Source of the DNA: Phycisphaerales bacterium
Lineage (GTDB): Bacteria; Planctomycetota; Phycisphaerae; Tepidisphaerales; Tepidisphaeraceae
DNA: 64,000 nucleotides
Direction: 5' to 3'
Assembly: GCA_020847545.1 (NCBI GenBank)
Contig: JADLBV010000007.1
Coordinates: forward strand, 62,001 to 126,000
How positions within the stretch are numbered: position 1 is the first letter of the stretch; every line of letters starts with the position of its first letter. Position numbers and translations under genes: made by a program. Below, in pieces: positions 1 through 64,000 of this stretch. The notes beneath the pieces were generated by a model. That model searched no databases. It was not told the DNA's origin and worked only from the letters and a program-made list of their open reading frames with translations.

Positions 1-780
1 CTGACCCGGATCGGCCAAAATCGGTAATGGCTGCGTCTCCAGGTCGGTCAACAGTCGAATCTGCTCGCCGATCAATCGCTGAAGCATCCGCTCCACATCA
101 CTGACGAGCGTGTTGAGATCCAACACCTTGGGCAAAATGACCTGTTTACGGCTGAAGGACAGGAGTTGCCGGGTCAGCGAAGCCGCCCGTTCGGCCGCCC
201 GTTTGATCTCCTGCACATCGTTGCTCAATTCATTGTCTTCCCCCAGCCGCGACAGCAACAATTCGGTGTATCCGGTGATGGCGGTCAACAGATTGTTGAA
301 ATCATGCGCCACCCCTCCCGCCAGCCGGCCAACCGCCTCCATCTTCTGCGCCTGCATCAACTGCGCATCGCGATCGCGCAGCTCGCGCAGATGCCGTGCC
401 TGCTCCATCGAATAGCGTATGGATCGTTCAAGCAACGGCGCGTTGATCTGCCCCTTGATCAGATAATCGGCCGCCCCCGCCTTCATCGCGGCGATGTCTA
501 TTTCATGCTCTTTGGCCCCCGTCAACAGAATCATCGGCGCATCCACGCCGTGATCATGCGCCTCGCGAAGCAGTTCCAGCCCCGTGGACTGGCCGATGCG
601 ATAATCGATCAGATAAACATCATGCCGCCCGGCCTGTAGCTGGCGACGCCCCTTCTCCACGCTGTCCACCCAGTCCAGGTGATATTTGTCCGGCCCGATT
701 TCGTTCAACAGGTCGCGCGTGATGACAAAATCATCCTCATCATCCTCGATCAGCAGAATGTTGACCCGCTCCTCGGCCAT
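1..780 (-). CDS. Receiver domain-histidine kinase hybrid (3' part outside window)
   Basis: Signal transduction protein with an N-terminal CheY-like receiver followed by a PAS-less histidine kinase core. Visible in order: acidic pocket LLIEDDEDDF near residues 8-18, phospho-acceptor region YLIDYRIG, LLTGAKE, ADYLIKG, then the H-box GGVAHDFNNLL at about residues 165-175. The reading frame is open to base 1, so the ATPase domain lies outside the window. Start taken at the ATG whose AGGGAA box sits 8 nt upstream; an ATG 6 nt earlier is also possible. It is the third gene of a kinase-regulator-hybrid operon and begins about 16 bases after the regulator stop. A receiver fused upstream of a kinase suggests a relay element acting below the CHASE kinase. 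Stimulus unknown. Confidence 0.85.
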   Translation of the reverse strand, partial: MAEERVNILLIEDDEDDFVITRDLLNEIGPDKYHLDWVDSVEKGRRQLQAGRHDVYLIDYRIGQSTGLELLREAHDHGVDAPMILLTGAKEHEIDIAAMKAGAADYLIKGQINAPLLERSIRYSMEQARHLRELRDRDAQLMQAQKMEAVGRLAGGVAHDFNNLLTAITGYTELLLSRLGEDNELSNDVQEIKRAAERAASLTRQLLSFSRKQVILPKVLDLNTLVSDVERMLQRLIGEQIRLLTDLETQPLPILADPGQ

Positions 781-796
781 GTTCATGGTTCCCTGT

Positions 797-1252
797 TCAC
801 TGGTCCTTCTGGCCCGGCGGCAGCTCCACAATCTCAAACCAATACCGTCCCAACGCCTTCATAACATCCACCAACCCGGCAAAAGTCACAGGCTTGGTGA
901 TAAAAGAATTCACGCCAAGATCATATGTTCGGTAAATATCCTCCTCCGCCTTGGATGTGGTCAACACGACGATGGGGATCGACCGCAGCTCCGCATTGGC
1001 CTTGATCTCACGCAACGCCTCGCGGCCATCTTTTCGTGGCATGTTCAAATCCAGCAAAATCAACCCGGGTCGCGGCGCGGCATCCGGCGCGGCATATTCA
1101 CCCTCCCTGCGCAGATAATCCAACAACGATTCCCCATCCGCCACCCAGCGAAAATCGTTCATCAACCGGCTTTCTTCCAGCGCCTCGCGGGTCATCAGGC
1201 GATCATCCGGATCATCATCCGCCAGCAATATCGTGATCGGCTTGGGAATCAT
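797..1252 (-). CDS. Single-domain response regulator, Rcp1-like
   Basis: Stand-alone CheY-like receiver of 151 residues with no output domain. Motifs in order: LLADDDPDDR (acidic pocket), LLDLNMPRKDG (phospho-acceptor Asp with the K-D-G extension typical of phytochrome-partner Rcp1 regulators), VVLTTS, and FITKPV (conserved Lys). The gene overlaps the 3' end of the upstream kinase gene by 38 bases in another frame, so translational coupling is likely. Inference: it takes phosphate from the CHASE kinase (whose transmitter is of the same Cph1-like type) and passes it on to the receiver-kinase hybrid that follows. Confidence 0.9.
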   Translation of the reverse strand: MIPKPITILLADDDPDDRLMTREALEESRLMNDFRWVADGESLLDYLRREGEYAAPDAAPRPGLILLDLNMPRKDGREALREIKANAELRSIPIVVLTTSKAEEDIYRTYDLGVNSFITKPVTFAGLVDVMKALGRYWFEIVELPPGQKDQ

Positions 1253-2918
1253 GGTTCAACTGCTCCTTTGCGTGATGGAGCGGCAACAATATGACAAATG
1301 TCGATCCCGCTCCCACCCGGCTGTGCGCGGTGATGGTTCCCCCGTGTCGCTCGACAATCTTTCGACAAACCGCCAACCCGATGCCGGTCCCTTCGTATTC
1401 CCCCCGGCCGTGCAACCGCTGAAAAACCGTGAAAATGCGATCCAGAGATTTCTCATCAAACCCGATGCCATTGTCCTCAACCGACAATTCGCACTGGGTC
1501 TGGCCATTGACCGCGTGACGTGCAAAAACCCGCACACGGGCCGGCTCATCCGGTTTGTGAAACTTCAGCGCGTTGCTGATGAGGTTCTGCAACAATTGCC
1601 GGATTTGCATCGGATCGGCATCGATGGTGGGGAGCGGTTCGATGTTCACCGTGCCGTGGGATTGTTCGATGCGGGCCTCCAGATCGTCCACCACTTCATG
1701 GGCGACGACCGACAAGTCGGTCGGTACAAACGGCTGCGCCCGCGTGGTGATGCGCGAGAAGGCCAGCAGGTCGGTGATCAGGTTCTGCATCCGACCGGCC
1801 GCGTTCTGCATCCGATCGAGATAATCGCAACTTTCAGGGCCAAGATCGCCCGCCGACCGGGTGCGCAATCGGTCCCCGAAAGCGAGTATTTTGCGCAACG
1901 GTTCCTGAAGATCGTGCGACGCCACCGATGCGAAATCCTGCAACTCACGGTTGCTCTGTTCCAGTTGGATCGCAGCCTCCTGCAGCTTCGTCTCCACCAT
2001 TTGCCGACGGAGAATCTCATCTTCCAGTGCGAGATTGGTCTGTTGGGTATGGAGCGTTTGCCGACGGGCAGTCTGTGCCAGATGAACAATCAACGCCAGC
2101 AGGATGGACATCCCCACACCGCACGCCAGCACGACTTCGGGAAGAAAACTGTGTTCATTTTTGAGCAATTCCCGGCCGGGCCAGACACGGATGTTCCAAT
2201 CCAGGTCATAGGCGTTGATATTCTGCTGTTGCGCCCATCGGCTTTCTATCGAAGGGTCGGCCGGCGCGCTGCGATAAATTTCCTGACCTTCATGCCAGAC
2301 ACTGACGTTGTAACCCGCCAGGTTGATGTTCTTCAGGATCGAGTCCAACAACTCCGCCGTTCTAAACGCCCCCACCAGGTATCCCCCCACCGCTCCATCC
2401 TCTCCATACAACGGCCAGATCGCCAAAAATCCGCGCCCACCCTGCGCCAGTTGCGTGGGATCTGTCACCGCCATCTTTCGGGATTGCCGGGCCTCTGTCA
2501 TGGCCTCCCGGCGTTCTTCCCTGGAATTCATGTCAAACCCAATCGCCTCTTCGTTCCCTTTTTCAGGAACCGCCAGCCGGATGACACCCTGGGCGTCGGC
2601 CCATTCGATCGCCTGATACCCGCCAAAATGCGCATAAATCGCCCGTACATCCTCCTTCCATTCATCGGGACCGCGCTGCACCTCACGGTGGGTTCGATAC
2701 GACAACCGATCCAACGCGCGCAGCCGGGCCTCCATGCGGGCGAGCAATTCATTGCGGACAGCGTCGGTCTCCAGCACGACATGCTGACGGATGCCCTGCC
2801 GTTCGTTGTGTGCCAACGCCACCCACAAAACGATCGTGATCACAATGCCCGCCGCCGCGATCAACACCGGCTTCATCGACCGGTTGGCTTTGAGTTTTTC
2901 AATCAGGAAATTACCCAT
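1215..2918 (-). CDS. CHASE-domain membrane sensor histidine kinase
   Basis: Sensor kinase of 567 residues. N-terminal membrane segment at about residues 17-36, an extracytoplasmic CHASE-like domain (about 40-250, with IEWADAQGVIRLAVP and a conserved FLAIWPLY stretch), a second membrane helix at about 262-282, a coiled coil (300-330), then the dimerisation H-box ASHDLQEPLRKI and the ATPase motifs NLISNALKF (N), DNGIGFD (G1), FTVFQRLH (F) and GTGIGLAV (G2). The H-box resembles phytochrome-type kinases, in line with the Rcp1-like regulator that overlaps its end. CHASE domains bind small organic ligands in other systems; the ligand here is unknown. First gene of the operon. Confidence 0.88.
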   Translation of the reverse strand: MGNFLIEKLKANRSMKPVLIAAAGIVITIVLWVALAHNERQGIRQHVVLETDAVRNELLARMEARLRALDRLSYRTHREVQRGPDEWKEDVRAIYAHFGGYQAIEWADAQGVIRLAVPEKGNEEAIGFDMNSREERREAMTEARQSRKMAVTDPTQLAQGGRGFLAIWPLYGEDGAVGGYLVGAFRTAELLDSILKNINLAGYNVSVWHEGQEIYRSAPADPSIESRWAQQQNINAYDLDWNIRVWPGRELLKNEHSFLPEVVLACGVGMSILLALIVHLAQTARRQTLHTQQTNLALEDEILRRQMVETKLQEAAIQLEQSNRELQDFASVASHDLQEPLRKILAFGDRLRTRSAGDLGPESCDYLDRMQNAAGRMQNLITDLLAFSRITTRAQPFVPTDLSVVAHEVVDDLEARIEQSHGTVNIEPLPTIDADPMQIRQLLQNLISNALKFHKPDEPARVRVFARHAVNGQTQCELSVEDNGIGFDEKSLDRIFTVFQRLHGRGEYEGTGIGLAVCRKIVERHGGTITAHSRVGAGSTFVILLPLHHAKEQLNHDSQADHDIAGG

Positions 2919-3059
2919 AACCGCCGAACGTCAAATCCTCCCGCCCATCCGCGATCAACATAACAGTGGCCACAACTTTCAGGCAACGTGAACAATTTTC
3001 GACAAAATCCCCCTTGTGGCATTCTGATGGGAAACAATGAAATCTTGATTACCCCAAAT

Positions 3060-6000
3060 TCACGGGCGGACCTGCCCATGAGCGCCGGTAATCTGAAGAT
3101 TCTGAGTCTGGGTATCAAACCAAAGCTCATCAAACCCGCCGCGTGATAACCCCTGGCCATCAAGCAATTCACCCCGCTGGTTGGCATCCCCCGCCGCGTG
3201 CAAAAGATGCCTGGCGGCATCAAACTCAACCATGGCGGCACGGCATTCGATCCCTTCGGTTTTGAAATAGATCGAACCCTGGGCACGGACCGATTTCATT
3301 TGCAGTTGCGCCGACTCCTCGGCCATGGGAACCGTCGCCGGCGCACTGGTCGATGAAGGGGTGAAAAAGACCGCCACCTCGTCGGCCGACATTTCGCGGC
3401 GGCGGGTGGGGTCATTCGCCGGCTCCTGAACAATATGAACTGCGCCAACCAACCGGGCCTGATGTTCTTTGGGATTAAAGGTGAACTGCTTTTGCCATTG
3501 AACCGCCGTCATGCCGCGAAAATCTTCCGCATCGGGTGAAAGCGGCTCGGCCGGGCGGCTGGTGCTGGTGGCGGGGCGATGATCCTCGGCCAACATCCGC
3601 CCCGGACCGGGAACCGTAAAAACGTCGCTGGTGGCATAATATTCCGCGGCCTCGGTGTGCAAATTCATGCCGCGAAGAACTTTCCCATCGGCCAACAATT
3701 CGGATTTAATTTCCACATCCCCCAGCAACTCAATAAATTGCAATGACTTGCGCCCCATCACATCAAGCTGTGAAGGATTCGTGGCCGGCAGACTTGCAGG
3801 CGCGGCCGCAACGTCGGCCAGATGAAGCCTGATTCGACCGGCCGACGCCGAACGAATCGAACCATCCGGCCCGGGCGAGGAAATATTCACCTTGCCAGTG
3901 GCTTCGCCAAGATTGATCTGGCCATCAATATAAGCCCCTTCGGACCACGAAATGTCCGCCGACTGAGGCGGTGATGATCCCTTGGCGGGCTGATGGGAAT
4001 GAATTTCGCCCGCACCTCGAATGTAAAATTTCTGCTGTTGCGGAAGCACCTCAATCAAAGGCCCGCTGATGTCACTACCCTGGCTGGTGATTTTCGCTAA
4101 AGGCTGCCCCAGTAATAGGATACGTTGATCCGGGCCGCTTCCCAATACTCGAATCTGATCGGCCGAGGCTGTCGCCCCATCCGCGGAGTTGACCCGCACC
4201 TTGTCCTGGGCGAGCAGCTCACCAATGGTTACTGAAGGCATCTCATCACTTTGGGTGGTCGTCGTCGGTTGTGTGGTGGGCAAAAGGGTCACTTCAACAT
4301 GGCCGGCGGCGAGTGTTCGCTCGGCACTGATCGCCTGAACCTGCCCATCGGCACGGATCGTCCGTGGATAAAATCGACCACCCTCGGCCGTCGCGGCCAA
4401 CACATCCAGCTTCTGGGCGCGAAGCGTCTGCTCTCCCTGCGATCCGGACAACACACAATAAACATTGCCGGTGGCCAAAACCCGCTGAAGCTGTATGGCA
4501 TTGGGATCGGCCGGGCGGGTGGAGGATGTCTCACCCGGTGCCATGGTCAATTCCAGCGCATCGGATTTCAGTTTCAACTCAGGTGCCTGCACATCGACTT
4601 TCCCCAGAAGCTTGGCGGATTGAATCACCAGCGCATCTCCGCCGGCCGGGTCAAACTGGAGCGCGCACGATTCATTCCAACTCGCGATGATCGATTGTTG
4701 ATCCTTTTGACTTGGGTTGCGAAGCTGCGCGCTGCCGGCCCCGCTGAGGATGGCGCGATGTTGCAGGCGATCAAGCTCCAGCCGTTGGGCGCGGATGGTG
4801 CTGCCCCGCGCATCCTGAAGCACAACGGGAGTATCGCCAAATTGTTCAAGCGTGATGGTCTGGCCGGCGGTCTGATATTGCAGGCTGGCGCATTCGATCC
4901 GCCCGGTCTCCTGTTGCAGATGGACCGGCGAGCCAAAGAGTCGAACGATGGCCTGTCCGGGTGGAGGAGCCGGGCTGGTCTGTTCCGGCAAAGGTTCAAC
5001 ACGCAGCGGGCCGGTCCAATAGACCGTGATGGGGGCTTGATTCATCGAAGCCGGTGAAGTTGTGGCAACGGTCGTAGGGGCCGATGCCGGAGTCACAGTG
5101 GTGGGCGAGGCTTGAGTTGTTGCCGGCGATGCTGTTTCACCCTGCTTGGGCAGAAAATCAATTTCCAGTCGATCGCCGGTGGCGAGGGGTTTTTCATTCT
5201 GCGTGATGCGGACCGAATCGTGAAAAATCGCACGATAAACCGGTTGGGCCGGCCTGCTTGCCGGTCGGGTCTGGGGTGATGCGGGCAGTGCATCCGCAAT
5301 CGCCGCGTTGTCCGCGGCGGCCAGCGCATATCGCATCGCGGGCAATGTCCGCCCAACCGAATCGGCCGGCATATTGGCCCTGGCGATCGGTGAGATCATC
5401 TTGCCTGGATTTTTGAGGATCAGTTTTTCACCATGCGCGATTTCCAGCAATTCCAGCCGGCCGCGCAGTTCGTTCCATCGGATGACCAACCCCCGGCCGG
5501 AAAATTCGTAATCCACACCATACACCCGCACCGGAACCTGATCAGCCTCAACCAACTTGTGGCTTTGTTCCTCGCGATACGCCTCGGTGTAGATGCGGAA
5601 AGTCTGCATGTCGAAGGCGACGTTGTTCAACTCCACCGTGAGCGTCGGCGAAGTCGCATCCAGCGCGGGATAGAGGGCGATGCTGACCTGATGCAGCTCA
5701 CCCCGCTTGGGAGGCGCCATGGGGCCGGAGAGGGCCATTGAATTGTCCGGCGTGTCGGAAGGATCCATCGCGATCACGCCCGTTTCGCCGGTCAACCAGA
5801 TGTATTGGCCGTGGGGCAGATAAATTTTCGCCTGCGGCTTTTCAACGCGGATAGTGCTGTCGGGTTGCGGATCATATCGCTGGGCGAAAAATTCGCTGGC
5901 CAGATCGCCGACGCTGTTGAAGGATTTCACCCAACCCCGCTGCCCGGAGCCAAGCACACCCAATGTCTGGCGGGTCGTCGCGGCCGGCCCTGCGGTCGAT

Positions 6001-6113
6001 TGGCGTTCGCGCGGCGGCTCGATGATGGTGGTCTTCGGCTGCAAAAACCAGTAAACCGAAAAGGCCCCGATCAGCAGCAAAAAAGTGCAGAGGATCAGAA
6101 CAAATGAACGCAT
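3060..6113 (-). CDS. Giant LptC/OstA-like envelope protein
   Basis: Protein of 1017 residues with one N-terminal membrane anchor (residues 4-24) and a very long extracytoplasmic part of beta-rich, Thr/Pro/Ala-linked segments. The start codon directly abuts the kdsD stop codon with no base between, so the two are co-translated. KdsD supplies arabinose 5-phosphate for Kdo, and LptC/LptA proteins carry lipopolysaccharide across the periplasm. The anchor, the paired phrases of the type 'RAQRLELDRLQHRAILSG' and 'RAQKLDVL', and this neighbour point to an LPS-export bridge made of a LptC-like start and several OstA/LptA-like repeats. Usual LptC and LptA are about 190 residues each, so this is unusually large. 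Repeat boundaries are inferred by eye. Confidence 0.65.
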   Translation of the reverse strand: MRSFVLILCTFLLLIGAFSVYWFLQPKTTIIEPPRERQSTAGPAATTRQTLGVLGSGQRGWVKSFNSVGDLASEFFAQRYDPQPDSTIRVEKPQAKIYLPHGQYIWLTGETGVIAMDPSDTPDNSMALSGPMAPPKRGELHQVSIALYPALDATSPTLTVELNNVAFDMQTFRIYTEAYREEQSHKLVEADQVPVRVYGVDYEFSGRGLVIRWNELRGRLELLEIAHGEKLILKNPGKMISPIARANMPADSVGRTLPAMRYALAAADNAAIADALPASPQTRPASRPAQPVYRAIFHDSVRITQNEKPLATGDRLEIDFLPKQGETASPATTQASPTTVTPASAPTTVATTSPASMNQAPITVYWTGPLRVEPLPEQTSPAPPPGQAIVRLFGSPVHLQQETGRIECASLQYQTAGQTITLEQFGDTPVVLQDARGSTIRAQRLELDRLQHRAILSGAGSAQLRNPSQKDQQSIIASWNESCALQFDPAGGDALVIQSAKLLGKVDVQAPELKLKSDALELTMAPGETSSTRPADPNAIQLQRVLATGNVYCVLSGSQGEQTLRAQKLDVLAATAEGGRFYPRTIRADGQVQAISAERTLAAGHVEVTLLPTTQPTTTTQSDEMPSVTIGELLAQDKVRVNSADGATASADQIRVLGSGPDQRILLLGQPLAKITSQGSDISGPLIEVLPQQQKFYIRGAGEIHSHQPAKGSSPPQSADISWSEGAYIDGQINLGEATGKVNISSPGPDGSIRSASAGRIRLHLADVAAAPASLPATNPSQLDVMGRKSLQFIELLGDVEIKSELLADGKVLRGMNLHTEAAEYYATSDVFTVPGPGRMLAEDHRPATSTSRPAEPLSPDAEDFRGMTAVQWQKQFTFNPKEHQARLVGAVHIVQEPANDPTRRREMSADEVAVFFTPSSTSAPATVPMAEESAQLQMKSVRAQGSIYFKTEGIECRAAMVEFDAARHLLHAAGDANQRGELLDGQGLSRGGFDELWFDTQTQNLQITGAHGQVRP

Positions 6114-7127
6114 TTACTCCCTGGGGTCGGAACCATCGGCCGCATCATCGAGCATTTTCAGCACAACCAGATCCTGTACATCAATCAACCCCAGCGGCCG
6201 ATCCTGCTCATCCACCACCGGCAGCTCGTCGATGCGGTGCTTGTGCAACAAACTCATCGCCTCGCTGGCCAGCCGGTCGGCGGCGATGCGCAGGGGATTG
6301 GGTTTCATCACCTCCGCGATGGGCCGGCGCAGCGCGGTGTCCGGGTCGGCCGTCACCAGCCGACGCAGGTCGCCATCGGTGAAGATGCCGCTGATGCGCT
6401 GCTGGTCATCCACCAAAATCACCGCCCCGCTGCGACGCTTAATGGTGCTGACCAGCCGCAAAACATCCGCCACGCTCAAACGATCCGATGCCACCGGCAA
6501 ATTGACATCCTTGCGGAAAGTCATCGCCTCCCCAACCTTGATCAATTTTCGCCCCAATTGGCCGGCCGGATGAAAACGGGCGAAATCCTCGGCCGTGAAT
6601 TGCCGCAGGTGCATCACGCTCAACGCCAGCGCATCCCCCATCGCCATCATCGCGGTTGTCGAGGCACTGGGGGCCAGCCCCAACGGACAGGCTTCGGCGA
6701 TCTCCCCCATCGCCAGCACAATATCCGCGTGTCGCGCCAGCGTGTTCGTCCTCGTACAGGTGATGGCGATGACCGGATGGCCCAGCTTTTTCAACAGCGA
6801 CAGCAGCCGAAGAATCTCCTCCGATTCCCCCGACGCCGACAGGATCAGCACCACATCCCCCTGCCGCAGCGATCCCAGATCCCCATGCACCGCATCCGTG
6901 GGGGACAAAAAATGGCTCGGAGCGCCGGTGGATGAAAATGTCGCCGACAGTTTGCGCGCCACATGCCCCGCCTTGCCGACACCCGTCACCAGCAGCGACG
7001 CCGGGCAATGCAGGATCATCTCGGCCGCTCGCACAAATGACTCATCAACCGCCCCGGCCACCCCCAACACGGCGGCCGCTTCGGCGGCAATGATGCCTCT
7101 GGCAAACTGTAGAATGGATTCGTCCAT
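6114..7127 (-). CDS. kdsD: Arabinose 5-phosphate isomerase (KdsD/KpsF/GutQ family)
   Basis: Converts ribulose 5-phosphate to arabinose 5-phosphate, the first committed step to Kdo for lipopolysaccharide or capsule. The 337 residues match the family length: a SIS sugar-isomerase domain (about 40-175, with VTGVGKAG, ILSASGESEEI and the family signature HPAGQLGRKL near 200), then two CBS domains (about 215-270 and 280-333, with IFTDGDLRR and LGLIDVQDL). A -35/-10 pair lies upstream. Its stop touches the start of the large LptC/OstA-like gene, supporting a role in outer-membrane glycolipid synthesis. Confidence 0.93.
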   Translation of the reverse strand: MDESILQFARGIIAAEAAAVLGVAGAVDESFVRAAEMILHCPASLLVTGVGKAGHVARKLSATFSSTGAPSHFLSPTDAVHGDLGSLRQGDVVLILSASGESEEILRLLSLLKKLGHPVIAITCTRTNTLARHADIVLAMGEIAEACPLGLAPSASTTAMMAMGDALALSVMHLRQFTAEDFARFHPAGQLGRKLIKVGEAMTFRKDVNLPVASDRLSVADVLRLVSTIKRRSGAVILVDDQQRISGIFTDGDLRRLVTADPDTALRRPIAEVMKPNPLRIAADRLASEAMSLLHKHRIDELPVVDEQDRPLGLIDVQDLVVLKMLDDAADGSDPRE

Positions 7128-7149
7128 GGGAATTCAATGCAAAGGGTGG

Positions 7150-7177
7150 ATTATCAGAGGGGGTGGATTAAAATCAA
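7150..7177 (-). promoter_or_regulatory. Sigma-70-type promoter for kdsD
   Basis: Read on the minus strand: -35 TTGATT (7177-7172), 16-base spacer, -10 GATAAT (7155-7150). It lies 22 bases upstream of the kdsD start, in the 79-base divergent region shared with scpA. No convincing ribosome binding site precedes kdsD. Confidence 0.5.
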
Positions 7178-7206
7178 GCGACAGGGGTGGCGAAAGGATT
7201 CGTGTC

Positions 7207-8007
7207 TTGCCGGACTATCGCGTCGAACTTGAGATGTATCACGGGCCGCTTGATCTGCTCCTATATCTGATCAAACGCGACGAACTGGACATCTACGACA
7301 TCCCCATCGCGCAAATCACCGAATCGTACATGGACCACCTGCAAACCCTCCGCGAGATGGCCAAACACGAAGGCCAGGGAGGCTTTGACATCAACATCGC
7401 CGGTGAATTTCTGGTCGTGGCCGCCACCCTGATGGAGATCAAGTCGGCCATGCTCCTCCCCCGACAGGTTCAACCCACCACCGACGGCCAACCCTCAGCC
7501 GCACAGGAACTGGCCGATCCGCGCTATGAACTGGTGCAGAAACTGCTCGAATACAAACGCTTCAAGGACTCCGCCGCCGCCCTCGACCGCCGCCAACAGC
7601 TTCATCAGGACCGTTTCGCCCGCTACCCCGCCAAATTTGACGGCCAGGACGACGAGCCACCACCGGTCGATCTGGACGAGGTGCAGGTGTGGGATCTCCT
7701 CTCCGCCTTCAGCCGACTGATGAAGGAAGTCGGCGGCCGAGGCCCCGGCTATCACGAAGTCACCTACGATGACACCCCCATCGACCTGCACGCCGCCGAC
7801 ATCGAAGACCGCCTCTTACGCGACGGCAAATTGACCTTGCGCCAATTGATCGTCGGCCGCAAAACCCGCTCCGAAATGATCGGCGTCTTTCTGGCGCTCC
7901 TGGAATTGATCCGCCAGAAAAAAATCCTGGTCCAACAGGAGGAGGACCTGACCGACATCGACATCACCCCCGCCCCACCCGAACACCAATCCCAACAACC
8001 CGCATGA
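7207..8007 (+). CDS. scpA: Segregation and condensation protein A (ScpA kleisin)
   Basis: Kleisin subunit of the SMC-ScpA-ScpB condensin that organises and segregates the chromosome. The N-terminal signature YRVELEMYHGPLDLLLYL, followed by IKRDELDIYDIPI, is diagnostic; the C-terminal winged-helix part (FLALLELIRQKKILVQQEE) is present. I place the start at the TTG at 7207 because AAAGGA sits 8 bases upstream and the protein then has the family length (266 residues); the frame stays open far upstream but that is antisense to kdsD. scpB is not in this window. Its stop overlaps the next start by four bases (ATGA). Confidence 0.92.
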   Translation: MPDYRVELEMYHGPLDLLLYLIKRDELDIYDIPIAQITESYMDHLQTLREMAKHEGQGGFDINIAGEFLVVAATLMEIKSAMLLPRQVQPTTDGQPSAAQELADPRYELVQKLLEYKRFKDSAAALDRRQQLHQDRFARYPAKFDGQDDEPPPVDLDEVQVWDLLSAFSRLMKEVGGRGPGYHEVTYDDTPIDLHAADIEDRLLRDGKLTLRQLIVGRKTRSEMIGVFLALLELIRQKKILVQQEEDLTDIDITPAPPEHQSQQPA

Positions 8008-9017
8008 CCGCCCCCAAGGTCTCATCCAACCCCCTTCAGTCTCGCTCCCGCCGGCGCATCCCGATCACCTTGTGGATCGGTCTGGCCATCCTGCTGGCGT
8101 GCGAAACATTCCTGTTCATCGACGTATGGCAAACCGGCCGATCCCCCGCCCACACCGAAGCACTGATCGACTCCTATCGACAACTCCCCACCCACGGCCT
8201 CATCCCCCACATCGCCCGATTCGTCTCCATCAACATGACCCCGCTGGTCTGGACCGGCTACATCATCTTTCTCGACGGCCTGCTCGAACTTATCGCCCGC
8301 CGACGCAACCTCGAAGGCTCCCCCATCCGCCAACGCCCGCACCATTTCACCACCCTGTCGCTGGCCTCCATCTTCATCTGGTGCGTCTTCGACGCCATCA
8401 ATTTCAACGGCGGCATGAAAGCATGGCTCTACATCGGCATGCCCCCCGCATGGAAAGACCGCTGGTGGGGATACACTCTCGCCTTTGGCGCCATCGTGCC
8501 AGGAATGCTCCTCAGCGGACAGGTTCTGCTCAACCTGGGCCTCTTTAACTGGGCGCGCTCCCGCCCCTGGCGTATGCCGATCTGGGGCATCGGCCTGATA
8601 CTCCTCGTCGGGGCGGCGATGTTCATCTGGCCGCTGACCCACCGCGACCCGATCACCAACCTCACCCTATGGACCAGCCTGGTCTTCCTGCTCGACCCGA
8701 TCAACATGCTCCTGGGTCGTCCTTCGGCCTTATGCGACTGGCAATCCGGCTGGTATGGCCGAACCCTCGCCGCCTTCGCCGGCGGCCTCCTTTGCGGCCT
8801 ACTCTGGGAGTTCTGGAACTACTGGGCCTTGACCAAATGGGTCTACTTCCTGCCTTTCCTCGGATCAACCGAACAGATCCGCTACTTTGAAATGCCCGTG
8901 ATCGGCCTGCTGGGCTTCATCCCCTTCGGCCTCGAATGCTGGGTCATGTGGCAAATGCTGCGAATCCCCCTCGATGGCCTGGCCGAACCCCTCCCCGACA
9001 ACCAAACTCTGCTCTAA
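8004..9017 (+). CDS. Conserved multi-pass membrane protein, unknown function
   Basis: 337 residues with a basic N-terminus and about eight hydrophobic segments, among them residues 22-40, 77-97, 112-132, 155-180, 192-210, 217-235, 250-275 and 290-315. Aromatic-rich loops (WKDRWWGYTLAF, LLWEFWNYWAL) stand out. I do not recognise the family. The ATGA overlap with scpA implies translational coupling, so it is probably made whenever ScpA is made, but nothing in the sequence says it takes part in chromosome segregation. No signal peptide, metal-binding or catalytic motif is evident. Confidence 0.75.
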   Translation: MTAPKVSSNPLQSRSRRRIPITLWIGLAILLACETFLFIDVWQTGRSPAHTEALIDSYRQLPTHGLIPHIARFVSINMTPLVWTGYIIFLDGLLELIARRRNLEGSPIRQRPHHFTTLSLASIFIWCVFDAINFNGGMKAWLYIGMPPAWKDRWWGYTLAFGAIVPGMLLSGQVLLNLGLFNWARSRPWRMPIWGIGLILLVGAAMFIWPLTHRDPITNLTLWTSLVFLLDPINMLLGRPSALCDWQSGWYGRTLAAFAGGLLCGLLWEFWNYWALTKWVYFLPFLGSTEQIRYFEMPVIGLLGFIPFGLECWVMWQMLRIPLDGLAEPLPDNQTLL

Positions 9018-9065
9018 CCACCTCATTCTCCGGCTGTTTTTGCTCCAAAATCGACTTCCTGACGC

Positions 9066-9093
9066 TTGACTTTGGCCACCAAGGCGATAAACT
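9066..9093 (+). promoter_or_regulatory. Candidate promoter upstream of rplM
   Basis: TTGACT (9066-9071), 16 bases, TAAACT (9088-9093). It lies about 80 bases upstream of the rplM start in the 156-base gap after the membrane protein gene. The -10 is poor, so this is a weak call. Confidence 0.35.
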
Positions 9094-9173
9094 CCCCGAT
9101 TCTTCACAGCGGCCTAGCCGCCGTGATATGACCGTATTGTCTGATTTTGACTGTACTTAGAGGTATTTTGACC

Positions 9174-9614
9174 ATGAGCGCTACCACGACCATGCCCAAG
9201 CCGGGTGAAATCAAGGCCGATTGGCATGTGATCGACGCCACCGATCAGGTTCTGGGCCGACTGGCCGCACGAATCTCCATCGTGTTGCAGGGCAAACACA
9301 AGCCGACCTACACCCCCCACGTGGACACCGGCGACTTTGTCATCGTGCTCAATTCCGACAAAATTCGCGTCACCGGCAAAAAAGCCGACGTGCTCGAATA
9401 CGACACCTACTCCCGCTATCCCGGCGGCCGACACATTTATTCCTACGAGCGCATGAAGCAGCTCCACCCCGAAAAACTGCTGGAACTGGCGGTTCGCCGG
9501 ATGCTCCCCAAGAGCAAAATGGGCCGCAACATCCTGGGCCACCTGAAAATCTACCGCGGCACCGAACACCCCCATTCCGCCCAGCAACCCAAGGAACTGA
9601 AACTGGCACGATAA
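9174..9614 (+). CDS. rplM: 50S ribosomal protein L13
   Basis: Early-assembling large-subunit protein that binds 23S rRNA. 146 residues with the family core: WHVIDATDQVLGRLA, HVDTGDFVIVLN, YSRYPGGRH, RMLPKSKMGRNILGHLKIY. The start is the ATG preceded by AGAGGT nine bases upstream; an in-frame TTG 27 bases earlier is less likely. As in most bacteria it is followed by rpsI, here after 134 bases, with a terminator only after rpsI, so the two form one operon. Confidence 0.97.
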   Translation: MSATTTMPKPGEIKADWHVIDATDQVLGRLAARISIVLQGKHKPTYTPHVDTGDFVIVLNSDKIRVTGKKADVLEYDTYSRYPGGRHIYSYERMKQLHPEKLLELAVRRMLPKSKMGRNILGHLKIYRGTEHPHSAQQPKELKLAR

Positions 9615-9748
9615 GTATCTGCCACTACAAGACTTAAAATAAACTTGGCACGGCGGCCCAACCGGTCGCCAGTCGATTCGGAACCAAAACCTTCGCAACG
9701 GTCGCGATTGGCCAGACGCCGGATCAATCATCGAAAGGAAAGTCCAAC

Positions 9749-10183
9749 ATGGCCGAGCAGGAAGCATCAACCATCGCCCAACCCGCGGGCGTCAAAGTCA
9801 ACTACACCTGGGGCACCGGCCGGCGCAAAACCGCCGTCGCCCGCGTGCGAATCGCCCCCGGCAGCGGCAAAATCGAAATCAACGGCCGCACCCTCAACGA
9901 CTATTTCACCAAGGAAGTGGATCGCAAGGCCATCTTCGGCCCCCTCGAAGTCACCAGCACCGGCGGAAAGCTGGACATTCTGGTCAACGCCGACGGCGGC
10001 GGACCCACCGGCCAATCCGGCGCCATCGTCCTGGGCCTGGGCCGTGCGTTGCTGAAATACGACGCCTCCCTCGAATCCGCCCTGCGAGGCTCCGGCTTCC
10101 TGACCCGCGACTCGCGCATGAAGGAACGTAAAAAGTACGGCCAGCGCGGCGCACGCCGACGATTCCAGTTCTCCAAGCGATAA
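9749..10183 (+). CDS. rpsI: 30S ribosomal protein S9
   Basis: Small-subunit head protein whose C-terminal tail reaches the P-site tRNA. 144 residues: a short N-terminal extension, then [56 protein letters not shown] and the conserved basic end [20 protein letters not shown] ribosome binding site precedes the ATG. Last gene of the rplM-rpsI unit. Confidence 0.97.
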
Positions 10184-10209
10184 TCGCCACGGGAACAGGC
10201 AAAAAAATC

Positions 10210-10243
10210 AGCCCATGGACTTCACAGTCCGTGGGCTTTTTTT
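10210..10243 (+). terminator. Rho-independent terminator after rpsI
   Basis: Twelve-base arms 10210-10221 and 10226-10237 (AGCCCATGGACT / AGTCCGTGGGCT, one T-G wobble), a four-base loop, then a run of seven T residues. It ends the ribosomal protein operon 27 bases after the rpsI stop. Confidence 0.9.
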
Positions 10244-10268
10244 ATTGCGACAAAAATTGAATGGAATC

Positions 10269-11279
10269 TTAACCCGCGAGCGATTGTGGTGACGAAGACA
10301 GCGAAATGGCGCTGTCATGGAACACCGACCCGATCGGCCGGATGGAATCCATCAGCACGATAAAATCATCCGCCCGACGTGACAGATGCACCTCGGCCAC
10401 CCGACAGCGGTTCGCCAGCCGCCCGGCGAGTTGCCCGCCGCGTCGATGGGGATGCAATTCCGCCATCGGCCAGTCGCGCTTGAGCGTGGCACCGGCCAGA
10501 ATCGGGGTCAATTCCTGCAACCGGGCACGAGTCCGCCGGCCGGGAACCACCACCAGAATGTTTTCACAATACGCATGATGCCGAATGGAATCCGGATACG
10601 CCCCACCCAAATCCACCCATCGCTCCGATGCACCCGCCCCCGCGATCCGCATTCGCGGCTCATGGGCGCATTCCACCTGACCTGGTACATGCAACAAACT
10701 GAATTTTCCCGCCTCTTCACGGATCGCCGTCCATCGCTGGCCGATGATCTTATACCCCGCCTCTACCAACACCCTTAATTCCGGTTCGATCCCGTACGGC
10801 GTCAGGATCAACGCCCCCCAATCTCCCCGCGCCACCGAAACGCCCGGTATCAGATGCAACCCCTTGCCGCGCATCAGTTGCGCCAGTGGCCAAAAGAACG
10901 CGCCATCCAGACACCGCACCGAATCCACGGTCGGATGGGGCAATATCCAACTGCGAAACTGCCCCCGCAGCATGTTGAGCTGGGTCATCCCCCATCGATC
11001 ATCCAAAATCCAGAAATGCTCCCCCTCCTCATACACTTCCAACAGTTGATCCCCCAGTTGCAGCTCAACCGCCGACGGCGACAACGACCGCGACACCTCG
11101 CCCGCATCATATGGGCGAATCTGCCCGACAATCGGGACAAACCCTTCGGGAAACGACGGCGTTAAAAAGGATTCAAACGTGCGCAAAAACTGCGGCAGCA
11201 ACGCATCGACCCCGCAGGTCAATTCCACCGCCAGACCATGCACCACCAGACGATGAGATTTGGAATCGGCGCTGGTCAA
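10269..11279 (-). CDS. HPr-kinase-like protein with degenerate nucleotide-binding site
   Basis: 336 residues, no signal peptide or membrane segment. The middle part keeps the layout of the HPr kinase/phosphorylase C-terminal domain: GLHLIPGVSVARGDWGALIL stands where HprK relatives have a 'LHAAAVA..GRGVLL' strand, but the P-loop that should follow (GPSGSGKS) reads TPYGIEPE, and the Asp pair that should end the next helix (GDDL) reads GQRW; REEAGKFSLLHVPG then matches the following strand. If this alignment is right, the protein cannot bind ATP in the usual way and is a pseudokinase. The gene stands alone, ending 25 bases from the rpsI terminator. The family call is my inference; the absence of a P-loop is plain in the sequence. 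Confidence 0.55.
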   Translation of the reverse strand: MTSADSKSHRLVVHGLAVELTCGVDALLPQFLRTFESFLTPSFPEGFVPIVGQIRPYDAGEVSRSLSPSAVELQLGDQLLEVYEEGEHFWILDDRWGMTQLNMLRGQFRSWILPHPTVDSVRCLDGAFFWPLAQLMRGKGLHLIPGVSVARGDWGALILTPYGIEPELRVLVEAGYKIIGQRWTAIREEAGKFSLLHVPGQVECAHEPRMRIAGAGASERWVDLGGAYPDSIRHHAYCENILVVVPGRRTRARLQELTPILAGATLKRDWPMAELHPHRRGGQLAGRLANRCRVAEVHLSRRADDFIVLMDSIRPIGSVFHDSAISLSSSPQSLAG

Positions 11280-11438
11280 GTCTGATCTCCTGCAAAGCGG
11301 CGATTGTTCACCATCGGTAAAATGGGAAATTTATTTGAAATTTGGTTCGTCCCATAACCAGCGGCAAGCTGATGCGTTATTTGGAGGCTGACGATTTTCC
11401 CCCTCTTGCATTATATTCTCCGCAGAAAGGAGATCGTC

Positions 11439-12005
11439 ATGAAACGATCAATGATGTGGGTAATGGGGGTTTTGGCAACGATGATGTTTGTTGGGGCCGG
11501 TTGTGCCACCGCGCCGGCTTCTCCGCAGGAGAGACAGGAGTTGCAGCGCGATGCGGATGCGGCGTTGCGCGACATGAAAACCGCCAGCCCGTCCATCGGT
11601 GACATCCTCACCAATGGACACGCCTATGCGATTTTCCCCAGCATCGGCAAGGGTGGCGCGATTGTCGGCGGCGCTTATGGCCGTGGCGTGGTCTATCAGG
11701 GTGGCAAGCTGATCGGCTACAGCGACCTGAGCCAGGGGAGCATCGGCCTGCAACTGGGTGGCCAGACCTTCTCGGAATTGGTCGTCTTCCAGAACGCCGA
11801 TGCACTGGCCAAGTTTAAGCAGGGCAATTACGCCTTCGCGGCCGATGCCTCGGCCGTGGCGCTCAAGAGCGGCGCTTCGGTGGCGGCCGACTACCGCAAC
11901 GGCGTGGCCGTCTTCACCAACCCCATTGGCGGCGCCATGTTCCAAGCCACCGTTGGCGGCCAGGAATTCACCTTCATGGCGGCCGATCAAGTCCAAGGGG
12001 ACTGA
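11439..12005 (+). CDS. SYLF-domain (YSC84-like) lipoprotein
   Basis: 188-residue secreted lipoprotein. A signal peptide ends in the lipobox VGAGC (Cys about residue 22); the rest is a SYLF/YSC84 lipid-binding domain with AYAIFPSIGKGGAIVGGAYGRG, SQGSIGLQLGGQTFSELVVF and AADASAVALKSGASVAADY. Start fixed by the strong AGAAAGGAGA box six bases upstream. SYLF proteins bind phosphoinositides in eukaryotes; the bacterial role is poorly known and probably envelope-related. It is a single-gene unit ended by a terminator. Confidence 0.9.
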   Translation: MKRSMMWVMGVLATMMFVGAGCATAPASPQERQELQRDADAALRDMKTASPSIGDILTNGHAYAIFPSIGKGGAIVGGAYGRGVVYQGGKLIGYSDLSQGSIGLQLGGQTFSELVVFQNADALAKFKQGNYAFAADASAVALKSGASVAADYRNGVAVFTNPIGGAMFQATVGGQEFTFMAADQVQGD

Positions 12006-12027
12006 TCCGCGCTACAACACGCACTAC

Positions 12028-12053
12028 AGGCCGGCCAACCGCCGGCCTTTTTT
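12028..12053. terminator. Terminator between SYLF gene and mnmE
   Basis: Stem AGGCCGGC (12028-12035) / GCCGGCCT (12041-12048) with a five-base loop, followed by T residues on the plus strand. Its T-run runs into the mnmE stop codon on the opposite strand, so this short element separates two convergent genes. Confidence 0.8.
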
Positions 12054-13368
12054 ATTTGCCGATGCAAAATCGTGAAAATATCTCCCCCAGCAGATCATCC
12101 GGGCTGACCATGCCGAGAATCCCACCCAGATGATTCAGCGCGGTGCGCAGTTCCAATGCCAGCAATTCAATCGCCGCTGATTCGGCCATGCTGGCCGCTT
12201 GTTGAACATGATCCAAAGCCAACTCAATGGCCTGAACGTGACGTTGATTGAGCGCCAATCTCGCTTCGCCGCTGTCGCGGGTGAATACCAGCCGATTGAT
12301 TGCCTGAATCAGATATTCCCTGCCCATGCCGGTTTTGGCGCTGACCAAAATCGCATCCTCGCCAAACCCACCCGGCCCATTGAGCAGATCCGCCTTGGTG
12401 AACACATGCAGGTCAAACGCCCGATCGGCCGTGATCATCGGCCGCGAATCGTTGACCTCCCGCACAAGCACAGCCAGATCGGCCTCGGCAATGGCACGCC
12501 GGGCATGATCCTGCATCTGCGCATCGACAACCCCCACGGCATGTTCATCCACTTCCAACCCGGCAACATCAACCAGATGAATCACGCCGGCCGGCAGCAT
12601 CACCTCGGCCCATAGAACATCCCGCGTCGTCCCCGCCAGCGGCGACACAATGGCGCGATCATGCCCCGCCAGCCAGTTGAGCAACGTGCTTTTCCCCGCG
12701 TTGGGCCGACCCACCAGTACAACCCGTGGCTGATGCGAAAGCCGTTCAAATCGACGACTCCCCACCAGCAGATTTTGCAGATCACCTCGAATCGACTCCA
12801 ATCGACCGCGCAAATCCGGCCGGGCCAGGAACGTCACCGGCTCATCGACAAAATCGATCTCCGCCTCGATCAGCGCCAGCGCCTCGGTCAATTGATCCAT
12901 CATCGGACGAAGTCGCGCCGCCAATTCGCCCGCCAACAACTGCCGGGCCGCATTCAATTCCCGCTCACTATGGGCGCTGATGACGGCCGACACCCCCTCG
13001 GCCTCGGTCAAATCCATCCGCCCATTAAAATAGGCCCGCGCCGTGAATTCACCCGGCTCGGCCATCCGCACATCTTGTCGGCGCAGATGCCCGATGAGCA
13101 GTTGAACCAGCATCACATTGCCCGGCAGATGAAACTCCACCAGATCATCGCCGGTGTAACTGCGCGGCGAAACGAACAGATACACCCACGCACGAACTTC
13201 CAAATCGGCAAATCGCAACCAAAGCCGCTTCGCACCCGCCACATCAGGCAAATCGGGGCAAACCGACGTCGCCACCGCACGCGCACCCGGCCCGCAAAGT
13301 CGAACTATCATCCGCGCCGATGCCCCGGCCGCGCTGCTGATGGCATATATGGTGTCGTCGTTGTTCAT
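12052..13368 (-). CDS. mnmE: tRNA modification GTPase MnmE
   Basis: With MnmG installs the 5-carboxymethylaminomethyl group on U34 of several tRNAs. 438 residues: N-terminal tetrahydrofolate-binding domain (DTIYAISSAAG, GEFTARAYFNGRMDLTEAEG), a G domain inserted in the helical domain (GRPNAGKS, GTTRDV, TKAD) and the diagnostic C-terminus FSRFCIGK. The G3 motif reads DVAGLE where most MnmE proteins have DTAGIR; the key Asp and Gly are kept, so activity is expected. mnmG is not in this window. Confidence 0.95.
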   Translation of the reverse strand: MNNDDTIYAISSAAGASARMIVRLCGPGARAVATSVCPDLPDVAGAKRLWLRFADLEVRAWVYLFVSPRSYTGDDLVEFHLPGNVMLVQLLIGHLRRQDVRMAEPGEFTARAYFNGRMDLTEAEGVSAVISAHSERELNAARQLLAGELAARLRPMMDQLTEALALIEAEIDFVDEPVTFLARPDLRGRLESIRGDLQNLLVGSRRFERLSHQPRVVLVGRPNAGKSTLLNWLAGHDRAIVSPLAGTTRDVLWAEVMLPAGVIHLVDVAGLEVDEHAVGVVDAQMQDHARRAIAEADLAVLVREVNDSRPMITADRAFDLHVFTKADLLNGPGGFGEDAILVSAKTGMGREYLIQAINRLVFTRDSGEARLALNQRHVQAIELALDHVQQAASMAESAAIELLALELRTALNHLGGILGMVSPDDLLGEIFSRFCIGK

Positions 13369-13381
13369 CCGGCCCGCTCAC

Positions 13382-15043
13382 TCAGCTCAACGTCAGCTTC
13401 CCCTTCAGATCATGCGATCCCGGCTCGATCTGCACCGGCAATCGAATCCAGAACCTCGCCCCCTCGCCCGGTGTGCTCTGAACACCGATCGTTCCCTTCA
13501 ACAGCGCCACCAGCTCCTTGGAGATCGCCAGCCCCAGCCCCGAACCCCCATGTTCGCGCGTCACCGATCCGTCAATCTGCCGGAATTTTTCAAAAATCAC
13601 ATCCTGCTTTTCGGCCGCGATTCCCGGCCCCTGATCCATCACCGCGATGCACACCCGCCCATCCTCTTCCAAAGCGGCCGACAGGTCGATCCTTCCCCCC
13701 ACGGGCGAAAATTTGATCGCGTTGGAGAGAAAATTATAAAGCACCTGCTGCAACTTGGCCGGGTCGGTGGACAAAATCGGCACATCCGCCCCCACCGACG
13801 CCGCGATGGTCAGTTCCCTCGCCTCGCTCATCGGCTTGAGCAGACTCACCAACCCCTCAAACACATCATTGAGCGACAACGGCTCCGACCGCACTTCCAT
13901 CCGCCCCGCCTCGATCTTCGCCAGGTCCAGCAGGTCATTGATCAAATCGAGCAGGTTCTGCCCGCTTCGCAATATGTTTTGTACATACCGCGTCATCTTC
14001 CCATCATTGGCGACCGAATCCTTCAACAGATCCGCAAACCCCAAGATCGAATTCAACGGCGTACGCAGTTCATGGCTGACATTGGCCAGAAATTCGCTCT
14101 TGAGTCGGTTCGACTCATACAACGCCACGTTGGTCTCCGCCAACTGTCCCAGCTTCAAATCCAGGCTCTTGTTGATCGCCCGCAACTGATCAGCGCCGCT
14201 TTTAAGATTCGCCAGCATCGTGTTAAACGTCTCCGACAACTGCTGAAACTCATCCCCCGTGCTGATGTCCGAGCGAATGTTCAAATCCCCCTCGCTCACC
14301 TTCTGCGCCGTCTCCTGCAACACCCGCACCGGCTGCAAAATCAAATGGGTCGTGATCAGATAAAAAACCACCACCGCCAGCGTCCCCGCCAGCAAACCCG
14401 CCGTCAGCAAAATAATGCGATTGAGCAGCAGTTGATTCGCCTCCACTTGAGAAGGCATGTCCACCACCGCCACCCCGATCAATTTCGCCGGCCGGGTGGC
14501 TGGACGGGTGGCCGGCTCGCGCGCCGGCAACAACCCCCCCGCCGCCGTCTGGCCATTGGCCGCATGACAATTCAGACATTCCCCCCGCGCATACAACGCC
14601 TCGGCATACCGATAACGCTGCCCCTCCCTTCGCGGCGGAACCTCCACCGATTCGCGATCCGGAAACTTTTCAAAATATCGCACTGCGTTGGCTTCAAACT
14701 GCGTCAGCCGATCCATCGGCACACGCGGCGGAATGCCAATCAATCGTGGCGGCACATAATGCTCTCCATCCACCGTCACCGCAGTTGTCGTTGTCGGCTC
14801 GGGCGGCTGACCAATCGCCCGCCAAGGCTCACCGGCCGCCGCCGTCCGCTCGGCCACATGCCGCATCACCGCATCCCGCGCCAGCCGGGCCGCCGCCCGC
14901 TGGTTGATCTGGTCTATCAACTGCTCCATCCGCTGCCATGGCACAAACAACGCCGCCGCGATGATCAGCACCACCGCCGCCCCAAAGAGCAACTGGCACT
15001 TGGCCGCCAGCGATATTTTCATCTGCCGCAGGTGCTTGAACAT
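13382..15043 (-). CDS. Heme-c sensor histidine kinase (DUF3365/Tll0287-like)
   Basis: Membrane kinase with helices at about residues 18-36 and 195-220. The extracytoplasmic domain between them carries a CxxCH heme-attachment site (ECLNCHAANG, Cys156-His160), as in DUF3365/Tll0287-like sensors of redox or diatomic gases. Then HAMP (about 222-275), coiled coil, H-box ANVSHELRTPLNSILGF, N-box NFLSNAIKF, DQGPGI, FEKFRQ and GSGLGLAI. The start is the first ATG; a TTG two codons earlier is open and neither has a clear ribosome binding site. It is divergent from an NtrC-type regulator gene 108 bases away, which is its obvious partner. mnmE follows after 13 bases. Confidence 0.88.
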   Translation of the reverse strand: MFKHLRQMKISLAAKCQLLFGAAVVLIIAAALFVPWQRMEQLIDQINQRAAARLARDAVMRHVAERTAAAGEPWRAIGQPPEPTTTTAVTVDGEHYVPPRLIGIPPRVPMDRLTQFEANAVRYFEKFPDRESVEVPPRREGQRYRYAEALYARGECLNCHAANGQTAAGGLLPAREPATRPATRPAKLIGVAVVDMPSQVEANQLLLNRIILLTAGLLAGTLAVVVFYLITTHLILQPVRVLQETAQKVSEGDLNIRSDISTGDEFQQLSETFNTMLANLKSGADQLRAINKSLDLKLGQLAETNVALYESNRLKSEFLANVSHELRTPLNSILGFADLLKDSVANDGKMTRYVQNILRSGQNLLDLINDLLDLAKIEAGRMEVRSEPLSLNDVFEGLVSLLKPMSEARELTIAASVGADVPILSTDPAKLQQVLYNFLSNAIKFSPVGGRIDLSAALEEDGRVCIAVMDQGPGIAAEKQDVIFEKFRQIDGSVTREHGGSGLGLAISKELVALLKGTIGVQSTPGEGARFWIRLPVQIEPGSHDLKGKLTLS

Positions 15044-15151
15044 CAGCAAACCATTCTAATTTCACCATTGCGGCATCCGCAAATGCTATGGTATGACAGA
15101 ACGTCGTAGTGACCGGTTTTGCCGGATTTTCAACATCGACGAGGCCATTTT

Positions 15152-16546
15152 ATGTCATCCGCCGGGAGAGTGCTGGTCGTCGAAGACCATGAGAGCGAAC
15201 GCCGCGCCGTTCTCCAAATCCTTAAACGGGAAGGATTTACCGTCTTCGGCGCTGAAAACGCCGACAAGGCCGCCGGCTACATGGATGAGAGTATCGACGT
15301 CGTCCTCAGCGACCTGCACATGGGGGATGTCAGCGGCATGGATTTGCTCCAATTATGGAAAAAACAGCATCCCGAAACCCAATTTATCCTCCTGACAGGC
15401 CACAGCAGCATCAACAGTGCCGTTGAGGCGATCAAAAGCGGCGCCTTCGACTACATCACCAAGCCGGTCAACCCCGATGAGTTGATCCACCTGATTCGCC
15501 GGGCGGTAGAATCGTTGCAGAAAGACAAGGAAATTGACGACCTTCGCCGGCGACTTGACCAGAAATTCGGCCTCGATCAGATCATCGGCCAATCCAAGCT
15601 GATGAAGGATGTCTTTGACCGCATCCGACGAGCCGCACCGGTTGACAGCACCGTCCTGATCCTCGGCGAAAGCGGCACCGGCAAGGAACTGGTCGCACAG
15701 GCCCTCCACCACAACAGCCCGCGAAAAAAAGGACCAGTCGTCGCGGTCAACATCGCCGCCGTCCCGCCGACATTGGTCGAAAGTGAACTGTTCGGCCACG
15801 TCCGCGGCGCCTTCACCGGCGCCACCGACAAACGCATGGGGCGATTTGAACAAGCCGATGGCGGCACCCTTTTCATCGACGAAGTGGGCGATTTTGAACT
15901 GCCTCTACAGGCCAAGCTCCTGCGTGTCCTCGAAAGCCTCACCGTCACCCCCGTCGGCGGGCACGATGACCGCAAGGTCAACGTCCGCGTCCTGGCCGCC
16001 ACCAGCCGCGACATCCGCAACATGGTCGAACAGGGAACCTTCCGCGAGGATTTGTATTACCGCCTCAATGTCGTCACCATCAAACTCCCCCCTCTGCGCG
16101 ACCGACCCGATGACATCCCCATCCTGGTAGAACATTTCCTTAAGGAAATCACCGAAAACAAACACACCGCCCCCCGCCGGGTCTCCCCCGAAGTCATGCG
16201 CCAATTCATGACCTACCGCTGGCCCGGCAACGTCCGCGAGCTTCGCAACATCCTCGAAAGCATGATGGTCCTGGCGGATGGTGAAATCCTGACCCCCAAC
16301 GACCTGCCCGACACCCTTACCTCCAACCGCCAACCATCCACCTCCCCGCGCGAATTGCCCACCGACATGAAAATGGACGACCTCGAAAAAATGGCCATCG
16401 CCAAGGCACTCGACCAAAGCGCCGGCAACCGCACCCACGCCGCCGCCCGGTTGGGCATCTCGGTTCGCACCCTGCAACGCAAACTCCGACAATTTGAAAA
16501 AGAGGGCTTCAAACCCTTCCCCGAAAACACCGTCAGTTCGGCTTGA
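15152..16546 (+). CDS. NtrC-family sigma-54-dependent response regulator
   Basis: 464-residue enhancer-binding protein: receiver (VLVVEDHESE, VVLSDLHMGD with phospho-Asp, ILLTGHSS, YITKPV), AAA+ ATPase (Walker A GESGTGKE, sigma-54-contacting loop GAFTGA, Walker B GGTLFIDEVG, WPGNVRELRN) and a C-terminal Fis-type helix-turn-helix (HAAARLGISVRTLQRKLRQF). Start at the ATG with GAGG seven bases upstream. It is divergent from the heme-c kinase, and an inverted repeat plus a consensus sigma-54 promoter follow directly, ahead of a zinc-ribbon gene. The intact GAFTGA loop means it should activate sigma-54 polymerase. Confidence 0.95.
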   Translation: MSSAGRVLVVEDHESERRAVLQILKREGFTVFGAENADKAAGYMDESIDVVLSDLHMGDVSGMDLLQLWKKQHPETQFILLTGHSSINSAVEAIKSGAFDYITKPVNPDELIHLIRRAVESLQKDKEIDDLRRRLDQKFGLDQIIGQSKLMKDVFDRIRRAAPVDSTVLILGESGTGKELVAQALHHNSPRKKGPVVAVNIAAVPPTLVESELFGHVRGAFTGATDKRMGRFEQADGGTLFIDEVGDFELPLQAKLLRVLESLTVTPVGGHDDRKVNVRVLAATSRDIRNMVEQGTFREDLYYRLNVVTIKLPPLRDRPDDIPILVEHFLKEITENKHTAPRRVSPEVMRQFMTYRWPGNVRELRNILESMMVLADGEILTPNDLPDTLTSNRQPSTSPRELPTDMKMDDLEKMAIAKALDQSAGNRTHAAARLGISVRTLQRKLRQFEKEGFKPFPENTVSSA

Positions 16547-16551
16547 CAAAC

Positions 16552-16578
16552 TGTCGTAGCAACTCTGTCGCTACGACA
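16552..16578 (+). promoter_or_regulatory. Inverted repeat, candidate enhancer site for the NtrC-type regulator
   Basis: Perfect nine-base arms TGTCGTAGC (16552-16560) and GCTACGACA (16570-16578) with a nine-base spacer. No T-run follows, which argues against a terminator. The centre is about 95 bases upstream of the start point expected from the sigma-54 promoter, within the usual range for NtrC-family enhancers. A related half-site GTCGTAG lies at 15103-15109 in the kinase/regulator divergent region. Confidence 0.55.
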
Positions 16579-16631
16579 TCATGTCGCATCCCAGTCTAAT
16601 CAAACCCACACACATGTCTCCCAATCCCTCT

Positions 16632-16647
16632 TTGGCACAAGGTTTGC
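16632..16647 (+). promoter_or_regulatory. Sigma-54 (-24/-12) promoter of the zinc-ribbon gene
   Basis: TTGGCACAAGGTTTGC matches the sigma-54 consensus (TTGGCAC, then TTGC) with the required 12-base step from the GG to the GC element. Transcription would start near 16659, leaving a leader of about 50 bases before the ATG at 16709. Confidence 0.75.
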
Positions 16648-16708
16648 CAATGGTATTGATGTGAGGGCATGTGATTTTGTCCTAACTCTAAGTAAGAAGG
16701 AGACTTAT

Positions 16709-16936
16709 ATGCCAATCAGCATGGAACGCTTCGCCTCGGAAGGAAACTTTGCAACCTACGACCCTTACCTCGGCACCGAGAGTCGAATATCGGTTTTCCA
16801 ACTTCAATGCCGCTCCTGCGGCTATGAACCCGAAGAAACCCTGGTCGCACCCAAAATCTGCCCCAAATGCCACGGCAATTCTTGGGAACGGTTCGCCCGC
16901 CCAGGCAGCATCTTGGAAAATGCCCAACGATACTGA
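16709..16936 (+). CDS. Small zinc-ribbon protein under sigma-54 control
   Basis: 75-residue soluble protein with four cysteines arranged as C34-x2-C37 and C51-x2-C54 (CRSCGYEPEE ... KICPKCHG), a zinc-ribbon or rubredoxin-like knuckle. A strong AAGAAGGAG box precedes the ATG. I do not know the family; it resembles FmdB-type or ribbon proteins only in its Cys spacing. Its promoter is sigma-54 type and lies just downstream of an NtrC-type regulator, so it is probably the output gene of the adjacent heme-sensing two-component system. A role in redox or metal response is inferred from that context alone. Two hairpins follow it. Confidence 0.85.
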   Translation: MPISMERFASEGNFATYDPYLGTESRISVFQLQCRSCGYEPEETLVAPKICPKCHGNSWERFARPGSILENAQRY

Positions 16937-16954
16937 TCCATTCCGGTTTTGAGA

Positions 16955-16975
16955 CGGCTTGTAAACAACAAGCCG
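16955..16975. other. Stem-loop after the zinc-ribbon gene
   Basis: Arms CGGCTTGT (16955-16962) and ACAAGCCG (16968-16975), five-base loop, no T-run. It is the first of two tandem hairpins in the gap before the convergent gene and may protect the mRNA 3' end. Confidence 0.5.
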
Positions 16976-16985
16976 AATGTTCAAA

Positions 16986-17022
16986 GGGCGGCTGGTGCGT
17001 GCCAGCCGCCCTGATTTATTTT
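16986..17022. terminator. Terminator between zinc-ribbon gene and cytochrome b/Moco gene
   Basis: Ten-base perfect arms GGGCGGCTGG (16986-16995) and CCAGCCGCCC (17002-17011), six-base loop, then a T-rich tail. It separates two convergent genes. Confidence 0.75.
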
Positions 17023-17033
17023 GCATCCAATTC

Positions 17034-18671
17034 TTAAATGTCCGCCATGGTATCGAAAAATTCGTGATCCGAGTTGTACCCTCCCTCACCTTCATTGACA
17101 TGCCTGTAATCGGCGGCGAACTCAATGGCCGATATCCATTTCACCATCTTAAACCCCAGTTGATTCTCCACCCGCAGGCGCAGAGGCGCGCCATGCACGG
17201 CCGACAGTGGCTTGCCATTCATCTCATACGCCAGCAATGTGAGCGGTCGGCGGGCATTTTCAATCGTCTGGCTGTCATAATACAACCCCCCTTCAAGGCC
17301 TTCGCCATAGGAATAAAAAATCACCGCCCGCGCCTGTGGCTTGGGATGGACAAGTTTGATCAACTCCGTCATCGGCAGGCCGGCCCATTGGGCGATGCCC
17401 GACCAACCCTGAATGCAATGGTGCAGGGTGATCTGTGACTGATAGCCAAGTTGCCGCAATTCAGGCAGTGACAAATCGACGGGGTTCTCGACCAGTCCAT
17501 GCACTTTCAATCGATAATCACGAAAATCATTGGCCATCAGTGATTTCCATAGTTCGCTGGTGGGCAATTTGCCGTTGGGCCAGAAAAAGGGGGAGATATC
17601 CTCCGGGCGATATTGTGCCAGTGGGGCATGACGATCCAGCAGCAGGTGTTGGATTGGGTTGACGATCGCATCGCCGGCCCGCTGGATGAAACGTGGAAAA
17701 AGCCATGTGGCCCAGTTGGCCATGACATTCAATAGAAACAAGATCGCCAATCCACTCAGTCCGATGTACATGCCGAAGCGCAGCGGGTTGTCGGTGCCGA
17801 TGACGATGTGGTTCATGTTTCGCGCAAATCCGGTGATGAATACCATCGTGACGTGTGCGATGGTGAACAGGACATAACCGCACAACGCCAGAAAATGGAT
17901 CGACCGGCCGACCTGTCGGTTGGAAGGCAGGCGGCGATACCAACTGAAGCGATTGACCAGCGCCGGCGACATCGATGGGCCGGTCAGGATGGAGATGGGG
18001 GCGAGGATAAAGACCACACCGAAATAACTGAGTTGCTGGAGGGCATTGTATTGATAAAAGCCGTTGGGTTCGGGTGGAAGATGAAATGTCGCGTAATGAA
18101 CAAAGTAACCCCAGGCATCGGGGATGATGTTCCATGATGTGGGGACGATCCGTCGCCAATGGCTGGTGGTGAACAGCAAAATGATGTAAATCGCGCCGTT
18201 GAGCACCCAGAACAACGCGCTGACAAAATGCCAGTGACGGGCCAGCCCCAGCGTATGCCGGCCGCCGGGCAGTCCAATCCATGGAGAAAGATACCGGGCA
18301 TCGTCCTTGGCGGTGTAAAGTCGGTTGAGCGGGACTTGGACAGGCGTGAAGCGAATCCACTCGCTGCCGGGGGTGCAATGAACATTCCAGTAGAGCCGCG
18401 GATGATCCATCAAAATCTGCAGGCCGCTGCGTGCCAGCAGGATGATGAACAGCAAGTTGACATAGTGAGTCAGCCGCAACCCGACGGAAAAACCAAACGG
18501 CTGGGTCGCGGAATCGGGTGTCACTTTTGGATAAACCGGCAGCGTCGGCAACCCCGCGATCATCCACTGGACATACGCGGCAACCAACGGCACCAGCAGC
18601 AACGCCGCAAGAATCAACAAGGTGGTCTGTCTGATTCGCGGCGAGGTGGCCACGACATCGTGGCGGGTCAT
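17034..18671 (-). CDS. Fused cytochrome b561-like membrane protein and molybdopterin oxidoreductase domain
   Basis: 545 residues in two parts. Residues 1-350 hold about six membrane helices with several His residues suited to heme ligation (LTHYVNLLF, ARHWHFVSALFW, GRSIHFLAL, TIAHVTMVF), like di-heme cytochromes b. Residues 375-545 form a sulfite-oxidase-type molybdopterin domain: YRLKVHGLVENP, then LHHCIQGWSGIAQW with Cys419 as expected molybdenum ligand, and HGAPLRLRVENQLGFKMVKW. In MsrP-MsrQ and related systems these are separate subunits; here the electron input and the oxidoreductase are one chain. No Tat signal is visible, so the side of the membrane is uncertain. Substrate unknown. Confidence 0.82.
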   Translation of the reverse strand: MTRHDVVATSPRIRQTTLLILAALLLVPLVAAYVQWMIAGLPTLPVYPKVTPDSATQPFGFSVGLRLTHYVNLLFIILLARSGLQILMDHPRLYWNVHCTPGSEWIRFTPVQVPLNRLYTAKDDARYLSPWIGLPGGRHTLGLARHWHFVSALFWVLNGAIYIILLFTTSHWRRIVPTSWNIIPDAWGYFVHYATFHLPPEPNGFYQYNALQQLSYFGVVFILAPISILTGPSMSPALVNRFSWYRRLPSNRQVGRSIHFLALCGYVLFTIAHVTMVFITGFARNMNHIVIGTDNPLRFGMYIGLSGLAILFLLNVMANWATWLFPRFIQRAGDAIVNPIQHLLLDRHAPLAQYRPEDISPFFWPNGKLPTSELWKSLMANDFRDYRLKVHGLVENPVDLSLPELRQLGYQSQITLHHCIQGWSGIAQWAGLPMTELIKLVHPKPQARAVIFYSYGEGLEGGLYYDSQTIENARRPLTLLAYEMNGKPLSAVHGAPLRLRVENQLGFKMVKWISAIEFAADYRHVNEGEGGYNSDHEFFDTMADI

Positions 18672-18680
18672 CTCCCTGCC

Positions 18681-19031
18681 TTACGCTTTCTTCCCGTCCA
18701 GATATTCTTTCAACACCAGCGCGCCGTTGTGCTCCTCATCCTTGGCGGCATAGATCAACGTGACCTGCCCCTCCCTGGCCTTGCGGCGAAGCAACTCAAC
18801 CTCATCGGGATGGCTTTTCAACTCCTGGCGATATTTATGCTGAAATTGTTCCCAACGGGCGGGATCGTGGCCAAACCATTTTCGCAATTGTGGACTGGGA
18901 GCGATCTCCTTGAGCCACAAGTCCAACTCCGCCTTTTCCTTGGTGACTCCACGCGGCCAAAGGCGTTCGACCAGAATGCGCTGCCCATCCGATCGGGAAG
19001 GTTCATCATACGCTCGTTTAAGGTTGATCAT
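18681..19031 (-). CDS. DUF488 family protein
   Basis: 116-residue soluble protein with the DUF488 hallmarks: ILVERLWPRGVTKEKA near the N-terminus, WLKEIAPSPQLRKWFGHDPARW in the middle, and a C-terminal strand VTLIYAAKDEEHNGA. The biochemical role of the family is not established. It ends ten bases... upstream of the cytochrome b/Moco gene start and is read in the same direction, so the two may be co-transcribed. Confidence 0.88.
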   Translation of the reverse strand: MINLKRAYDEPSRSDGQRILVERLWPRGVTKEKAELDLWLKEIAPSPQLRKWFGHDPARWEQFQHKYRQELKSHPDEVELLRRKAREGQVTLIYAAKDEEHNGALVLKEYLDGKKA

Positions 19032-19105
19032 GTCAAAATCCTGTCGTTAAGCTGAATAACACCATTCATGGTGCAATCGCGATGCCAATCAGGAAGAAAC
19101 CCACC

Positions 19106-19870
19106 TCATCCATTGAAGAATTTTTTGACCGCGTGGACGGTGGTTTGACGGCCAACCGTGGCGATGGATTCGAGATTGGGGATTTCCTTGGGGCAGACCT
19201 GCACGCAATTGCCCGCCTTGGAGCAGTCGCTGATTCCCCCTTCACCCATCATTTCGTCCAGACGGTCGTTTTTCAGGGCCGCTCCGGTGGGGTGAAGATT
19301 AAAGAGCTTGACCATCGTGAAGATCATCGCGCCGGTGAAATGATTGGTGGTGGTGTATTGCGGACAGGCTTCCAGACAGCAGCCGCAACTGATGCAGCGC
19401 GACAGCCAGTATCGCTCCTGTTGTACTTTTTGTGGCATGGTCGGCCCGGGGCCAAGGTCATAGGTTCCATCAATCGGAACCCACGCCTTGATCCGTTTCA
19501 TGTCTTCAAAGAGGCGCTGGCGGTCCACGAACAGGTCACGCACCAGCGGAAATTTGGTCATCGGTTCGAGGGTGATGGGTTGTTCGAGCTTGTCCACCAG
19601 CGTGGAACAGGCCTGGCGGGTCTGGCCATTGATGAGCATGGTACAGGCGCCGCAGACTTCTTCCAGGCAGTTGGAATCGTAGACGACCTGTGTTGTCTGT
19701 TGACCATCTGATGTCACCGGATGGGCGGCGATGTATTGCAGACAGGCGATGATGTTGAGGTTGGGCCGCCAGGGGATGGAGAATTGTTCCCATCGCGATG
19801 CCTGGTCGGCATTGTTCCGACGAAGAATGCGAAGTGTGATGGTGCGCTCGTTGGCCGCGACTTGGGTCAT
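19106..19870 (-). CDS. sdhB: Succinate dehydrogenase/fumarate reductase iron-sulfur subunit
   Basis: 254 residues with the three cluster motifs of SdhB/FrdB: [2Fe-2S] ligands in CLEEVCGACTMLINGQ plus a following Cys, [4Fe-4S] in CISCGCCLEACP, and [3Fe-4S]-type CSKAGNCVQVCPKEIP. Start at the ATG with GGGAGA upstream, which restores the family N-terminus (ITLRILR). It carries electrons from the flavin subunit to quinone. Unusually, no sdhA or sdhC/D is adjacent; the gene follows a NuoG-type gene after 25 bases in one operon. Confidence 0.9.
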   Translation of the reverse strand: MTQVAANERTITLRILRRNNADQASRWEQFSIPWRPNLNIIACLQYIAAHPVTSDGQQTTQVVYDSNCLEEVCGACTMLINGQTRQACSTLVDKLEQPITLEPMTKFPLVRDLFVDRQRLFEDMKRIKAWVPIDGTYDLGPGPTMPQKVQQERYWLSRCISCGCCLEACPQYTTTNHFTGAMIFTMVKLFNLHPTGAALKNDRLDEMMGEGGISDCSKAGNCVQVCPKEIPNLESIATVGRQTTVHAVKKFFNG

Positions 19871-19895
19871 GTCGATCTCCCTGATTGTGAGAATA

Positions 19896-21497
19896 CTACA
19901 GTTCCTGAAATTCATAGGCCGGTTCGGCCTCTTCGGCCGCCGGGACGGCCGCGCAGGCAAACGGATCGCCCATGCGACCACGGGTCAGCGAGGCATTATA
20001 CAACCCCGGTTCGTGCAACAGTGACTGAAAAACATCCCCTTCCCGGCGGATCGATTCCGGAGGACGAACGGCCGGCTCATAACACTGAACCAGACCCTGA
20101 TGATTGATCCAACACCCTTCTTTTTCGGCCCACGCGGCCGCGGGCAACAGCACATCCGCATCGGCACTCAGGGAATTGCTTAAAAGCTCCTGCACGACCT
20201 TGAAACCCCGTTTGAACAATTCGGGTTGAACAGCGGGAATCCAATTGCTGAGGTATCCACCGACTATCCACCCCCCTTTGAGGTTTTTCAATTCGGCCTT
20301 CGTGCCGGCGGAAAATTCATCAAATGTCCCCATCGGCCCACCCAACAGATCCATCACCCGTCGAACGCCGGCCGCGTTGGGAACCTTTTCGGCCTTGATG
20401 CGGAAGGTCTCCTGATGGGTCAGATAATGGTGAAATGTTTCATCCTCACCACTGCTGGGGACCGGCCCAAGCACCAGCGCCGCGCGCGGATCAACCGAGC
20501 GGATCCATCGCCCCAGCAACCACGCCTCCTCGCACGCCATCATGGGTGACAGCATCGCATACAGGCATCCCTCGCCATGGTCGCGGATCAGTTGTCGCAA
20601 TCCATCTTCGGCCGTGGTCAATGCGTTGGCCCAGTCGGTTTCAACCGGCGATCCGTACTGTTTTCGCATCGGTTTGCGCAGACGATTGGGGTCGTAGACG
20701 ACCTTGTAGGAATAGCGCGTGTCATCGCTGATCCACCATTTGTTGACATTGGCATTGAATCGCGGACGGATGCGATAAATGACCCCCTCGTTGTGGTCGA
20801 GATAAATGTTTTCGCCGCCGCTGTCGACGGGGCTGATCGAAGGGGCGCTTTTCAACAGCCAGACGCGCTGTTTGAACAAAAATTCCTTGTCCAGCAGCGC
20901 CCCCACCGGACAGATGTCCACGACGTTGCCCGACAATTTGTTGTTGATCGGCTTGCCGGGAAAAACATCGATCTGCTGGGTGGCGGTGCGCCCATTGACG
21001 TACAATTCGCAAGTACCCGAAATTTCGCGGGTGAATCGCACGCAACGGGTGCAATAGATGCAGCGGTCGCTGTACAGCAGAATGTGGTCGCCGATGTCCT
21101 TTTTGGGCTGGCGTTCCTTGGCCTCCTGAAAGCGAGCCTCGGCCCGGCCGTACTGATAGGAATAATCCTGTAAAAAGCATTCGCCCGCCTGATCGCACAC
21201 CGGACAATCGATGGGGTGGCTGGTCAGCAGATATTCCATGACCGCCTTGCGATTGGCGGCCGCCTTGGGGCTGGTGGAATGAACGATCATCCCTTCGCGC
21301 ACGGGGGTCTGACATGAGGGAACCAGCTTGGGGATCCCTTCGATCTCAACCAGGCAGATTCGGCAACTGGCCGGGATCGACAACCCCGGATGATAACAGT
21401 AATAGGGCAACTCCACGCCGGCATCCAGACAGGCCTGAAGCACCATCTGGCGTTCCCGACACTCAATGCGTCGACCATCAACGGTAATCGTTGGCAT
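19896..21497 (-). CDS. nuoG: NADH-quinone oxidoreductase subunit G-like iron-sulfur protein
   Basis: 533 residues. N-terminal [2Fe-2S] ferredoxin fold (YYCYHPGLSIPASCRICLVE), the His-Cys [4Fe-4S] site (HPIDCPVCDQAGECFLQDYS), a further cluster region (CIYCTRCVRFTREISG, VVDICPVGALLDK), and a truncated molybdopterin-like domain ending in AAAWAEKEGCWINHQGLVQ. Full NuoG proteins usually have 650-900 residues, so the C-terminal domain is short here, as in some planctomycete and actinobacterial versions. No other nuo gene is next to it; an sdhB-type gene follows. The strong family match is seen in sequence; its complex membership is not. Confidence 0.88.
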   Translation of the reverse strand: MPTITVDGRRIECRERQMVLQACLDAGVELPYYCYHPGLSIPASCRICLVEIEGIPKLVPSCQTPVREGMIVHSTSPKAAANRKAVMEYLLTSHPIDCPVCDQAGECFLQDYSYQYGRAEARFQEAKERQPKKDIGDHILLYSDRCIYCTRCVRFTREISGTCELYVNGRTATQQIDVFPGKPINNKLSGNVVDICPVGALLDKEFLFKQRVWLLKSAPSISPVDSGGENIYLDHNEGVIYRIRPRFNANVNKWWISDDTRYSYKVVYDPNRLRKPMRKQYGSPVETDWANALTTAEDGLRQLIRDHGEGCLYAMLSPMMACEEAWLLGRWIRSVDPRAALVLGPVPSSGEDETFHHYLTHQETFRIKAEKVPNAAGVRRVMDLLGGPMGTFDEFSAGTKAELKNLKGGWIVGGYLSNWIPAVQPELFKRGFKVVQELLSNSLSADADVLLPAAAWAEKEGCWINHQGLVQCYEPAVRPPESIRREGDVFQSLLHEPGLYNASLTRGRMGDPFACAAVPAAEEAEPAYEFQEL

Positions 21498-21564
21498 GAC
21501 AAACTCCTTTCCGATCCATTACTCCGAATTGGCCGGAAAGGTCCAGAGTGAAAATGCCCGCCAT

Positions 21565-22032
21565 TTATTTTGCGTGCGCCTTGGGTGGCTGATACGTTCC
21601 AACCTCGGTTCGGAACGAGATGCTCAACCGGTTCCAGCCGTTGATCGCGATGATGGCCATGGTGAGATCGACCAACGCCTTTTCGTCAAACGACCGGCTG
21701 ACTTGGTCAAATATTTCATCGGGAATGCCGCCGACGGGCAGTTGTGTGACGTTCTCCGCCCACAACAAGGCCGCACGCTCGCGTTCGGTATAGAACGGCG
21801 ATTCACGCCACGCCGACAGCAGATACAAACGCTGCTCGGTTTCACCCGCGGCGCGGGCGTCTTTGGTGTGCATGTCCAGACAAAAGGCACACCCATTCAT
21901 CTGAGACACGCGCGTCTTGATCAACTCCAGCAGGGAATGTTCCAGCCCCGAATCTCGAACGTAAGATTCGACGCCCAGCATCGCCTTGAAAGCATCGGGG
22001 GCGATTTTCATATAATGGATACGCTGTTGCAT
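21565..22032 (-). CDS. AhpD-like carboxymuconolactone decarboxylase-family protein
   Basis: 155-residue alkylhydroperoxidase-like protein. The core is the CxxC-x3-H active-site motif in NGCAFCLDMHTKDAR, with LERALLWAE-type helix (ERAALLWAENVTQL) and a C-terminal INGWNRLSISFR. The family reduces peroxides or acts as an antioxidant through its two cysteines. Start fixed by AAGGAGA six bases before the ATG; an earlier in-frame codon lacks a site. It lies upstream of, and in line with, nuoG-sdhB, so may protect or share regulation with that redox operon. Confidence 0.9.
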   Translation of the reverse strand: MQQRIHYMKIAPDAFKAMLGVESYVRDSGLEHSLLELIKTRVSQMNGCAFCLDMHTKDARAAGETEQRLYLLSAWRESPFYTERERAALLWAENVTQLPVGGIPDEIFDQVSRSFDEKALVDLTMAIIAINGWNRLSISFRTEVGTYQPPKAHAK

Positions 22033-22137
22033 GTGTATTCTCCTTACTGACAAAATCTTCACACATCCATCAAGCTAAACGAATTGAAGGGAATTGCCTA
22101 TGGATAGAATTATTCTATGGCAGGCCAACAGGGCAAT

Positions 22138-22229
22138 CGCATTTATATTATTCGCGGTATTCATAAGGCCCGCAGAGCCTCTTTATCCCCTCCCCCGGAA
22201 ATACCGGGGGAGGGGGAAATATAAATGCG
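22138..22229. repeat. Nested palindromic intergenic element
   Basis: Two perfect inverted repeats, one inside the other: outer 12-base AT-rich arms 22138-22149 (CGCATTTATATT) and 22218-22229, and inner 12-base GC-rich arms 22187-22198 (CCCCTCCCCCGG) and 22204-22215 with a five-base loop. It fills the divergent gap between the AhpD-like gene and the ABC permease gene and looks like a dispersed REP/MITE-type element rather than a terminator, since no T-run follows. Confidence 0.7.
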
Positions 22230-22290
22230 TTTGCTCTGGGCAGGCCAAGGCGAATATTCAATTGCTGACGACAAAACGTGGCCTTTGTCG

Positions 22291-22296
22291 TACAAT
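22291..22296 (+). promoter_or_regulatory. -10 box TACAAT before the ABC-2 permease gene
   Basis: TACAAT ends ten bases before the ATG at 22307, so transcription would start about four bases upstream of the start codon, giving a nearly leaderless mRNA. No ribosome binding site is present, which fits. No good -35 is seen. Confidence 0.4.
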
Positions 22297-22306
22297 CGCG
22301 GTTCTG

Positions 22307-23128
22307 ATGACCACGATGCAACTGGAACAGGCCTCTCGGCCGGCGGTTTGGCTGCCGGCGGTGTCTCTGTGTCGGCGGGAACTGGTGCGGTTTGTGCGCC
22401 AGCCCAACCGTGTGATCGGGGCATTGGCGACGCCGTTGGTCTTTTGGCTGCTGATTGGTGGGGGTATGGGGAGCAGTTTTCAGATCAAGGAAATGGCCGG
22501 TGGACAAAATTACATCCAATACTTTTTCCCCGGCACGATTGTCATGATCATGCTGTTTACGGCCATTTTTTCGACGATTTCGATCATCGAAGACCGCCGT
22601 GAGGGGTTTTTGCAATCGGTGCTGGTGGCGCCGGTGTCGCGCATGGCCATTGTGCTGGGCAAGGTGCTGGGGGGGACACTGCTGGCCTTCGCGCAGGGGG
22701 CGATTTTTCTGGCATTGGCGCCGACGGTTGGGATTCATCTGGGAGTGACCAGCATCCTTTTGACCCTGGCGATGATGTTCATTTTGTCCTTCGCATTGAC
22801 GGGGCTGGGTTTTTGCATCGCCTGGCGGATGAGTTCAACACAGGGGTTTCATGCGATCATGAATCTGTTTCTGCTGCCGCTCTGGTTTTTGTCAGGGGCG
22901 CTTTTTCCGATGGACCGGGCGTGGGGAGTGCTGCGATGGGTGATGATGCTCAATCCAGTCACCTACGGCCTGTCGGCCATTCGGCGGGCGCTGTACTGGG
23001 GCCAGCCGATGGGTAATCATTTGCCCGGCATGGGTTTAAGTTTGACGGTAAGCGTGGTCTTTGCCTTGGGGATGTTTCTGGCGGCCAGCGCAATCGCGGG
23101 TGGGCGGGTGTCGGCGGATTTACAATAA
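22307..23128 (+). CDS. ABC-2 type transporter permease
   Basis: 273 residues with six predicted membrane helices and the ABC-2 core: YFFPGTIVMIMLFTAIFSTISIIEDRREGFLQSVLVAPVSR, split here by motif as PGTIVMIM, EDRREGFLQ and LVAPVSR, then FLLPLWFLSGALFPMD and LNPVTYGLSAIRRAL. Such permeases pair with an ATPase to export lipids, polysaccharides, drugs, or assist cytochrome c/oxidase assembly. No ATPase gene is adjacent. The start is the ATG of MTTMQLEQ; the frame is open further upstream but through the palindromic element. The SCO1, DUF420 and CPTC genes follow without gaps, so an oxidase- or copper-related role is likely. Confidence 0.88.
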   Translation: MTTMQLEQASRPAVWLPAVSLCRRELVRFVRQPNRVIGALATPLVFWLLIGGGMGSSFQIKEMAGGQNYIQYFFPGTIVMIMLFTAIFSTISIIEDRREGFLQSVLVAPVSRMAIVLGKVLGGTLLAFAQGAIFLALAPTVGIHLGVTSILLTLAMMFILSFALTGLGFCIAWRMSSTQGFHAIMNLFLLPLWFLSGALFPMDRAWGVLRWVMMLNPVTYGLSAIRRALYWGQPMGNHLPGMGLSLTVSVVFALGMFLAASAIAGGRVSADLQ

Positions 23129-23134
23129 TTGAAC

Positions 23135-23782
23135 ATGAGCAAGTCACAGAAAATTTTGACCGGGACACTGTGGGGGTTGATGGTGGTGGCGCTGCTGACG
23201 TTTATCGCCTCATGGACCAGCCTGCGCATGGAGGAGACCAGTGTCGCACATGCCAACCCGGCACAGGTCAAAGAGCTGCCGGTCTTGTTCCAATCGCCTG
23301 ATTTTTCGCTGGTGAATCAGGAGAACAAGCCGATCAAACTGGACAATTTCAAAGGGAAGGTCTGGATCGCGGATTTTATTTTCACCCGTTGCGGCGGGCC
23401 ATGCCCGATGATGACCAGCCACATGGCGGGATTGCAAAAGACGTTGAACGGATTGCCGATTCGGTTTGTATCCTTTTCCGTGGACCCGACAAATGACATG
23501 CCGGAAGTATTGAAACAATATGCCGCCAAACATGGGGCGGATGAATCGAACTGGGATTTTTTAACCGGGCCGGAAAACCGCTCCACCCTCGCGGTGGCGG
23601 CGGGGATGAAGATCGCGGCGATGCCGGCGCAGGGGGAGTCGCCCATCATTCACAGCGTGAAATTTGTGCTGGTGGATGGCGCGGGGCAGATCAGAGGGTA
23701 TTACGAGGGGACAAAGCCCGATGAATTGAAAAAGCTGGCGGAGGATGCCGCGACGCTGGCCACCGAGGATGCCCGGCCGTGA
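23135..23782 (+). CDS. SCO1/SenC copper chaperone-type protein
   Basis: 215 residues: an N-terminal membrane anchor (about 10-30) and a thioredoxin-fold SCO domain with the C-x3-C copper site FTRCGGPCPMM, FVSFSVDPTNDMPEVLK, and the third ligand His in IIHSVKFVLVD. SCO proteins deliver copper to the CuA centre of cytochrome c oxidase or act as thiol oxidoreductases. It begins seven bases after the ABC permease stop and overlaps the DUF420 gene start (GTGA), so the four genes here form one operon. The oxidase structural genes are not in the window. Confidence 0.93.
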   Translation: MSKSQKILTGTLWGLMVVALLTFIASWTSLRMEETSVAHANPAQVKELPVLFQSPDFSLVNQENKPIKLDNFKGKVWIADFIFTRCGGPCPMMTSHMAGLQKTLNGLPIRFVSFSVDPTNDMPEVLKQYAAKHGADESNWDFLTGPENRSTLAVAAGMKIAAMPAQGESPIIHSVKFVLVDGAGQIRGYYEGTKPDELKKLAEDAATLATEDARP

Positions 23783-24216
23783 GCATCACCGACCTGCCGG
23801 CGATCAATGCCACGCTCAACGCAACCAGCGCAACGCTGCTGGTGATTGCGTTTGTGATGATCAAGGCCCGCCGATACCGCTGGCACGGCGGGTTGATGAT
23901 CGCGGCGGTGGCGGTCTCCGCGGCGTTTCTGGTCAGCTATCTCATTTATCATGCCAATGTCGGGAGCAAACGATTCCCGGTGCAGGTTTCGTGGATTCGG
24001 ATGGTTTATTTCACGATTCTGCTGACCCACACGGTATTGGCGGCGGTGATTGTGCCACTGGTGATCTGGACCCTCTGGCGGGCGGCGAGCCGAAAATGGG
24101 CCAAACATCGGCGCATCGGGCCTTGGACGTTTGGAATCTGGTTGTATGTGTCGATCACCGGCGTGGTGATTTATTGGATGCTGTATCACCTGCCGGGGAT
24201 TTTGGAGCGGGCATGA
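23779..24216 (+). CDS. DUF420 membrane protein (CtaM-like)
   Basis: 145 residues with four membrane helices and the DUF420 signatures: LNATSATLLVIAFVMIK, RYRWHGGLMIAAVAVSAAFL, YLIYH, and a C-terminal YVSITGVVIYWMLYHL. The family (for example CtaM/YozB) is needed for assembly or activity of heme-copper oxidases. The GTG start overlaps the SCO1 stop by four bases and the stop overlaps the next ATG by four bases, so the three are translationally coupled. Confidence 0.9.
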   Translation: MSITDLPAINATLNATSATLLVIAFVMIKARRYRWHGGLMIAAVAVSAAFLVSYLIYHANVGSKRFPVQVSWIRMVYFTILLTHTVLAAVIVPLVIWTLWRAASRKWAKHRRIGPWTFGIWLYVSITGVVIYWMLYHLPGILERA

Positions 24217-24437
24217 AGACGTGGCTGGCGATATTGGCGATGCTGGGGGCGGCGACGGCGGCACAGGCCTGTCCCACATGCAAGGAATCGGTGGCGTTGA
24301 CGGATGCGGCCGGTGGCGCCGCGGCCTCATCGCTGGGGACGGGGTTTGGCTGGAGCATTTATTTCATGCTGGGGGGTGTGATCGTGGTGATGGGGATCAT
24401 GGCGCGGGTGCTGATGAGAGCGATCCGTCAGGGATGA
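24213..24437 (+). CDS. CPTC-motif membrane micro-protein
   Basis: 74-residue protein whose ATG overlaps the DUF420 stop (ATGA). Signal peptide of about 19 residues ending AQA, then CPTCKES, a Gly/Ala-rich stretch, one membrane helix (YFMLGGVIVVMGIMARVL) and a basic tail. The CxxC right after the cleavage site suggests a metal- or thiol-exchange role outside the membrane. By operon position it is a partner of SCO1 and DUF420 in oxidase or copper-centre assembly. No family name recognised. It ends nine bases before the convergent porin gene. Confidence 0.82.
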   Translation: MKTWLAILAMLGAATAAQACPTCKESVALTDAAGGAAASSLGTGFGWSIYFMLGGVIVVMGIMARVLMRAIRQG

Positions 24438-24446
24438 TTTTTTCAA

Positions 24447-25805
24447 TCACAACAACAACTGGAATTGTCCGCGCAGGACAATTTCGTCGTTGCCATCATT
24501 GGCCAGGACGCCCATGCCATCGGCGTTGACGGGGCTGCCGTTGGGAAGCCAGCCGATGTCGAGGGTGAATTTGGCGGCGTGGCCGTGGACGAAATAGTTG
24601 ACGCCGGTGGTGATTTCATGCACCTGGCGTTCGGTGCCGGCGGGCAATGAGGCCGAATCGAAGTAGATGTAGTCGTAACGCCCAAAAACTTCCCATTTGG
24701 GACAGATCAGATAACCCACCTGGGCGACAAAACCCCAGTCATATCGCTCGGTGTCGCCAACGGTGGGGATGCCGCGGGTGTATCGGCCGACAAATGCGCC
24801 ATACGCGCCCCAACCCTTGTCGTTTTCCCATTGGGCGTCGATGGTGTGATAAATCAGGTCGCGGTCACTTTGCGACCAGCTTGCGGCGGCGCCCAGGACC
24901 AACAACTGACCCGTATTGCCCCCGGCTGAGAAATCATCGTATCCCTTGAAATTGTCGGACAGAAGGGAATATTCCACCCGTCCGGTGGTGCCGAAATTAA
25001 ACGAATTGGTGGGATAATCCTGAAAATTACTGTTGCGATTGTTGTATCCATCGTGAAACGCGGCCACGGCGTTCAGCGGACCTTTTTCGTAGATCAGCGC
25101 GACACCCTGAACATAGGTTTCGCCATTGGCGAGAAGTTCATTCATCAGCGAACGGTCGGCCGCCAATTGTTTTTTGGCGCTGACCGCCTGCTCGTGAAAG
25201 AGGGGTTCCTTGAACTGGCCGCCGCGAACCGACCAGTTGTCGTTGAATTTGTATCGCGTCCACGCATCTTCCAGTCGAAACAGCCCGCCATTGCGTTCGG
25301 TGGACCAGATGAATTCGTAGGTGATGTTGGGGGAAATGGCATTGCCGGAGAGGCCGAATTTCAGCCGTCGAACTTCAAAACCGTTCTGCCAATCGTCGCT
25401 GACATCGCGACCGACCACCACACCCGATGAATTTCGAATCGGGGTCACAACGTCCGAACGGTAGGTCGTCACACCACGCGTCTGAAATAAAATGGATGGG
25501 CTGATGGACCAGTTGCCATCGGCGCTTTCGATGGAAAACTTGCCGTTGCGCCAACCGCCGGAGAAGGTTCCATAATCCACCAGCATATGGCTGCGACGGT
25601 CGGCGTCCTGGATGATGTTTTGTACCGTGCGGTCCACATCCTGGGCGGAGGGGCCTTTGGATTGTTCGGCCTCCAGTTTTTGGACTTTCGCCTCCAGCGC
25701 CTCGATTTTTTCAAGCAATTGTTGTTGTGTCGGTTCGGCCGCGCGTGCGACCATCGACATCCCCACCACTCCCGCCGCTGTTATCGAAAGAACCTGCTTT
25801 TTCAT
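24447..25805 (-). CDS. Outer-membrane porin, OprP/OprO type
   Basis: 452 residues: Sec signal peptide (cleavage after ARA near residue 22), a short coiled coil LLEKIEALEAKVQKLEAEQ typical of this porin group, and a long beta-barrel rich in aromatic alternating strands (WRNGKFSIESADGNW, FEVRRLKFGLSG, NITYEFIWSTERNGG, FKLEDAWTRYKFNDNWSVRGGQFKEP-like segment, WEVFGRYDYIYFD, end FQLLL). The QFKEP turn is characteristic of OprP/OprO-like porins, which take up phosphate or other anions. A GGAGAC site precedes the ATG. The substrate cannot be read from the sequence. Confidence 0.87.
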   Translation of the reverse strand: MKKQVLSITAAGVVGMSMVARAAEPTQQQLLEKIEALEAKVQKLEAEQSKGPSAQDVDRTVQNIIQDADRRSHMLVDYGTFSGGWRNGKFSIESADGNWSISPSILFQTRGVTTYRSDVVTPIRNSSGVVVGRDVSDDWQNGFEVRRLKFGLSGNAISPNITYEFIWSTERNGGLFRLEDAWTRYKFNDNWSVRGGQFKEPLFHEQAVSAKKQLAADRSLMNELLANGETYVQGVALIYEKGPLNAVAAFHDGYNNRNSNFQDYPTNSFNFGTTGRVEYSLLSDNFKGYDDFSAGGNTGQLLVLGAAASWSQSDRDLIYHTIDAQWENDKGWGAYGAFVGRYTRGIPTVGDTERYDWGFVAQVGYLICPKWEVFGRYDYIYFDSASLPAGTERQVHEITTGVNYFVHGHAAKFTLDIGWLPNGSPVNADGMGVLANDGNDEIVLRGQFQLLL

Positions 25806-25887
25806 CGTCTCCTGCCGATCAATGGTTGAGGCCGAATGATACCACTAATCAGACAATGGTGTCCAATTCCCGGCGCGGTGGCTCAGA

Positions 25888-26937
25888 ATGGCCTCAGCCA
25901 ATAGAATGCCCCGTGTGAATTCAACTAAACAAACCAATCCTTTGGCCGTGGGAGTGATCGGCTGCGGCCGGATGGGCCGGCTGCACGCGCGGGTGTATGG
26001 ACAGATGCCCACCGTCAAGCTGGTGGGTGTATATGACCGCGATGGGGAGGCGGCGGAGACGACGGCCGGGGAATATGGCGGCAAGGCGTTTGAACGGATC
26101 GAAGACCTGCTGGAGAACGTCTCGGCCGTGACCATCGCGGTGCCGACGCAGTTTCATTTGCCGGCCGCACAGGCGGCGCTGGAACGCAAGGTACACTGCC
26201 TGATCGAAAAGCCGCTGGCCAAGGATGAACAGCAGGCCGGACGCATCGCCGATCTGGCGGATCGATCGGGCGTGGTGGTGCAGGTGGGGCATATCGAGCG
26301 GTTTAACCCCGCGATTCGGGCGATGGACCGACTGAAAATCCAGCCGCGGTTCATCGAAGTCACCCGAATCAGCCCCATGACCTTTCGCAGCATTGATGTG
26401 GGTGTGGTGCTGGACATGATGATCCATGACATCGACATCGTGCTACGATTGGCCGGCTCGAGTGTTGAAAAAATCGACGCGGTCGGCGTCAGTGTCATCG
26501 GGGATGTGGAGGACATCTGCAACGCCCGGCTGACATTTGCCAATGGGTGCGTCGCCAATTTGACGGCCTCGCGGCTGGCGTTAAAGACGGAACGGCGGCT
26601 GCGGGTGTTCAGCCCGGATGCGTATGTGTCGCTGGATTACCAGAAAAAATATGGGATCGTCGCCCGGCGCGGGCAGAATCTGGACGCCATTCGACAGGCG
26701 GTGGCCAAAATCCGATCCGGCGAGATCGAGGATTTGTCGGAGCTGAATTACGGCGAGCTGGTACAGGTGGAGGAGTTGCAGATTGACGATGTGGAACCGT
26801 TGCGGGCCGAGCTGGAGTCGTTTGTGTCGGCCATCACACACAACACCCCCCCCGCCTGTTCGGCGCGGGATGGGCTGGAGGCGGTGCGGACGGCCGGCCG
26901 GATTGTAAAATCAATCACCCCGCAATCGCTTGGGTGA
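25888..26937 (+). CDS. Gfo/Idh/MocA-family oxidoreductase
   Basis: NAD(P)-dependent sugar-type dehydrogenase of up to 349 residues. Rossmann motif GVIGCGRMGRLHARVYG, the family EKP motif in LIEKPLAKDEQQA, QVGHIERFNPAI and the C-terminal substrate half with VGVVLDMMIHDIDIVLRL (catalytic-region Asp/His). The GHIERFNPA and DMMIHDIDI wording is that of the homologues that lie in lipid A clusters beside lpx genes, so it may act on a nucleotide sugar; this is inference. The start is uncertain: ATG 25888, ATG 25906 or GTG 25915, none with a clear ribosome site. Confidence 0.88.
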   Translation: MASANRMPRVNSTKQTNPLAVGVIGCGRMGRLHARVYGQMPTVKLVGVYDRDGEAAETTAGEYGGKAFERIEDLLENVSAVTIAVPTQFHLPAAQAALERKVHCLIEKPLAKDEQQAGRIADLADRSGVVVQVGHIERFNPAIRAMDRLKIQPRFIEVTRISPMTFRSIDVGVVLDMMIHDIDIVLRLAGSSVEKIDAVGVSVIGDVEDICNARLTFANGCVANLTASRLALKTERRLRVFSPDAYVSLDYQKKYGIVARRGQNLDAIRQAVAKIRSGEIEDLSELNYGELVQVEELQIDDVEPLRAELESFVSAITHNTPPACSARDGLEAVRTAGRIVKSITPQSLG

Positions 26938-26992
26938 ATCGGCACGGTCTGGTCGATACAATAAAACACAAGGCAAGTTTCAAGGAGCGGAT

Positions 26993-28354
26993 ATGCCCTA
27001 TGGGAAAAGATCAAGTTTGCTGATCACGGCCATCGGCGGCGTTGGATTGCTGGTTGGATGTGGATCATCTGGCGGCAACAAACCGCTGGAATCACAGACC
27101 TTCTACAACACCCAACGTCCCGCGCAGAGTCTTGGCGGGCCGGTGGATCGGCCCGGGCCGGCGCTGTATGACGATGTGAAGGTCGATCTGCTGGAAAAAG
27201 AGAAGGCGGAGGCGGCCCGTCGGGGCGGACAGGGGTCGGGGATCGCGCCGGTTGTTGCTGAAAACGTCAAACCCCCCTCTGAACAATCCACCAGCCACGG
27301 CACGCCGACCACCACACAGGCCGCATCAACCGCGCCGGCCACAACCACCCCAAGCGGTCAATACATGACCATCGGCGGGGTTGTCGCGGAGGTGAACGGG
27401 ACGCCGATCTACGCCGACCGTGTTCTGAATCAGGTTGAAAAAGACCTGGCGGCCAAGGCACGCGATCTGGACGCCAGGCAATTCCGTCAATATGCGTTGC
27501 AGAAGCTGACCGAGGCGCGTGAATACTGCATCAGCAATGAATTGGAATTCGCGGCCGCCCAGCGCAATCTGGATGAAAAAGACCGCCAACTGGCCGACAA
27601 ACTGACCACCGCGTGGCGGCAGCGCAAGATCACCGAGGCGGGCGGCTCATTGGAACTGGCCCGGCGCATGGCCGCCGCCGATGGGCTGAATTTTGAGGAT
27701 CAGGTGCAGGAGCAGTACCGCATCTACATGACGCAGATTTATTACACCAAGCGCGTGCTGCCGCGCATCCAGATCACCGCGCAGGACATGCGCGACTATT
27801 ATCGCACACACAAGGAGAGCGAATTTACGCAGCACGATCAGGTGCGATTCAGGCTGATCAAGATCGACCCGGCGGCCGTCGGCGGACGCGAGGCCGCCAT
27901 CGCCAAGGTCAAGGAGGCACAGGACAAGGCCGCGCGGGGATTTGATTTTGCCGAACTGGCCAAAGGATACAGCACCGATGCCAATCTCGCCCGAAGCGGC
28001 GGCGAAGTCGGGTGGATTCAAAAAGGTTCGTTCAAACTGGAAAAGGTGGAAAAGGCCGCGTTTGAACTGCAGCCCGGCGAGGTGTCGCGTGATTTCATCG
28101 AGGAGGAGGGGGCGTTTTACATCGTCAAGGTGGAGGAACGCAAGGTCGGCCACGTCCAGCCATTTGAAGACCCGGCCGTGCAGGACCGCATCTATTCCAC
28201 CTTGCGATCCCAGCAATTCCGGTCGTTGCGCGAGCAGGTGATCCAACAACTGACCGCCAACGCGATCATCCGCAAAAACAACGATTTGCTGCAAACCGTG
28301 GTCGAAATGGCCATGCAGCGCTACCCCCAATGGGCGGCGGCGGGAAATGCGTAA
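26993..28354 (+). CDS. Parvulin-type peptidyl-prolyl isomerase lipoprotein (SurA/PrsA-like)
   Basis: 453 residues. Lipoprotein signal with lipobox LLVGCGSS, a low-complexity Pro/Thr/Ala linker to about residue 120, a SurA-N-like helical chaperone region (EVNGTPIYADRVLNQVE ... LEFAAAQRNL), and a rotamase domain (about 285-390: FRLIKI, GFDFAELAKGYSTDANLARSGGEVGWIQKGSF, VSRDFIEEEGAFYIVKVEER). It folds outer-membrane or secreted proteins. Start set by AAGGAG five bases before the ATG. It follows the Gfo/Idh gene after 55 bases in the same direction. Confidence 0.9.
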   Translation: MPYGKRSSLLITAIGGVGLLVGCGSSGGNKPLESQTFYNTQRPAQSLGGPVDRPGPALYDDVKVDLLEKEKAEAARRGGQGSGIAPVVAENVKPPSEQSTSHGTPTTTQAASTAPATTTPSGQYMTIGGVVAEVNGTPIYADRVLNQVEKDLAAKARDLDARQFRQYALQKLTEAREYCISNELEFAAAQRNLDEKDRQLADKLTTAWRQRKITEAGGSLELARRMAAADGLNFEDQVQEQYRIYMTQIYYTKRVLPRIQITAQDMRDYYRTHKESEFTQHDQVRFRLIKIDPAAVGGREAAIAKVKEAQDKAARGFDFAELAKGYSTDANLARSGGEVGWIQKGSFKLEKVEKAAFELQPGEVSRDFIEEEGAFYIVKVEERKVGHVQPFEDPAVQDRIYSTLRSQQFRSLREQVIQQLTANAIIRKNNDLLQTVVEMAMQRYPQWAAAGNA

Positions 28355-28407
28355 GGCAACCCGTGCCAAACGAGGTATAATGGCATTGGCCTGATCAGGA
28401 GTCGCCA

Positions 28408-28725
28408 TTGAAATCGAACATTGGTTTGGACATTTCGATGAGTCGGATCGAGGCATTTTGCCATAAGTGGAATGTGCGGGAGTTGTCGTTGTTCGGCTCC
28501 ATCCTGCGGGATGATTTTCGACCTGACAGCGATGTGGATGTGCTGTTCGATTTTGAGCCTCACGCCCGGCGCACATTGCTTGACCTTGTGGCCATGCGGG
28601 AGGAACTGAGCGAGCTTCTGGGCCGCCCGGTGGATTTGATCAGCCGCAAGGGGATCGAACGCAGCCACAATACCACCCGCCGCGACGCCATCCTCTCCTC
28701 CGCGCGGGTGGTTTATACAACGTGA
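28408..28725 (+). CDS. MNT-type nucleotidyltransferase (antitoxin-like)
   Basis: 105-residue minimal nucleotidyltransferase. Active-site motif LSLFGSILRDDFRPDSDVDVLFDF gives G-S followed by D-x-D, with a third acidic residue later (PVDLISRKG). Such proteins (MntA) AMPylate and silence a HEPN (HepT/DUF86) toxin encoded directly downstream. The start is TTG, with AGGAG six bases upstream and a TATAAT -10 at 28376-28381. Directly overlapping its stop is the first codons of a DUF86 gene that is cut off (next entry), so this antitoxin is an orphan. Confidence 0.88.
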   Translation: MKSNIGLDISMSRIEAFCHKWNVRELSLFGSILRDDFRPDSDVDVLFDFEPHARRTLLDLVAMREELSELLGRPVDLISRKGIERSHNTTRRDAILSSARVVYTT

Positions 28726-28780
28726 TCCGCAGTATCTCCGCGATATTCTGGACGCGGCAGTGCGGATCAAAAGTAAGTAG
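28715..28780 (+). pseudogene. HEPN (HepT/DUF86) toxin gene fragment
   Basis: In the frame overlapping the MNT stop the sequence reads RDPQYLRDILDAAVRIK, the standard N-terminus of DUF86/HepT proteins, then stops at TAG 28778-28780. Full HepT proteins have about 110-140 residues with an R-x4-6-H active site; none of that remains. The expected start codon reads ATA, a possible decayed ATG. The loss point coincides with the first base of the palindromic element at 28777. Confidence 0.75.
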
Positions 28781-28845
28781 GGTGGGCCTTGGCCCACCAA
28801 TTCGTTGACCGATCGACATTCGTGGTGGGCCAAGGCCCACCCTAC
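28777..28845. repeat. 69-base palindromic element (MITE/REP-like)
   Basis: Perfect 23-base inverted arms 28777-28799 and 28823-28845 around a 23-base centre. Each arm is itself a palindrome (GGTGGGCC-TT-GGCCCACC), so it can form two small hairpins or one long one. It begins exactly where the HEPN gene loses its frame, so it is either the insertion that broke the gene or a neighbour of the deletion. Confidence 0.85.
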
Positions 28846-28904
28846 CCGTAACGCTTTTCATTGTCCGGCACTGAATAGATTGTGACTCGGGACAGCAGTA
28901 ATCA

Positions 28905-30689
28905 TCAAACCCGAAACACCGCCCCCAGTTTTTTACCCAACAATGCGTTGGCGGCCAGGATGGTCAGTGTCAGCAATGCCATCGCCCAGACGCCCAATGC
29001 GCCGGCGACGTACAGGCCGTCGCCGAGGCGTTGGGAAAGTTCCCAGATCGCCTTGGTGATGGGATAAAATTCGCTTCGCTGGGCGAGGATCAGCGAATCG
29101 CTCACTTCCAGCATGGAAAAGGCGAAGGCAAGCAGCGCGCCGGCCAGCAAATTGGCCAGGATCAGGGGAACGGTGATCCGCCGCATGACCCGCCAGCGCG
29201 ATGCGCCCAGATTGGCCGCCGCCAGTTCCAGGTCGCGGGGTGTCTGCTGCAACCCTGCCACAGCCGCCCGAACGATGTAGGGCAATCGTCTCGCCCCATA
29301 TGCAATAATCAAAAACAACGGTGGGAAATTCTGTACATCCAGCACGGCCGGCACATTGCGGCCCATTTTCTGCTTCAGCCAGATGCTGATCGACAGATAC
29401 CCAAACGCCAGCACCAACCCCGGAACCGCCAACGGAAGCATCGCCAGGGCATCGATCGCGCCGCGCCCGGGCACATCGGTTCGCACCACCAGCACCGCCA
29501 CCAGCAGCCCCACCACCACCGCGCCGCTCGTCGCGATGGTCGCGTAAAAAATGGAATTGCGAATGCTGGGCAGCGCCAGTTCATCCACCAGCGCCTGCGC
29601 GTAATGGCCCAGTGTCCATTGGGCAGGCAGCAATGATTTGTGCCACGCGCCAACCTCCGAAAAACTCGTCAGCACAACCGACAGATGCGGCAGGACAGCG
29701 GCCGCGAAAACAATCACAAACGGCAATGCCGCCAGCAATCCCCGCCGGCCACTCAGGCGTTTTGGCGTCCACGCCACCGAGGCTTTGCTGGTCCCCGAAT
29801 CATAAGACCGACCCAATAGCAGCTTTCCGATGATGTACAGCAGCGCCGAAGCCGCCAGCATCACCACCACCAGCGCATAGGGCATCGGATTGTCCGAAAC
29901 ATCCGTAATCTGTTTGAAAATCTGCACCGGCGTGATGGTGTAAAAATCAAACATCAACGGCGTGCCCAGTTCCGTGAAGCTCCAGATCAGCACCAGAGTG
30001 CAACCGGCGAACAATCCCGGACGCATCAACGGGAGTGTGATTTTCCAAAATCGACGCCATCGACCGGCCCCCAGATTGGCGGCCGCCTGTTCCATCGCCG
30101 GGTCGATGTTCGCCAGCGACGCCTGAAGATTCAGCAGCATGATCGGATAGAGGTGCAGCACCTCCACCACGATGATCCCTACCAGACGCATTCGCCCCAT
30201 CCAGTCGATCCCCAGCGGCGAAATCTCCTGGCCAAACCACGCCCCGACCTGCTGCACGATCCATGTCAGCGGACCAAATCGCCCCAGCACCAGCCGCATT
30301 CCGATCGCCCCCACAAATGGTGGCAATACCAGCGGAACCAGCAGCAATCCCGCCAAAATCGCCCGCCCGCGAAAGTCATATCGCACCGACAACGCCGCCA
30401 GCGGCAACGACAACGCCAACGTCACCGCCGTTACGACGATTGCCACGCCGGCCGCGTTCAATAACCCCCGCACCAGCAATGGATCGCTGAAAATCAGTGC
30501 AATGTAGGAGAGCGTGGGAGAACCGTCGCGCGTGACAAATCCGGTGCGCACAACCTGCGCCATCGGCCAGATCAGCGTACCCCCCAGCAACACCACCAGC
30601 GCGATCGCCAACACAAATTGAGGCATGGTTGCGCCGCGTCGGGCGCGAATGGACAACGGAGAATCAACGACGCGGACCCAACCGGTCAT
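28905..30689 (-). CDS. Ferric iron-type ABC transporter permease (FbpB-like, fused)
   Basis: 594 residues with about 12 membrane helices in two homologous halves, each with a permease EAA loop: EQAAANLGAGRWRRFWKITL in the first and ELAAANLGASRWRVMRRITV in the second. This double-length layout is typical of FbpB/AfuB/SfuB iron(III) permeases, which work with a periplasmic binding protein and an ATPase. Neither is adjacent, although a MalK/UgpC-type ATPase is at the right end of the window (not clearly related). The start overlaps the amidase stop by four bases. Confidence 0.88.
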   Translation of the reverse strand: MTGWVRVVDSPLSIRARRGATMPQFVLAIALVVLLGGTLIWPMAQVVRTGFVTRDGSPTLSYIALIFSDPLLVRGLLNAAGVAIVVTAVTLALSLPLAALSVRYDFRGRAILAGLLLVPLVLPPFVGAIGMRLVLGRFGPLTWIVQQVGAWFGQEISPLGIDWMGRMRLVGIIVVEVLHLYPIMLLNLQASLANIDPAMEQAAANLGAGRWRRFWKITLPLMRPGLFAGCTLVLIWSFTELGTPLMFDFYTITPVQIFKQITDVSDNPMPYALVVVMLAASALLYIIGKLLLGRSYDSGTSKASVAWTPKRLSGRRGLLAALPFVIVFAAAVLPHLSVVLTSFSEVGAWHKSLLPAQWTLGHYAQALVDELALPSIRNSIFYATIATSGAVVVGLLVAVLVVRTDVPGRGAIDALAMLPLAVPGLVLAFGYLSISIWLKQKMGRNVPAVLDVQNFPPLFLIIAYGARRLPYIVRAAVAGLQQTPRDLELAAANLGASRWRVMRRITVPLILANLLAGALLAFAFSMLEVSDSLILAQRSEFYPITKAIWELSQRLGDGLYVAGALGVWAMALLTLTILAANALLGKKLGAVFRV

Positions 30690-31423
30690 GGGCGTGATGA
30701 ATTGGGCGAAAGTTCGGCCGCGGCCGCCTGGGTTTCAGGTTCCACCTGTACACCCGAATCGGCCAAAATCTGCGTCGCCATCCGGCGGACGGCGGCAACA
30801 TTCATGTGGTGGCCGGGACAATCGGTGGGTTTGGTGTCACCATGACCCAGCACCCGGCTGGCGGGAATGTGATACGTCCGCATCAGGTAGGCGACGAGCT
30901 TCGACAGCGACCTCATCTGTGCCGCGGTTGGGCGGTCAACGTCAAAATTGCCGACCAGACAGATGCCGATGCCATAGTCGTTGTATCGATTGTCCGGAGT
31001 CTTGGCGTGGGCGCCCCATTTTTGCTTGGGCCAGCGCGGCCCGACTTCGATCTGGCCATCCCGCGTATCCGTTCCGTTGCCGATGACAAAATGATAACCC
31101 AGCTCATCCCACCCTTTTTGGCGGTGCATCTTGTCGAAGGCGGCCGCCCCGCCGGAGGTTGTGGCGCTGTGGTGGATGACGATCCATCGCCAGGGTCGCG
31201 GGCTGGCATTGGGGATCCAATCGCGAGGAACGCCGGCAACCGTCGCCGATGGACTGGAATGTGTGGGAGTGGGTGTCGTCACTCGGGGCGCAACGGGGGC
31301 TTGGCGTTGGGCGATCCGCGGCGCGCCAAGGCTGGGCGGAGGAAGGGTTTGAACCATGGAGGTTTGTGAATGACAACCCACCAGAGCAAGCAGGCTGAAC
31401 AACAAAAGGGCGTGCTTAGCCAT
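30686..31423 (-). CDS. N-acetylmuramoyl-L-alanine amidase-type lipoprotein
   Basis: 245 residues: lipoprotein signal (MAKHALLLFSLLALVGC), a Pro/Thr linker, then an Amidase_2/PGRP domain with zinc ligands in VIHHSATT and in GHGDTKPTDCPGHH (His and Cys), plus WDELGYHFVIGNG and YNDYGIGICLVGNFD. It should cleave the amide bond between MurNAc and the stem peptide, or bind it. The start chosen has GAGG nine bases upstream; longer in-frame starts would hide the signal peptide. The stop overlaps the ABC permease start. Confidence 0.88.
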   Translation of the reverse strand: MAKHALLLFSLLALVGCHSQTSMVQTLPPPSLGAPRIAQRQAPVAPRVTTPTPTHSSPSATVAGVPRDWIPNASPRPWRWIVIHHSATTSGGAAAFDKMHRQKGWDELGYHFVIGNGTDTRDGQIEVGPRWPKQKWGAHAKTPDNRYNDYGIGICLVGNFDVDRPTAAQMRSLSKLVAYLMRTYHIPASRVLGHGDTKPTDCPGHHMNVAAVRRMATQILADSGVQVEPETQAAAAELSPNSSRP

Positions 31424-31538
31424 CCCTAGCCTCATAAAATAAGCGATTATCGCAATAAACGACCGTTCGTCGCCGCATCCATGCGGCGCTGCATCTATAT
31501 CGGTCATCGGCCAAAAAGTCCAGCAGATACGACCCTTT

Positions 31539-32705
31539 TCAGGAGATATATGCTTTTTTCTTACGCCCGCTGAGGTAGCTTTCCATGATGCAATTGGAAA
31601 GCTCGCCGCTGCTGGTGTAAAAGGCGACCCCTTTGGTCAGTTTTGTAAGCTGGTCGACAAAGCCGACCCATTCCATGCCCCAATAGTCTTCAATCAAGGC
31701 GAAGGTGCTGATCCGGCACCCTTCGCGAGTGGCCAGGACGGCTTCTTTCAACGTCGCAACCGTGCTGCGCCGGTCGGGTGGAAAGAGCAGTTGGACGAAA
31801 TTCCCCTCGACATGGGCGGTGGGCTGGCCATCGGTGATAATGAAAATCTGCTTGTTCTCGCTGGTGCGTTTCCGCAATATCCGTCGGGCAAGCTGCAGCC
31901 CCATGTGCAGGTTGGTGAAATGCTGCGGGGCGATGGAAAGCTGGTCGATGGGGACTTTCAGACGCACCTGGTAATCATAAATCGACACCGGCTTTGGCAT
32001 GGTCAGTGGAAGCAGGGCTTCGGGGATGCGGTTGGCGCCGGAATAAAAGCCGACAAAATCGAGACTGTCCTGGGGGAATTTGGATCGAACAAGAGCTTGC
32101 ATGGCAAGGGCGACTTTTTTGGCCGCGAGATATCGGCCATATCGCATCATCGAGCCGGACATGTCCAACAGGACGATGGTGGAGCAACTGGTGGTCCCTT
32201 CGTGCAGGTGCAGCTCAAAATCCTTCTCATCAAAATGAATCGGTGCCGGCCGGCCGGCGGTGGATTGCGGTAAACCATGTCGTGCCAAGGCGTTGTGCAG
32301 GGTTTGATGGAGGTTCAGTTCGGAGACCGGATCGCCAAACTGATACGGTTTGGTGCCGTCGATGCGCTCGCCGCCGGGGCCGGGGGTGATTTTTTCGTGA
32401 CCTTCGCGCCGGCCGGTGCGGAGGTTGGCGAAGACTTCCATCAGGGCGCGGCGTTGCATCCGGCCAACCGCTTTGGGGGTGAGTCGAATTTTGCCCTTGC
32501 CATCCTTGTCGAGCATCCCTTCGTTGATGAGTTTTTCGAGTAATTCGGACTGGGCGTCATTTTTGGGGTCCCGCATCATCTGCTCGATGGCTTTGAGGGC
32601 CTGATCCCCATATTGCAGGATGAACTGCATGAGCTGATCAAACCCAAAGAGCTTGTCGGGCGATGGGAACTCGGAGCCGTCGAATTCGCCGTAGAAATAA
32701 CGCAT
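31539..32705 (-). CDS. VWA-domain (MIDAS) protein
   Basis: 388 residues. The C-terminal von Willebrand A domain has an intact metal-ion-dependent adhesion site: IVLLDMSGSMMRYGRYL (DxSxS), a Thr in the QHFTNLHMGLQLA region and IIFIITDGQPTAH with the third Asp. The N-terminal half is charged and helical (KAIEQMMRDPKND, LLEKLINEGMLDKDG) with no membrane segment, so it is cytoplasmic. Proteins of this layout often pair with a MoxR-type AAA+ ATPase, which is not seen here. The start is the ATG of MRYFYGEFD; no ribosome site is obvious. Confidence 0.82.
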   Translation of the reverse strand: MRYFYGEFDGSEFPSPDKLFGFDQLMQFILQYGDQALKAIEQMMRDPKNDAQSELLEKLINEGMLDKDGKGKIRLTPKAVGRMQRRALMEVFANLRTGRREGHEKITPGPGGERIDGTKPYQFGDPVSELNLHQTLHNALARHGLPQSTAGRPAPIHFDEKDFELHLHEGTTSCSTIVLLDMSGSMMRYGRYLAAKKVALAMQALVRSKFPQDSLDFVGFYSGANRIPEALLPLTMPKPVSIYDYQVRLKVPIDQLSIAPQHFTNLHMGLQLARRILRKRTSENKQIFIITDGQPTAHVEGNFVQLLFPPDRRSTVATLKEAVLATREGCRISTFALIEDYWGMEWVGFVDQLTKLTKGVAFYTSSGELSNCIMESYLSGRKKKAYIS

Positions 32706-32775
32706 GGTGGAGGATTGTAGGCTGTTTGGATGTAAAAAGTGCGATTGGAATACCCAAACCAGCAGATTAATTCTC

Positions 32776-32827
32776 TTGAAAATCCCGACAGATGGTATAC
32801 TATGACCCTTATGCAACCGCTTGCATA
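32776..32827 (+). promoter_or_regulatory. Promoter with LacI-type operator 1
   Basis: -35 TTGAAA (32776-32781), 16 bases, -10 TACTAT (32798-32803), then the palindrome ATGCAACCGCTTGCAT (32811-32826; flanking T and A extend it) placed over the expected start point. LacI/GalR-family repressors bind sites of the form TGCAAnCGnTTGCA. Binding here would block initiation. It controls the DUF4091 gene and the glycosidase behind it. Confidence 0.75.
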
Positions 32828-32916
32828 CAGTTGATTGTAGATCGTAGGCGTGCTTTGTCCATACCGGCCCGTGAGTCAAAAAGTCCGTTGTTTTATATGT
32901 TTGGAAAGGATTTCTC

Positions 32917-35403
32917 ATGACGAACAAATGGCTCTGTCTGAATCGGCAACTGTTGAAATGCGCGGCTTGCTTGTCTGTCTTGTGGGGTATGGCTGTAACC
33001 GGTTCGGCTCAGGCAAGTGACGAGAATCTCGCAAAAGGACGCCCCTATGTTTTTAGAGATCAGCCGGGATATCCATACTGCACCGACAGTGGTGATGCCG
33101 TACAACTGACCGATGGTGAATTTACATCCCCCCCGGATACGTTATGGGTGCAAAAGCCCGCGGTCGGCTGGCGCAGCGTCATACCGGTTGTCTTCACGGT
33201 TGATCTTGGAAAGGTGCAACCGATTTCCGGTGCCATGTACAGCACGGCCGCCGATTCGTCGGTGGGCGCCAACTGGCCCAGTTCCATATTTATCCTGGTG
33301 AGTGACAATGAAAAGGTGTGGCGACGGGCTGGGGATCTGGTGAAACTCTCGCACAAGGAGGGACGGGTGCAGCCGCGGGCCGGATATTTCCGTTTCAAAT
33401 CCGATCAACTGAACACCCGTGGGCGTTATGTACAGTTTGTCGTCGTTCCCGATGGAATATTCACGTTTTGCGATGAAATTGAAATCTACAGCGGTCCCAA
33501 TTCTCTTCTGACCAGTCAAATCACAGGTCCAATCGTTACGGATGTGATAAAACTGGCAAGGATTGCCGCCACCAATATGGGGATCGAGCGTCGCCTGCGG
33601 GCGGATGTAGCCACGGTGCGCAACCGTCTGGCGGGTTCCCGGTTGCCCAGTGAACAAAAGAAGGCGCTTTCCGGCCGGCTCGATGCTGTTGTACGCGAGA
33701 TTCCGAATATCCCCGATGTCGATCCGGATACATTCCGCACAACTTACCCGATGAACAACTTGCAGGCGGAGATTTTTGCGGTCAACGGAGTGATCCTGCG
33801 TGAAAGCGGATTTCCTGTCCTAACCGTCTCAAAGACGGATCGCTATGAATACTTTGCACCGCTTGAATCACCCCGGCATGAAGAGGATGTACCAGCCCTG
33901 TCGATTGACATGATGGGCAATGAATTTCGATCGGATTCGTTCCTGCTGACCAATGCATCCGAACAACCCATCCCGGCGAAAATACGCGTACAGTCACTCC
34001 CCGGCGGTGAAAGCCCGCAATGGTTGACGGTTTCTACGGTTCCATGGACGGATACGGCCGCCGGCGTTCCTGTTGCCGCGGCACTGTTGACGGTGGCCGG
34101 CGACGGTGGTGGCCATCCCATCACACTTCCGACGGGGCTGACCAGCAAGGTCTGGTTTACGGTGGATTCATCCAGCCTGGAACCCGGCGAATATCGTGGA
34201 AATGTCGTGATCGAAAGCAATGTCGAACCCATCAGCATTCCGTTCAATCTGCGAATATCCGCCGTGCGCATGAACAAGCCACGCCTTTCACTGGGCATGT
34301 GGGATTACTCGCCGGATGGCAGATACGGTCCGAATACCGCAAAAACCATTCAAATGATGAGATCGCATTTCGTGGATTCGCCGTGGTCGACCCTTGATGT
34401 ATTGCCCTGGCCCGATGCCGGATATTTTGATGCATCTGGAAACCTCGTCAAACCGCTGCGATTTGATGCGCTGGACAAATGGATCCAGCAATGGCCCGGA
34501 GCGCGCCACTATTTTGTCTTTGCCAACGTCAGTGAAGAATTTGCGGGCAAAAAGGCAGGGACCGAGGAGTTCAACGTGCGCGTCGGCAACTGGGCCAAGG
34601 CGTTGGCCGAACACATGTTTTCCCGCGGACTAAAGCCCGAACAACTCGGATTGCTTCTGGTGGATGAACCCGGCAATGAAGAACAGGAACGACGGGTGGT
34701 CAACTGGGGCAAGGCGATTCGCACCGCGAACCAAAGACCGATGATCTTCCAGGATCGCGACCTTGAGTTGGATTCATCCAAGGCGGACTATTTTTCGCTC
34801 CAGAATGAAGCCACATCAATGGCCGACATTATCTGCCCACAATTCAAGCCTTATCACGCCGGCGGAGAGAAGGAAGTGCAATATTACGAGGGCTTCCGTC
34901 AGGAAGGGAAAGAGCTTTGGTACTATCAGTGCATGGGCCCGACCAAGAGCTACAGCCCGCAGGTTTACTATCGCCTGCTGGCGTGGCACGCATTCACCCA
35001 TCACATGATGGGTATCTCATTCTGGGCGTTTTTTGACAAAGGAAATGCGATCAGCTCGTGGAATGAATATGAATCATCTGGTGTTCCATTTACACCGGTA
35101 TTCCTCGATCCCAAGGGGATCACCACAGGCCTGCATTGGGAAGCGGTACGCGAAGGGATTGAAGATCATGAGTATCTGTCGATGCTGCGCGAAGCGGCGG
35201 ACCGCACAACGGATACCAAGCTCAAGTCGCAGGCGGCTTCATTGTTGAATTCCATTAATAATGGATTGGCGCAAAGATATGTAGACGATTACGCCTGGAG
35301 CGACACAAATGCCAACCGGTTTCAGCCGGATGGGTATCGCGTGCAGGTGCTCCGTTTACTGGAAAAATTCAACGGAAATCAACCGGGTATTCGTGGCGAA
35401 TAA
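32917..35403 (+). CDS. Secreted DUF4091 glycoside-hydrolase-like protein with discoidin domain
   Basis: 828 residues. Signal peptide (cleavage near GSAQA, residue 33), an F5/8 type C (discoidin) carbohydrate-binding-like domain at about 45-190 (FTVDLGKVQPISGAMYST, IFILVSDNEKVW, GRYVQFVVVPDG), a beta-sandwich linker, and from about 450 a TIM-barrel-like catalytic part with LLLVDEPGNEEQE (likely acidic residue) and HHMMGISFWAFFD, ending in the DUF4091 signature LHWEAVREGIEDHEYLSML. AAAGGA precedes the ATG. First gene of a two-gene unit behind a LacI-type operator; probably attacks an external polysaccharide. Substrate not readable. Confidence 0.82.
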   Translation: MTNKWLCLNRQLLKCAACLSVLWGMAVTGSAQASDENLAKGRPYVFRDQPGYPYCTDSGDAVQLTDGEFTSPPDTLWVQKPAVGWRSVIPVVFTVDLGKVQPISGAMYSTAADSSVGANWPSSIFILVSDNEKVWRRAGDLVKLSHKEGRVQPRAGYFRFKSDQLNTRGRYVQFVVVPDGIFTFCDEIEIYSGPNSLLTSQITGPIVTDVIKLARIAATNMGIERRLRADVATVRNRLAGSRLPSEQKKALSGRLDAVVREIPNIPDVDPDTFRTTYPMNNLQAEIFAVNGVILRESGFPVLTVSKTDRYEYFAPLESPRHEEDVPALSIDMMGNEFRSDSFLLTNASEQPIPAKIRVQSLPGGESPQWLTVSTVPWTDTAAGVPVAAALLTVAGDGGGHPITLPTGLTSKVWFTVDSSSLEPGEYRGNVVIESNVEPISIPFNLRISAVRMNKPRLSLGMWDYSPDGRYGPNTAKTIQMMRSHFVDSPWSTLDVLPWPDAGYFDASGNLVKPLRFDALDKWIQQWPGARHYFVFANVSEEFAGKKAGTEEFNVRVGNWAKALAEHMFSRGLKPEQLGLLLVDEPGNEEQERRVVNWGKAIRTANQRPMIFQDRDLELDSSKADYFSLQNEATSMADIICPQFKPYHAGGEKEVQYYEGFRQEGKELWYYQCMGPTKSYSPQVYYRLLAWHAFTHHMMGISFWAFFDKGNAISSWNEYESSGVPFTPVFLDPKGITTGLHWEAVREGIEDHEYLSMLREAADRTTDTKLKSQAASLLNSINNGLAQRYVDDYAWSDTNANRFQPDGYRVQVLRLLEKFNGNQPGIRGE

Positions 35404-35414
35404 AGAGGTTCAAC

Positions 35415-36620
35415 ATGAAGGGAAAACTCGTGAATCAACAGGACGGCCCGATTGTTCTTTCCACACCGGTCACGCATACCGACTGGCTATGGCGCGACAT
35501 GAAGCGGATCGGGCATGGCCCGCGGAGCGTCCGGTACATTCTCGACCGCTGCAAGCAGGTCGGATGGACGCGCATCTACTGGCGTTGCTTCGATGGAGGG
35601 CAATGTTTCTTCAAGAGCAGGTTGATGGAAAGCGTCAGTCGCGGCTACGCGGCGGATAATTTTCATGCATGGTGGCCCGAGTTTCTTCCTTCCGACGGTC
35701 CTGAATATCTTCAAAAGCTGTTTAAAGGTTTCGACGAATTCGACTCGCTGGGCGAGGCCGTGCGGTATGGGCGTCAAATCGGGCTGGAGATGCATGCTTG
35801 GATTTCGATCAACGAGGATGATCACGGCTGGGGTCTGCAGAGCCGATTTTCACGGGAGCATCCGCAGTATCGGTGGGTCAAGCGTTCAGGCGTGCCCTAC
35901 AACTCGCAGTTGAGCTTCGCATTTGAGGAGGTTCGCCGTTACAAACTGGAACTGCTCAAGGAGATTCTGGCCTACGATATCGACGGCGTTTTCTTGGACT
36001 GGATGCGCACCGGCGACATCCGCAACGAACCGCAGGCCACGGCGGATGGGACGGCCGATTACGGCTATGAAAAGCCGCTGGTGGAGGCGTTTGAAAAACA
36101 ATATGGTGTGAAGCCCACCGAGGTGCCCAACGATGATGAACGATGGGTGCGTATGCGGGCCGAGCCACAATCGCTGTTCATGCGGGCCGCCCATGATCTG
36201 ATCAAGGGCAAGAGCCGCTCGCTTTCCATCTCATTCATGGGACACCATCCATGGAGCTACCGCTGGAAGTCACCTCCACACATCAACGGCAATCTGAACG
36301 GCCTGCTGCTGGATGTTCGCTCCTGGGCACAAAAAGGCTGGATCGATGAGGCGGTGGCAGCGGGCAACTACATCCCAGGCGGCACACCCGAGATGGCCTA
36401 TGCTTATATGAAGGATCTGGTGGGTAATTACTGCCCCGTTTGGTCATATAGCTGGACGCCTCGTGATGCGAAGGCATTCGAGGAAAGTATTCAGCTTGCG
36501 AGTAAACTCGGTGCCGGACAGATATTGCACTGGGAAGCGGATCACATCGACCTGCCGGAACGCAGGCAAGATGCCCAGTTAAATGCCGCCATGAACAATT
36601 ACGCCACTCGAAAACTCTGA
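35415..36620 (+). CDS. TIM-barrel glycosidase-like protein, cytoplasmic
   Basis: 401 residues without signal peptide. Features of hypothetical glycosyl hydrolase-like (GHL) barrels: WTRIYWRCFDGGQ, a strand-end HAWISINEDDHGWG, IDGVFLDWMRTGD (candidate catalytic Asp), SISFMGHHPW and GAGQILHWEAD. It starts 11 bases after the DUF4091 gene with its own AGAGG site, so they are co-transcribed. With one enzyme secreted and one intracellular, the pair suggests that oligosaccharides are imported and finished inside. Exact family and substrate are uncertain. Confidence 0.75.
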   Translation: MKGKLVNQQDGPIVLSTPVTHTDWLWRDMKRIGHGPRSVRYILDRCKQVGWTRIYWRCFDGGQCFFKSRLMESVSRGYAADNFHAWWPEFLPSDGPEYLQKLFKGFDEFDSLGEAVRYGRQIGLEMHAWISINEDDHGWGLQSRFSREHPQYRWVKRSGVPYNSQLSFAFEEVRRYKLELLKEILAYDIDGVFLDWMRTGDIRNEPQATADGTADYGYEKPLVEAFEKQYGVKPTEVPNDDERWVRMRAEPQSLFMRAAHDLIKGKSRSLSISFMGHHPWSYRWKSPPHINGNLNGLLLDVRSWAQKGWIDEAVAAGNYIPGGTPEMAYAYMKDLVGNYCPVWSYSWTPRDAKAFEESIQLASKLGAGQILHWEADHIDLPERRQDAQLNAAMNNYATRKL

Positions 36621-36769
36621 TTTATTCAATAACCCCGAATACAATTTTACGGTGCTGTAATTTTTAAGGGTTCTATCACCAAAAACTTGGATTTAACCTG
36701 TACCTTGAACAGGATGGGTCATATGAAAACCGACAGCATCACCAAGCGTGGTTGACATCAAAAATTTTC
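36621..36769. other. AT-rich non-coding gap after the glycosidase gene
   Basis: Part of a 352-base stretch without a conventional gene. It is AT-rich and holds no clear hairpin terminator; a TTGACA at 36752-36757 is an alternative -35 for the following promoter. The rest of the stretch holds the operator-bearing promoter and a short leader reading frame, listed separately. Confidence 0.6.
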
Positions 36770-36819
36770 TTGCAATTCTCGAATTATTGTGTATTATGCT
36801 CTAATGCAAGCGGTTGCAG
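36770..36819 (+). promoter_or_regulatory. Promoter with LacI-type operator 2
   Basis: -35 TTGCAA (36770-36775), 16 bases, -10 TATTAT (36792-36797), then the operator ATGCAAGCGGTTGCAG (36804-36819), a near-palindrome over the start point. Same layout as operators 1 and 3. It drives the PEP-CTERM protein gene 153 bases downstream. Confidence 0.75.
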
Positions 36820-36862
36820 TTACGTTTGCAATTGATTGGCAATTCTGGCAATGGAGGCATAA

Positions 36863-36910
36863 ATGTCACATGAATCACTTGCCCAAGGTCGGCAGGCGAT
36901 GGCTTGGTAG
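36863..36910 (+). CDS. Possible 15-codon leader peptide
   Basis: In the leader of the PEP-CTERM gene a GGAGG (36853-36857) stands five bases before an ATG that opens MSHESLAQGRQAMAW and stops at TAG 36908-36910. The ribosome site is better than that of most genes here. It could be a leader peptide or translational regulator, or chance. No attenuator hairpin is evident. Confidence 0.35.
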   Translation: MSHESLAQGRQAMAW

Positions 36911-36972
36911 AGAATTCATTTAATTTTAAGAACCGGCTGTGTCGGTCGGTTGGTTTATTAACGGGAGAAGCA

Positions 36973-37560
36973 ATGAATACGTTCACGAAGATGATGGCAA
37001 TGGCGGGTGTGGCTCTGGTCGGAGTGGCCGTGAGTAATGTACACGCAGTGGTCTTGGGACCAAACCTGATCACTGTGAATGAAGATGTGGAAGATGGCAG
37101 TTTGGTCGGTTGGATTGGTGGCAATGCAAAGGTGCTTTCTACTGATACGCTCAGTGGCACTGGCCATAGCGTTGAGTCCACACAAAGTGATTCAACCAAT
37201 CATTATATTGATGCCTATCTTGGTGACAGTTTGGACCATGCCGGCGGCAACTACTACTTTGAAGTTGATTACAAGACCACAGGAAGTAACTACGTTCTGG
37301 TCACTACATATGCCACTGGATACCAAGGATGGGCTACGTTACCGGGTACAAATGGAGCATGGACGCACTACTCTTCTTCCGGTCCATTTAATTTGCCATC
37401 AGGGACAGATCCTTACATTGGATTCTCCGGGCAAAGCGGTGGAGACGTGTTCTATCTGGATAACCTCGTCGTTCAGAAAGAAGTGGTTCCGGAGCCGGCA
37501 TCCATGCTGCTGATGGGGATGTCGGCCTTGGGCCTGATGGCTCGACGTCGCCGACATTAA
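36973..37560 (+). CDS. PEP-CTERM surface protein with jelly-roll-like domain
   Basis: 195 residues: signal peptide (to about VHA, residue 25), a beta-rich carbohydrate-binding-like domain (DGSLVGWIGG, YYFEVDYKTTGSNYVLVTTYA, GAWTHYSSSGPFNLP, VFYLDNLVVQKE), and a PEP-CTERM sorting signal: VPEPASMLLMGMSALGLMA followed by RRRRH. Exosortase would cleave and move it to exopolysaccharide or the cell surface. GGGAGAAG precedes the ATG. The domain resembles CBM-type jelly rolls (inference). It has its own operator-controlled promoter and a strong terminator. Confidence 0.9.
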   Translation: MNTFTKMMAMAGVALVGVAVSNVHAVVLGPNLITVNEDVEDGSLVGWIGGNAKVLSTDTLSGTGHSVESTQSDSTNHYIDAYLGDSLDHAGGNYYFEVDYKTTGSNYVLVTTYATGYQGWATLPGTNGAWTHYSSSGPFNLPSGTDPYIGFSGQSGGDVFYLDNLVVQKEVVPEPASMLLMGMSALGLMARRRRH

Positions 37561-37581
37561 TTGTTTCATGGATAAATTGAG

Positions 37582-37627
37582 CTGGCGCGGCAACTTGAAC
37601 ACAAGGGCCGCGCCAGTTTTCTTTATT
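37582..37627 (+). terminator. Terminator after the PEP-CTERM gene
   Basis: Perfect ten-base arms CTGGCGCGGC (37582-37591) and GCCGCGCCAG (37607-37616) with a 15-base loop, followed by TTTTCTTTATTTC. Confidence 0.85.
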
Positions 37628-37682
37628 TCATTGATGCCATGATGTGCCACCTCCGCAGAGTTTATTTTTTGAGTTTCATAGT

Positions 37683-39902
37683 ATGTGTCAACATCAAATG
37701 CTCACCATTATTCTGGGAGGCAGCGCGGACTCGGTTGAGAAATATGCCGCTGAGGAATTAAAGAAATATGTAGGGCTTTTATACGGTTTTACTGCCGAGA
37801 TCCTGACCGGGCCTTGCCCCAAAGTGGCCGGAGCCTCTGTGTTCATCGGCCACGACCATGACAATCCGCTCGTGTCCGGTTGTACGAAAGGGGTTTCATG
37901 GGAGGTTCTCTCATCGGATGGCTTTGTATTGAAGACAATTCAGGTGGATTCTGATGTATTGCTCGTGGCGGGTGGATCAGGCCGAGGCACATTGTTCGGC
38001 GTTTATGAATTGCTGGAACGGTGGGGCGCGAGATTTCTGTTAAGCGACGATCTTCTGCCGGAGAAGCCCCGGCCGTTTCGATTGACGGGGTTTGATGAAA
38101 CCGTCAATCCCGCCTATTCAATCCGTGCAATACGGCCCATGGCCAACGTGCCCGAAGGTGCCGCCCCCTGGGATCTGTCCGACTTTACGGATTTCATCGA
38201 TCGGATGGCAAGGCTGAAGTACAACGCCTTTGTTTTTGTCGTACAGGAATCCGGGCCGTGGCTGGATTATGAATTTCGCGGCATGAAACGCCCCGCCGGC
38301 GACATCTTTTATGGCTACCGCATACCAATCGACGATGATTTTGTCGGCAACGAGTTGTTTGGCGGCAAGCGTGAATTTTACAACCCGATTCTTGCCAAGG
38401 CGCAAAATGAGGAGGAGCGAAAGAAATATGGCATTGAGCTGGTGCGTGCCATCATCCGGCATTGCAAGTTGCGCGGCTTGATGTCGATCATGGTGTTCAC
38501 ACTGCTGGAACCGCCAACTGCCTTCAAGCATCAATGCAATGAATGGGCAAGCCTGCCACTGCCTGATCCGAAACTGTTCGCCGGATCCATATTTACAGTC
38601 ACTCCGACAGAGGAATTCGGGATCAATCCTCAATATGCAGCGTGGATGAACGTGATGGACCCGACAGTTCAGGAATTAACCTCGCACCGTCTGAAATGCC
38701 TGATCAATACCTACCCCGACGCGGACTATTATCATCTGTGGGTCTCCGAGCATCGGGCGACTGTGGTGGATCACAACCATATTTTTCGGTTATTGGACGA
38801 CAAGTATCAACTTTCCCCGGAATTTGACTGGGACAAAGTGTTCGATGACTACACATCATCTCCATTCGACCGCAACCGATATCAGGATCAGATGAAGGGA
38901 GATTTGCTGTTTTTGTATGTGCTGGACAAGATTCTCAACGAAGACAAATTGCTCAATCAGACAGTCAAGCCCAACGCCGCCATCGGCATCGCGGGTGTCA
39001 TGCCGCAATTGGCTCCAATCGTAACCCGATTGCTTCCCGACAATGCAACCTTCGTGCAATTTCTCGATTACGGGTCGCATGGACCTGCCGACCGAATAGG
39101 CCGAATGGCCCCGCTGCTACAAGCCGGTGTTCCCACCACGCTGGAAATCGGGCTTCATGACGACAACAACATGTATTTTCCGCAAGCTGCGGTGGAATCG
39201 CTGGAAAAGATTGTCAAGGCGACCGCGCCGATGAATATGCTGGGCTATGTGGTTGCGATCTGGCAAGTTCGTCAATCCGACATTGGCGCGGCATATCTCG
39301 GCCGCGCATCATGGGAGCCGAACCTGACCGCATCCGAATTTTATAAGGATTTTCTTCCCAGGCTGGTCGGTCCGGCCGCCGCCGAAGATTTCGAGCACGC
39401 CCATCGCATGATCGAAGTTGTTGACCGTCAGGTCCGAGGGGGCATCACATACGGTTACGCCTTTCTGTTAACATCCAAACTGATCAAAGCCTTCATGCAA
39501 TATGGCGTGGATCGAAATGCGATCGCTGACATTCGCCGGCAATTCCTATCCGCGCTGGAGGCATTGCGGGCCGCGCGCGCAAAAGGGCCGGCCCGTGCGC
39601 CCTATGTCGAGTTCTGGATCAAACGCACCCAGTTCGCCATAGAATGGATGGACATGGTGTGCATGTGTGACGATCTTGGACAGATCGTCGGCAGGGAATA
39701 CCAGCTTGGAATGCCGTTGTCGCCGGAGCAACGTCGCAATGCGCTGTCTACTTTCGATGAGATACTGAGCCGCCTGCGGTCATTGATCGAACTGATCGCA
39801 AGTGATGCCGGTCACATCGGCGACCTCGGACAGATCGCCAACATCAATCAGCATGCGTATCGCCATCTGAGGGAATTACGAGCAGCGATTGAAGGGCAAT
39901 GA
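37683..39902 (+). CDS. DUF4838/GH67N-like glycan-active protein
   Basis: 739 residues. The N-terminal domain has the alpha-glucuronidase (GH67) N-domain layout: VEKYAAEELKKYVGLLYG, ASVFIGHD, GTLFGVYELLERWGARFLL. The middle part matches DUF4838-like barrels: YNAFVFVVQESGPW, MSIMVFTLLEPP, DADYYHLWVSEH. A helical C-terminus follows. No signal peptide, so an intracellular enzyme acting on imported uronic-acid-containing or similar oligosaccharides is plausible (inference). Start is ATG 37683 or 37698; no clear ribosome site, and no promoter with an operator lies in the 66 bases after the terminator, so its transcription is unclear. Confidence 0.78.
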   Translation: MCQHQMLTIILGGSADSVEKYAAEELKKYVGLLYGFTAEILTGPCPKVAGASVFIGHDHDNPLVSGCTKGVSWEVLSSDGFVLKTIQVDSDVLLVAGGSGRGTLFGVYELLERWGARFLLSDDLLPEKPRPFRLTGFDETVNPAYSIRAIRPMANVPEGAAPWDLSDFTDFIDRMARLKYNAFVFVVQESGPWLDYEFRGMKRPAGDIFYGYRIPIDDDFVGNELFGGKREFYNPILAKAQNEEERKKYGIELVRAIIRHCKLRGLMSIMVFTLLEPPTAFKHQCNEWASLPLPDPKLFAGSIFTVTPTEEFGINPQYAAWMNVMDPTVQELTSHRLKCLINTYPDADYYHLWVSEHRATVVDHNHIFRLLDDKYQLSPEFDWDKVFDDYTSSPFDRNRYQDQMKGDLLFLYVLDKILNEDKLLNQTVKPNAAIGIAGVMPQLAPIVTRLLPDNATFVQFLDYGSHGPADRIGRMAPLLQAGVPTTLEIGLHDDNNMYFPQAAVESLEKIVKATAPMNMLGYVVAIWQVRQSDIGAAYLGRASWEPNLTASEFYKDFLPRLVGPAAAEDFEHAHRMIEVVDRQVRGGITYGYAFLLTSKLIKAFMQYGVDRNAIADIRRQFLSALEALRAARAKGPARAPYVEFWIKRTQFAIEWMDMVCMCDDLGQIVGREYQLGMPLSPEQRRNALSTFDEILSRLRSLIELIASDAGHIGDLGQIANINQHAYRHLRELRAAIEGQ

Positions 39903-39917
39903 CCCGTCTTTGGACGA

Positions 39918-40139
39918 TCAAATACGAATCGTTTGATCCTTCAACAGGACGACTTGGTCGTTGATCGTTAATTCTCTGATCCCCGCCATCTTCAGCGAAC
40001 GGATGTGAATGATGCAGTCTTTCAGGCGGATAAATCCGTCCTGCGAATGAAAGTATGTCAACGCCGCATGGCCGGGCTGCTTGAAGTGCAATTCAAGCGT
40101 GACAGGGCCGAAGCGTGTCGGCGTAAACCCCTCCCCGTC
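39918..40139 (-). pseudogene. C-terminal fragment of a gene cut by the IS3 remnant
   Basis: On the minus strand an open frame runs from about 40139 to a TGA at 39918-39920 and reads as a coherent C-terminus (about 73 codons: GFTPTRFGPVTLELHF, KQPGHAALTYFHSQDG, IRLKDCIIHIRSLKMAG, then IRELTINDQVVLLKDQ). The upstream part is replaced by the IS3 remnant. Family unknown; the beta-rich end would suit a glycan enzyme of this locus. It is convergent with the DUF4838-like gene. Confidence 0.6.
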
Positions 40140-40399
40140 AACTGGGCGCGCATCAGCCGACGCACCCGCTTGGCGTTGATCTCAATGCCTTCGGGATGCA
40201 GCAGACGCTTGAGATGCAGCCGCATCTGCTCCACACCGTAAAAGGGCGTGCGAAGATATTGTTCATCAATCAGTCGCATCAATCGCTCGTTCAGTTCGTC
40301 ACCAGGCCGGGGCTGGTAATAGACCGTGCTGCGATTCAAACCCAGCAACCCGCACTGGCGGCTCAGCGATATCCGCCGGTGCTTCGGCTCCAGCATCAA
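40140..40399 (-). pseudogene. IS3 transposase orfB, truncated
   Basis: Only the first 84 or so residues of orfB remain: HRRISLSRQCGLLGLNRSTVYYQP, the HTH_21 region TPFYGVEQMRLHLKR, and INAKRVRRLMR, after which the sequence runs into the adjacent gene fragment. The whole DDE catalytic domain is missing, so it cannot transpose by itself. Confidence 0.85.
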
Positions 40400-40410
40400 C
40401 CGCCGGTCCC

Positions 40411-40701
40411 TCAGTCCCCAAGACCCGACTTTTTTTTCAACCAGTCCAGCTCCATTTTCAACTGCCCGATCTCCTGGTAGAGCCGCGCCGTCAACGCCTC
40501 CTGATCGGCCTCATCCCATTCCCGCCGACGCCCGAACACCTCCGGCAGCGATTCCATCAACTGCTTCTTCCACTGGCTGATCTGGTTGGCGTGAACCTCA
40601 TACTCCCCGGCCAGCTGCGCCGTCGTCTTGTCTCCACGCACAGCCTCCAATGCCACCTTCGCCTTGAACTGCGCCGTGAACCGCCGTCTTTGTCGTCCCA
40701 T
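40411..40701 (-). CDS. IS3 transposase orfA
   Basis: 96 residues, apparently complete: helix-turn-helix RRRFTAQFKAKVALEAVRGD, AQLAGEYEVHANQISQWKKQL, and a leucine-zipper-like end (ARLYQEIGQLKMELDWLKKK). In IS3 elements orfA and orfB are joined by a -1 frameshift into the active transposase; with orfB truncated, orfA alone may still bind the end and repress. Confidence 0.9.
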   Translation of the reverse strand: MGRQRRRFTAQFKAKVALEAVRGDKTTAQLAGEYEVHANQISQWKKQLMESLPEVFGRRREWDEADQEALTARLYQEIGQLKMELDWLKKKSGLGD

Positions 40702-40849
40702 AGAATTCGCCTCTTGTTAAGAGCCGAATCCACCTTATTCGCGCGCCCAGATTTTGTGGAGTAGTACAAGCCGCGAGTTATTAAAGTGGAGTTGTTATCA
40801 AACCCACACTTTTTAAGGAAAGAATGGGCTAAAAACTCGAAAAAAAATA

Positions 40850-40897
40850 TTGACTTTACCTGAATGTGTGTTATTATAATCATGCAAGCGCTTGCAT
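40850..40897 (+). promoter_or_regulatory. Promoter with LacI-type operator 3
   Basis: -35 TTGACT (40850-40855); -10 TATTAT (40872-40877, 16-base spacer) or TATAAT (40875-40880, 19); then the perfect 16-base palindrome ATGCAAGCGCTTGCAT (40882-40897). The best match of the three sites. It lies 81 bases beyond the IS3 end and drives the prepilin-like gene. Confidence 0.8.
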
Positions 40898-41026
40898 TTG
40901 CCCTTGCTGGTTGCCAGGTTCTGCTTGAAGGCTCTGTCCAACCACGATGAGATAAAAATGCTGGCAATTATGCTGGAGTAGAAATATCAGGTACATGACC
41001 CGAATGATTAAAATTGGAGCATAGCC

Positions 41027-41824
41027 ATGAAGATCATTGCACGGCGTCTACATCCCTCGCGAGAACATCAATCATCAGTCGATGGCACGGGCAGGAATCG
41101 ACGCCTCGACACGGGCTTTACGCTGGTGGAATTGCTGGTCGTGATAGGCATTATCGCGCTTCTGATCAGCATTCTGCTGCCGGCTTTGCAAAAGGCGCGT
41201 GAATCGGCAAAGACAGTTGCCTGCCTGAGCAACCTCCGCCAACTTTCCATGGCCGTGATCATGTATGCCAATGAACATGGCGGGTGGGCACCGGACAATG
41301 TTGCAATACCCTACCCTCAGCCGGGATGGGAGACTGGTTGGGCCAATAAGCTGACCCAATTGAAATACACGCCGGGTGGGGCGGCCTATCCACTGGACCC
41401 ACCCCAGGGGGCATTTTTGTGCCCGTCGGTCTCACAGCCTGTCGCAAAGTGGGGTGCGGCTGGAGAAGGTCGTGAAATTACGCCCTATTTTAGAATGAAT
41501 TATGGCAATTACTGGTTTAGCACCACCTACGGAATCAATAGTTTCTTCTGTGTCATTGATGCATATGGCTTTACACAATATGGCATTACTCGCCATAAAA
41601 TGGTGGGCGTAAAGAACTCCAGTGAGATCTTTATGTTGGGCGATGTATGTGATGACGCCGCAGGTGTGCTCTGGTACATCGGATTGAGGTACGCAGGCAT
41701 TTCTCTTCGACATAACAGGGGGCAGGCTTACAACATGGCATTCGTCGATGGACACGCCGAGACGATGCCGATTCCACTCAATCCATCCGATCCAATGTCG
41801 TTGCGGAAATATTGGGGCTATTGA
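41027..41824 (+). CDS. Type II secretion/prepilin-like protein (H-x9-DG planctomycete family)
   Basis: 265 residues. A 29-residue basic leader ends in G before [20 protein letters not shown], the class III prepilin signal and helix; Glu+5 is present. The rest is globular and ends with the family motif [17 protein letters not shown] (H-x9-DG). Such pseudopilin-like proteins are abundant in planctomycetes and Lentisphaerae/Verrucomicrobia, often beside sugar-degrading sulfatases or glycosidases, and are thought to take part in capture or import of polysaccharides. GGAG precedes the ATG. Controlled by operator 3. Confidence 0.9.
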
Positions 41825-41896
41825 ATAGCCGGATAAAAGCCGGGGGGGGGTCACAATTTATCCTGATAACAACATTCACTCCGACTGGAGGTCCGT

Positions 41897-43354
41897 GTGA
41901 GAAAGGCAACTGCATCCCTGCTTGGGCGTGCGATGATCCTGGGAGCCATCGCTTTTCCCGCCGCGTGGGCTCAGGGTTCGCGCGAGGGGTTTGGAAACCA
42001 ATGGGTGCGCGACAACCCGCTTGCCATTTCGGCATCGAATGCCTCACCCAGTCAGTGGACGGCCTCCGGTGGACTGCCGACATATCTTGGCGCCAACATG
42101 ACGGCCGTCTGGGCGCCCAGTTACGATCCTTCTTTTTCAGTCAGCGAGGCGGCGTCGGCCGGTGTGCCGCTGCATGTGTATCTGCCCGCCAATCCGGGTG
42201 TTTTGTACAGCGGTTCGGTTAATCTGTACAACCAGGTCAAGGCGCTGGCCGATCCCGCGGCATGGATGATCGGCGATGAACCATCCCAGACACACTTTCA
42301 GGGTTATCGCGACGTCGCGGATTTTCTTCTTCAGAACGATCCCTCGGCCCTTCGTTACGTCAATGCCTGTTCATCCGATGGCGACAGCACACTGTACTGG
42401 GGTGATAACACCAATCCTTCGTATACATACGCCCAATATCTGGAAGACCTCGTCACCACCATCAAGCCGGATGTGCTGATGTACGATGCCTATCCGTTCC
42501 GCAATAACGGCACCACGCATGAGAGCATCCTTTTCAGCAGCCTGTTGCAGGTTCGTTCGGCCGCCCTCAGCCATAACATCCCGTATTGGACGTGGATGCA
42601 GAGTTTTGCGGATGATGCCCGAAGGCTGTCCAGTGAATCCGATCTGCGGATGCAGATGTTCAGTCACCTGACGGCCGGTTATACGGGCTTTGGCTACTGG
42701 ACCTACAGCATCTATCCCGGACCCACCCAGCAGTCTGCTGGATTGCTCGATGGCAACAGCCAGCCAAGCAGCGCCTATTACATCGCGGCGGATGCCAACG
42801 CCGAAGCAATCCATCTCGGCCAGGCATTGCGATACATGACCAGCACGGATGTGCGATTCATCCCCGGCCAAACCGGCGGCGTTGGGAACCAGCCGCTGGG
42901 TGGTTTGACCGATTGGGAGACTGGCACCGGTGGCGACAGCCATCTTTTGTCGGCCAACATCCTAAGCAGCGACGGCGTTACTCAGAATGGCCTGATCGGT
43001 TTTTTCACGGATGACAATGGCCAGATCGCCTTCATGCTCAGCAACCTGAATCATGGTGATAATTTGTCCTCGGCCGACACCGCGTTGACCTTCCTGTTGA
43101 CCTTCGACAACTCGATTTCAGAACTGTTGATGCTCGACCGCGAGACCGGCCTGCAACAGATGGTCGCACTGGACAACCACACCTTGACCATCTCCCTGCC
43201 AGGGGGAACGGGCAATCTATACAAATACAACACCGGCGACTTTGTCGTTCCGGAACCGGCCGCGCTGGTCGGCGTGCTGATGGGGTTCATTGCCTTGGCC
43301 CGAAGTATCGGCCGACCCAACTCCACCTTTAAGAAATCTCCCCGGATCGTTTGA
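41897..43354 (+). CDS. PEP-CTERM glycosidase-like protein
   Basis: 485 residues starting with GTG after a CTGGAGGTCC ribosome site. Signal peptide (to about AWAQG), a barrel-like domain with AAWMIGDEPSQTHFQGY and VLMYDAYPFRNNG (strand-end acidic residues as in glycoside hydrolases), a YWTYSIYPG strand, a C-terminal beta domain (IAFMLSNLNHG), and VVPEPAALVGVLMGFIALA as a PEP-CTERM signal. Here the usual Arg cluster is weak and a 16-residue tail follows. It lies 72 bases after the prepilin-like gene and is probably in the same transcript. Confidence 0.78.
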   Translation: MRKATASLLGRAMILGAIAFPAAWAQGSREGFGNQWVRDNPLAISASNASPSQWTASGGLPTYLGANMTAVWAPSYDPSFSVSEAASAGVPLHVYLPANPGVLYSGSVNLYNQVKALADPAAWMIGDEPSQTHFQGYRDVADFLLQNDPSALRYVNACSSDGDSTLYWGDNTNPSYTYAQYLEDLVTTIKPDVLMYDAYPFRNNGTTHESILFSSLLQVRSAALSHNIPYWTWMQSFADDARRLSSESDLRMQMFSHLTAGYTGFGYWTYSIYPGPTQQSAGLLDGNSQPSSAYYIAADANAEAIHLGQALRYMTSTDVRFIPGQTGGVGNQPLGGLTDWETGTGGDSHLLSANILSSDGVTQNGLIGFFTDDNGQIAFMLSNLNHGDNLSSADTALTFLLTFDNSISELLMLDRETGLQQMVALDNHTLTISLPGGTGNLYKYNTGDFVVPEPAALVGVLMGFIALARSIGRPNSTFKKSPRIV

Positions 43355-43415
43355 ACAAAGCACTTACTGGGACTGGGTGGCGGCCATTTTGCGAGCAGAT
43401 GCCCGCCCTTCCATG

Positions 43416-43453
43416 AAAAAACCCATCTGCGACTCTGATCGTCGGAGATGGGC
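43416..43453 (-). terminator. Terminator for the 68-residue Cys/His protein gene
   Basis: On the minus strand: GCCCATCTCCGAC (43453-43441), loop, GTCGCAGATGGGT (43433-43421), then T residues (43421-43416). One internal mismatch. It also stands at the 3' side of the convergent PEP-CTERM gene. Confidence 0.75.
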
Positions 43454-43487
43454 TGTCAATGTTCTGAAGTTTACCTTCAAACCCCGC

Positions 43488-43694
43488 TTATCGCGCGGCC
43501 ATGAAACCTTCGCATCCGCTGATGGGAGTGACGACAAGATGCAGGGCGGAATGCTTCGGATGGCCGCATTGTTCGACCATGTTCTCAGGGGCTTTTTTCG
43601 ACACGCGAATCTGGGCCAATTTCTGTTGTTCCTGCGGCTGGTGTTCGCCGAAATGAGCGCAGAGGCCGCATTGGCCGGTTTTGATTTGCTGCAT
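43488..43694 (-). CDS. Small Cys/His-rich protein, unknown function
   Basis: 68 residues, soluble, with CGLCAHFGEH near the N-terminus, ENMVEQCGHPKHSALHL in the middle and TPISGCEGF near the end. Four Cys and several His in CxxC and CGHPxH patterns suggest metal binding. AGGAGA stands seven bases before the ATG and a terminator follows, so it is a genuine single-gene unit. I do not recognise a named family. Confidence 0.8.
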   Translation of the reverse strand: MQQIKTGQCGLCAHFGEHQPQEQQKLAQIRVSKKAPENMVEQCGHPKHSALHLVVTPISGCEGFMAAR

Positions 43695-43880
43695 GATCGA
43701 TTCTCCTGTTCTTGAGTACCGTGGCCAGATCACGATGGAACGCACGGTGCGTTCAAGACGCGATTTGACCCACTTTGTATCGGTATTTTAGATCAGGAAC
43801 TGGCGAAGAATCCATTGAGATTTCATCTCATTTCACAGATGAAAATGCGTCTCAATTCAGGCTCTGACTAGGGGTGGATA

Positions 43881-43908
43881 TTGAAATTGGAGGCGGGATG
43901 TTTACAAT
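43881..43908 (+). promoter_or_regulatory. Promoter of tRNA-Phe
   Basis: -35 TTGAAA (43881-43886), 16 bases, -10 TACAAT (43903-43908). Transcription would start near 43915, about seven bases before the mature tRNA. Confidence 0.7.
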
Positions 43909-43921
43909 TCGGCCGACTTGG

Positions 43922-43994
43922 GGGCAGGTAGCTCAGTTGGTAGAGCAATGGACTGAAAATCCATGTGTCGCCGGTTCGATCCCGGCCCTGCCCA
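43922..43994 (+). tRNA. tRNA-Phe (GAA)
   Basis: 73 bases folding into a full cloverleaf: acceptor GGGCAGG/CCTGCCC, D arm GCTC/GAGC, anticodon stem ATGGA/TCCAT with loop CTGAAAA (anticodon GAA), five-base variable loop, T arm GCCGG/CCGGC with TTCGATC. Discriminator A; the CCA end is not encoded. Confidence 0.97.
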
Positions 43995-44016
43995 TTTTCG
44001 GGGCATATCGGTCAAA

Positions 44017-44931
44017 ATGGGCCATCACCACGGACATTCACACGCGGGGCATTCGCATGGGGATGGTCGCGATGAGGATCGTCGGCGGATGATGATCTGC
44101 CTGATTTTGGTCTTTCTTTACATGATCGCCGAGGCGGTGGGTGGGTGGATGGCCAATTCGCTGGCGTTGCTGGCGGATGCGGGGCACATGTTGTCGGATG
44201 TGGCGGCGCTGGGGTTGAGCTTGTTCGCGATGTGGTTTGCCGGCCGGCCGGCCAATGCCCGGCGGACGTATGGGTACCACCGGGCGGAGATCCTGGTGGC
44301 GCTGGTCAATGGGGCGGCATTGGTGGCGATTTCAATACTGATTTTGATCGAGGCGATTGAGCGATTTCGCCGCCCGCCGGAGGTGCATGGGGCGATTTTG
44401 ATGAGTATCGCAATCGGGGGGCTGGTGGTGAATCTGGTCAGTTTGTGGCTGTTGCACGCCGGCCGGGGGGAGAGTTTGAACGTGCGGGGGGCGTGGCTGC
44501 ATGTGTTGACCGATGCGCTGGGGAGCGTGGGGGCGATCTCGGCGGGTGTGTTGGTGTGGGCATGGAAATGGAACTGGGCGGACCCGGCCATTTCCATCCT
44601 GATCAGCGCGTTGGTGGTTTATTCATCATGGAATCTGCTCAAAGAGAGCGTCGCGGTGCTGATGGAATCCGCCCCGCGCGGGGTGGATGTGGACCGGGTG
44701 CGGGATGCGATGCTGGGGGTGAGTGGCGTGGTCGCGGTGCATGACCTGCATGTCTGGTCGATCACCAGCGGGCTGGATGCGCTCAGTGCCCACGTGGTGG
44801 CGGCGGATGGGGCGACATATCCGGAGCTTTTGGCCAAAATTCGTGGAGTTTTGCACGAGGGGTTTGGGATCGATCACCAGACGATTCAGATCGAACCAGG
44901 CGGGTTTGTGGAACATCGCGGGGCGATCTGA
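44017..44931 (+). CDS. Cation diffusion facilitator metal exporter (CzcD/ZitB-like)
   Basis: 304 residues with six membrane helices. His-rich N-terminus (HHHGHSHAGHSHG), metal site in helix II (LLADAGHMLSDVAALGLSL), second site in helix V (HVLTDALGSVGAI), and a cytoplasmic C-terminal domain (VHDLHVWSITSGLDALSAHVV). It exports Zn2+, Co2+ or Cd2+ against protons. The ATG lies 22 bases after the tRNA, with no separate promoter or good ribosome site, so read-through from the tRNA promoter is possible. Confidence 0.93.
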   Translation: MGHHHGHSHAGHSHGDGRDEDRRRMMICLILVFLYMIAEAVGGWMANSLALLADAGHMLSDVAALGLSLFAMWFAGRPANARRTYGYHRAEILVALVNGAALVAISILILIEAIERFRRPPEVHGAILMSIAIGGLVVNLVSLWLLHAGRGESLNVRGAWLHVLTDALGSVGAISAGVLVWAWKWNWADPAISILISALVVYSSWNLLKESVAVLMESAPRGVDVDRVRDAMLGVSGVVAVHDLHVWSITSGLDALSAHVVAADGATYPELLAKIRGVLHEGFGIDHQTIQIEPGGFVEHRGAI

Positions 44932-45145
44932 TTTTCGATTTTGGATTTTGGATTTTTGATTTTTACACCCTGCATGGGATTTGCGGGGGGTGGCAACATT
45001 CAATATAATCCGAGGTTCGCCGCGAACGGGCGTTCCGTTTGGGCAAAATGGTTATGGAGCATCGGCGCGGCGTGGGCGTTGATGAGGAGATCCGGGCCAC
45101 GCAAACACAAGGAACAGGCGGGTTTTGGCCCGCCGCAATCGTTTT

Positions 45146-46909
45146 ATGGTCGACTTCAATCTGATTCATTCGTTGGGAAATCTGGACGCGGACGTGGATG
45201 CGGCGGTTGTCACCGCGCTGGGGGATGCGGCCGGCGATCTTGGGAAACTGATCAAATCCGATGAGGTGCAGGATTTTACCCCCGGCGCCATTCTGAAAGG
45301 TCGCGTGTCTGCGTGCGTGGGTGATGATTTTGTGGTGGAACTGGGCCTCAAGAGCGAAGGCATTCTGGACCGCACCGAATTTGATGAGCCGGAAAACGTA
45401 AAGCTCGGCGATGAGGTCCGCGTGCTGCTGGAGGATGTGGAAGGGGACAGCGGGCTGGTCAAGATTTCCAAGCGCAAGGCGGACCGGATCATCAACTGGG
45501 AATCGATCATGACCACCAAGAAGGAGGGGGACCCGGTGGTCGGGAAGGCAACCAAGAAAATCAAGGGTGGGTTGCTGGTGGACATCGGTGTGCCGGTCTT
45601 CTTGCCGGCCAGCCAGGTGGACATCCGCCGGCCGGGCGAAATTTCGGACTGGATCGGGCGTCAGATCGACGCGGTGATTTTGAAGATCGACGAGGAACGA
45701 CGGAACATCGTTATTTCCCGCCGCAAGATGATCGAACAGCAACGCGAAGAGCAGAAGAAAAAGACATTCGAGCAGTTGCAGGTGGGACAGAACATCAAGG
45801 GGATCGTCAAGAACATCGCCGATTTCGGCGCGTTCATCGACCTGGGTGGCGTGGATGGGCTGTTGCACATCACGGACATGTCCTGGGGCCGGATCAACCA
45901 TCCTTCGGACATTTTGAAGATCGATCAGGAGATCGAGATCAAGGTTCTGACGATCGACAAGGAAAAGGAAAAGATCGCACTGGGCCTGAAACAGAAGGAT
46001 GCCAGCCCGTGGGAAGACATCGAAACCCGATACCCGGTGGGTTCGGTCCACGATGCGGAGGTGGTCAACATCATGTCCTACGGCGCGTTCTGCAAATTGC
46101 AGGAAGGGGTCGAGGGTCTGGTGCATATTTCCGAAATGTCCTGGACCAAGCGGATCAACCACCCTTCCGAGGTGGTGTCGGCCAATCAGCAGGTCAAGGT
46201 CAAGGTGCTGGAGATCAACAAGGAGAAGCAGGAAATCAGCCTCGGCATGAAACAGGTCGAGGAGAACCCCTGGGAGCGCGTGGCGGAAAAATACCCGCCC
46301 GGCGCGGTGGTCGAGGGCAAGGTCCGAAACATCGCCAACTACGGCGCGTTCGTCGAGATCGAGGAAGGGATCGACGGGTTGTTGCACGTGTCGGACCTCT
46401 CCTGGACCAAGAAGATCGGCCATCCTTCGGAAGTGCTCAAGAAAAACGAGAACGTCCGCGCGGTGGTCCTCAGCGTCGATCAGGAAAAACAGCGGATCGC
46501 GCTGGGACTGAAACAGATGCAGGAAGACCCGTGGGTCACGGTCATTCCGGCCAACTATCGCCCCGGCATGGTGGTCAAAGGACACGTCACCAAGATCGCC
46601 AACTTTGGCGTCTTCGTGGAACTCGAACCGGGCCTCGAAGGGCTGCTGCACATCAGCGAAATTTCCGACCAGAAGGTGGACAAGCCCGAAGATTCGCTCA
46701 AGGTCAATCAGGAAGTCGATGTCAAAATCCTGCGGGTGGACAGCGACGAACGAAAGATCGGCCTGTCGCTCAAGCGGGCGCAATGGCAGCAGGATGAGGA
46801 CAAACGCGAAGAACAGCGGGCCGAGCGTTCCAAAGCCCGCGGCCTGCGCGGTGGTCTGGAAGGCGGCGAAAACACCAGCGGCCTGGGAGACATCAAACTG
46901 GGCGAATAA
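45146..46909 (+). CDS. rpsA: 30S ribosomal protein S1
   Basis: 587 residues with six S1 RNA-binding repeats (about 40-110, 128-192, 213-282, 298-368, 385-454, 473-541). Repeats three to six are close copies with NIADFGAFIDLGGVDGLLHITDMSW, NYGAFVEIEEGIDGLLHVSDLSW-type cores separated by short linkers. It brings mRNA to the ribosome, which matters where ribosome binding sites are weak, as in many genes here. The start is the ATG of MVDFNLIHSLG; a TTG seven codons upstream is also open. Charged C-terminal tail. Strong terminator follows. Confidence 0.95.
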   Translation: MVDFNLIHSLGNLDADVDAAVVTALGDAAGDLGKLIKSDEVQDFTPGAILKGRVSACVGDDFVVELGLKSEGILDRTEFDEPENVKLGDEVRVLLEDVEGDSGLVKISKRKADRIINWESIMTTKKEGDPVVGKATKKIKGGLLVDIGVPVFLPASQVDIRRPGEISDWIGRQIDAVILKIDEERRNIVISRRKMIEQQREEQKKKTFEQLQVGQNIKGIVKNIADFGAFIDLGGVDGLLHITDMSWGRINHPSDILKIDQEIEIKVLTIDKEKEKIALGLKQKDASPWEDIETRYPVGSVHDAEVVNIMSYGAFCKLQEGVEGLVHISEMSWTKRINHPSEVVSANQQVKVKVLEINKEKQEISLGMKQVEENPWERVAEKYPPGAVVEGKVRNIANYGAFVEIEEGIDGLLHVSDLSWTKKIGHPSEVLKKNENVRAVVLSVDQEKQRIALGLKQMQEDPWVTVIPANYRPGMVVKGHVTKIANFGVFVELEPGLEGLLHISEISDQKVDKPEDSLKVNQEVDVKILRVDSDERKIGLSLKRAQWQQDEDKREEQRAERSKARGLRGGLEGGENTSGLGDIKLGE

Positions 46910-46933
46910 AAGTCCAGCTCAATCGATTGCACG

Positions 46934-46968
46934 AGGCCGTCCCCTTGCAAAAAGGGGCGGCCTTTTTT
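46934..46968 (+). terminator. Terminator after rpsA
   Basis: Arms 46934-46946 and 46952-46963 (AGGCC..CCCCTT / AAGGGG..GGCCT, with a small internal mismatch) and six T residues. It lies 25 bases after the rpsA stop. Confidence 0.85.
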
Positions 46969-47272
46969 GTCGGCAAAAATAATGTGATTTCGCCGACAAA
47001 ACATGGCCCTGTCGCATATCGGAATTTGCTTGACGATTTGGAGTCAGGGGGACACAATCCGTCGGCCAATTGGCAACATTTTATCGGACTTCACGTTTTT
47101 CGGAATTGCAACTCATCCAAAGTCGGTAATCCCCCCTACCGATATAAACATCGGCCAGGGATATGGGTGTCGGTCGATTTGGGCCGAACCCGAAGGCCTC
47201 GAGTGTCGAATAATTAAGGGGGAGAGTGGGTTGTTCACCAGAGGGCAGGTCCGTCTTTGACGGCGAGAATCT
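46969..47272 (+). other. Non-coding leader region of the sigma factor gene
   Basis: About 300 bases without a gene. It contains a seven-base inverted repeat TGTCGGC/GCCGACA (46968-46974, 46992-46998), a good promoter (listed separately) and a leader of some 205 bases to the sigma factor start. No open frame with a ribosome site and no clear riboswitch fold was found, but the long leader of a sigma factor gene is worth a structure prediction. Confidence 0.6.
47030..47058 (+). promoter_or_regulatory. Promoter of the sigma factor gene
   Basis: -35 TTGACG (47030-47035), 17 bases, -10 CACAAT (47053-47058). Confidence 0.6.
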
Positions 47273-48100
47273 ATGGCATCAGCCGCTGTTCAATCCGGGT
47301 TGCAGTTGTATCTGCGACAGATCAACGAACTGCCGTTGTTGACGGCGGACGAGGAAAAACAATTGTCGCGTCGGATCATTCATCAAAATGATCCGGCCGC
47401 CCGCGAACACATGGTGCGGGCCAACCTGCGGCTGGTGGTCAACATCGCCAAGAACTACGTCAACCGCGGGTTGACGCTGCCGGATCTGATCGAGGAGGGG
47501 AACATCGGTCTGCTCAAGGCGGTGGAGGGATTTGACCCTGAAAACGGGTCGCGATTCAGCACCTATGCCTCGTGGTGGATCAAGCAGGCGATCAAGCGGT
47601 CGCTGATCAACAGCGTGCAGCCGATCCACATCCCGGCATACATGGTGGAGATGATCACCCGGCTCAAGTACGCCATGCGGGAGCTGGAGGACAAGCTGGG
47701 GCGTCTGCCGACGACCGATGAATTGTCGAGACATCTGGATGTGTCACCCAAAAAACTGCGGATCATCCGCAAGGCGTTCAAGGCGTTTCATTCGCCGACG
47801 CAATCGGGCAGTGCCGATGGGGAGTTGACCATCAACGAGATGGTGGCGGATATGAACAACCCCACGCCGGACCAGGCGGTGGTGGATGGGGATGAATTAA
47901 AACAGTTGGTCAAGCTGCTCAGCGAGATCGACGAGCGGGCGGCGCGGATTTTGAAGCTGCGTTACGGGCTTGAGGGGCAGGATCCGATGACACTCAAGGA
48001 GATCGGCCGACGAATTGGTCTGACGCGGGAGCGCGTGCGGCAGATCGAACACGAGGCGATCCGGCATCTGCGCGATACGATGATGGCGCTGGCGGGATGA
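47273..48100 (+). CDS. Sigma-70 family RNA polymerase sigma factor, short group 1/2 type
   Basis: 275 residues with region 1.2 (LQLYLRQINELPLLTADEE), region 2 (VRANLRLVVNIAKNYVNRGL, LPDLIEEGNIGLLKAVEGFDP, FSTYASWWIKQAIKRSL), region 3 (about 125-190) and region 4 helix-turn-helix (EIGRRIGLTRERVRQIEHEAIRHLR). Region 1.1 and the non-conserved domain of primary RpoD proteins are absent, as in group 2 factors and in the short primary-like factors of planctomycetes. The region 2.4/4.2 residues suit ordinary -10/-35 promoters of the type seen in this window. Which role it has cannot be settled here. Confidence 0.9.
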   Translation: MASAAVQSGLQLYLRQINELPLLTADEEKQLSRRIIHQNDPAAREHMVRANLRLVVNIAKNYVNRGLTLPDLIEEGNIGLLKAVEGFDPENGSRFSTYASWWIKQAIKRSLINSVQPIHIPAYMVEMITRLKYAMRELEDKLGRLPTTDELSRHLDVSPKKLRIIRKAFKAFHSPTQSGSADGELTINEMVADMNNPTPDQAVVDGDELKQLVKLLSEIDERAARILKLRYGLEGQDPMTLKEIGRRIGLTRERVRQIEHEAIRHLRDTMMALAG

Positions 48101-48142
48101 TTTTCGGGTCCAATTTGGATGGTGCGCGGGGGCGGCGGGTTT

Positions 48143-48148
48143 TACAAT
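48143..48148 (+). promoter_or_regulatory. -10 box TACAAT before apt
   Basis: TACAAT ends six bases before the ATG at 48155, so the start point expected seven bases downstream is the A of the start codon: a leaderless mRNA. No ribosome binding site precedes this ATG. No good -35 is seen. Confidence 0.4.
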
Positions 48149-48154
48149 CCCCAC

Positions 48155-48685
48155 ATGCAAAACATGGTGGAGAATCTCAAGGGGCTGATTCGGGACATTC
48201 CGGATTTTCCCAAGCCGGGGATTTTGTTTCGCGACATCACCCCCCTGCTGCAAAACGCATCCGGATTGGCGTTGGCGGTGGAAATGCTGGCCAATCCGTT
48301 TCGGGGCAAGCGCATTGATCTGGTGGTGGGTGCTGAAAGCCGGGGTTTTATCTTCGGTACGGCCGTGGCGTGTTGTTTGTCGGCGGGGTTTGGGATCGTG
48401 CGCAAGCCGGGAAAACTGCCGCACCGACACATTTCGATGAGCTATGACCTGGAATATGGCAAGGATTCTCTGGAGATGCACACCGATGCGATCACAAATG
48501 GGCAGCGGGTGCTGATCGTGGACGATCTGCTGGCAACGGGCGGGACGATGAAGGCGTGCTGTGACCTGGTGCGACAACTGGGGGGAGAGCTGGTCGGGGT
48601 GGCGGCGCTGATCGAGCTGTCCGGGCTGAAAGGTCGGGATAAGTTAGGTCCGGTTTCAGTTCATTCGGTGCTGCAATACGAATAA
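48155..48685 (+). CDS. apt: Adenine phosphoribosyltransferase
   Basis: Salvages adenine to AMP with PRPP. 176 residues, as in the family: DIPDFPKPGILFRDITPLL, VVGAESRGFIFGTAVA, and the PRPP-binding loop VLIVDDLLATGGTMKA. Starts possible at 48155 or 48164; the first coincides with the likely transcription start. It follows the sigma factor gene after 54 bases. Confidence 0.95.
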   Translation: MQNMVENLKGLIRDIPDFPKPGILFRDITPLLQNASGLALAVEMLANPFRGKRIDLVVGAESRGFIFGTAVACCLSAGFGIVRKPGKLPHRHISMSYDLEYGKDSLEMHTDAITNGQRVLIVDDLLATGGTMKACCDLVRQLGGELVGVAALIELSGLKGRDKLGPVSVHSVLQYE

Positions 48686-48805
48686 GTCGATTTCAGAGGA
48701 CGATTACCACAATCCCCCTGTAGGTCCGGCTGTGCGGAAGGTTAACAGTTACACCGACGGAATGGTTCAAGTGGCGGCCCGTCTGCGTCCGATAACCTGT
48801 TTATA

Positions 48806-50737
48806 GTGTTGCAACAGGTGATCCAAGCGCTGGTGGTATCGCGCAACGAGGCGGCGGATGATGTGCTGCTGGAGGCGTTGCGGCTGGGCAACGCGGCCGA
48901 GAAGGCGGCGGTGCTGGATGCGTTGGTTGAGCGCAAATCCACACGGGGACTGGGCGGGGTGATCGGGGAGTTTGATTCCCTTTCAGAGTCGTTGAAACTG
49001 ACAATATTGGAGCGGATCAAGGCATTTTATGCCGCGTTGCGCGAATCGGGACGAAGCGATGACCTGAAGCGTCGATTATCGGCGTTGAAGCTGATCGCGC
49101 TGGGCCGGCAGGGGAAGCTGGCGTATGTCCTGAGCGAAAACATTCACGACAACGATCAGGCCGTCGCCAAGGCGGCGGCGGATGCGTTGGTGGGGTTGGC
49201 CCGGTGGGTTTCAACGGAAACACGGGCGCTGCAACGGGGAATGATGGTGAAGGATGATCCCGCGGCGGCGGAGCGAATCCATCATGAATTGATCGATAAC
49301 CGGGGTGAAATTGAACTGACGGTGGCGCGGGCGCTGGATGTGCATCGCGGGCGGTTTGGGCCGGAATTGTTGAGGGCGGCGTTGTTGTTGTGCGACTGGC
49401 CGGGGAGCAAAACGCTGGCAATTTTGCAGACGGCCAAGCATGGAGGCCAAAGCCCGATGGTTCGGCGATTGCAGCAACCGCCGGCCAGCGAGCATGTTGA
49501 GGCGTTTTTGCTGGGGGCGTCGCACGGGGGCCTGCGGTCGCATTTTGGGGTGGTGGTGTCGCACATCGACGAGGCGCCGGTGCTGGATGCGATGTTGCGC
49601 AAGACGCATTGGCTCAAGGACCACCAGTTGCAGCTTTGCATGCACCAGGTGACGCGCGGGGTGTGGTGGGATGAAACCGAATTGGCGCGGGACATCGAAC
49701 GGCGCCATCCAACCGATGCGGTGCAGATCGGCGCCTGGCTGGGGGCATCGGGAATGCACGATGTGGTGCAGGATGAGCGGCTGGAAAAGCTGCTGCTGCA
49801 CGGGGGGGATGATCCCTCGTGCCGGTTGTCGTTGTTGAGGGTGGCATTGGGACGGCCCAAAGGGGCGTCGCTGCGGTTTTGCAAGGCGATGTTGAACGAT
49901 CCGGATGAACGGCTGATGCGAATGGCGGCCAGGGAAATCGTCCGTCGTCGGCCGCCGGACATGGACAACATGCTGCTGCCATTGATGACCAACGCGCCCC
50001 AATCGGTGCGACAAGTGGTGAGCCGGGCGATCGGGCAGGCGGGATTTGAGCATTTCTGGCAGCGGTTTGACCGGCTGGACAAGGTCACCCGTCGCAGCGC
50101 CGGCAAGGCGATGATGAAAATTCTGCCGGATGCGGTGGTGCGACTGGGGCGGATGTTGTCATCCGGGCCGGCGCAGCATCGGTTGAAGGCGATGCAGATC
50201 GTTCATGAGTTGGATTTGGCCGAGGCATTGCGGCCGATGCTGGTGCAATTGTGCCGGGATGCCAATCCGAAGCTGCGGAGCAAGGCGATTCATGTGCTGG
50301 GTGAAGACCCGGCCGCGCCGGCCGAGGTGTTGCTGGATCGGCTGATCAACGACAGCGATGCGCGGGTGCGGGCCAACGCCATCGAGGTGTTGGAGAGCAA
50401 GCAAAAGGCCGAATATGTGCCGCTGTTGGCGCAAAAAGCACGGGCATCGAACAACCGCGAACGGGCCAACGCGATCAAGGCGCTGCACCGGATGAAGGTG
50501 GGGACGGCCTCATCGCAACTGCTGCTGATGTTGCAGGATGGTCGGCCGGAACACCGAATCTCCGGGTTGTGGGCATTGCGCAAAATCGGCTGGTGGAAGA
50601 TGCTCAACGAAGTCGGCCGGCTGGCCAAAGAGGATGACAATCTGCGCGTGCGGCGATACGCCCTGAGCGTGTTGCGCAGCGTGGCGGAGGTCTTCAACAA
50701 CGAGCGGGCGGCCAAGGAATCCGCACAGGCGGTTTGA
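48806..50737 (+). CDS. HEAT/armadillo-repeat protein, unknown function
   Basis: 643 residues of alpha-helical repeats with no signal peptide or membrane helix. The C-terminal 300 residues show regular HEAT repeats of about 31 residues: PKLRSKAIHVLGEDP, DARVRANAIEVLESK, RERANAIKALHRMK, EHRISGLWALRKIG, LRVRRYALSVLRS. HEAT solenoids are protein-binding scaffolds. The start is GTG with no ribosome site; the next gene begins four bases after the stop, so the two belong together. Function not recognised. Confidence 0.82.
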   Translation: MLQQVIQALVVSRNEAADDVLLEALRLGNAAEKAAVLDALVERKSTRGLGGVIGEFDSLSESLKLTILERIKAFYAALRESGRSDDLKRRLSALKLIALGRQGKLAYVLSENIHDNDQAVAKAAADALVGLARWVSTETRALQRGMMVKDDPAAAERIHHELIDNRGEIELTVARALDVHRGRFGPELLRAALLLCDWPGSKTLAILQTAKHGGQSPMVRRLQQPPASEHVEAFLLGASHGGLRSHFGVVVSHIDEAPVLDAMLRKTHWLKDHQLQLCMHQVTRGVWWDETELARDIERRHPTDAVQIGAWLGASGMHDVVQDERLEKLLLHGGDDPSCRLSLLRVALGRPKGASLRFCKAMLNDPDERLMRMAAREIVRRRPPDMDNMLLPLMTNAPQSVRQVVSRAIGQAGFEHFWQRFDRLDKVTRRSAGKAMMKILPDAVVRLGRMLSSGPAQHRLKAMQIVHELDLAEALRPMLVQLCRDANPKLRSKAIHVLGEDPAAPAEVLLDRLINDSDARVRANAIEVLESKQKAEYVPLLAQKARASNNRERANAIKALHRMKVGTASSQLLLMLQDGRPEHRISGLWALRKIGWWKMLNEVGRLAKEDDNLRVRRYALSVLRSVAEVFNNERAAKESAQAV

Positions 50738-50740
50738 ACC

Positions 50741-51166
50741 ATGACAAGAGGATTGAAATTCATACTTGCGGCGTGCCTTATCTGGTGTATCAACACTCAG
50801 ATGGCACTGGCGAAACCAACATCGGAGGAGGTGTTTCGCAGTTTCAAGGAGAACATGAGCAGCGACCCCTCAACGGGGAGCATGTTGCCGTTTCTGCTGG
50901 CCGGGGCGGCGCTGATCATATTGCTGGTGGTCATCGCCAGCAGGCAAAAGCACAGCGCCACGCCCAAGGCGGTCAATCATCCGGGAAAACTGCTGAAGGA
51001 AATCGCAAAGTCGGCCGGGATCAAACCATCGGAGATCAAGAAATTGAAAAACCTCGCCCAACAGGCGGGCGAACGCCAGGGGGCGGCATTGCAAAGCCCG
51101 TTGACATTGGTGCTGTGTCCATCGGTGCTGGCGGCGACAATGCGGCAGACCAAAGCGAAGCGCTAA
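50741..51166 (+). CDS. Membrane-anchored small protein coupled to the HEAT-repeat gene
   Basis: 141 residues. Signal-peptide-like N-terminus (to ALA, residue 24), one membrane helix (about 49-67, MLPFLLAGAALIILLVVIA) and a basic cytoplasmic domain with GKLLKEIAKSAGIKPSEIKKLKNLAQ and SPLTLVLCPSVL. The start lies four bases after the HEAT protein stop, so it may be its membrane partner. The stop overlaps the convergent phosphodiesterase gene by four bases. Family not recognised. Confidence 0.78.
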   Translation: MTRGLKFILAACLIWCINTQMALAKPTSEEVFRSFKENMSSDPSTGSMLPFLLAGAALIILLVVIASRQKHSATPKAVNHPGKLLKEIAKSAGIKPSEIKKLKNLAQQAGERQGAALQSPLTLVLCPSVLAATMRQTKAKR

Positions 51167-52527
51167 TCGCAGGATTCAATCATCCGTTCCAATATGGAGG
51201 CGACTTCGACGGCGTTCAGGGGTTGATCGACGCCGCCGCCGATGAAAATGGCGTTTGGCGCATCCGCCCGGCCGTGAGAGCCGCGAACGAGGGTGGGATT
51301 TTGCGATATTTTTCGGGTGGCCGGGTCGAAAAACAGCTCCAGCGCGTCGTAACCTGGCTTGCGGTGGATGTCGATTTCGCCGGCGAATGTGGGCGCATCG
51401 GCCGGGTTGGACCACCAGCGATAATCAAACCAACCATCCTGTGGAGCGATTAATACCAAATCGCCAGATCGGCGGTGATTGAGATTCTGGTCCTGCTGTT
51501 CGGATCGGCCGAAGATTTGAATATCCGGAATGGAAGCGAATATCTCGCGCACAGCCGAGATGGAGTGTGCATCACGCGCATAGACGTGGGCGATTTGATG
51601 ATCCACCATCGCAAGGGCGCGTGATTGGGCGAAATCAATCAGCGGGCCGGCATCGGTTGGGCGAGTTTGCAACAACCCGGCATCGGCCAGCATACGATTG
51701 GGCTGAAAGTAACGATTTACATCGTTCATCGCATATTCGCTGAATATCGCCAACTGTCCGCCGTCGGTCAGCACGGCCGACAACAGTGGATCGAGCGCTG
51801 CTGCCACATCCTCGACCGCCTTTTTTGCATGTGGCGAACTTGGGCCGAATCGTTGCAGGTCGTAATCCAGATGAGGGATATAGACCAGTTGGAGCGTGGG
51901 TTTTTGGTCGGACCAGATGCGAGTGGCGGCCTGTGCGATCCAGCGGCTGGAGTTGATGTTGGCCATCGGTCCCCAGTAATTCAACAATGGGAATGGACCA
52001 AGATCATGAAAGAGCCGAGGGATCAGATCGGGTGGGTTGGACCAGCAGAGCGATGTTAATTTTCCATCGGGGCCGTGGTCGGGCTTGGGGGTCAGCACGA
52101 TATCCGCGGCCGGTTGCGGCCGGCCGGCAAATCCGGGCATGGAATTTTGGAAAAAGAGCAACGCGGTTGGATATTTGCTCTGCCCGTCAGGCGTTTGCCA
52201 GAAACGAGGGGATTGAACGAGCTGGTTGGATTGTTCCCAAAACGAGATTTGTCGACGAAAGACGCCAAAACTGGAAACATCCACCAACGCGGCATCATCC
52301 GATGAGAGAAACGTGGGGAGTCCGTTGGCGATGATCCCGTGCCGCGAGGGTGGTGTGCCGGTGGTGATGGTGGCCTGAATGCCGCAGGTGAGGGCGGGCA
52401 GCGAGGGTTTGAGCGGACAAACCGCACGGCCGGTCAACCATTGGCCAAGCGCCGAATGAGGCGAGACAAAGGGCAACAACTCATTTGAGAGGCCGGGCAG
52501 ATCGATGACACACAGTCGATTGGGCAT
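51163..52527 (-). CDS. Alkaline phosphatase-superfamily phosphodiesterase/nucleotide pyrophosphatase
   Basis: 454 residues without signal peptide. Family features: N-terminal VIDLPGLSNELL (metal Asp), the nucleophile region LPALTCGIQATITTGTPPSRHGIIANG, LQLVYIPHLDYDLQRFG (second metal site), AIFSEYAMNDVNRYF and LVRGSHGRADAPN (third His). In many superfamily members a Thr before the A/T-x-x-G-x-x-P-x-x-H-G segment is the nucleophile. It would cleave phosphodiester or similar bonds; the substrate is unknown. The start lies four bases after the yebC stop, as the last gene of the nusA-yebC run. Confidence 0.85.
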   Translation of the reverse strand: MPNRLCVIDLPGLSNELLPFVSPHSALGQWLTGRAVCPLKPSLPALTCGIQATITTGTPPSRHGIIANGLPTFLSSDDAALVDVSSFGVFRRQISFWEQSNQLVQSPRFWQTPDGQSKYPTALLFFQNSMPGFAGRPQPAADIVLTPKPDHGPDGKLTSLCWSNPPDLIPRLFHDLGPFPLLNYWGPMANINSSRWIAQAATRIWSDQKPTLQLVYIPHLDYDLQRFGPSSPHAKKAVEDVAAALDPLLSAVLTDGGQLAIFSEYAMNDVNRYFQPNRMLADAGLLQTRPTDAGPLIDFAQSRALAMVDHQIAHVYARDAHSISAVREIFASIPDIQIFGRSEQQDQNLNHRRSGDLVLIAPQDGWFDYRWWSNPADAPTFAGEIDIHRKPGYDALELFFDPATRKISQNPTLVRGSHGRADAPNAIFIGGGVDQPLNAVEVASILERMIESCD

Positions 52528-52531
52528 GGAA

Positions 52532-53266
52532 TCAGACCGACACCGAATCGGGGATCTCGGCGTTGTGGGAGACGGTTTGGACGTCGTCGTTGTCATCCAG
52601 CGCATCGATCAGTTTTAAGATGCGCACGGCCAATTCACCATCCACCGCGATGGTGTTGGCGGGAAGGTTGGTGATTTCACCCGCTTCGATGGGGATGTCG
52701 GAGGCGGCGAGGGATTCCTTGACCTTGAGATAGCCGGCCGGCGAGGTGATGACCTCGAAAACCTCACCCTCGTTTTTGACATCCTCCGCGCCGGCCTCCA
52801 ATGCCAGTTCCAGCAGGCGGTCTTCGGCGACGACATCCGTCTTGATGGTGATGATCCCCTGCTTGTTGAACTGGAAGGCCACCGCGCCGCTGGTGGCGAG
52901 GTTGCCGCCGGCGACTTCAAAAATTTTGCGAAGTTCGGGGGCGGTGCGGGCGCGGTTGTTGGTCAGGGCATCGACCAGGATGGCGACGCCGCCGGGGCCG
53001 TATCCTTCGTAGGTGATGGATTCAAAATTTTCACTCCCCAGTTCGCCGGTTCCCTTTTTGATGGCTTTTTCGATGGTGTCCTTGGGCATGTTGACGGCCT
53101 TGGCTTCGTCGATGACGTAGCGAAGCGTCAGGTTGTCGCGTGGATCGCCGCCGGAGCGCGCGGCGATGATGATCTTGCGGGCGATCTTGCTCCAGACCTT
53201 GCCCCGCTTGGCGTCGTTGGCCCCCTTCGCACGTTTGATTTTCGACCAGTGGCTGTGTCCTGCCAT
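52532..53266 (-). CDS. yebC: YebC/PmpR-family translational/transcriptional regulator
   Basis: 244 residues, the family length, starting MAGHSHWSKIKRAKGAND. Other conserved parts: DPRDNLTLRYVIDEAKAVNMPKD, YEGYGPGGVAILVDALTNNR and the acidic C-terminal LDALDDNDDVQ. Members act as DNA-binding regulators and, as shown for YebC/YeeI relatives, help ribosomes through proline-rich stretches. TPR gene upstream, phosphodiesterase downstream, all in line. Confidence 0.95.
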   Translation of the reverse strand: MAGHSHWSKIKRAKGANDAKRGKVWSKIARKIIIAARSGGDPRDNLTLRYVIDEAKAVNMPKDTIEKAIKKGTGELGSENFESITYEGYGPGGVAILVDALTNNRARTAPELRKIFEVAGGNLATSGAVAFQFNKQGIITIKTDVVAEDRLLELALEAGAEDVKNEGEVFEVITSPAGYLKVKESLAASDIPIEAGEITNLPANTIAVDGELAVRILKLIDALDDNDDVQTVSHNAEIPDSVSV

Positions 53267-53291
53267 GTGTTGCTCCAAATATCCGAATGTC

Positions 53292-55967
53292 TCAACTGTT
53301 CGCCTGCGCCGAGTCCACGATCGGGGCGACATCCACCGGTTCGCCGCTGTCGGCCTGTTTGAGCTTTTGCTGCAATTTCAGGCGCAGGATTTTCAGTTCA
53401 TCGCGCTCGGGCGTATCGTTCAGGCGGTCCATCGACCGTTTCCACTGATTGATCGCATCGGGCTTCTTGTTGAGGCGATAGAGGGCGTCGCCCAGATGGT
53501 CCAGCACCACCGGATCGGGCCGGGCGGCCGCGCCGATGGCCTGTTCAAAATAACGACGGGCCTCATCAAATTGCCCCCGTTTGTACAACACCCAGCCGAG
53601 GCTGTCGAGGAAGGATTGATTGTCCGGCTCGGCCCGCACCGCCAGGCGGATCATCGCCTCGGCACGGGAGAGATTGCGCCCCTGATCGGTCCAGAAATAT
53701 CCCAGGTCGTTGTTGGCCGGCGCGTGGTTGGGATCGAGTTGCAACACCTGCTGGAGAATCTCCTCGGTGGTCTTTTGCCGGCCGATGCTGCTGTAGAGAT
53801 TGGCGACGTAATAAAGCAGGTCCGCATCATCGGCGACGGCCGACCGCGTCGCATCCAGCACGCGAATGGCATCGTTCATCCGCCCCTGCGAGGCGTAAAT
53901 GTCGACCAGTTGTTCAACCGCGTTGCGATTGTCGGGATGCTGTTCGCGTTCCTGCTCCAGCCGGTCGATGTATTGATCGAGCCGGCCATTCTGCGAATAA
54001 AGCTGATGCAACGCCATGAGCACTTCAGGGTCATCGGGATGTTCATCAAACAGACGGGTGAGAATGTTTTCCGCCTCATCGGGATGCTGGGTGCGGATCA
54101 GCAGCATCGCCTGAAACAGTTGCGCCTGCACGTTGGAAGGATCGGCCGAGCGCCAGCTTTGCAATACCTTGACCGCCTGTGCCGGCTTTTGTCGACGGAC
54201 GTAATAGCTGAATAGAAGACCATACGCCTCCTCGTGACGCGGATAGTCCAAAATCAGCTTCTTTAACAGTTGTTCGGCCCGTTCATCCTGATTTTGCAAC
54301 AGCAACACCTGGGCATAGGTCAGTTGCAATTCGATTGAAGGGGCGCCAAGCCGCATCGCCTGGTCGAGCATGGCCGCGGCCTGATCGGGTTTGTTCTGTC
54401 GAAGCAACGACAACGCCCGCACCTCGGCCGCCAGTTCGGGCGAACCGGCCTTGTCGGCATGGGAAGCCAGTTTTTCGCACGCATCGGCCTGTTGCGAATC
54501 ATCCCAGTCCGGACGGGTCCAGTATTGGCCGACAATGGCGCGATAGGCCGGGGCGAAGGGTGGGTCGATTTTGGTCGCCTCGTCCATGGCGCTGCGCGAC
54601 AGGGCGTCGCGGTTCCAGATGTCCGCCACGCGCGAAATCCAAAACAACTTGGCCGACCGGGCGGCGGGTGGCACATCAAGCCGCTGAAGATCGGACAATC
54701 GCAGCCGTCCTTTTCGCGATAGACGGGTCAGATCGAAGAACATCGTTCCCACATCGCGCAGATTGTCCGGTTGGTCTGCGACGGCAGACAAGAGCAACTT
54801 CGCGGCCGAAGTGACATCATTTCGCTGGCTGTAAAGGCGAAAGAGCCGATTGACCACTTCGAGATCACCCGGACGCTGGGCGGCCTGATCGAGCAGGATT
54901 TTTTCAGCTTCGGCCGGCCGGCCGCCGGAATTGAGAATGTCCGTCAGTGCAAAGAGGATCGCATGGTCTTTTGGATTTTGCCGATGAAGGCGATACAACT
55001 CATCGACCATCCCCGATTCGCCGCTGGTGTTGTGATAAATCTCGCGCAGCAGCGCCAATGAATCAGCATTGGCGCGAAATCGGACGACCAGATCGGCCGC
55101 GCGGGCGACGGCCTGACTGGTTTTGCCGGCGGCCGACAACGCCCGCACGATGCGGGCCTGTAGATCAAAATTCGACCCATCATCGTGCCGCAACGCCAAC
55201 TCATACGCCTGTGCGGCATGTTCGGCATCGCCCAGCTTGTCGTATAAAAGCCCCACCTGAAAATAGATCAAATCCGGCCGGACCAGCAGATAATTCAATT
55301 CGGGATTGGATCGGATGGCGCGGGTCTCCAACGCAAGACGGTCAATCACACGCGAATAGGCATCGATGGCGGCCTGACTGTAACCCTTTTCCTGCAACGC
55401 GCGGGCCAGAAACAGATCGACCAGCGCCGCCTGATCCTCCTGTTTGACATAGGCCGGGCAACTCATCGCCAGGCGAAGATGGAGCAGCGCCTTGTCGGAA
55501 TTTCCGGTCGCCAGATATTGGCGACCCAGTTGCAACTGCACGGGAAGATCATCAGGACGCAGCGCCGCCGCCTCCTCAAACGCGGCAATCGCGGCCTCTT
55601 TGCCGCCGTTGCCGGCCAGTTGCGCCCATCCCAAGGCCCAATACAGTTCAAAACTGTCGGGGTCGATGGTGATCGCTTTTTCGAGCAGGTTGATGGCCGA
55701 GAAGGGCTGATTGTCGAGCGTTGCCTCGCGGGCGCGGGCGTAGAGTTCCAACGCATTCAACGGCGGGCGATCCAGTTTGCCGCGCGGAGGCCGAGGCGCG
55801 GGCATCTGCGGGGCCGGGCCGATCTGATCGAGCGTAAGTTGCGCCTGCTTGGTGGGGGCGGTGGTTGGGGTGGACAATTGCCGGCCCGGTGTCGGCGGTT
55901 GTTGGGTGGCGCATCCGCCCGCCATGACGGCCGCGAGACACAATATATGCCATTTGCCCAGGTGCAT
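53292..55967 (-). CDS. TPR-repeat lipoprotein
   Basis: 891 residues: lipoprotein signal (LCLAAVMAGGCATQQ), Pro/Thr linker, then a solenoid of about 15-20 tetratricopeptide repeats (AINLLEKAITIDPDSFELYWALGWAQLAG, split here as AINLLEKAITIDPDS and LYWALGWAQLAG; EEILQQVLQLDPNHAPANND; SLGWVLYKRGQFDEA). Likely an envelope scaffold. GGAG precedes the ATG. It lies between hisG and yebC with short gaps of 38 and 25 bases. Confidence 0.9.
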   Translation of the reverse strand: MHLGKWHILCLAAVMAGGCATQQPPTPGRQLSTPTTAPTKQAQLTLDQIGPAPQMPAPRPPRGKLDRPPLNALELYARAREATLDNQPFSAINLLEKAITIDPDSFELYWALGWAQLAGNGGKEAAIAAFEEAAALRPDDLPVQLQLGRQYLATGNSDKALLHLRLAMSCPAYVKQEDQAALVDLFLARALQEKGYSQAAIDAYSRVIDRLALETRAIRSNPELNYLLVRPDLIYFQVGLLYDKLGDAEHAAQAYELALRHDDGSNFDLQARIVRALSAAGKTSQAVARAADLVVRFRANADSLALLREIYHNTSGESGMVDELYRLHRQNPKDHAILFALTDILNSGGRPAEAEKILLDQAAQRPGDLEVVNRLFRLYSQRNDVTSAAKLLLSAVADQPDNLRDVGTMFFDLTRLSRKGRLRLSDLQRLDVPPAARSAKLFWISRVADIWNRDALSRSAMDEATKIDPPFAPAYRAIVGQYWTRPDWDDSQQADACEKLASHADKAGSPELAAEVRALSLLRQNKPDQAAAMLDQAMRLGAPSIELQLTYAQVLLLQNQDERAEQLLKKLILDYPRHEEAYGLLFSYYVRRQKPAQAVKVLQSWRSADPSNVQAQLFQAMLLIRTQHPDEAENILTRLFDEHPDDPEVLMALHQLYSQNGRLDQYIDRLEQEREQHPDNRNAVEQLVDIYASQGRMNDAIRVLDATRSAVADDADLLYYVANLYSSIGRQKTTEEILQQVLQLDPNHAPANNDLGYFWTDQGRNLSRAEAMIRLAVRAEPDNQSFLDSLGWVLYKRGQFDEARRYFEQAIGAAARPDPVVLDHLGDALYRLNKKPDAINQWKRSMDRLNDTPERDELKILRLKLQQKLKQADSGEPVDVAPIVDSAQANS

Positions 55968-56005
55968 CAGACTCCAACATCCAACCGGGTGATTATAGGC
56001 AATGG

Positions 56006-56899
56006 TCAGGGGATGACCTTGTTGAGCGAATAGGTGAAGATGCCGCTGGCGCCGGCCCGTTTGAGGCGCGGGATCAGTTCGCGCTCCTGCTTTTCTTCGA
56101 GAATCACCTCGACCGCCACCCACGAGGAATCGGCCAGTCGGCTGATGGTGGGGCTTTTTTCGGCCGGCAAAAAGCCGACAACCTCGGCCAGTTTGTCCTC
56201 CGGCACGTTCATCTTCAACCCCACCTTGGCGCGGGCGTCAATGGCTCCCTTGAGCAACATCCCGATGTTTTCCATCTTTTCGCGCTTCCAGGGGGTGGCC
56301 CAGGCGGCCTTGTTGGCGACGAATCGAGTGGTGCTTTTGAGCAGCGTGTCAACGATCCGCAGATTGTTGGCCCGCAGGGACGATCCGGTCTCGGTGGCGT
56401 CCACGATCGCATCCAGCAGCCGAGCCTTGATCTCGGTGGTGCCCCATGAAAATTCCACGGTCACATCCACGTTGCGCGACTCGAAATATTTTCGCGTGGT
56501 GTTCACCAGTTCGGTGGCGATGACGCTGCCGCGCAGGTCTTCGGGCTTGCGGACCTTGCTCTCTTCGGGAACTGCCAGAACCCAGCGCACCGGGTTGACG
56601 CTGGCGCGCGAATATTCCAGCTCGCAGATTTCGACCACATCCAGCTCGTTGCCGTTTTCGACGATCCAGTCGTAGCCGGTCAGCCCGCAATCGACGATGC
56701 CATCCACGACATACCGGCTGATCTCCTGCGCCCGAAACAAAACCGCGGAGATTTTGTCATCATCAAAACGGGGAAAGACGCTGCGGTCGGGGATCGAAAT
56801 GCGATACCCCGCGCGGGCGAACAGGTCCACCGTGGCGGTTTGCAGGCTGCCGCTGGGCAGGCCGAATCTCACCGTGTTTTCAGGAAGTTTGTCGGTCAT
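56006..56899 (-). CDS. hisG: ATP phosphoribosyltransferase, long form
   Basis: First enzyme of histidine synthesis, joining ATP and PRPP. 297 residues: catalytic part with FGLPSGSLQTATVDLF, VDCGLTGYDWIVENG, the PRPP loop region VDATETGSSLRANNLRIVDTLL, and the C-terminal allosteric domain (KVGLKMNVPEDKLAEVVGFLPAEKSPTISRL in segments), which marks the long, histidine-regulated form. The ATG with GAGG nine bases upstream is preferred over one two codons earlier. No other his gene is near. Confidence 0.95.
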   Translation of the reverse strand: MTDKLPENTVRFGLPSGSLQTATVDLFARAGYRISIPDRSVFPRFDDDKISAVLFRAQEISRYVVDGIVDCGLTGYDWIVENGNELDVVEICELEYSRASVNPVRWVLAVPEESKVRKPEDLRGSVIATELVNTTRKYFESRNVDVTVEFSWGTTEIKARLLDAIVDATETGSSLRANNLRIVDTLLKSTTRFVANKAAWATPWKREKMENIGMLLKGAIDARAKVGLKMNVPEDKLAEVVGFLPAEKSPTISRLADSSWVAVEVILEEKQERELIPRLKRAGASGIFTYSLNKVIP

Positions 56900-56913
56900 C
56901 GCCATTCACCTCA

Positions 56914-57543
56914 TCACGCCTTCGACTTTTTCTTCGGCTTTGACTCCCCGCGCGAACTTCGCCGCGACAGGATGTGAAATTCGTAGCACTCTTTGTCCTT
57001 CAGATGATGCTCGACAAACCGCTGCGCCTCATCCAGCGTGATCTGCTCATCGACAATTTCATGTTCGCGCATAAATTCCAGCAATTCATCATCCATCGGG
57101 ATCGCCGGCGCATCAAATCCATAGAGCATAACATACCCCTCAACAAACGGATGAATGTCGGGCAGGCCCCGCAGAAACTGCCGGGCATCGCGCTTGCTGA
57201 CGTTTTTAAGCCGTTCAAGGCTCAACGTGTGCTCTTTTTCAAATATGTGATTGAGCGACAGCGTGATCATCGCCACCCGCCGTTCGATGGCCGGGTATTT
57301 CGTCCCCAGCAGTTCGGCGATCTCCAGGTCCGTCGCCACGCGCAGCTCATTAAGATCGACAAATTCACGGTCGATCAGCTTCATCGCCTCATCCGCCTTC
57401 GCATCGGAGACATCAAAGCTCATCGCCCCGCGTACCAGCGCCTTGAGTGGCTCCATCGCCTCCTTGGGCTGCGGCTTGTGCTCCTTGAGCATCTTTTTCA
57501 GCAGTGATTTCAATCCCTCGGCGTGTTTTGTGGCGTTTTTCAT
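56914..57543 (-). CDS. Divergent HhH/endonuclease III-like protein
   Basis: 209 residues, basic tail (SKPKKKSKA), no signal peptide. The central part follows the EndoIII HhH-GPD layout: DLEIAELLGTKYPAIERRVAMITLSLNHIF, then LRGLPDIHPFVEGYVMLYGFDAPAIPMDDELLEFM, which aligns with the hairpin LPGVGPKTA..VLLFGF..PAFPVDTHV. The hairpin Lys is missing (DIHPFVEG), and no C-terminal iron-sulfur Cys set exists, but the Asp of PMDDEL is kept. It may bind DNA or RNA without glycosylase activity. It lies between rbfA and hisG with gaps of 29 and 14 bases. Confidence 0.6.
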   Translation of the reverse strand: MKNATKHAEGLKSLLKKMLKEHKPQPKEAMEPLKALVRGAMSFDVSDAKADEAMKLIDREFVDLNELRVATDLEIAELLGTKYPAIERRVAMITLSLNHIFEKEHTLSLERLKNVSKRDARQFLRGLPDIHPFVEGYVMLYGFDAPAIPMDDELLEFMREHEIVDEQITLDEAQRFVEHHLKDKECYEFHILSRRSSRGESKPKKKSKA

Positions 57544-57572
57544 GTTCGTGATTTTTAGAATTTATATCGTTG

Positions 57573-57989
57573 TTATTCCGGCTGAAGATCGCTTTCCTGC
57601 TGGACCTCGTTTTGGGCCTCATTGCGTTCGCGGTCACGCTGGGCGTTTTCCTCCGACACCTTGCGCAACAGATCCAGCACGGCCATTTCCTTTTTCAGGT
57701 TCTCATCCAGATGAAATTTAAGATACGGAATCGTCCGCATCGACATTGCCTTGGTCAGTTTGCTCCGCATCATCCCGGCTGAATGCCGCAGCGCCGCCAG
57801 CACCGTTTGCTGCTGGCTCTCCGTGCCCATCACCGTGATGTACACATCCGCATTCGACAAATCCTCGCTCACCTTCACCCGCGTGATGCTCGGCATCCCC
57901 TTCAACCGGGGGTCGTTCAATTCGTGCAGCATCATCATCGCCAGCTCCTGGCGGATCGTGCTGCCCACTCGTTCGGTCCGTCGCGACAT
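57573..57989 (-). CDS. rbfA: Ribosome-binding factor A
   Basis: 138 residues. Small-subunit maturation factor with a KH-type fold: RVGSTIRQELAMMMLHEL, NDPRLKGMPSITRVKVSEDLSNADVYITVMG, LRHSAGMMRSKLTKAMSMRTIPYLKFHLD. Charged C-terminal tail. It follows ylxP after 21 bases, in the usual nusA-infB-ylxP-rbfA order. Confidence 0.95.
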   Translation of the reverse strand: MSRRTERVGSTIRQELAMMMLHELNDPRLKGMPSITRVKVSEDLSNADVYITVMGTESQQQTVLAALRHSAGMMRSKLTKAMSMRTIPYLKFHLDENLKKEMAVLDLLRKVSEENAQRDRERNEAQNEVQQESDLQPE

Positions 57990-58010
57990 CTCTTTTGGCC
58001 TTCTTCGCCC

Positions 58011-58292
58011 CTACAACAGATCGATCTGAAAATCGACCAAATCCACCTGCGGCACCGACCGCACAAAATCCACCAGCTTGCCCAGCGCCCCCTGCACATA
58101 CCGGCTGTCGTTGCTCACCATCGACACGCCCAGAATCGACCGCCGATGCTCATCGAGCGCCCCCACCTCTGCGATCGACACATTTCGCCCGTGTGCGATC
58201 CGGTCCTTGATGCTCCTGATCACCCGCCGCTTGTCCTTCAGCGACATCGCATCATGAATCGCCAGCTCAATCTGCAAAACCCCGATAATCAT
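58011..58292 (-). CDS. ylxP: YlxP/DUF503 family protein
   Basis: 93 residues: MIIGVLQIELAIHDAMSLKDKRRVIRSIKDRI and SVSIAE-type strand (NVSIAEVGALDEHRRSILGVSMVSND), given here as the start LQIELAIHDAMSLKDK and the middle HRRSILGVSMVSND. DUF503 proteins stand between infB and rbfA in many bacteria and are linked to ribosome biogenesis by context. A large palindrome lies just upstream. Confidence 0.9.
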   Translation of the reverse strand: MIIGVLQIELAIHDAMSLKDKRRVIRSIKDRIAHGRNVSIAEVGALDEHRRSILGVSMVSNDSRYVQGALGKLVDFVRSVPQVDLVDFQIDLL

Positions 58293-58300
58293 GACTTCAA

Positions 58301-58385
58301 CCACAGAGGCACAGAGATCACAGAGAAAATGCAAAAATCCTGAATTTGATTTTTATTCTTCTCTGTGATCTCTGTGCCTCTGTGG
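58301..58385. repeat. Long perfect inverted repeat between infB and ylxP
   Basis: Arms of 27 bases (58301-58327 and 58359-58385), perfectly complementary, with a 31-base AT-rich loop. The arm is built of CACAGAG/CTCTGTG units, a composition seen in dispersed intergenic palindromes of several phyla. It splits the nusA-infB-ylxP-rbfA operon and may lower downstream expression or block mRNA decay. Confidence 0.9.
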
Positions 58386-58396
58386 CACATTCTTAA

Positions 58397-61330
58397 TTAA
58401 AGCGTTCGCTGGAACGTCTCGCGCACATAAGCCTCCAGCACGTCGCCGACCTTGATGTCGTCGTAGCCGGCGAGTTTGATGCCGCACTCGAAGCCCTGTT
58501 TGACTTCGCGCACATCCTCCTTCACCCGGCGCAGCGTCTCGATCGACAAATCCTCGGTGATCACCCGGCCATCGCGGATCAGCCGAATCTTGCTGCCGCG
58601 CTGGATGTGTCCATCGGTCACCATGCAGCCGGCGATGTTGCCCAGCTTGCTGACCTTGAACACCTGCCGAACCTCCGTGTGGCCGTGCAGTTTCTCGCGA
58701 ATTTCCGGCTCCAACATCCCCGACAACCGCTTCTTGAGGTCGTCGAAAATCTCGTAAATCACCTTGTACAGCTTGATTTCCACATGGTTCTGCTCGGCCA
58801 GCGCCCGCGCTGCGTCGTCGGGAACAACATGGAAACCCACGATCACCACCTGGTTGTCGGTCGGCTTGGCCTTGGTCGCCAGCGCCAGCTCCACATCGCT
58901 TTCGCTGATCGCGCCCACACCCGAATGAATCACCTTGACCTTCACCTCTTCGGTGTTCGATCCCGTCACCGTGCCCACCAGCGTCTCAACGCTCCCCTGC
59001 ACATCACCCTTGATGATCAGGTTGATCGTCTGAATATCACCCGCCTTCATCGTCGCCAGCAGATTGTCGGCCGTCACGCGGTTCTGCTGCGCCAACTGGT
59101 TCTTTCGGGTGCGGCTCGCCCGTTCTTCGGCAATCGACCGCGCCTGTTCCAGATCCTCCACCACATAAAACTTGTCACCAGCCGAAGGCAGCACGCTCAA
59201 TCCGCTGACAATCACCGGCGTCGACGCCCCCGCCTCCGCAATCGACTGGCCGCGGTCATTCAGCAGGCTGCGCACACGACCGTATCCCGCGCCGCTGAGG
59301 GCGATGTCACCCACCTTCAACACACCATCCTGCACCAGCACCGTCGCGATCGAACCCAACCCCTCATCCATCCTCGACTCGATCACCATGCCGCGCGCCG
59401 ACACCTTCGGATCGGTCTTCAAATCGAGCAATTCCGCCTGATAATCCAGAATTTCAATCAATTCCGGAACACCCTGACCGGTTGTCGCGCTGGTGCGGAC
59501 CACTTCAATGTCCCCGCCCCATTCGACCGGGTTCAACCCTTCCTTGGCCAGTTGCCCCAGCACCATGTCCGGGTTGGCGTCCGCGCGGTCGATCTTGTTC
59601 ATCGCCACCACGATCGGCACCTCGGCCGCCCGCGCGTGGTTGATCGACTCCACCGTCTGCGGCTGCACACCCTCGGCCGCCGACACCACCAGCACCACCA
59701 CATCCGTCATGTTGGCGCCGCGCGCCCTCATGCTGGTAAACGCCTGGTGGCCCGGCGTGTCGATGAACGTCACGCGCTTCTCGCCCAGTTGCACCATCCA
59801 CGCGGCCGTGTGCTGCGTGATCCCGCCCGACTCGCCCGCCGCCACATTGGCGTTGCGAATCTTGTCCAGCAGGCTGGTTTTGCCATGGTCGACGTGACCC
59901 AGGATCGTCACCACCGGCGGCCGACGGACCAAATCCTCGGCGGCCGACTCACGCTGCGACAATTCCTGCTCAAACAATTCCTCCAGCGTCTGCTCCTGCT
60001 GCACGCGCAGTTCCACGCCATATTCCAGCGCCATCAGTTCGGCCGACTCGCGGGCCAGTCCCTGGTTCACCGTGGCGAAGACACCCTGCCGCATCAACTT
60101 TGAGATGATGTCATTGCTCTTGACGCCCAGCGCCGCCGCCAACGACTTGACCGTGATCGGCTCCTCAATCTTGACCGGCGCGCCGCGCTGAACAATCGAC
60201 TTGGCCTGTTCGTGCGTCCCCCGGCCGGCGCTTTTCTTCAAATGGCTGTCAAACGCCGTGCGGTGCGCGCTGGCCGCGTTCAACCGGTCCCGACGTTCGA
60301 TCAAGTCGGCCTCGGTGTACTCCTTGAGCTTCTCCATTGCCTCGCCGCGACGACCATCAGTGCCGCGTCGACGGTTGGAGAGCGTCCGGCCCGACGCCTT
60401 GGACGCCGCTTTCTTCTTGCTATCCTCATCCCCTCCCTCATCATCACTCGTCGAGCGCACGCCGCGCCCACCCTGCGGCCTCGCCTGCGTATAGCTGGGC
60501 GCATCCGTCGGTCCGCCGCCACCGCCAATCGGTCGTCTTGGCCGCGGCGCGGGAACAACATCCGGCTTCTCCTCGCGCACCACGCGCGGACCCTGGATCT
60601 TCGCCGGCTCCGGCGTCACCAGACGCGCCGCCGGCACCACCGGCTTGCGTTCCACATGGGTCGGCCCCTGACGATTGGAAATCGAAACGGTTGGCCGACT
60701 CGCCGGCCGGGTTGTCTCATGTCCCGCGCGATGCGTTTCCGCGTGCTTGGTCGTCTCTGGCGGATGCGCCGCGGGCGCGGCCGGTTTCACCGGCGCGGCA
60801 ACTTCCGCCGCCGGAGCAACCGTCGTCGGCTCGCTCACCGTTGTATCCAGCGCAACAACCACCGGCTCTGCCGCTGGCGTCTCAACCGGCTGCACCGGTG
60901 CATCCGACACCACCGGCGCAACCTCCGCCACCTCTGCTTGTGCTTCCGGCTCCACGGCCGGCTCAACCGGCGCCTTTGCCTTTCTGGTCGTCCTCTTTTT
61001 GGCGACCACCGGCTCGGCTTTTTCAGCTTTTTCGACTGTTTCAGTTGTTTCGGTCGATTCGGCCGGCTCCTCAACCTTTTTCTTTGTCTTGCGGGCCGTT
61101 TTGACCTTGGGTGCCGCCACCTCCACCGGCGCGGCCGTCTCCACGGCCGTCCCCACGCCGCCGCCGCTGGAAAACCATTCGCGCACCGTCTCCGCCAACC
61201 CGATCGCCAGCGTGCTCATGTGGTTGGGAACCTTGTCGCCCAAACCCTCATCGCGACACTTCGCAAGGATCAACTTGCTTTCAACGCCCAGTTCCTTGGC
61301 CAACTGATTGACTCGAATACCCTTAGCCAA
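58397..61330 (-). CDS. infB: Translation initiation factor IF-2
   Basis: 977 residues. GTPase that brings initiator tRNA to the 30S subunit. N-terminal IF2_N ([19 protein letters not shown]), a long Ala/Pro/Glu/Lys-rich linker (about 60-370), a second IF2_N ([20 protein letters not shown]), the G domain ([36 protein letters not shown]), and domains II-IV to the C-terminus. I place the start at TTG 61330, six bases after GGAG, which gives the family N-terminus [10 protein letters not shown]; a TTG four codons earlier overlaps the ribosome site. Confidence 0.95.
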
Positions 61331-61430
61331 AACATTCTCCAATCACGCCCAACACCATTGCCCCGGCACGACTCCCGGCGCCCCCGGGAAAACAAAGCCG
61401 ATCAGGGTTGAGACCTTTACCAAACTCCAA

Positions 61431-62951
61431 CTACCGACTCTCCTCTTCGGCCGGCGGCACGCCTCGGCCTTCCGCCAGCGCCGCCGCCTCCGCATTCTCA
61501 TCTTCCAATTCCTTCGCCTTCACATCGCCCGCCGCCAATCCACGCACCGCGCGTTCCTCGGGCGACAACTCATCCTGATCCCCGTGCATCGACTGTTGAT
61601 GCACCGTCACCTCGGGCGATCCACCTTCCGAAGCCTCCAACGGTCCCGGCATGGATGTTTCGGACGATTCGGCCGTCTCGCCCTCCGGCGCATTGCCCGA
61701 CTCGCCGATTCCCAGCAGCGCATCCAGCGCCCGCTTCGATTCCGATGCGGCCGCCGCCTTGGCGCTGGCATCCGCCTCCTTCTTGGCCGCCTGTTCCGCC
61801 GACCAGACCTTCGCATCCTCGGCGCATCGCGCCACCACCCGCTGCGCCAATTCCTCGGCCAGTTCCAATTCCTCAACCAACGGCCCGACGCCCACCTCCT
61901 CGATGTCGCGCACATCAATCAATCCCAGCGCGATCACCTTGTCCACCGCTTCGGGTGGGAACCCATCAATGGCCTTGAGGGTCTGATCCAGCCTCGCCAC
62001 ACCCGCCTGAAATTCAGCCGGCGTCAAAATGTCCACATCCCAACCCGTCAACCTCGCCGCCAATCGCACGTTCTGGCCTCGCTTGCCAATCGCCAGGCTG
62101 AGCTGGTCCTCGTTGACCACCACCGTCGCCCGACCCAGTTCAAAACAGAGCGACACCTCCGCCACTTCGGCCGGCTTGAGCGCGTTGCTGATCAGAATCT
62201 GGCTCGACTCGTTCCACCGCACGATGTCGATCTTCTCGCCACCCAGTTCATCCACGATGTTCTTGATCCGGCTGCCGCGAACGCCCACGCACGCCCCCAC
62301 CGCGTCCACCTTGCTGTCAATCGACGACACCGCGATCTTCGTCCGATGTCCCGGCTCGCGCGCCAGCGCCTTGAGTTCAATCGTCCTTTCCCCCACTTCC
62401 GGAACCTCTCGCTCAAACAACCGCCGGATCAGTTCCGGATGGCTGCGGCTGAGAATGATCCGCACGGCGCTGGGCGTGTCCCGCACCTCGGTGATCAACG
62501 CCTGCACGCGCTCACCCACCTGGTGATTTTCACCGGGAATCTGCTCGCTGCGCGGCATGATCCCCTCGGCACGCCCCAGGTTCACGATCATCGCCCCACC
62601 CTCAAACCGCGCGATCGTCCCCGTGATGATCGTCGCCACGCGATCCTTGTATTCCTCATAAATGCTCCCCCGCTCATCCTGCCGCAGCAGTTGGATCATC
62701 ACCTGCTTGGCGGTCTGCGCCGCGATACGGCCCAGCTTGGACAAGGGAATCGTCTCCCCCTGCCGCGACACCGAAATATCCCCCGTCCCGCGATCCAGAG
62801 TCACCGTAAACTCGGTGGCATCCTCGGTATTAAACTGCTTGCGCAACGCCGATGCGATCGCCTGCTCGACGTCGGTGTACACCTGCTCGCGCTCGATGTT
62901 CTTGTCACGGGCGATCCCGTCCACGATTCTCAATAATTCCGGATTCGGCAT
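61431..62951 (-). CDS. nusA: Transcription termination/antitermination factor NusA
   Basis: 506 residues: N-terminal polymerase-binding domain (VYTDVEQAIASALRK), S1 domain (about 108-172, VATIITGTIARFEGGAMIVNLG), KH1-KH2 (about 180-340, GACVGVRGSRIKNIVDELGGEKIDIV and QLSLAIGKRGQNVRLAARLTGWD in part), one helix-hairpin-helix-like unit (about 345-385) and an acidic, low-complexity tail. First gene of the operon with infB 100 bases downstream; the rimP gene usually found before nusA is not here. Confidence 0.95.
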   Translation of the reverse strand: MPNPELLRIVDGIARDKNIEREQVYTDVEQAIASALRKQFNTEDATEFTVTLDRGTGDISVSRQGETIPLSKLGRIAAQTAKQVMIQLLRQDERGSIYEEYKDRVATIITGTIARFEGGAMIVNLGRAEGIMPRSEQIPGENHQVGERVQALITEVRDTPSAVRIILSRSHPELIRRLFEREVPEVGERTIELKALAREPGHRTKIAVSSIDSKVDAVGACVGVRGSRIKNIVDELGGEKIDIVRWNESSQILISNALKPAEVAEVSLCFELGRATVVVNEDQLSLAIGKRGQNVRLAARLTGWDVDILTPAEFQAGVARLDQTLKAIDGFPPEAVDKVIALGLIDVRDIEEVGVGPLVEELELAEELAQRVVARCAEDAKVWSAEQAAKKEADASAKAAAASESKRALDALLGIGESGNAPEGETAESSETSMPGPLEASEGGSPEVTVHQQSMHGDQDELSPEERAVRGLAAGDVKAKELEDENAEAAALAEGRGVPPAEEESR

Positions 62952-63020
62952 GATGCCTCTCTATTTACTTGTACGTCCAACCTAAACCTTTGGTGCAAAC
63001 CACGTTGCAACACATCCAAT

Positions 63021-63051
63021 AAAAAACGGGCCGCCCGACTTCGGGGGCCCG
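63021..63051 (-). terminator. Terminator after the ABC ATPase gene
   Basis: On the minus strand a GC-rich hairpin (arms CGGGCC-CCCG and CGGG-GGCCCG with one C-C mismatch, four-base loop) followed by six T residues (63026-63021). It ends the transcript of the truncated ATPase gene before nusA. Confidence 0.75.
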
Positions 63052-63152
63052 CAGCGGCCAAGACCGAACCTGACAACGCCGCTCACCCGCTCATCCGGTT
63101 CTCCTCCGGCTGCGCGGGGCGCAAACCCAAAAATCGTCGCTCATGCTGTGGT

Positions 63153-64000
63153 TTATGCCAACGCATGAGAAGACTCTTTGGAAAGGCTCAGGTTCATCCC
63201 GGTCGCTCCGGGTTCGAAACAATGAATCTTCCGCAAATCCACGAACACCGTGATCTGCGATCCCATCACCAAACCGCCGTGCGCTTCCAGTCGCGCCACC
63301 ACATGCTCTTTGAGCGGCGTGCTGATGTATACGTCCATGTCGTTGCCCAGCGGTTCTATCACGTTCAATCTCACCGTCATCGGCGAACTTTCGCCGTTGA
63401 TCTCCTTGTCCTGCAAATGAAAATGCTCGGGACGAATCCCCAGCACCACATGCTGGCCGACCTTCTTGGCCAATGCTTCTCGCAAATGACCCGGAACCGG
63501 AAGCCTAAATCCATTTCCCGGTACAGTCAATTCACCCACCATCACCACCGGCTCATCCGACGGCGCCGCATTGCCATTGTCACCCTCCCCCTGCGACCCC
63601 GCCACGCGGGCGTTGGCCAGCTTCCCTTCCTCAAAGATCAACTGCCCATCCACCTGCTTGATCGTCCCGTCAAAAAAATTCATCGGCGGCATCCCGATGA
63701 ACCCCGCCACGAACCGGTTGGCCGGGTGCTGATACGTCTCCAGCGGCGTCTGCGCCTGCTGAATCTTCCCATCCTTCATCACCACAATCCGATCCCCCAG
63801 CGTCATCGCTTCTTCCTGATCGTGCGTGACGTAAATCGTTGTGGTTCTTAATCTTAGATGCAGTTTCTTGATTTCCGCCCGCGTCGTCACACGCAATTTG
63901 GCGTCCAGGTTGCTCAGCGGCTCATCGAACAAAAACGCCGCCGGCTCACGCACAATCGCCCGCCCCACCGCCACGCGCTGACGTTGCCCGCCCGACAAGG
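63153..64000 (-). CDS. ABC transporter ATPase, MalK/UgpC family (5' part outside window)
   Basis: C-terminal 282 residues or so of a sugar-importer ATPase. Visible: signature [15 protein letters not shown] at the window edge, Walker [13 protein letters not shown]-loop [17 protein letters not shown], and the MalK-type regulatory domain with RPEHFHLQD and [13 protein letters not shown]. The Walker A motif lies beyond base 64000. UgpC/MalK/MsmK ATPases serve several carbohydrate permeases, so it could energise uptake for the glycan locus at 32.8-43.4 kb, but no direct link is seen. Confidence 0.93.

Follow-up and report, generated by a model that had tools for sequence, protein, structure and literature searches.

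The window analysed here is a stretch of 64,000 nt from a Phycisphaerales genome, in which an MNT antitoxin gene, the beginning of a hepT toxin gene and a repeat element follow one another between two convergent genes. The features of the locus are as follows.

26930..28354, + strand: PPIC-type peptidylprolyl isomerase gene, the upstream neighbour, conserved in the same-genus relative
28340..28906, no strand: stretch without counterpart at the syntenic site of the same-genus relative (MNT gene, hepT remnant, REPIN and filler)
28376..28381, + strand: TATAAT, which may be the -10 of a promoter belonging to the MNT gene itself, found by reading and without a good -35
28397-28401, + strand: AGGAG, 6 nt upstream of the TTG start of the MNT gene, read in the sequence
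28408..28725, + strand: MNT antitoxin gene, 105 aa, TTG start, PF01909 with E 2.7e-17, GSX10DXD motif
28715..28776, + strand: hepT N-terminal remnant of 17-19 codons, which shares 11 nt with the end of the MNT gene, in a frame that matches the hepT starts of relatives
28777..28845, no strand: REPIN, a head-to-head pair of GTAG-tagged REPs, with 23-nt arms flanking a 23-nt spacer
28777..28799, + strand: left REP arm, GTAG-GGTGGGCCTTGGCCCACC-A, read in the sequence
28823..28845, - strand: right REP arm, the exact reverse complement of the left arm (100% complementary)
28846..28904, no strand: 59 nt filling the space from the REPIN to the permease stop, in which no HepT C-terminus was detected
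28905..30689, - strand: ABC transporter permease gene (PF00528), the downstream convergent neighbour, 92% identical in the same-genus relative

The reading of the first gene as an orphan MNT antitoxin, put forward in the earlier note, is upheld by an intact reading frame, by the match to PF01909 and by the motif GS-ILRDDFRPDS-DVD, an exact and intact instance of GSX10DXD, which is required to adenylylate HepT (PMC7641770). Against the MntA antitoxin model NF047752 (MntA_antitoxin), the protein scores 42.8 bits, under the cut-off of 60; it is an MNT of the MntA kind, but below the level of the MntA equivalog. A consensus promoter scan found no promoter for the gene. Searched against named species genomes, the MNT of the window returned only distant relatives, with a best identity of 51%. 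An intact MNT-HepT pair is present elsewhere in the same genome (locus L103, G000:C147:1000-4000); its MNT shares 47-49% identity with that of the window, and its intact HepT may be a target of the orphan antitoxin.

Across the MNT stop, a second frame reads IQRDPQYLRDILDAAVRIK-SK-stop (28715-28780, stop included), and its TAG sits within the GTAG with which the element opens. HepT-like codons run up to 28768-28771; AGTAA comes next and then the element; the statement that the toxin frame ends exactly where the element begins is accurate to ~8 nt, not to the base. The remnant aligns to the N-termini of intact HepTs of relatives whose genes overlap MNT genes, with a score of 46 against MSRDDVYLLDILDAA/MSRDDAYLFDILDAA, and in these relatives the MNT genes overlap the intact hepT starts in the same manner (for example ...GATTTATGTCCAGGGATGACGTTTACCTG... 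-> MSRDDVYLLDILDAARLALRYV). Pfam identifies two of the intact overlapping partners as HepT (PF01934, E 7e-27 and 3e-26). The Pfam search of the remnant gave zero matches, because PF01934 covers these HepTs only from residue ~11 onwards. When a HepT model derived from the relatives was run on the whole window, the remnant came top of all segments, yet with an E-value of only ~1.5, the profile search being weak on so short a piece; the resemblance to a DUF86 profile was thus recovered weakly with the relatives-based model and not with Pfam. A positional test was therefore used instead, in which a position matrix built from the N-termini of the relatives was scanned over both strands of the window. 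The remnant ranked first of 127,898 in-frame window positions (score of 28.0, with the runner-up at 17.9; z 6.9), and 0 of 200,000 local-base shuffles scored as high. That this is a chance frame beside an MNT gene that was solitary from the outset, as the solitary MNT genes of some relatives and the silence of Pfam would allow, is scarcely credible: position, frame, overlap and sequence all agree with the HepT starts of relatives, and the outcome of the positional test largely refutes it. Alignment and positional test together bear out the DUF86/HepT N-terminus that the earlier note had recognised here.

The first 17-19 residues are all that remains of HepT, and the full PF01934 HEPN domain and the RX4HXY motif are both missing. 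An intact hepT measures ~340 nt, of which ~60 are kept here and ~270 are gone, and the model built from the relatives detected no HepT C-terminal sequence beyond the REPIN in the window. The codon at the HepT start position of the relatives is ATA in the window, with no other start codon upstream in the remnant frame, and this is a second lesion besides the truncation. The MntA-HepT architecture, an MNT gene followed by an overlapping hepT start, is met here as a relic. It is akin to MntA-HepT (HEPN-MNT, type VII) in that a PF01909 MNT with GSX10DXD precedes the toxin gene and overlaps its start (motifs as in PMC7641770), and differs from it in that the toxin is cut to 17-19 codons, has neither start nor RX4HXY and does not form a functional pair.

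The element was initially taken for a 69-base perfect palindrome, whereas it actually comprises two perfect 23-nt inverted arms and a 23-nt spacer that is non-complementary. Each arm consists of a GTAG tag and its own hairpin, and both arms begin with GTAG, so that the tag marks the outer end of each palindrome. Folded as DNA, the whole reaches -33.3 kcal/mol (z -11.3), so that a single long hairpin is possible. The outer GTAG, the inverted REP pair and the short conserved spacer are those of REPINs, or GTAG REP dimers, and the multiple copies, solo REPs and RAYTs beside REPs in one genome recall REPIN/RAYT (TnpA_REP) systems (PMC3116915, PMC3733652, PMC8266576). The stem of the window element, CCTTGG, makes it a separate class here. 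A search for other copies of 28777-28845 found four full 69-nt copies in the genome, the other three being 94-96% identical to that of the window. Several CCTTGG REPs also occur solo, and there are two sister REP classes, GGGGTTCATCCCC and GGGCAYYGCCC. The genome also encodes two RAYTs (REP-associated tyrosine transposases; NF047646, E 3e-57 and 8e-51).

L189, 1717-2455: RAYT gene 1, with REPs of its own class on either side
L190, 1191-1910: RAYT gene 2, likewise with own-class REPs on either side

The classes flanking the two genes are CAYYG and GTTCATC, as pairs or part-degraded pairs; no RAYT flanked by CCTTGG-class REPs was found in the draft assembly of 162 contigs. At the other three REPIN sites, the element is missing from the same-genus genome and the flanks are conserved; alignment of these sites with their empty counterparts gave no base-exact insertion points, because the intergenic DNA has diverged. 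Since all four sites are empty in that genome, the REPIN family is lineage-specific and dispersed, and the suggestion that the element moves is well supported. It could be objected that the palindrome is an intrinsic terminator or a structural RNA rather than a mobile repeat, given its very stable fold and its place between convergent genes, where it could additionally terminate transcription. This is highly improbable: a terminator scan gave no site with a stem and T run, and near-identical copies, spacer included, lie at three unrelated loci that are all empty in the same-genus relative.

The target duplication that the earlier note proposed to look for was sought and is absent around the window copy. 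Among the other copies, none was seen at L004 and only a displaced 7-nt match at L002. The element accordingly lacks the flanking target-site duplication that marks DDE-type insertion sequences and MITEs. Around the third copy (L003, ~1430-1600), an 11-nt direct repeat, TGGATCAACTG, occurs at the 3' end of the gene next to it, with one copy ~57 nt before the element and the other 4 nt after it; this may be a duplicated gene end.

The comparison of the site covered one same-genus genome and the permease loci of 28 further relatives. In the same-genus genome, the same two convergent neighbours are separated by a 16-nt gap, and the MNT gene, the remnant and the REPIN are missing together; an MNT gene adjoins the permease at 0 of the 28 further loci. 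The earlier note had proposed to look in close relatives for an intact hepT without the element; the same-genus genome instead lacks the whole stretch, and among the relatives compared, none had the same module with an intact hepT at this site. Decay in place is therefore what we infer, and the module may have been truncated before its arrival. The choice between gain and loss of the module rests on its absence from relatives, of which the same-genus genome alone has the convergent gene order. The sole tRNA gene of the window, tRNA-Phe (GAA), lies at 43922-43994 on the + strand.

Toxin loss beside a kept antitoxin recurs among related MNT loci. HepT is full at 49 of the 69 relatives' loci with enough DNA, partial or frameshifted at 11 and absent at 9, so that hepT is broken or missing at 20 (~29%); these numbers are descriptive, since similarity to the query decided which loci were included, most of the survey genomes are drafts, and sequencing errors may lie behind some of the frameshifts. 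Conversely, among 40 HepT loci picked for having no MNT listed alongside, 38 are adjoined by a full MNT and two by a partial one (20/69 vs 2/40, Fisher p 0.0025). The two with a damaged MNT are L270 and L293; the MNT of L270 looks frameshifted, which may be a sequencing error. On a tree of MNT proteins, the broken label takes 17 changes, at least 8 of which are forced by supported branches, and the broken loci are scattered over the tree. The GS..R..SDxD motif is kept at 18 of the 20 broken loci and at 44 of the 49 full ones. A GTAGGGTGG REP, the only REP stem sought, occurs within 600 nt downstream of none of the 20 broken loci. At two orphan MNT loci, parts of hepT can still be recognised: at L052 (G096:C210), the middle is lost and a C-terminal piece kept (profile positions 92-112), and at L056 (G069:C142), the N-terminus MRRDDARLLDIV appears by eye to be joined to the last residues LVPEEDNT. 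The locus of the window resembles orphan antitoxins after toxin loss, with an intact antitoxin frame and a broken toxin, as is recurrent in relatives, and differs from the other 20 broken loci in that its junction carries a REPIN.

Each part of the locus is of a known kind, an orphan antitoxin, a real toxin remnant and a REPIN brought together at one junction. We consider it likely that a module in the convergent gap had its toxin gene inactivated and mostly deleted, and that a REPIN landed in the 3'-end DNA and now constitutes the deletion junction. We propose that a self-contained MntA-HepT (type VII) module came between two convergent housekeeping genes in the lineage of the window, and that it would have been gained here rather than lost in the same-genus relative. 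The toxin gene would then have been inactivated, its start position no longer being a start codon, and largely deleted, leaving the 17-19 codons beside the antitoxin frame. Copying of the REPIN, a non-autonomous hairpin element, was presumably the work of a RAYT from this genome, which would then be the one that moves the CCTTGG class. Toxin loss is ordinarily safe, while the antitoxin cannot go first, and a toxin lost with its antitoxin kept fits this rule. The decay of a MntA-HepT module, as claimed in the earlier note, is supported by the remnant beside the kept antitoxin frame; that the element caused it, at base resolution, is not borne out, given the ~270 missing nt, the second lesion at the start, the want of a target duplication and the absence of the entire module from the one close relative. 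As only ~60 of ~340 nt of hepT are left, insertion alone is insufficient and a deletion must have occurred. From one sequence, the arrival of the REPIN cannot be placed before, during or after this deletion, and the order of the two events proposed here is accordingly conditional.

The REPIN may also have come first, downstream of an intact module, with a later deletion running from hepT codon ~18 to its edge, and we hold this as a tentative possibility. REPs typically sit just 3' of genes and between convergent genes (PMC3733652), and such an order would account for the tight junction and the lost 3' part of hepT together; deletions within hepT are also found at other loci of relatives (L052, and L056 by eye). 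However, no intermediate was found, and a single sequence does not separate this order from a causal insertion. The latter, a RAYT-driven insertion into hepT that killed the toxin gene with loss of the DNA beyond, we regard as unlikely. The HepT-like frame does end within ~8 nt of the element, whose family is lineage-specific and dispersed, and palindromes provoke deletions at their own ends. However, insertion leaves the ~270 nt unaccounted for, with no hepT sequence beyond the element, and the start-codon position is altered too. Moreover, related bacteria often lose hepT next to a retained MNT in the absence of the GTAGGGTGG REP hairpin, 20 of the 69 loci having broken or lost hepT with no such REP nearby. 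Because REPs favour 3' ends and convergent gaps (PMC3733652), a chance landing in dead 3' DNA is to be expected. It is quite improbable that REPIN movement strips flanking DNA on insertion, thereby deleted the toxin gene and left a solitary adenylyltransferase kept for a cellular role, such as restraining the intact paralogous HepT on contig C147.

With toxin loss in the convergent gap and a REPIN landing in its 3'-end DNA as the likely course, the locus would offer a readable case of toxin loss with the antitoxin kept, in a very widespread toxin-antitoxin module. Over a quarter of the related MNT genes examined (~29%) adjoin a broken or missing hepT and nearly all HepTs examined keep an MNT; these counts support the rule that the toxin is lost first, and bring the fate of orphan MNT enzymes within reach of tests. 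The REPIN contributes, for a group of mostly uncultured bacteria, a set of REP classes together with RAYTs. In another genome of the same family (G002), matches to GTRGGGTGG...CCACC number ~158 per strand vs 21 in the genome of the window, which is a REP expansion.
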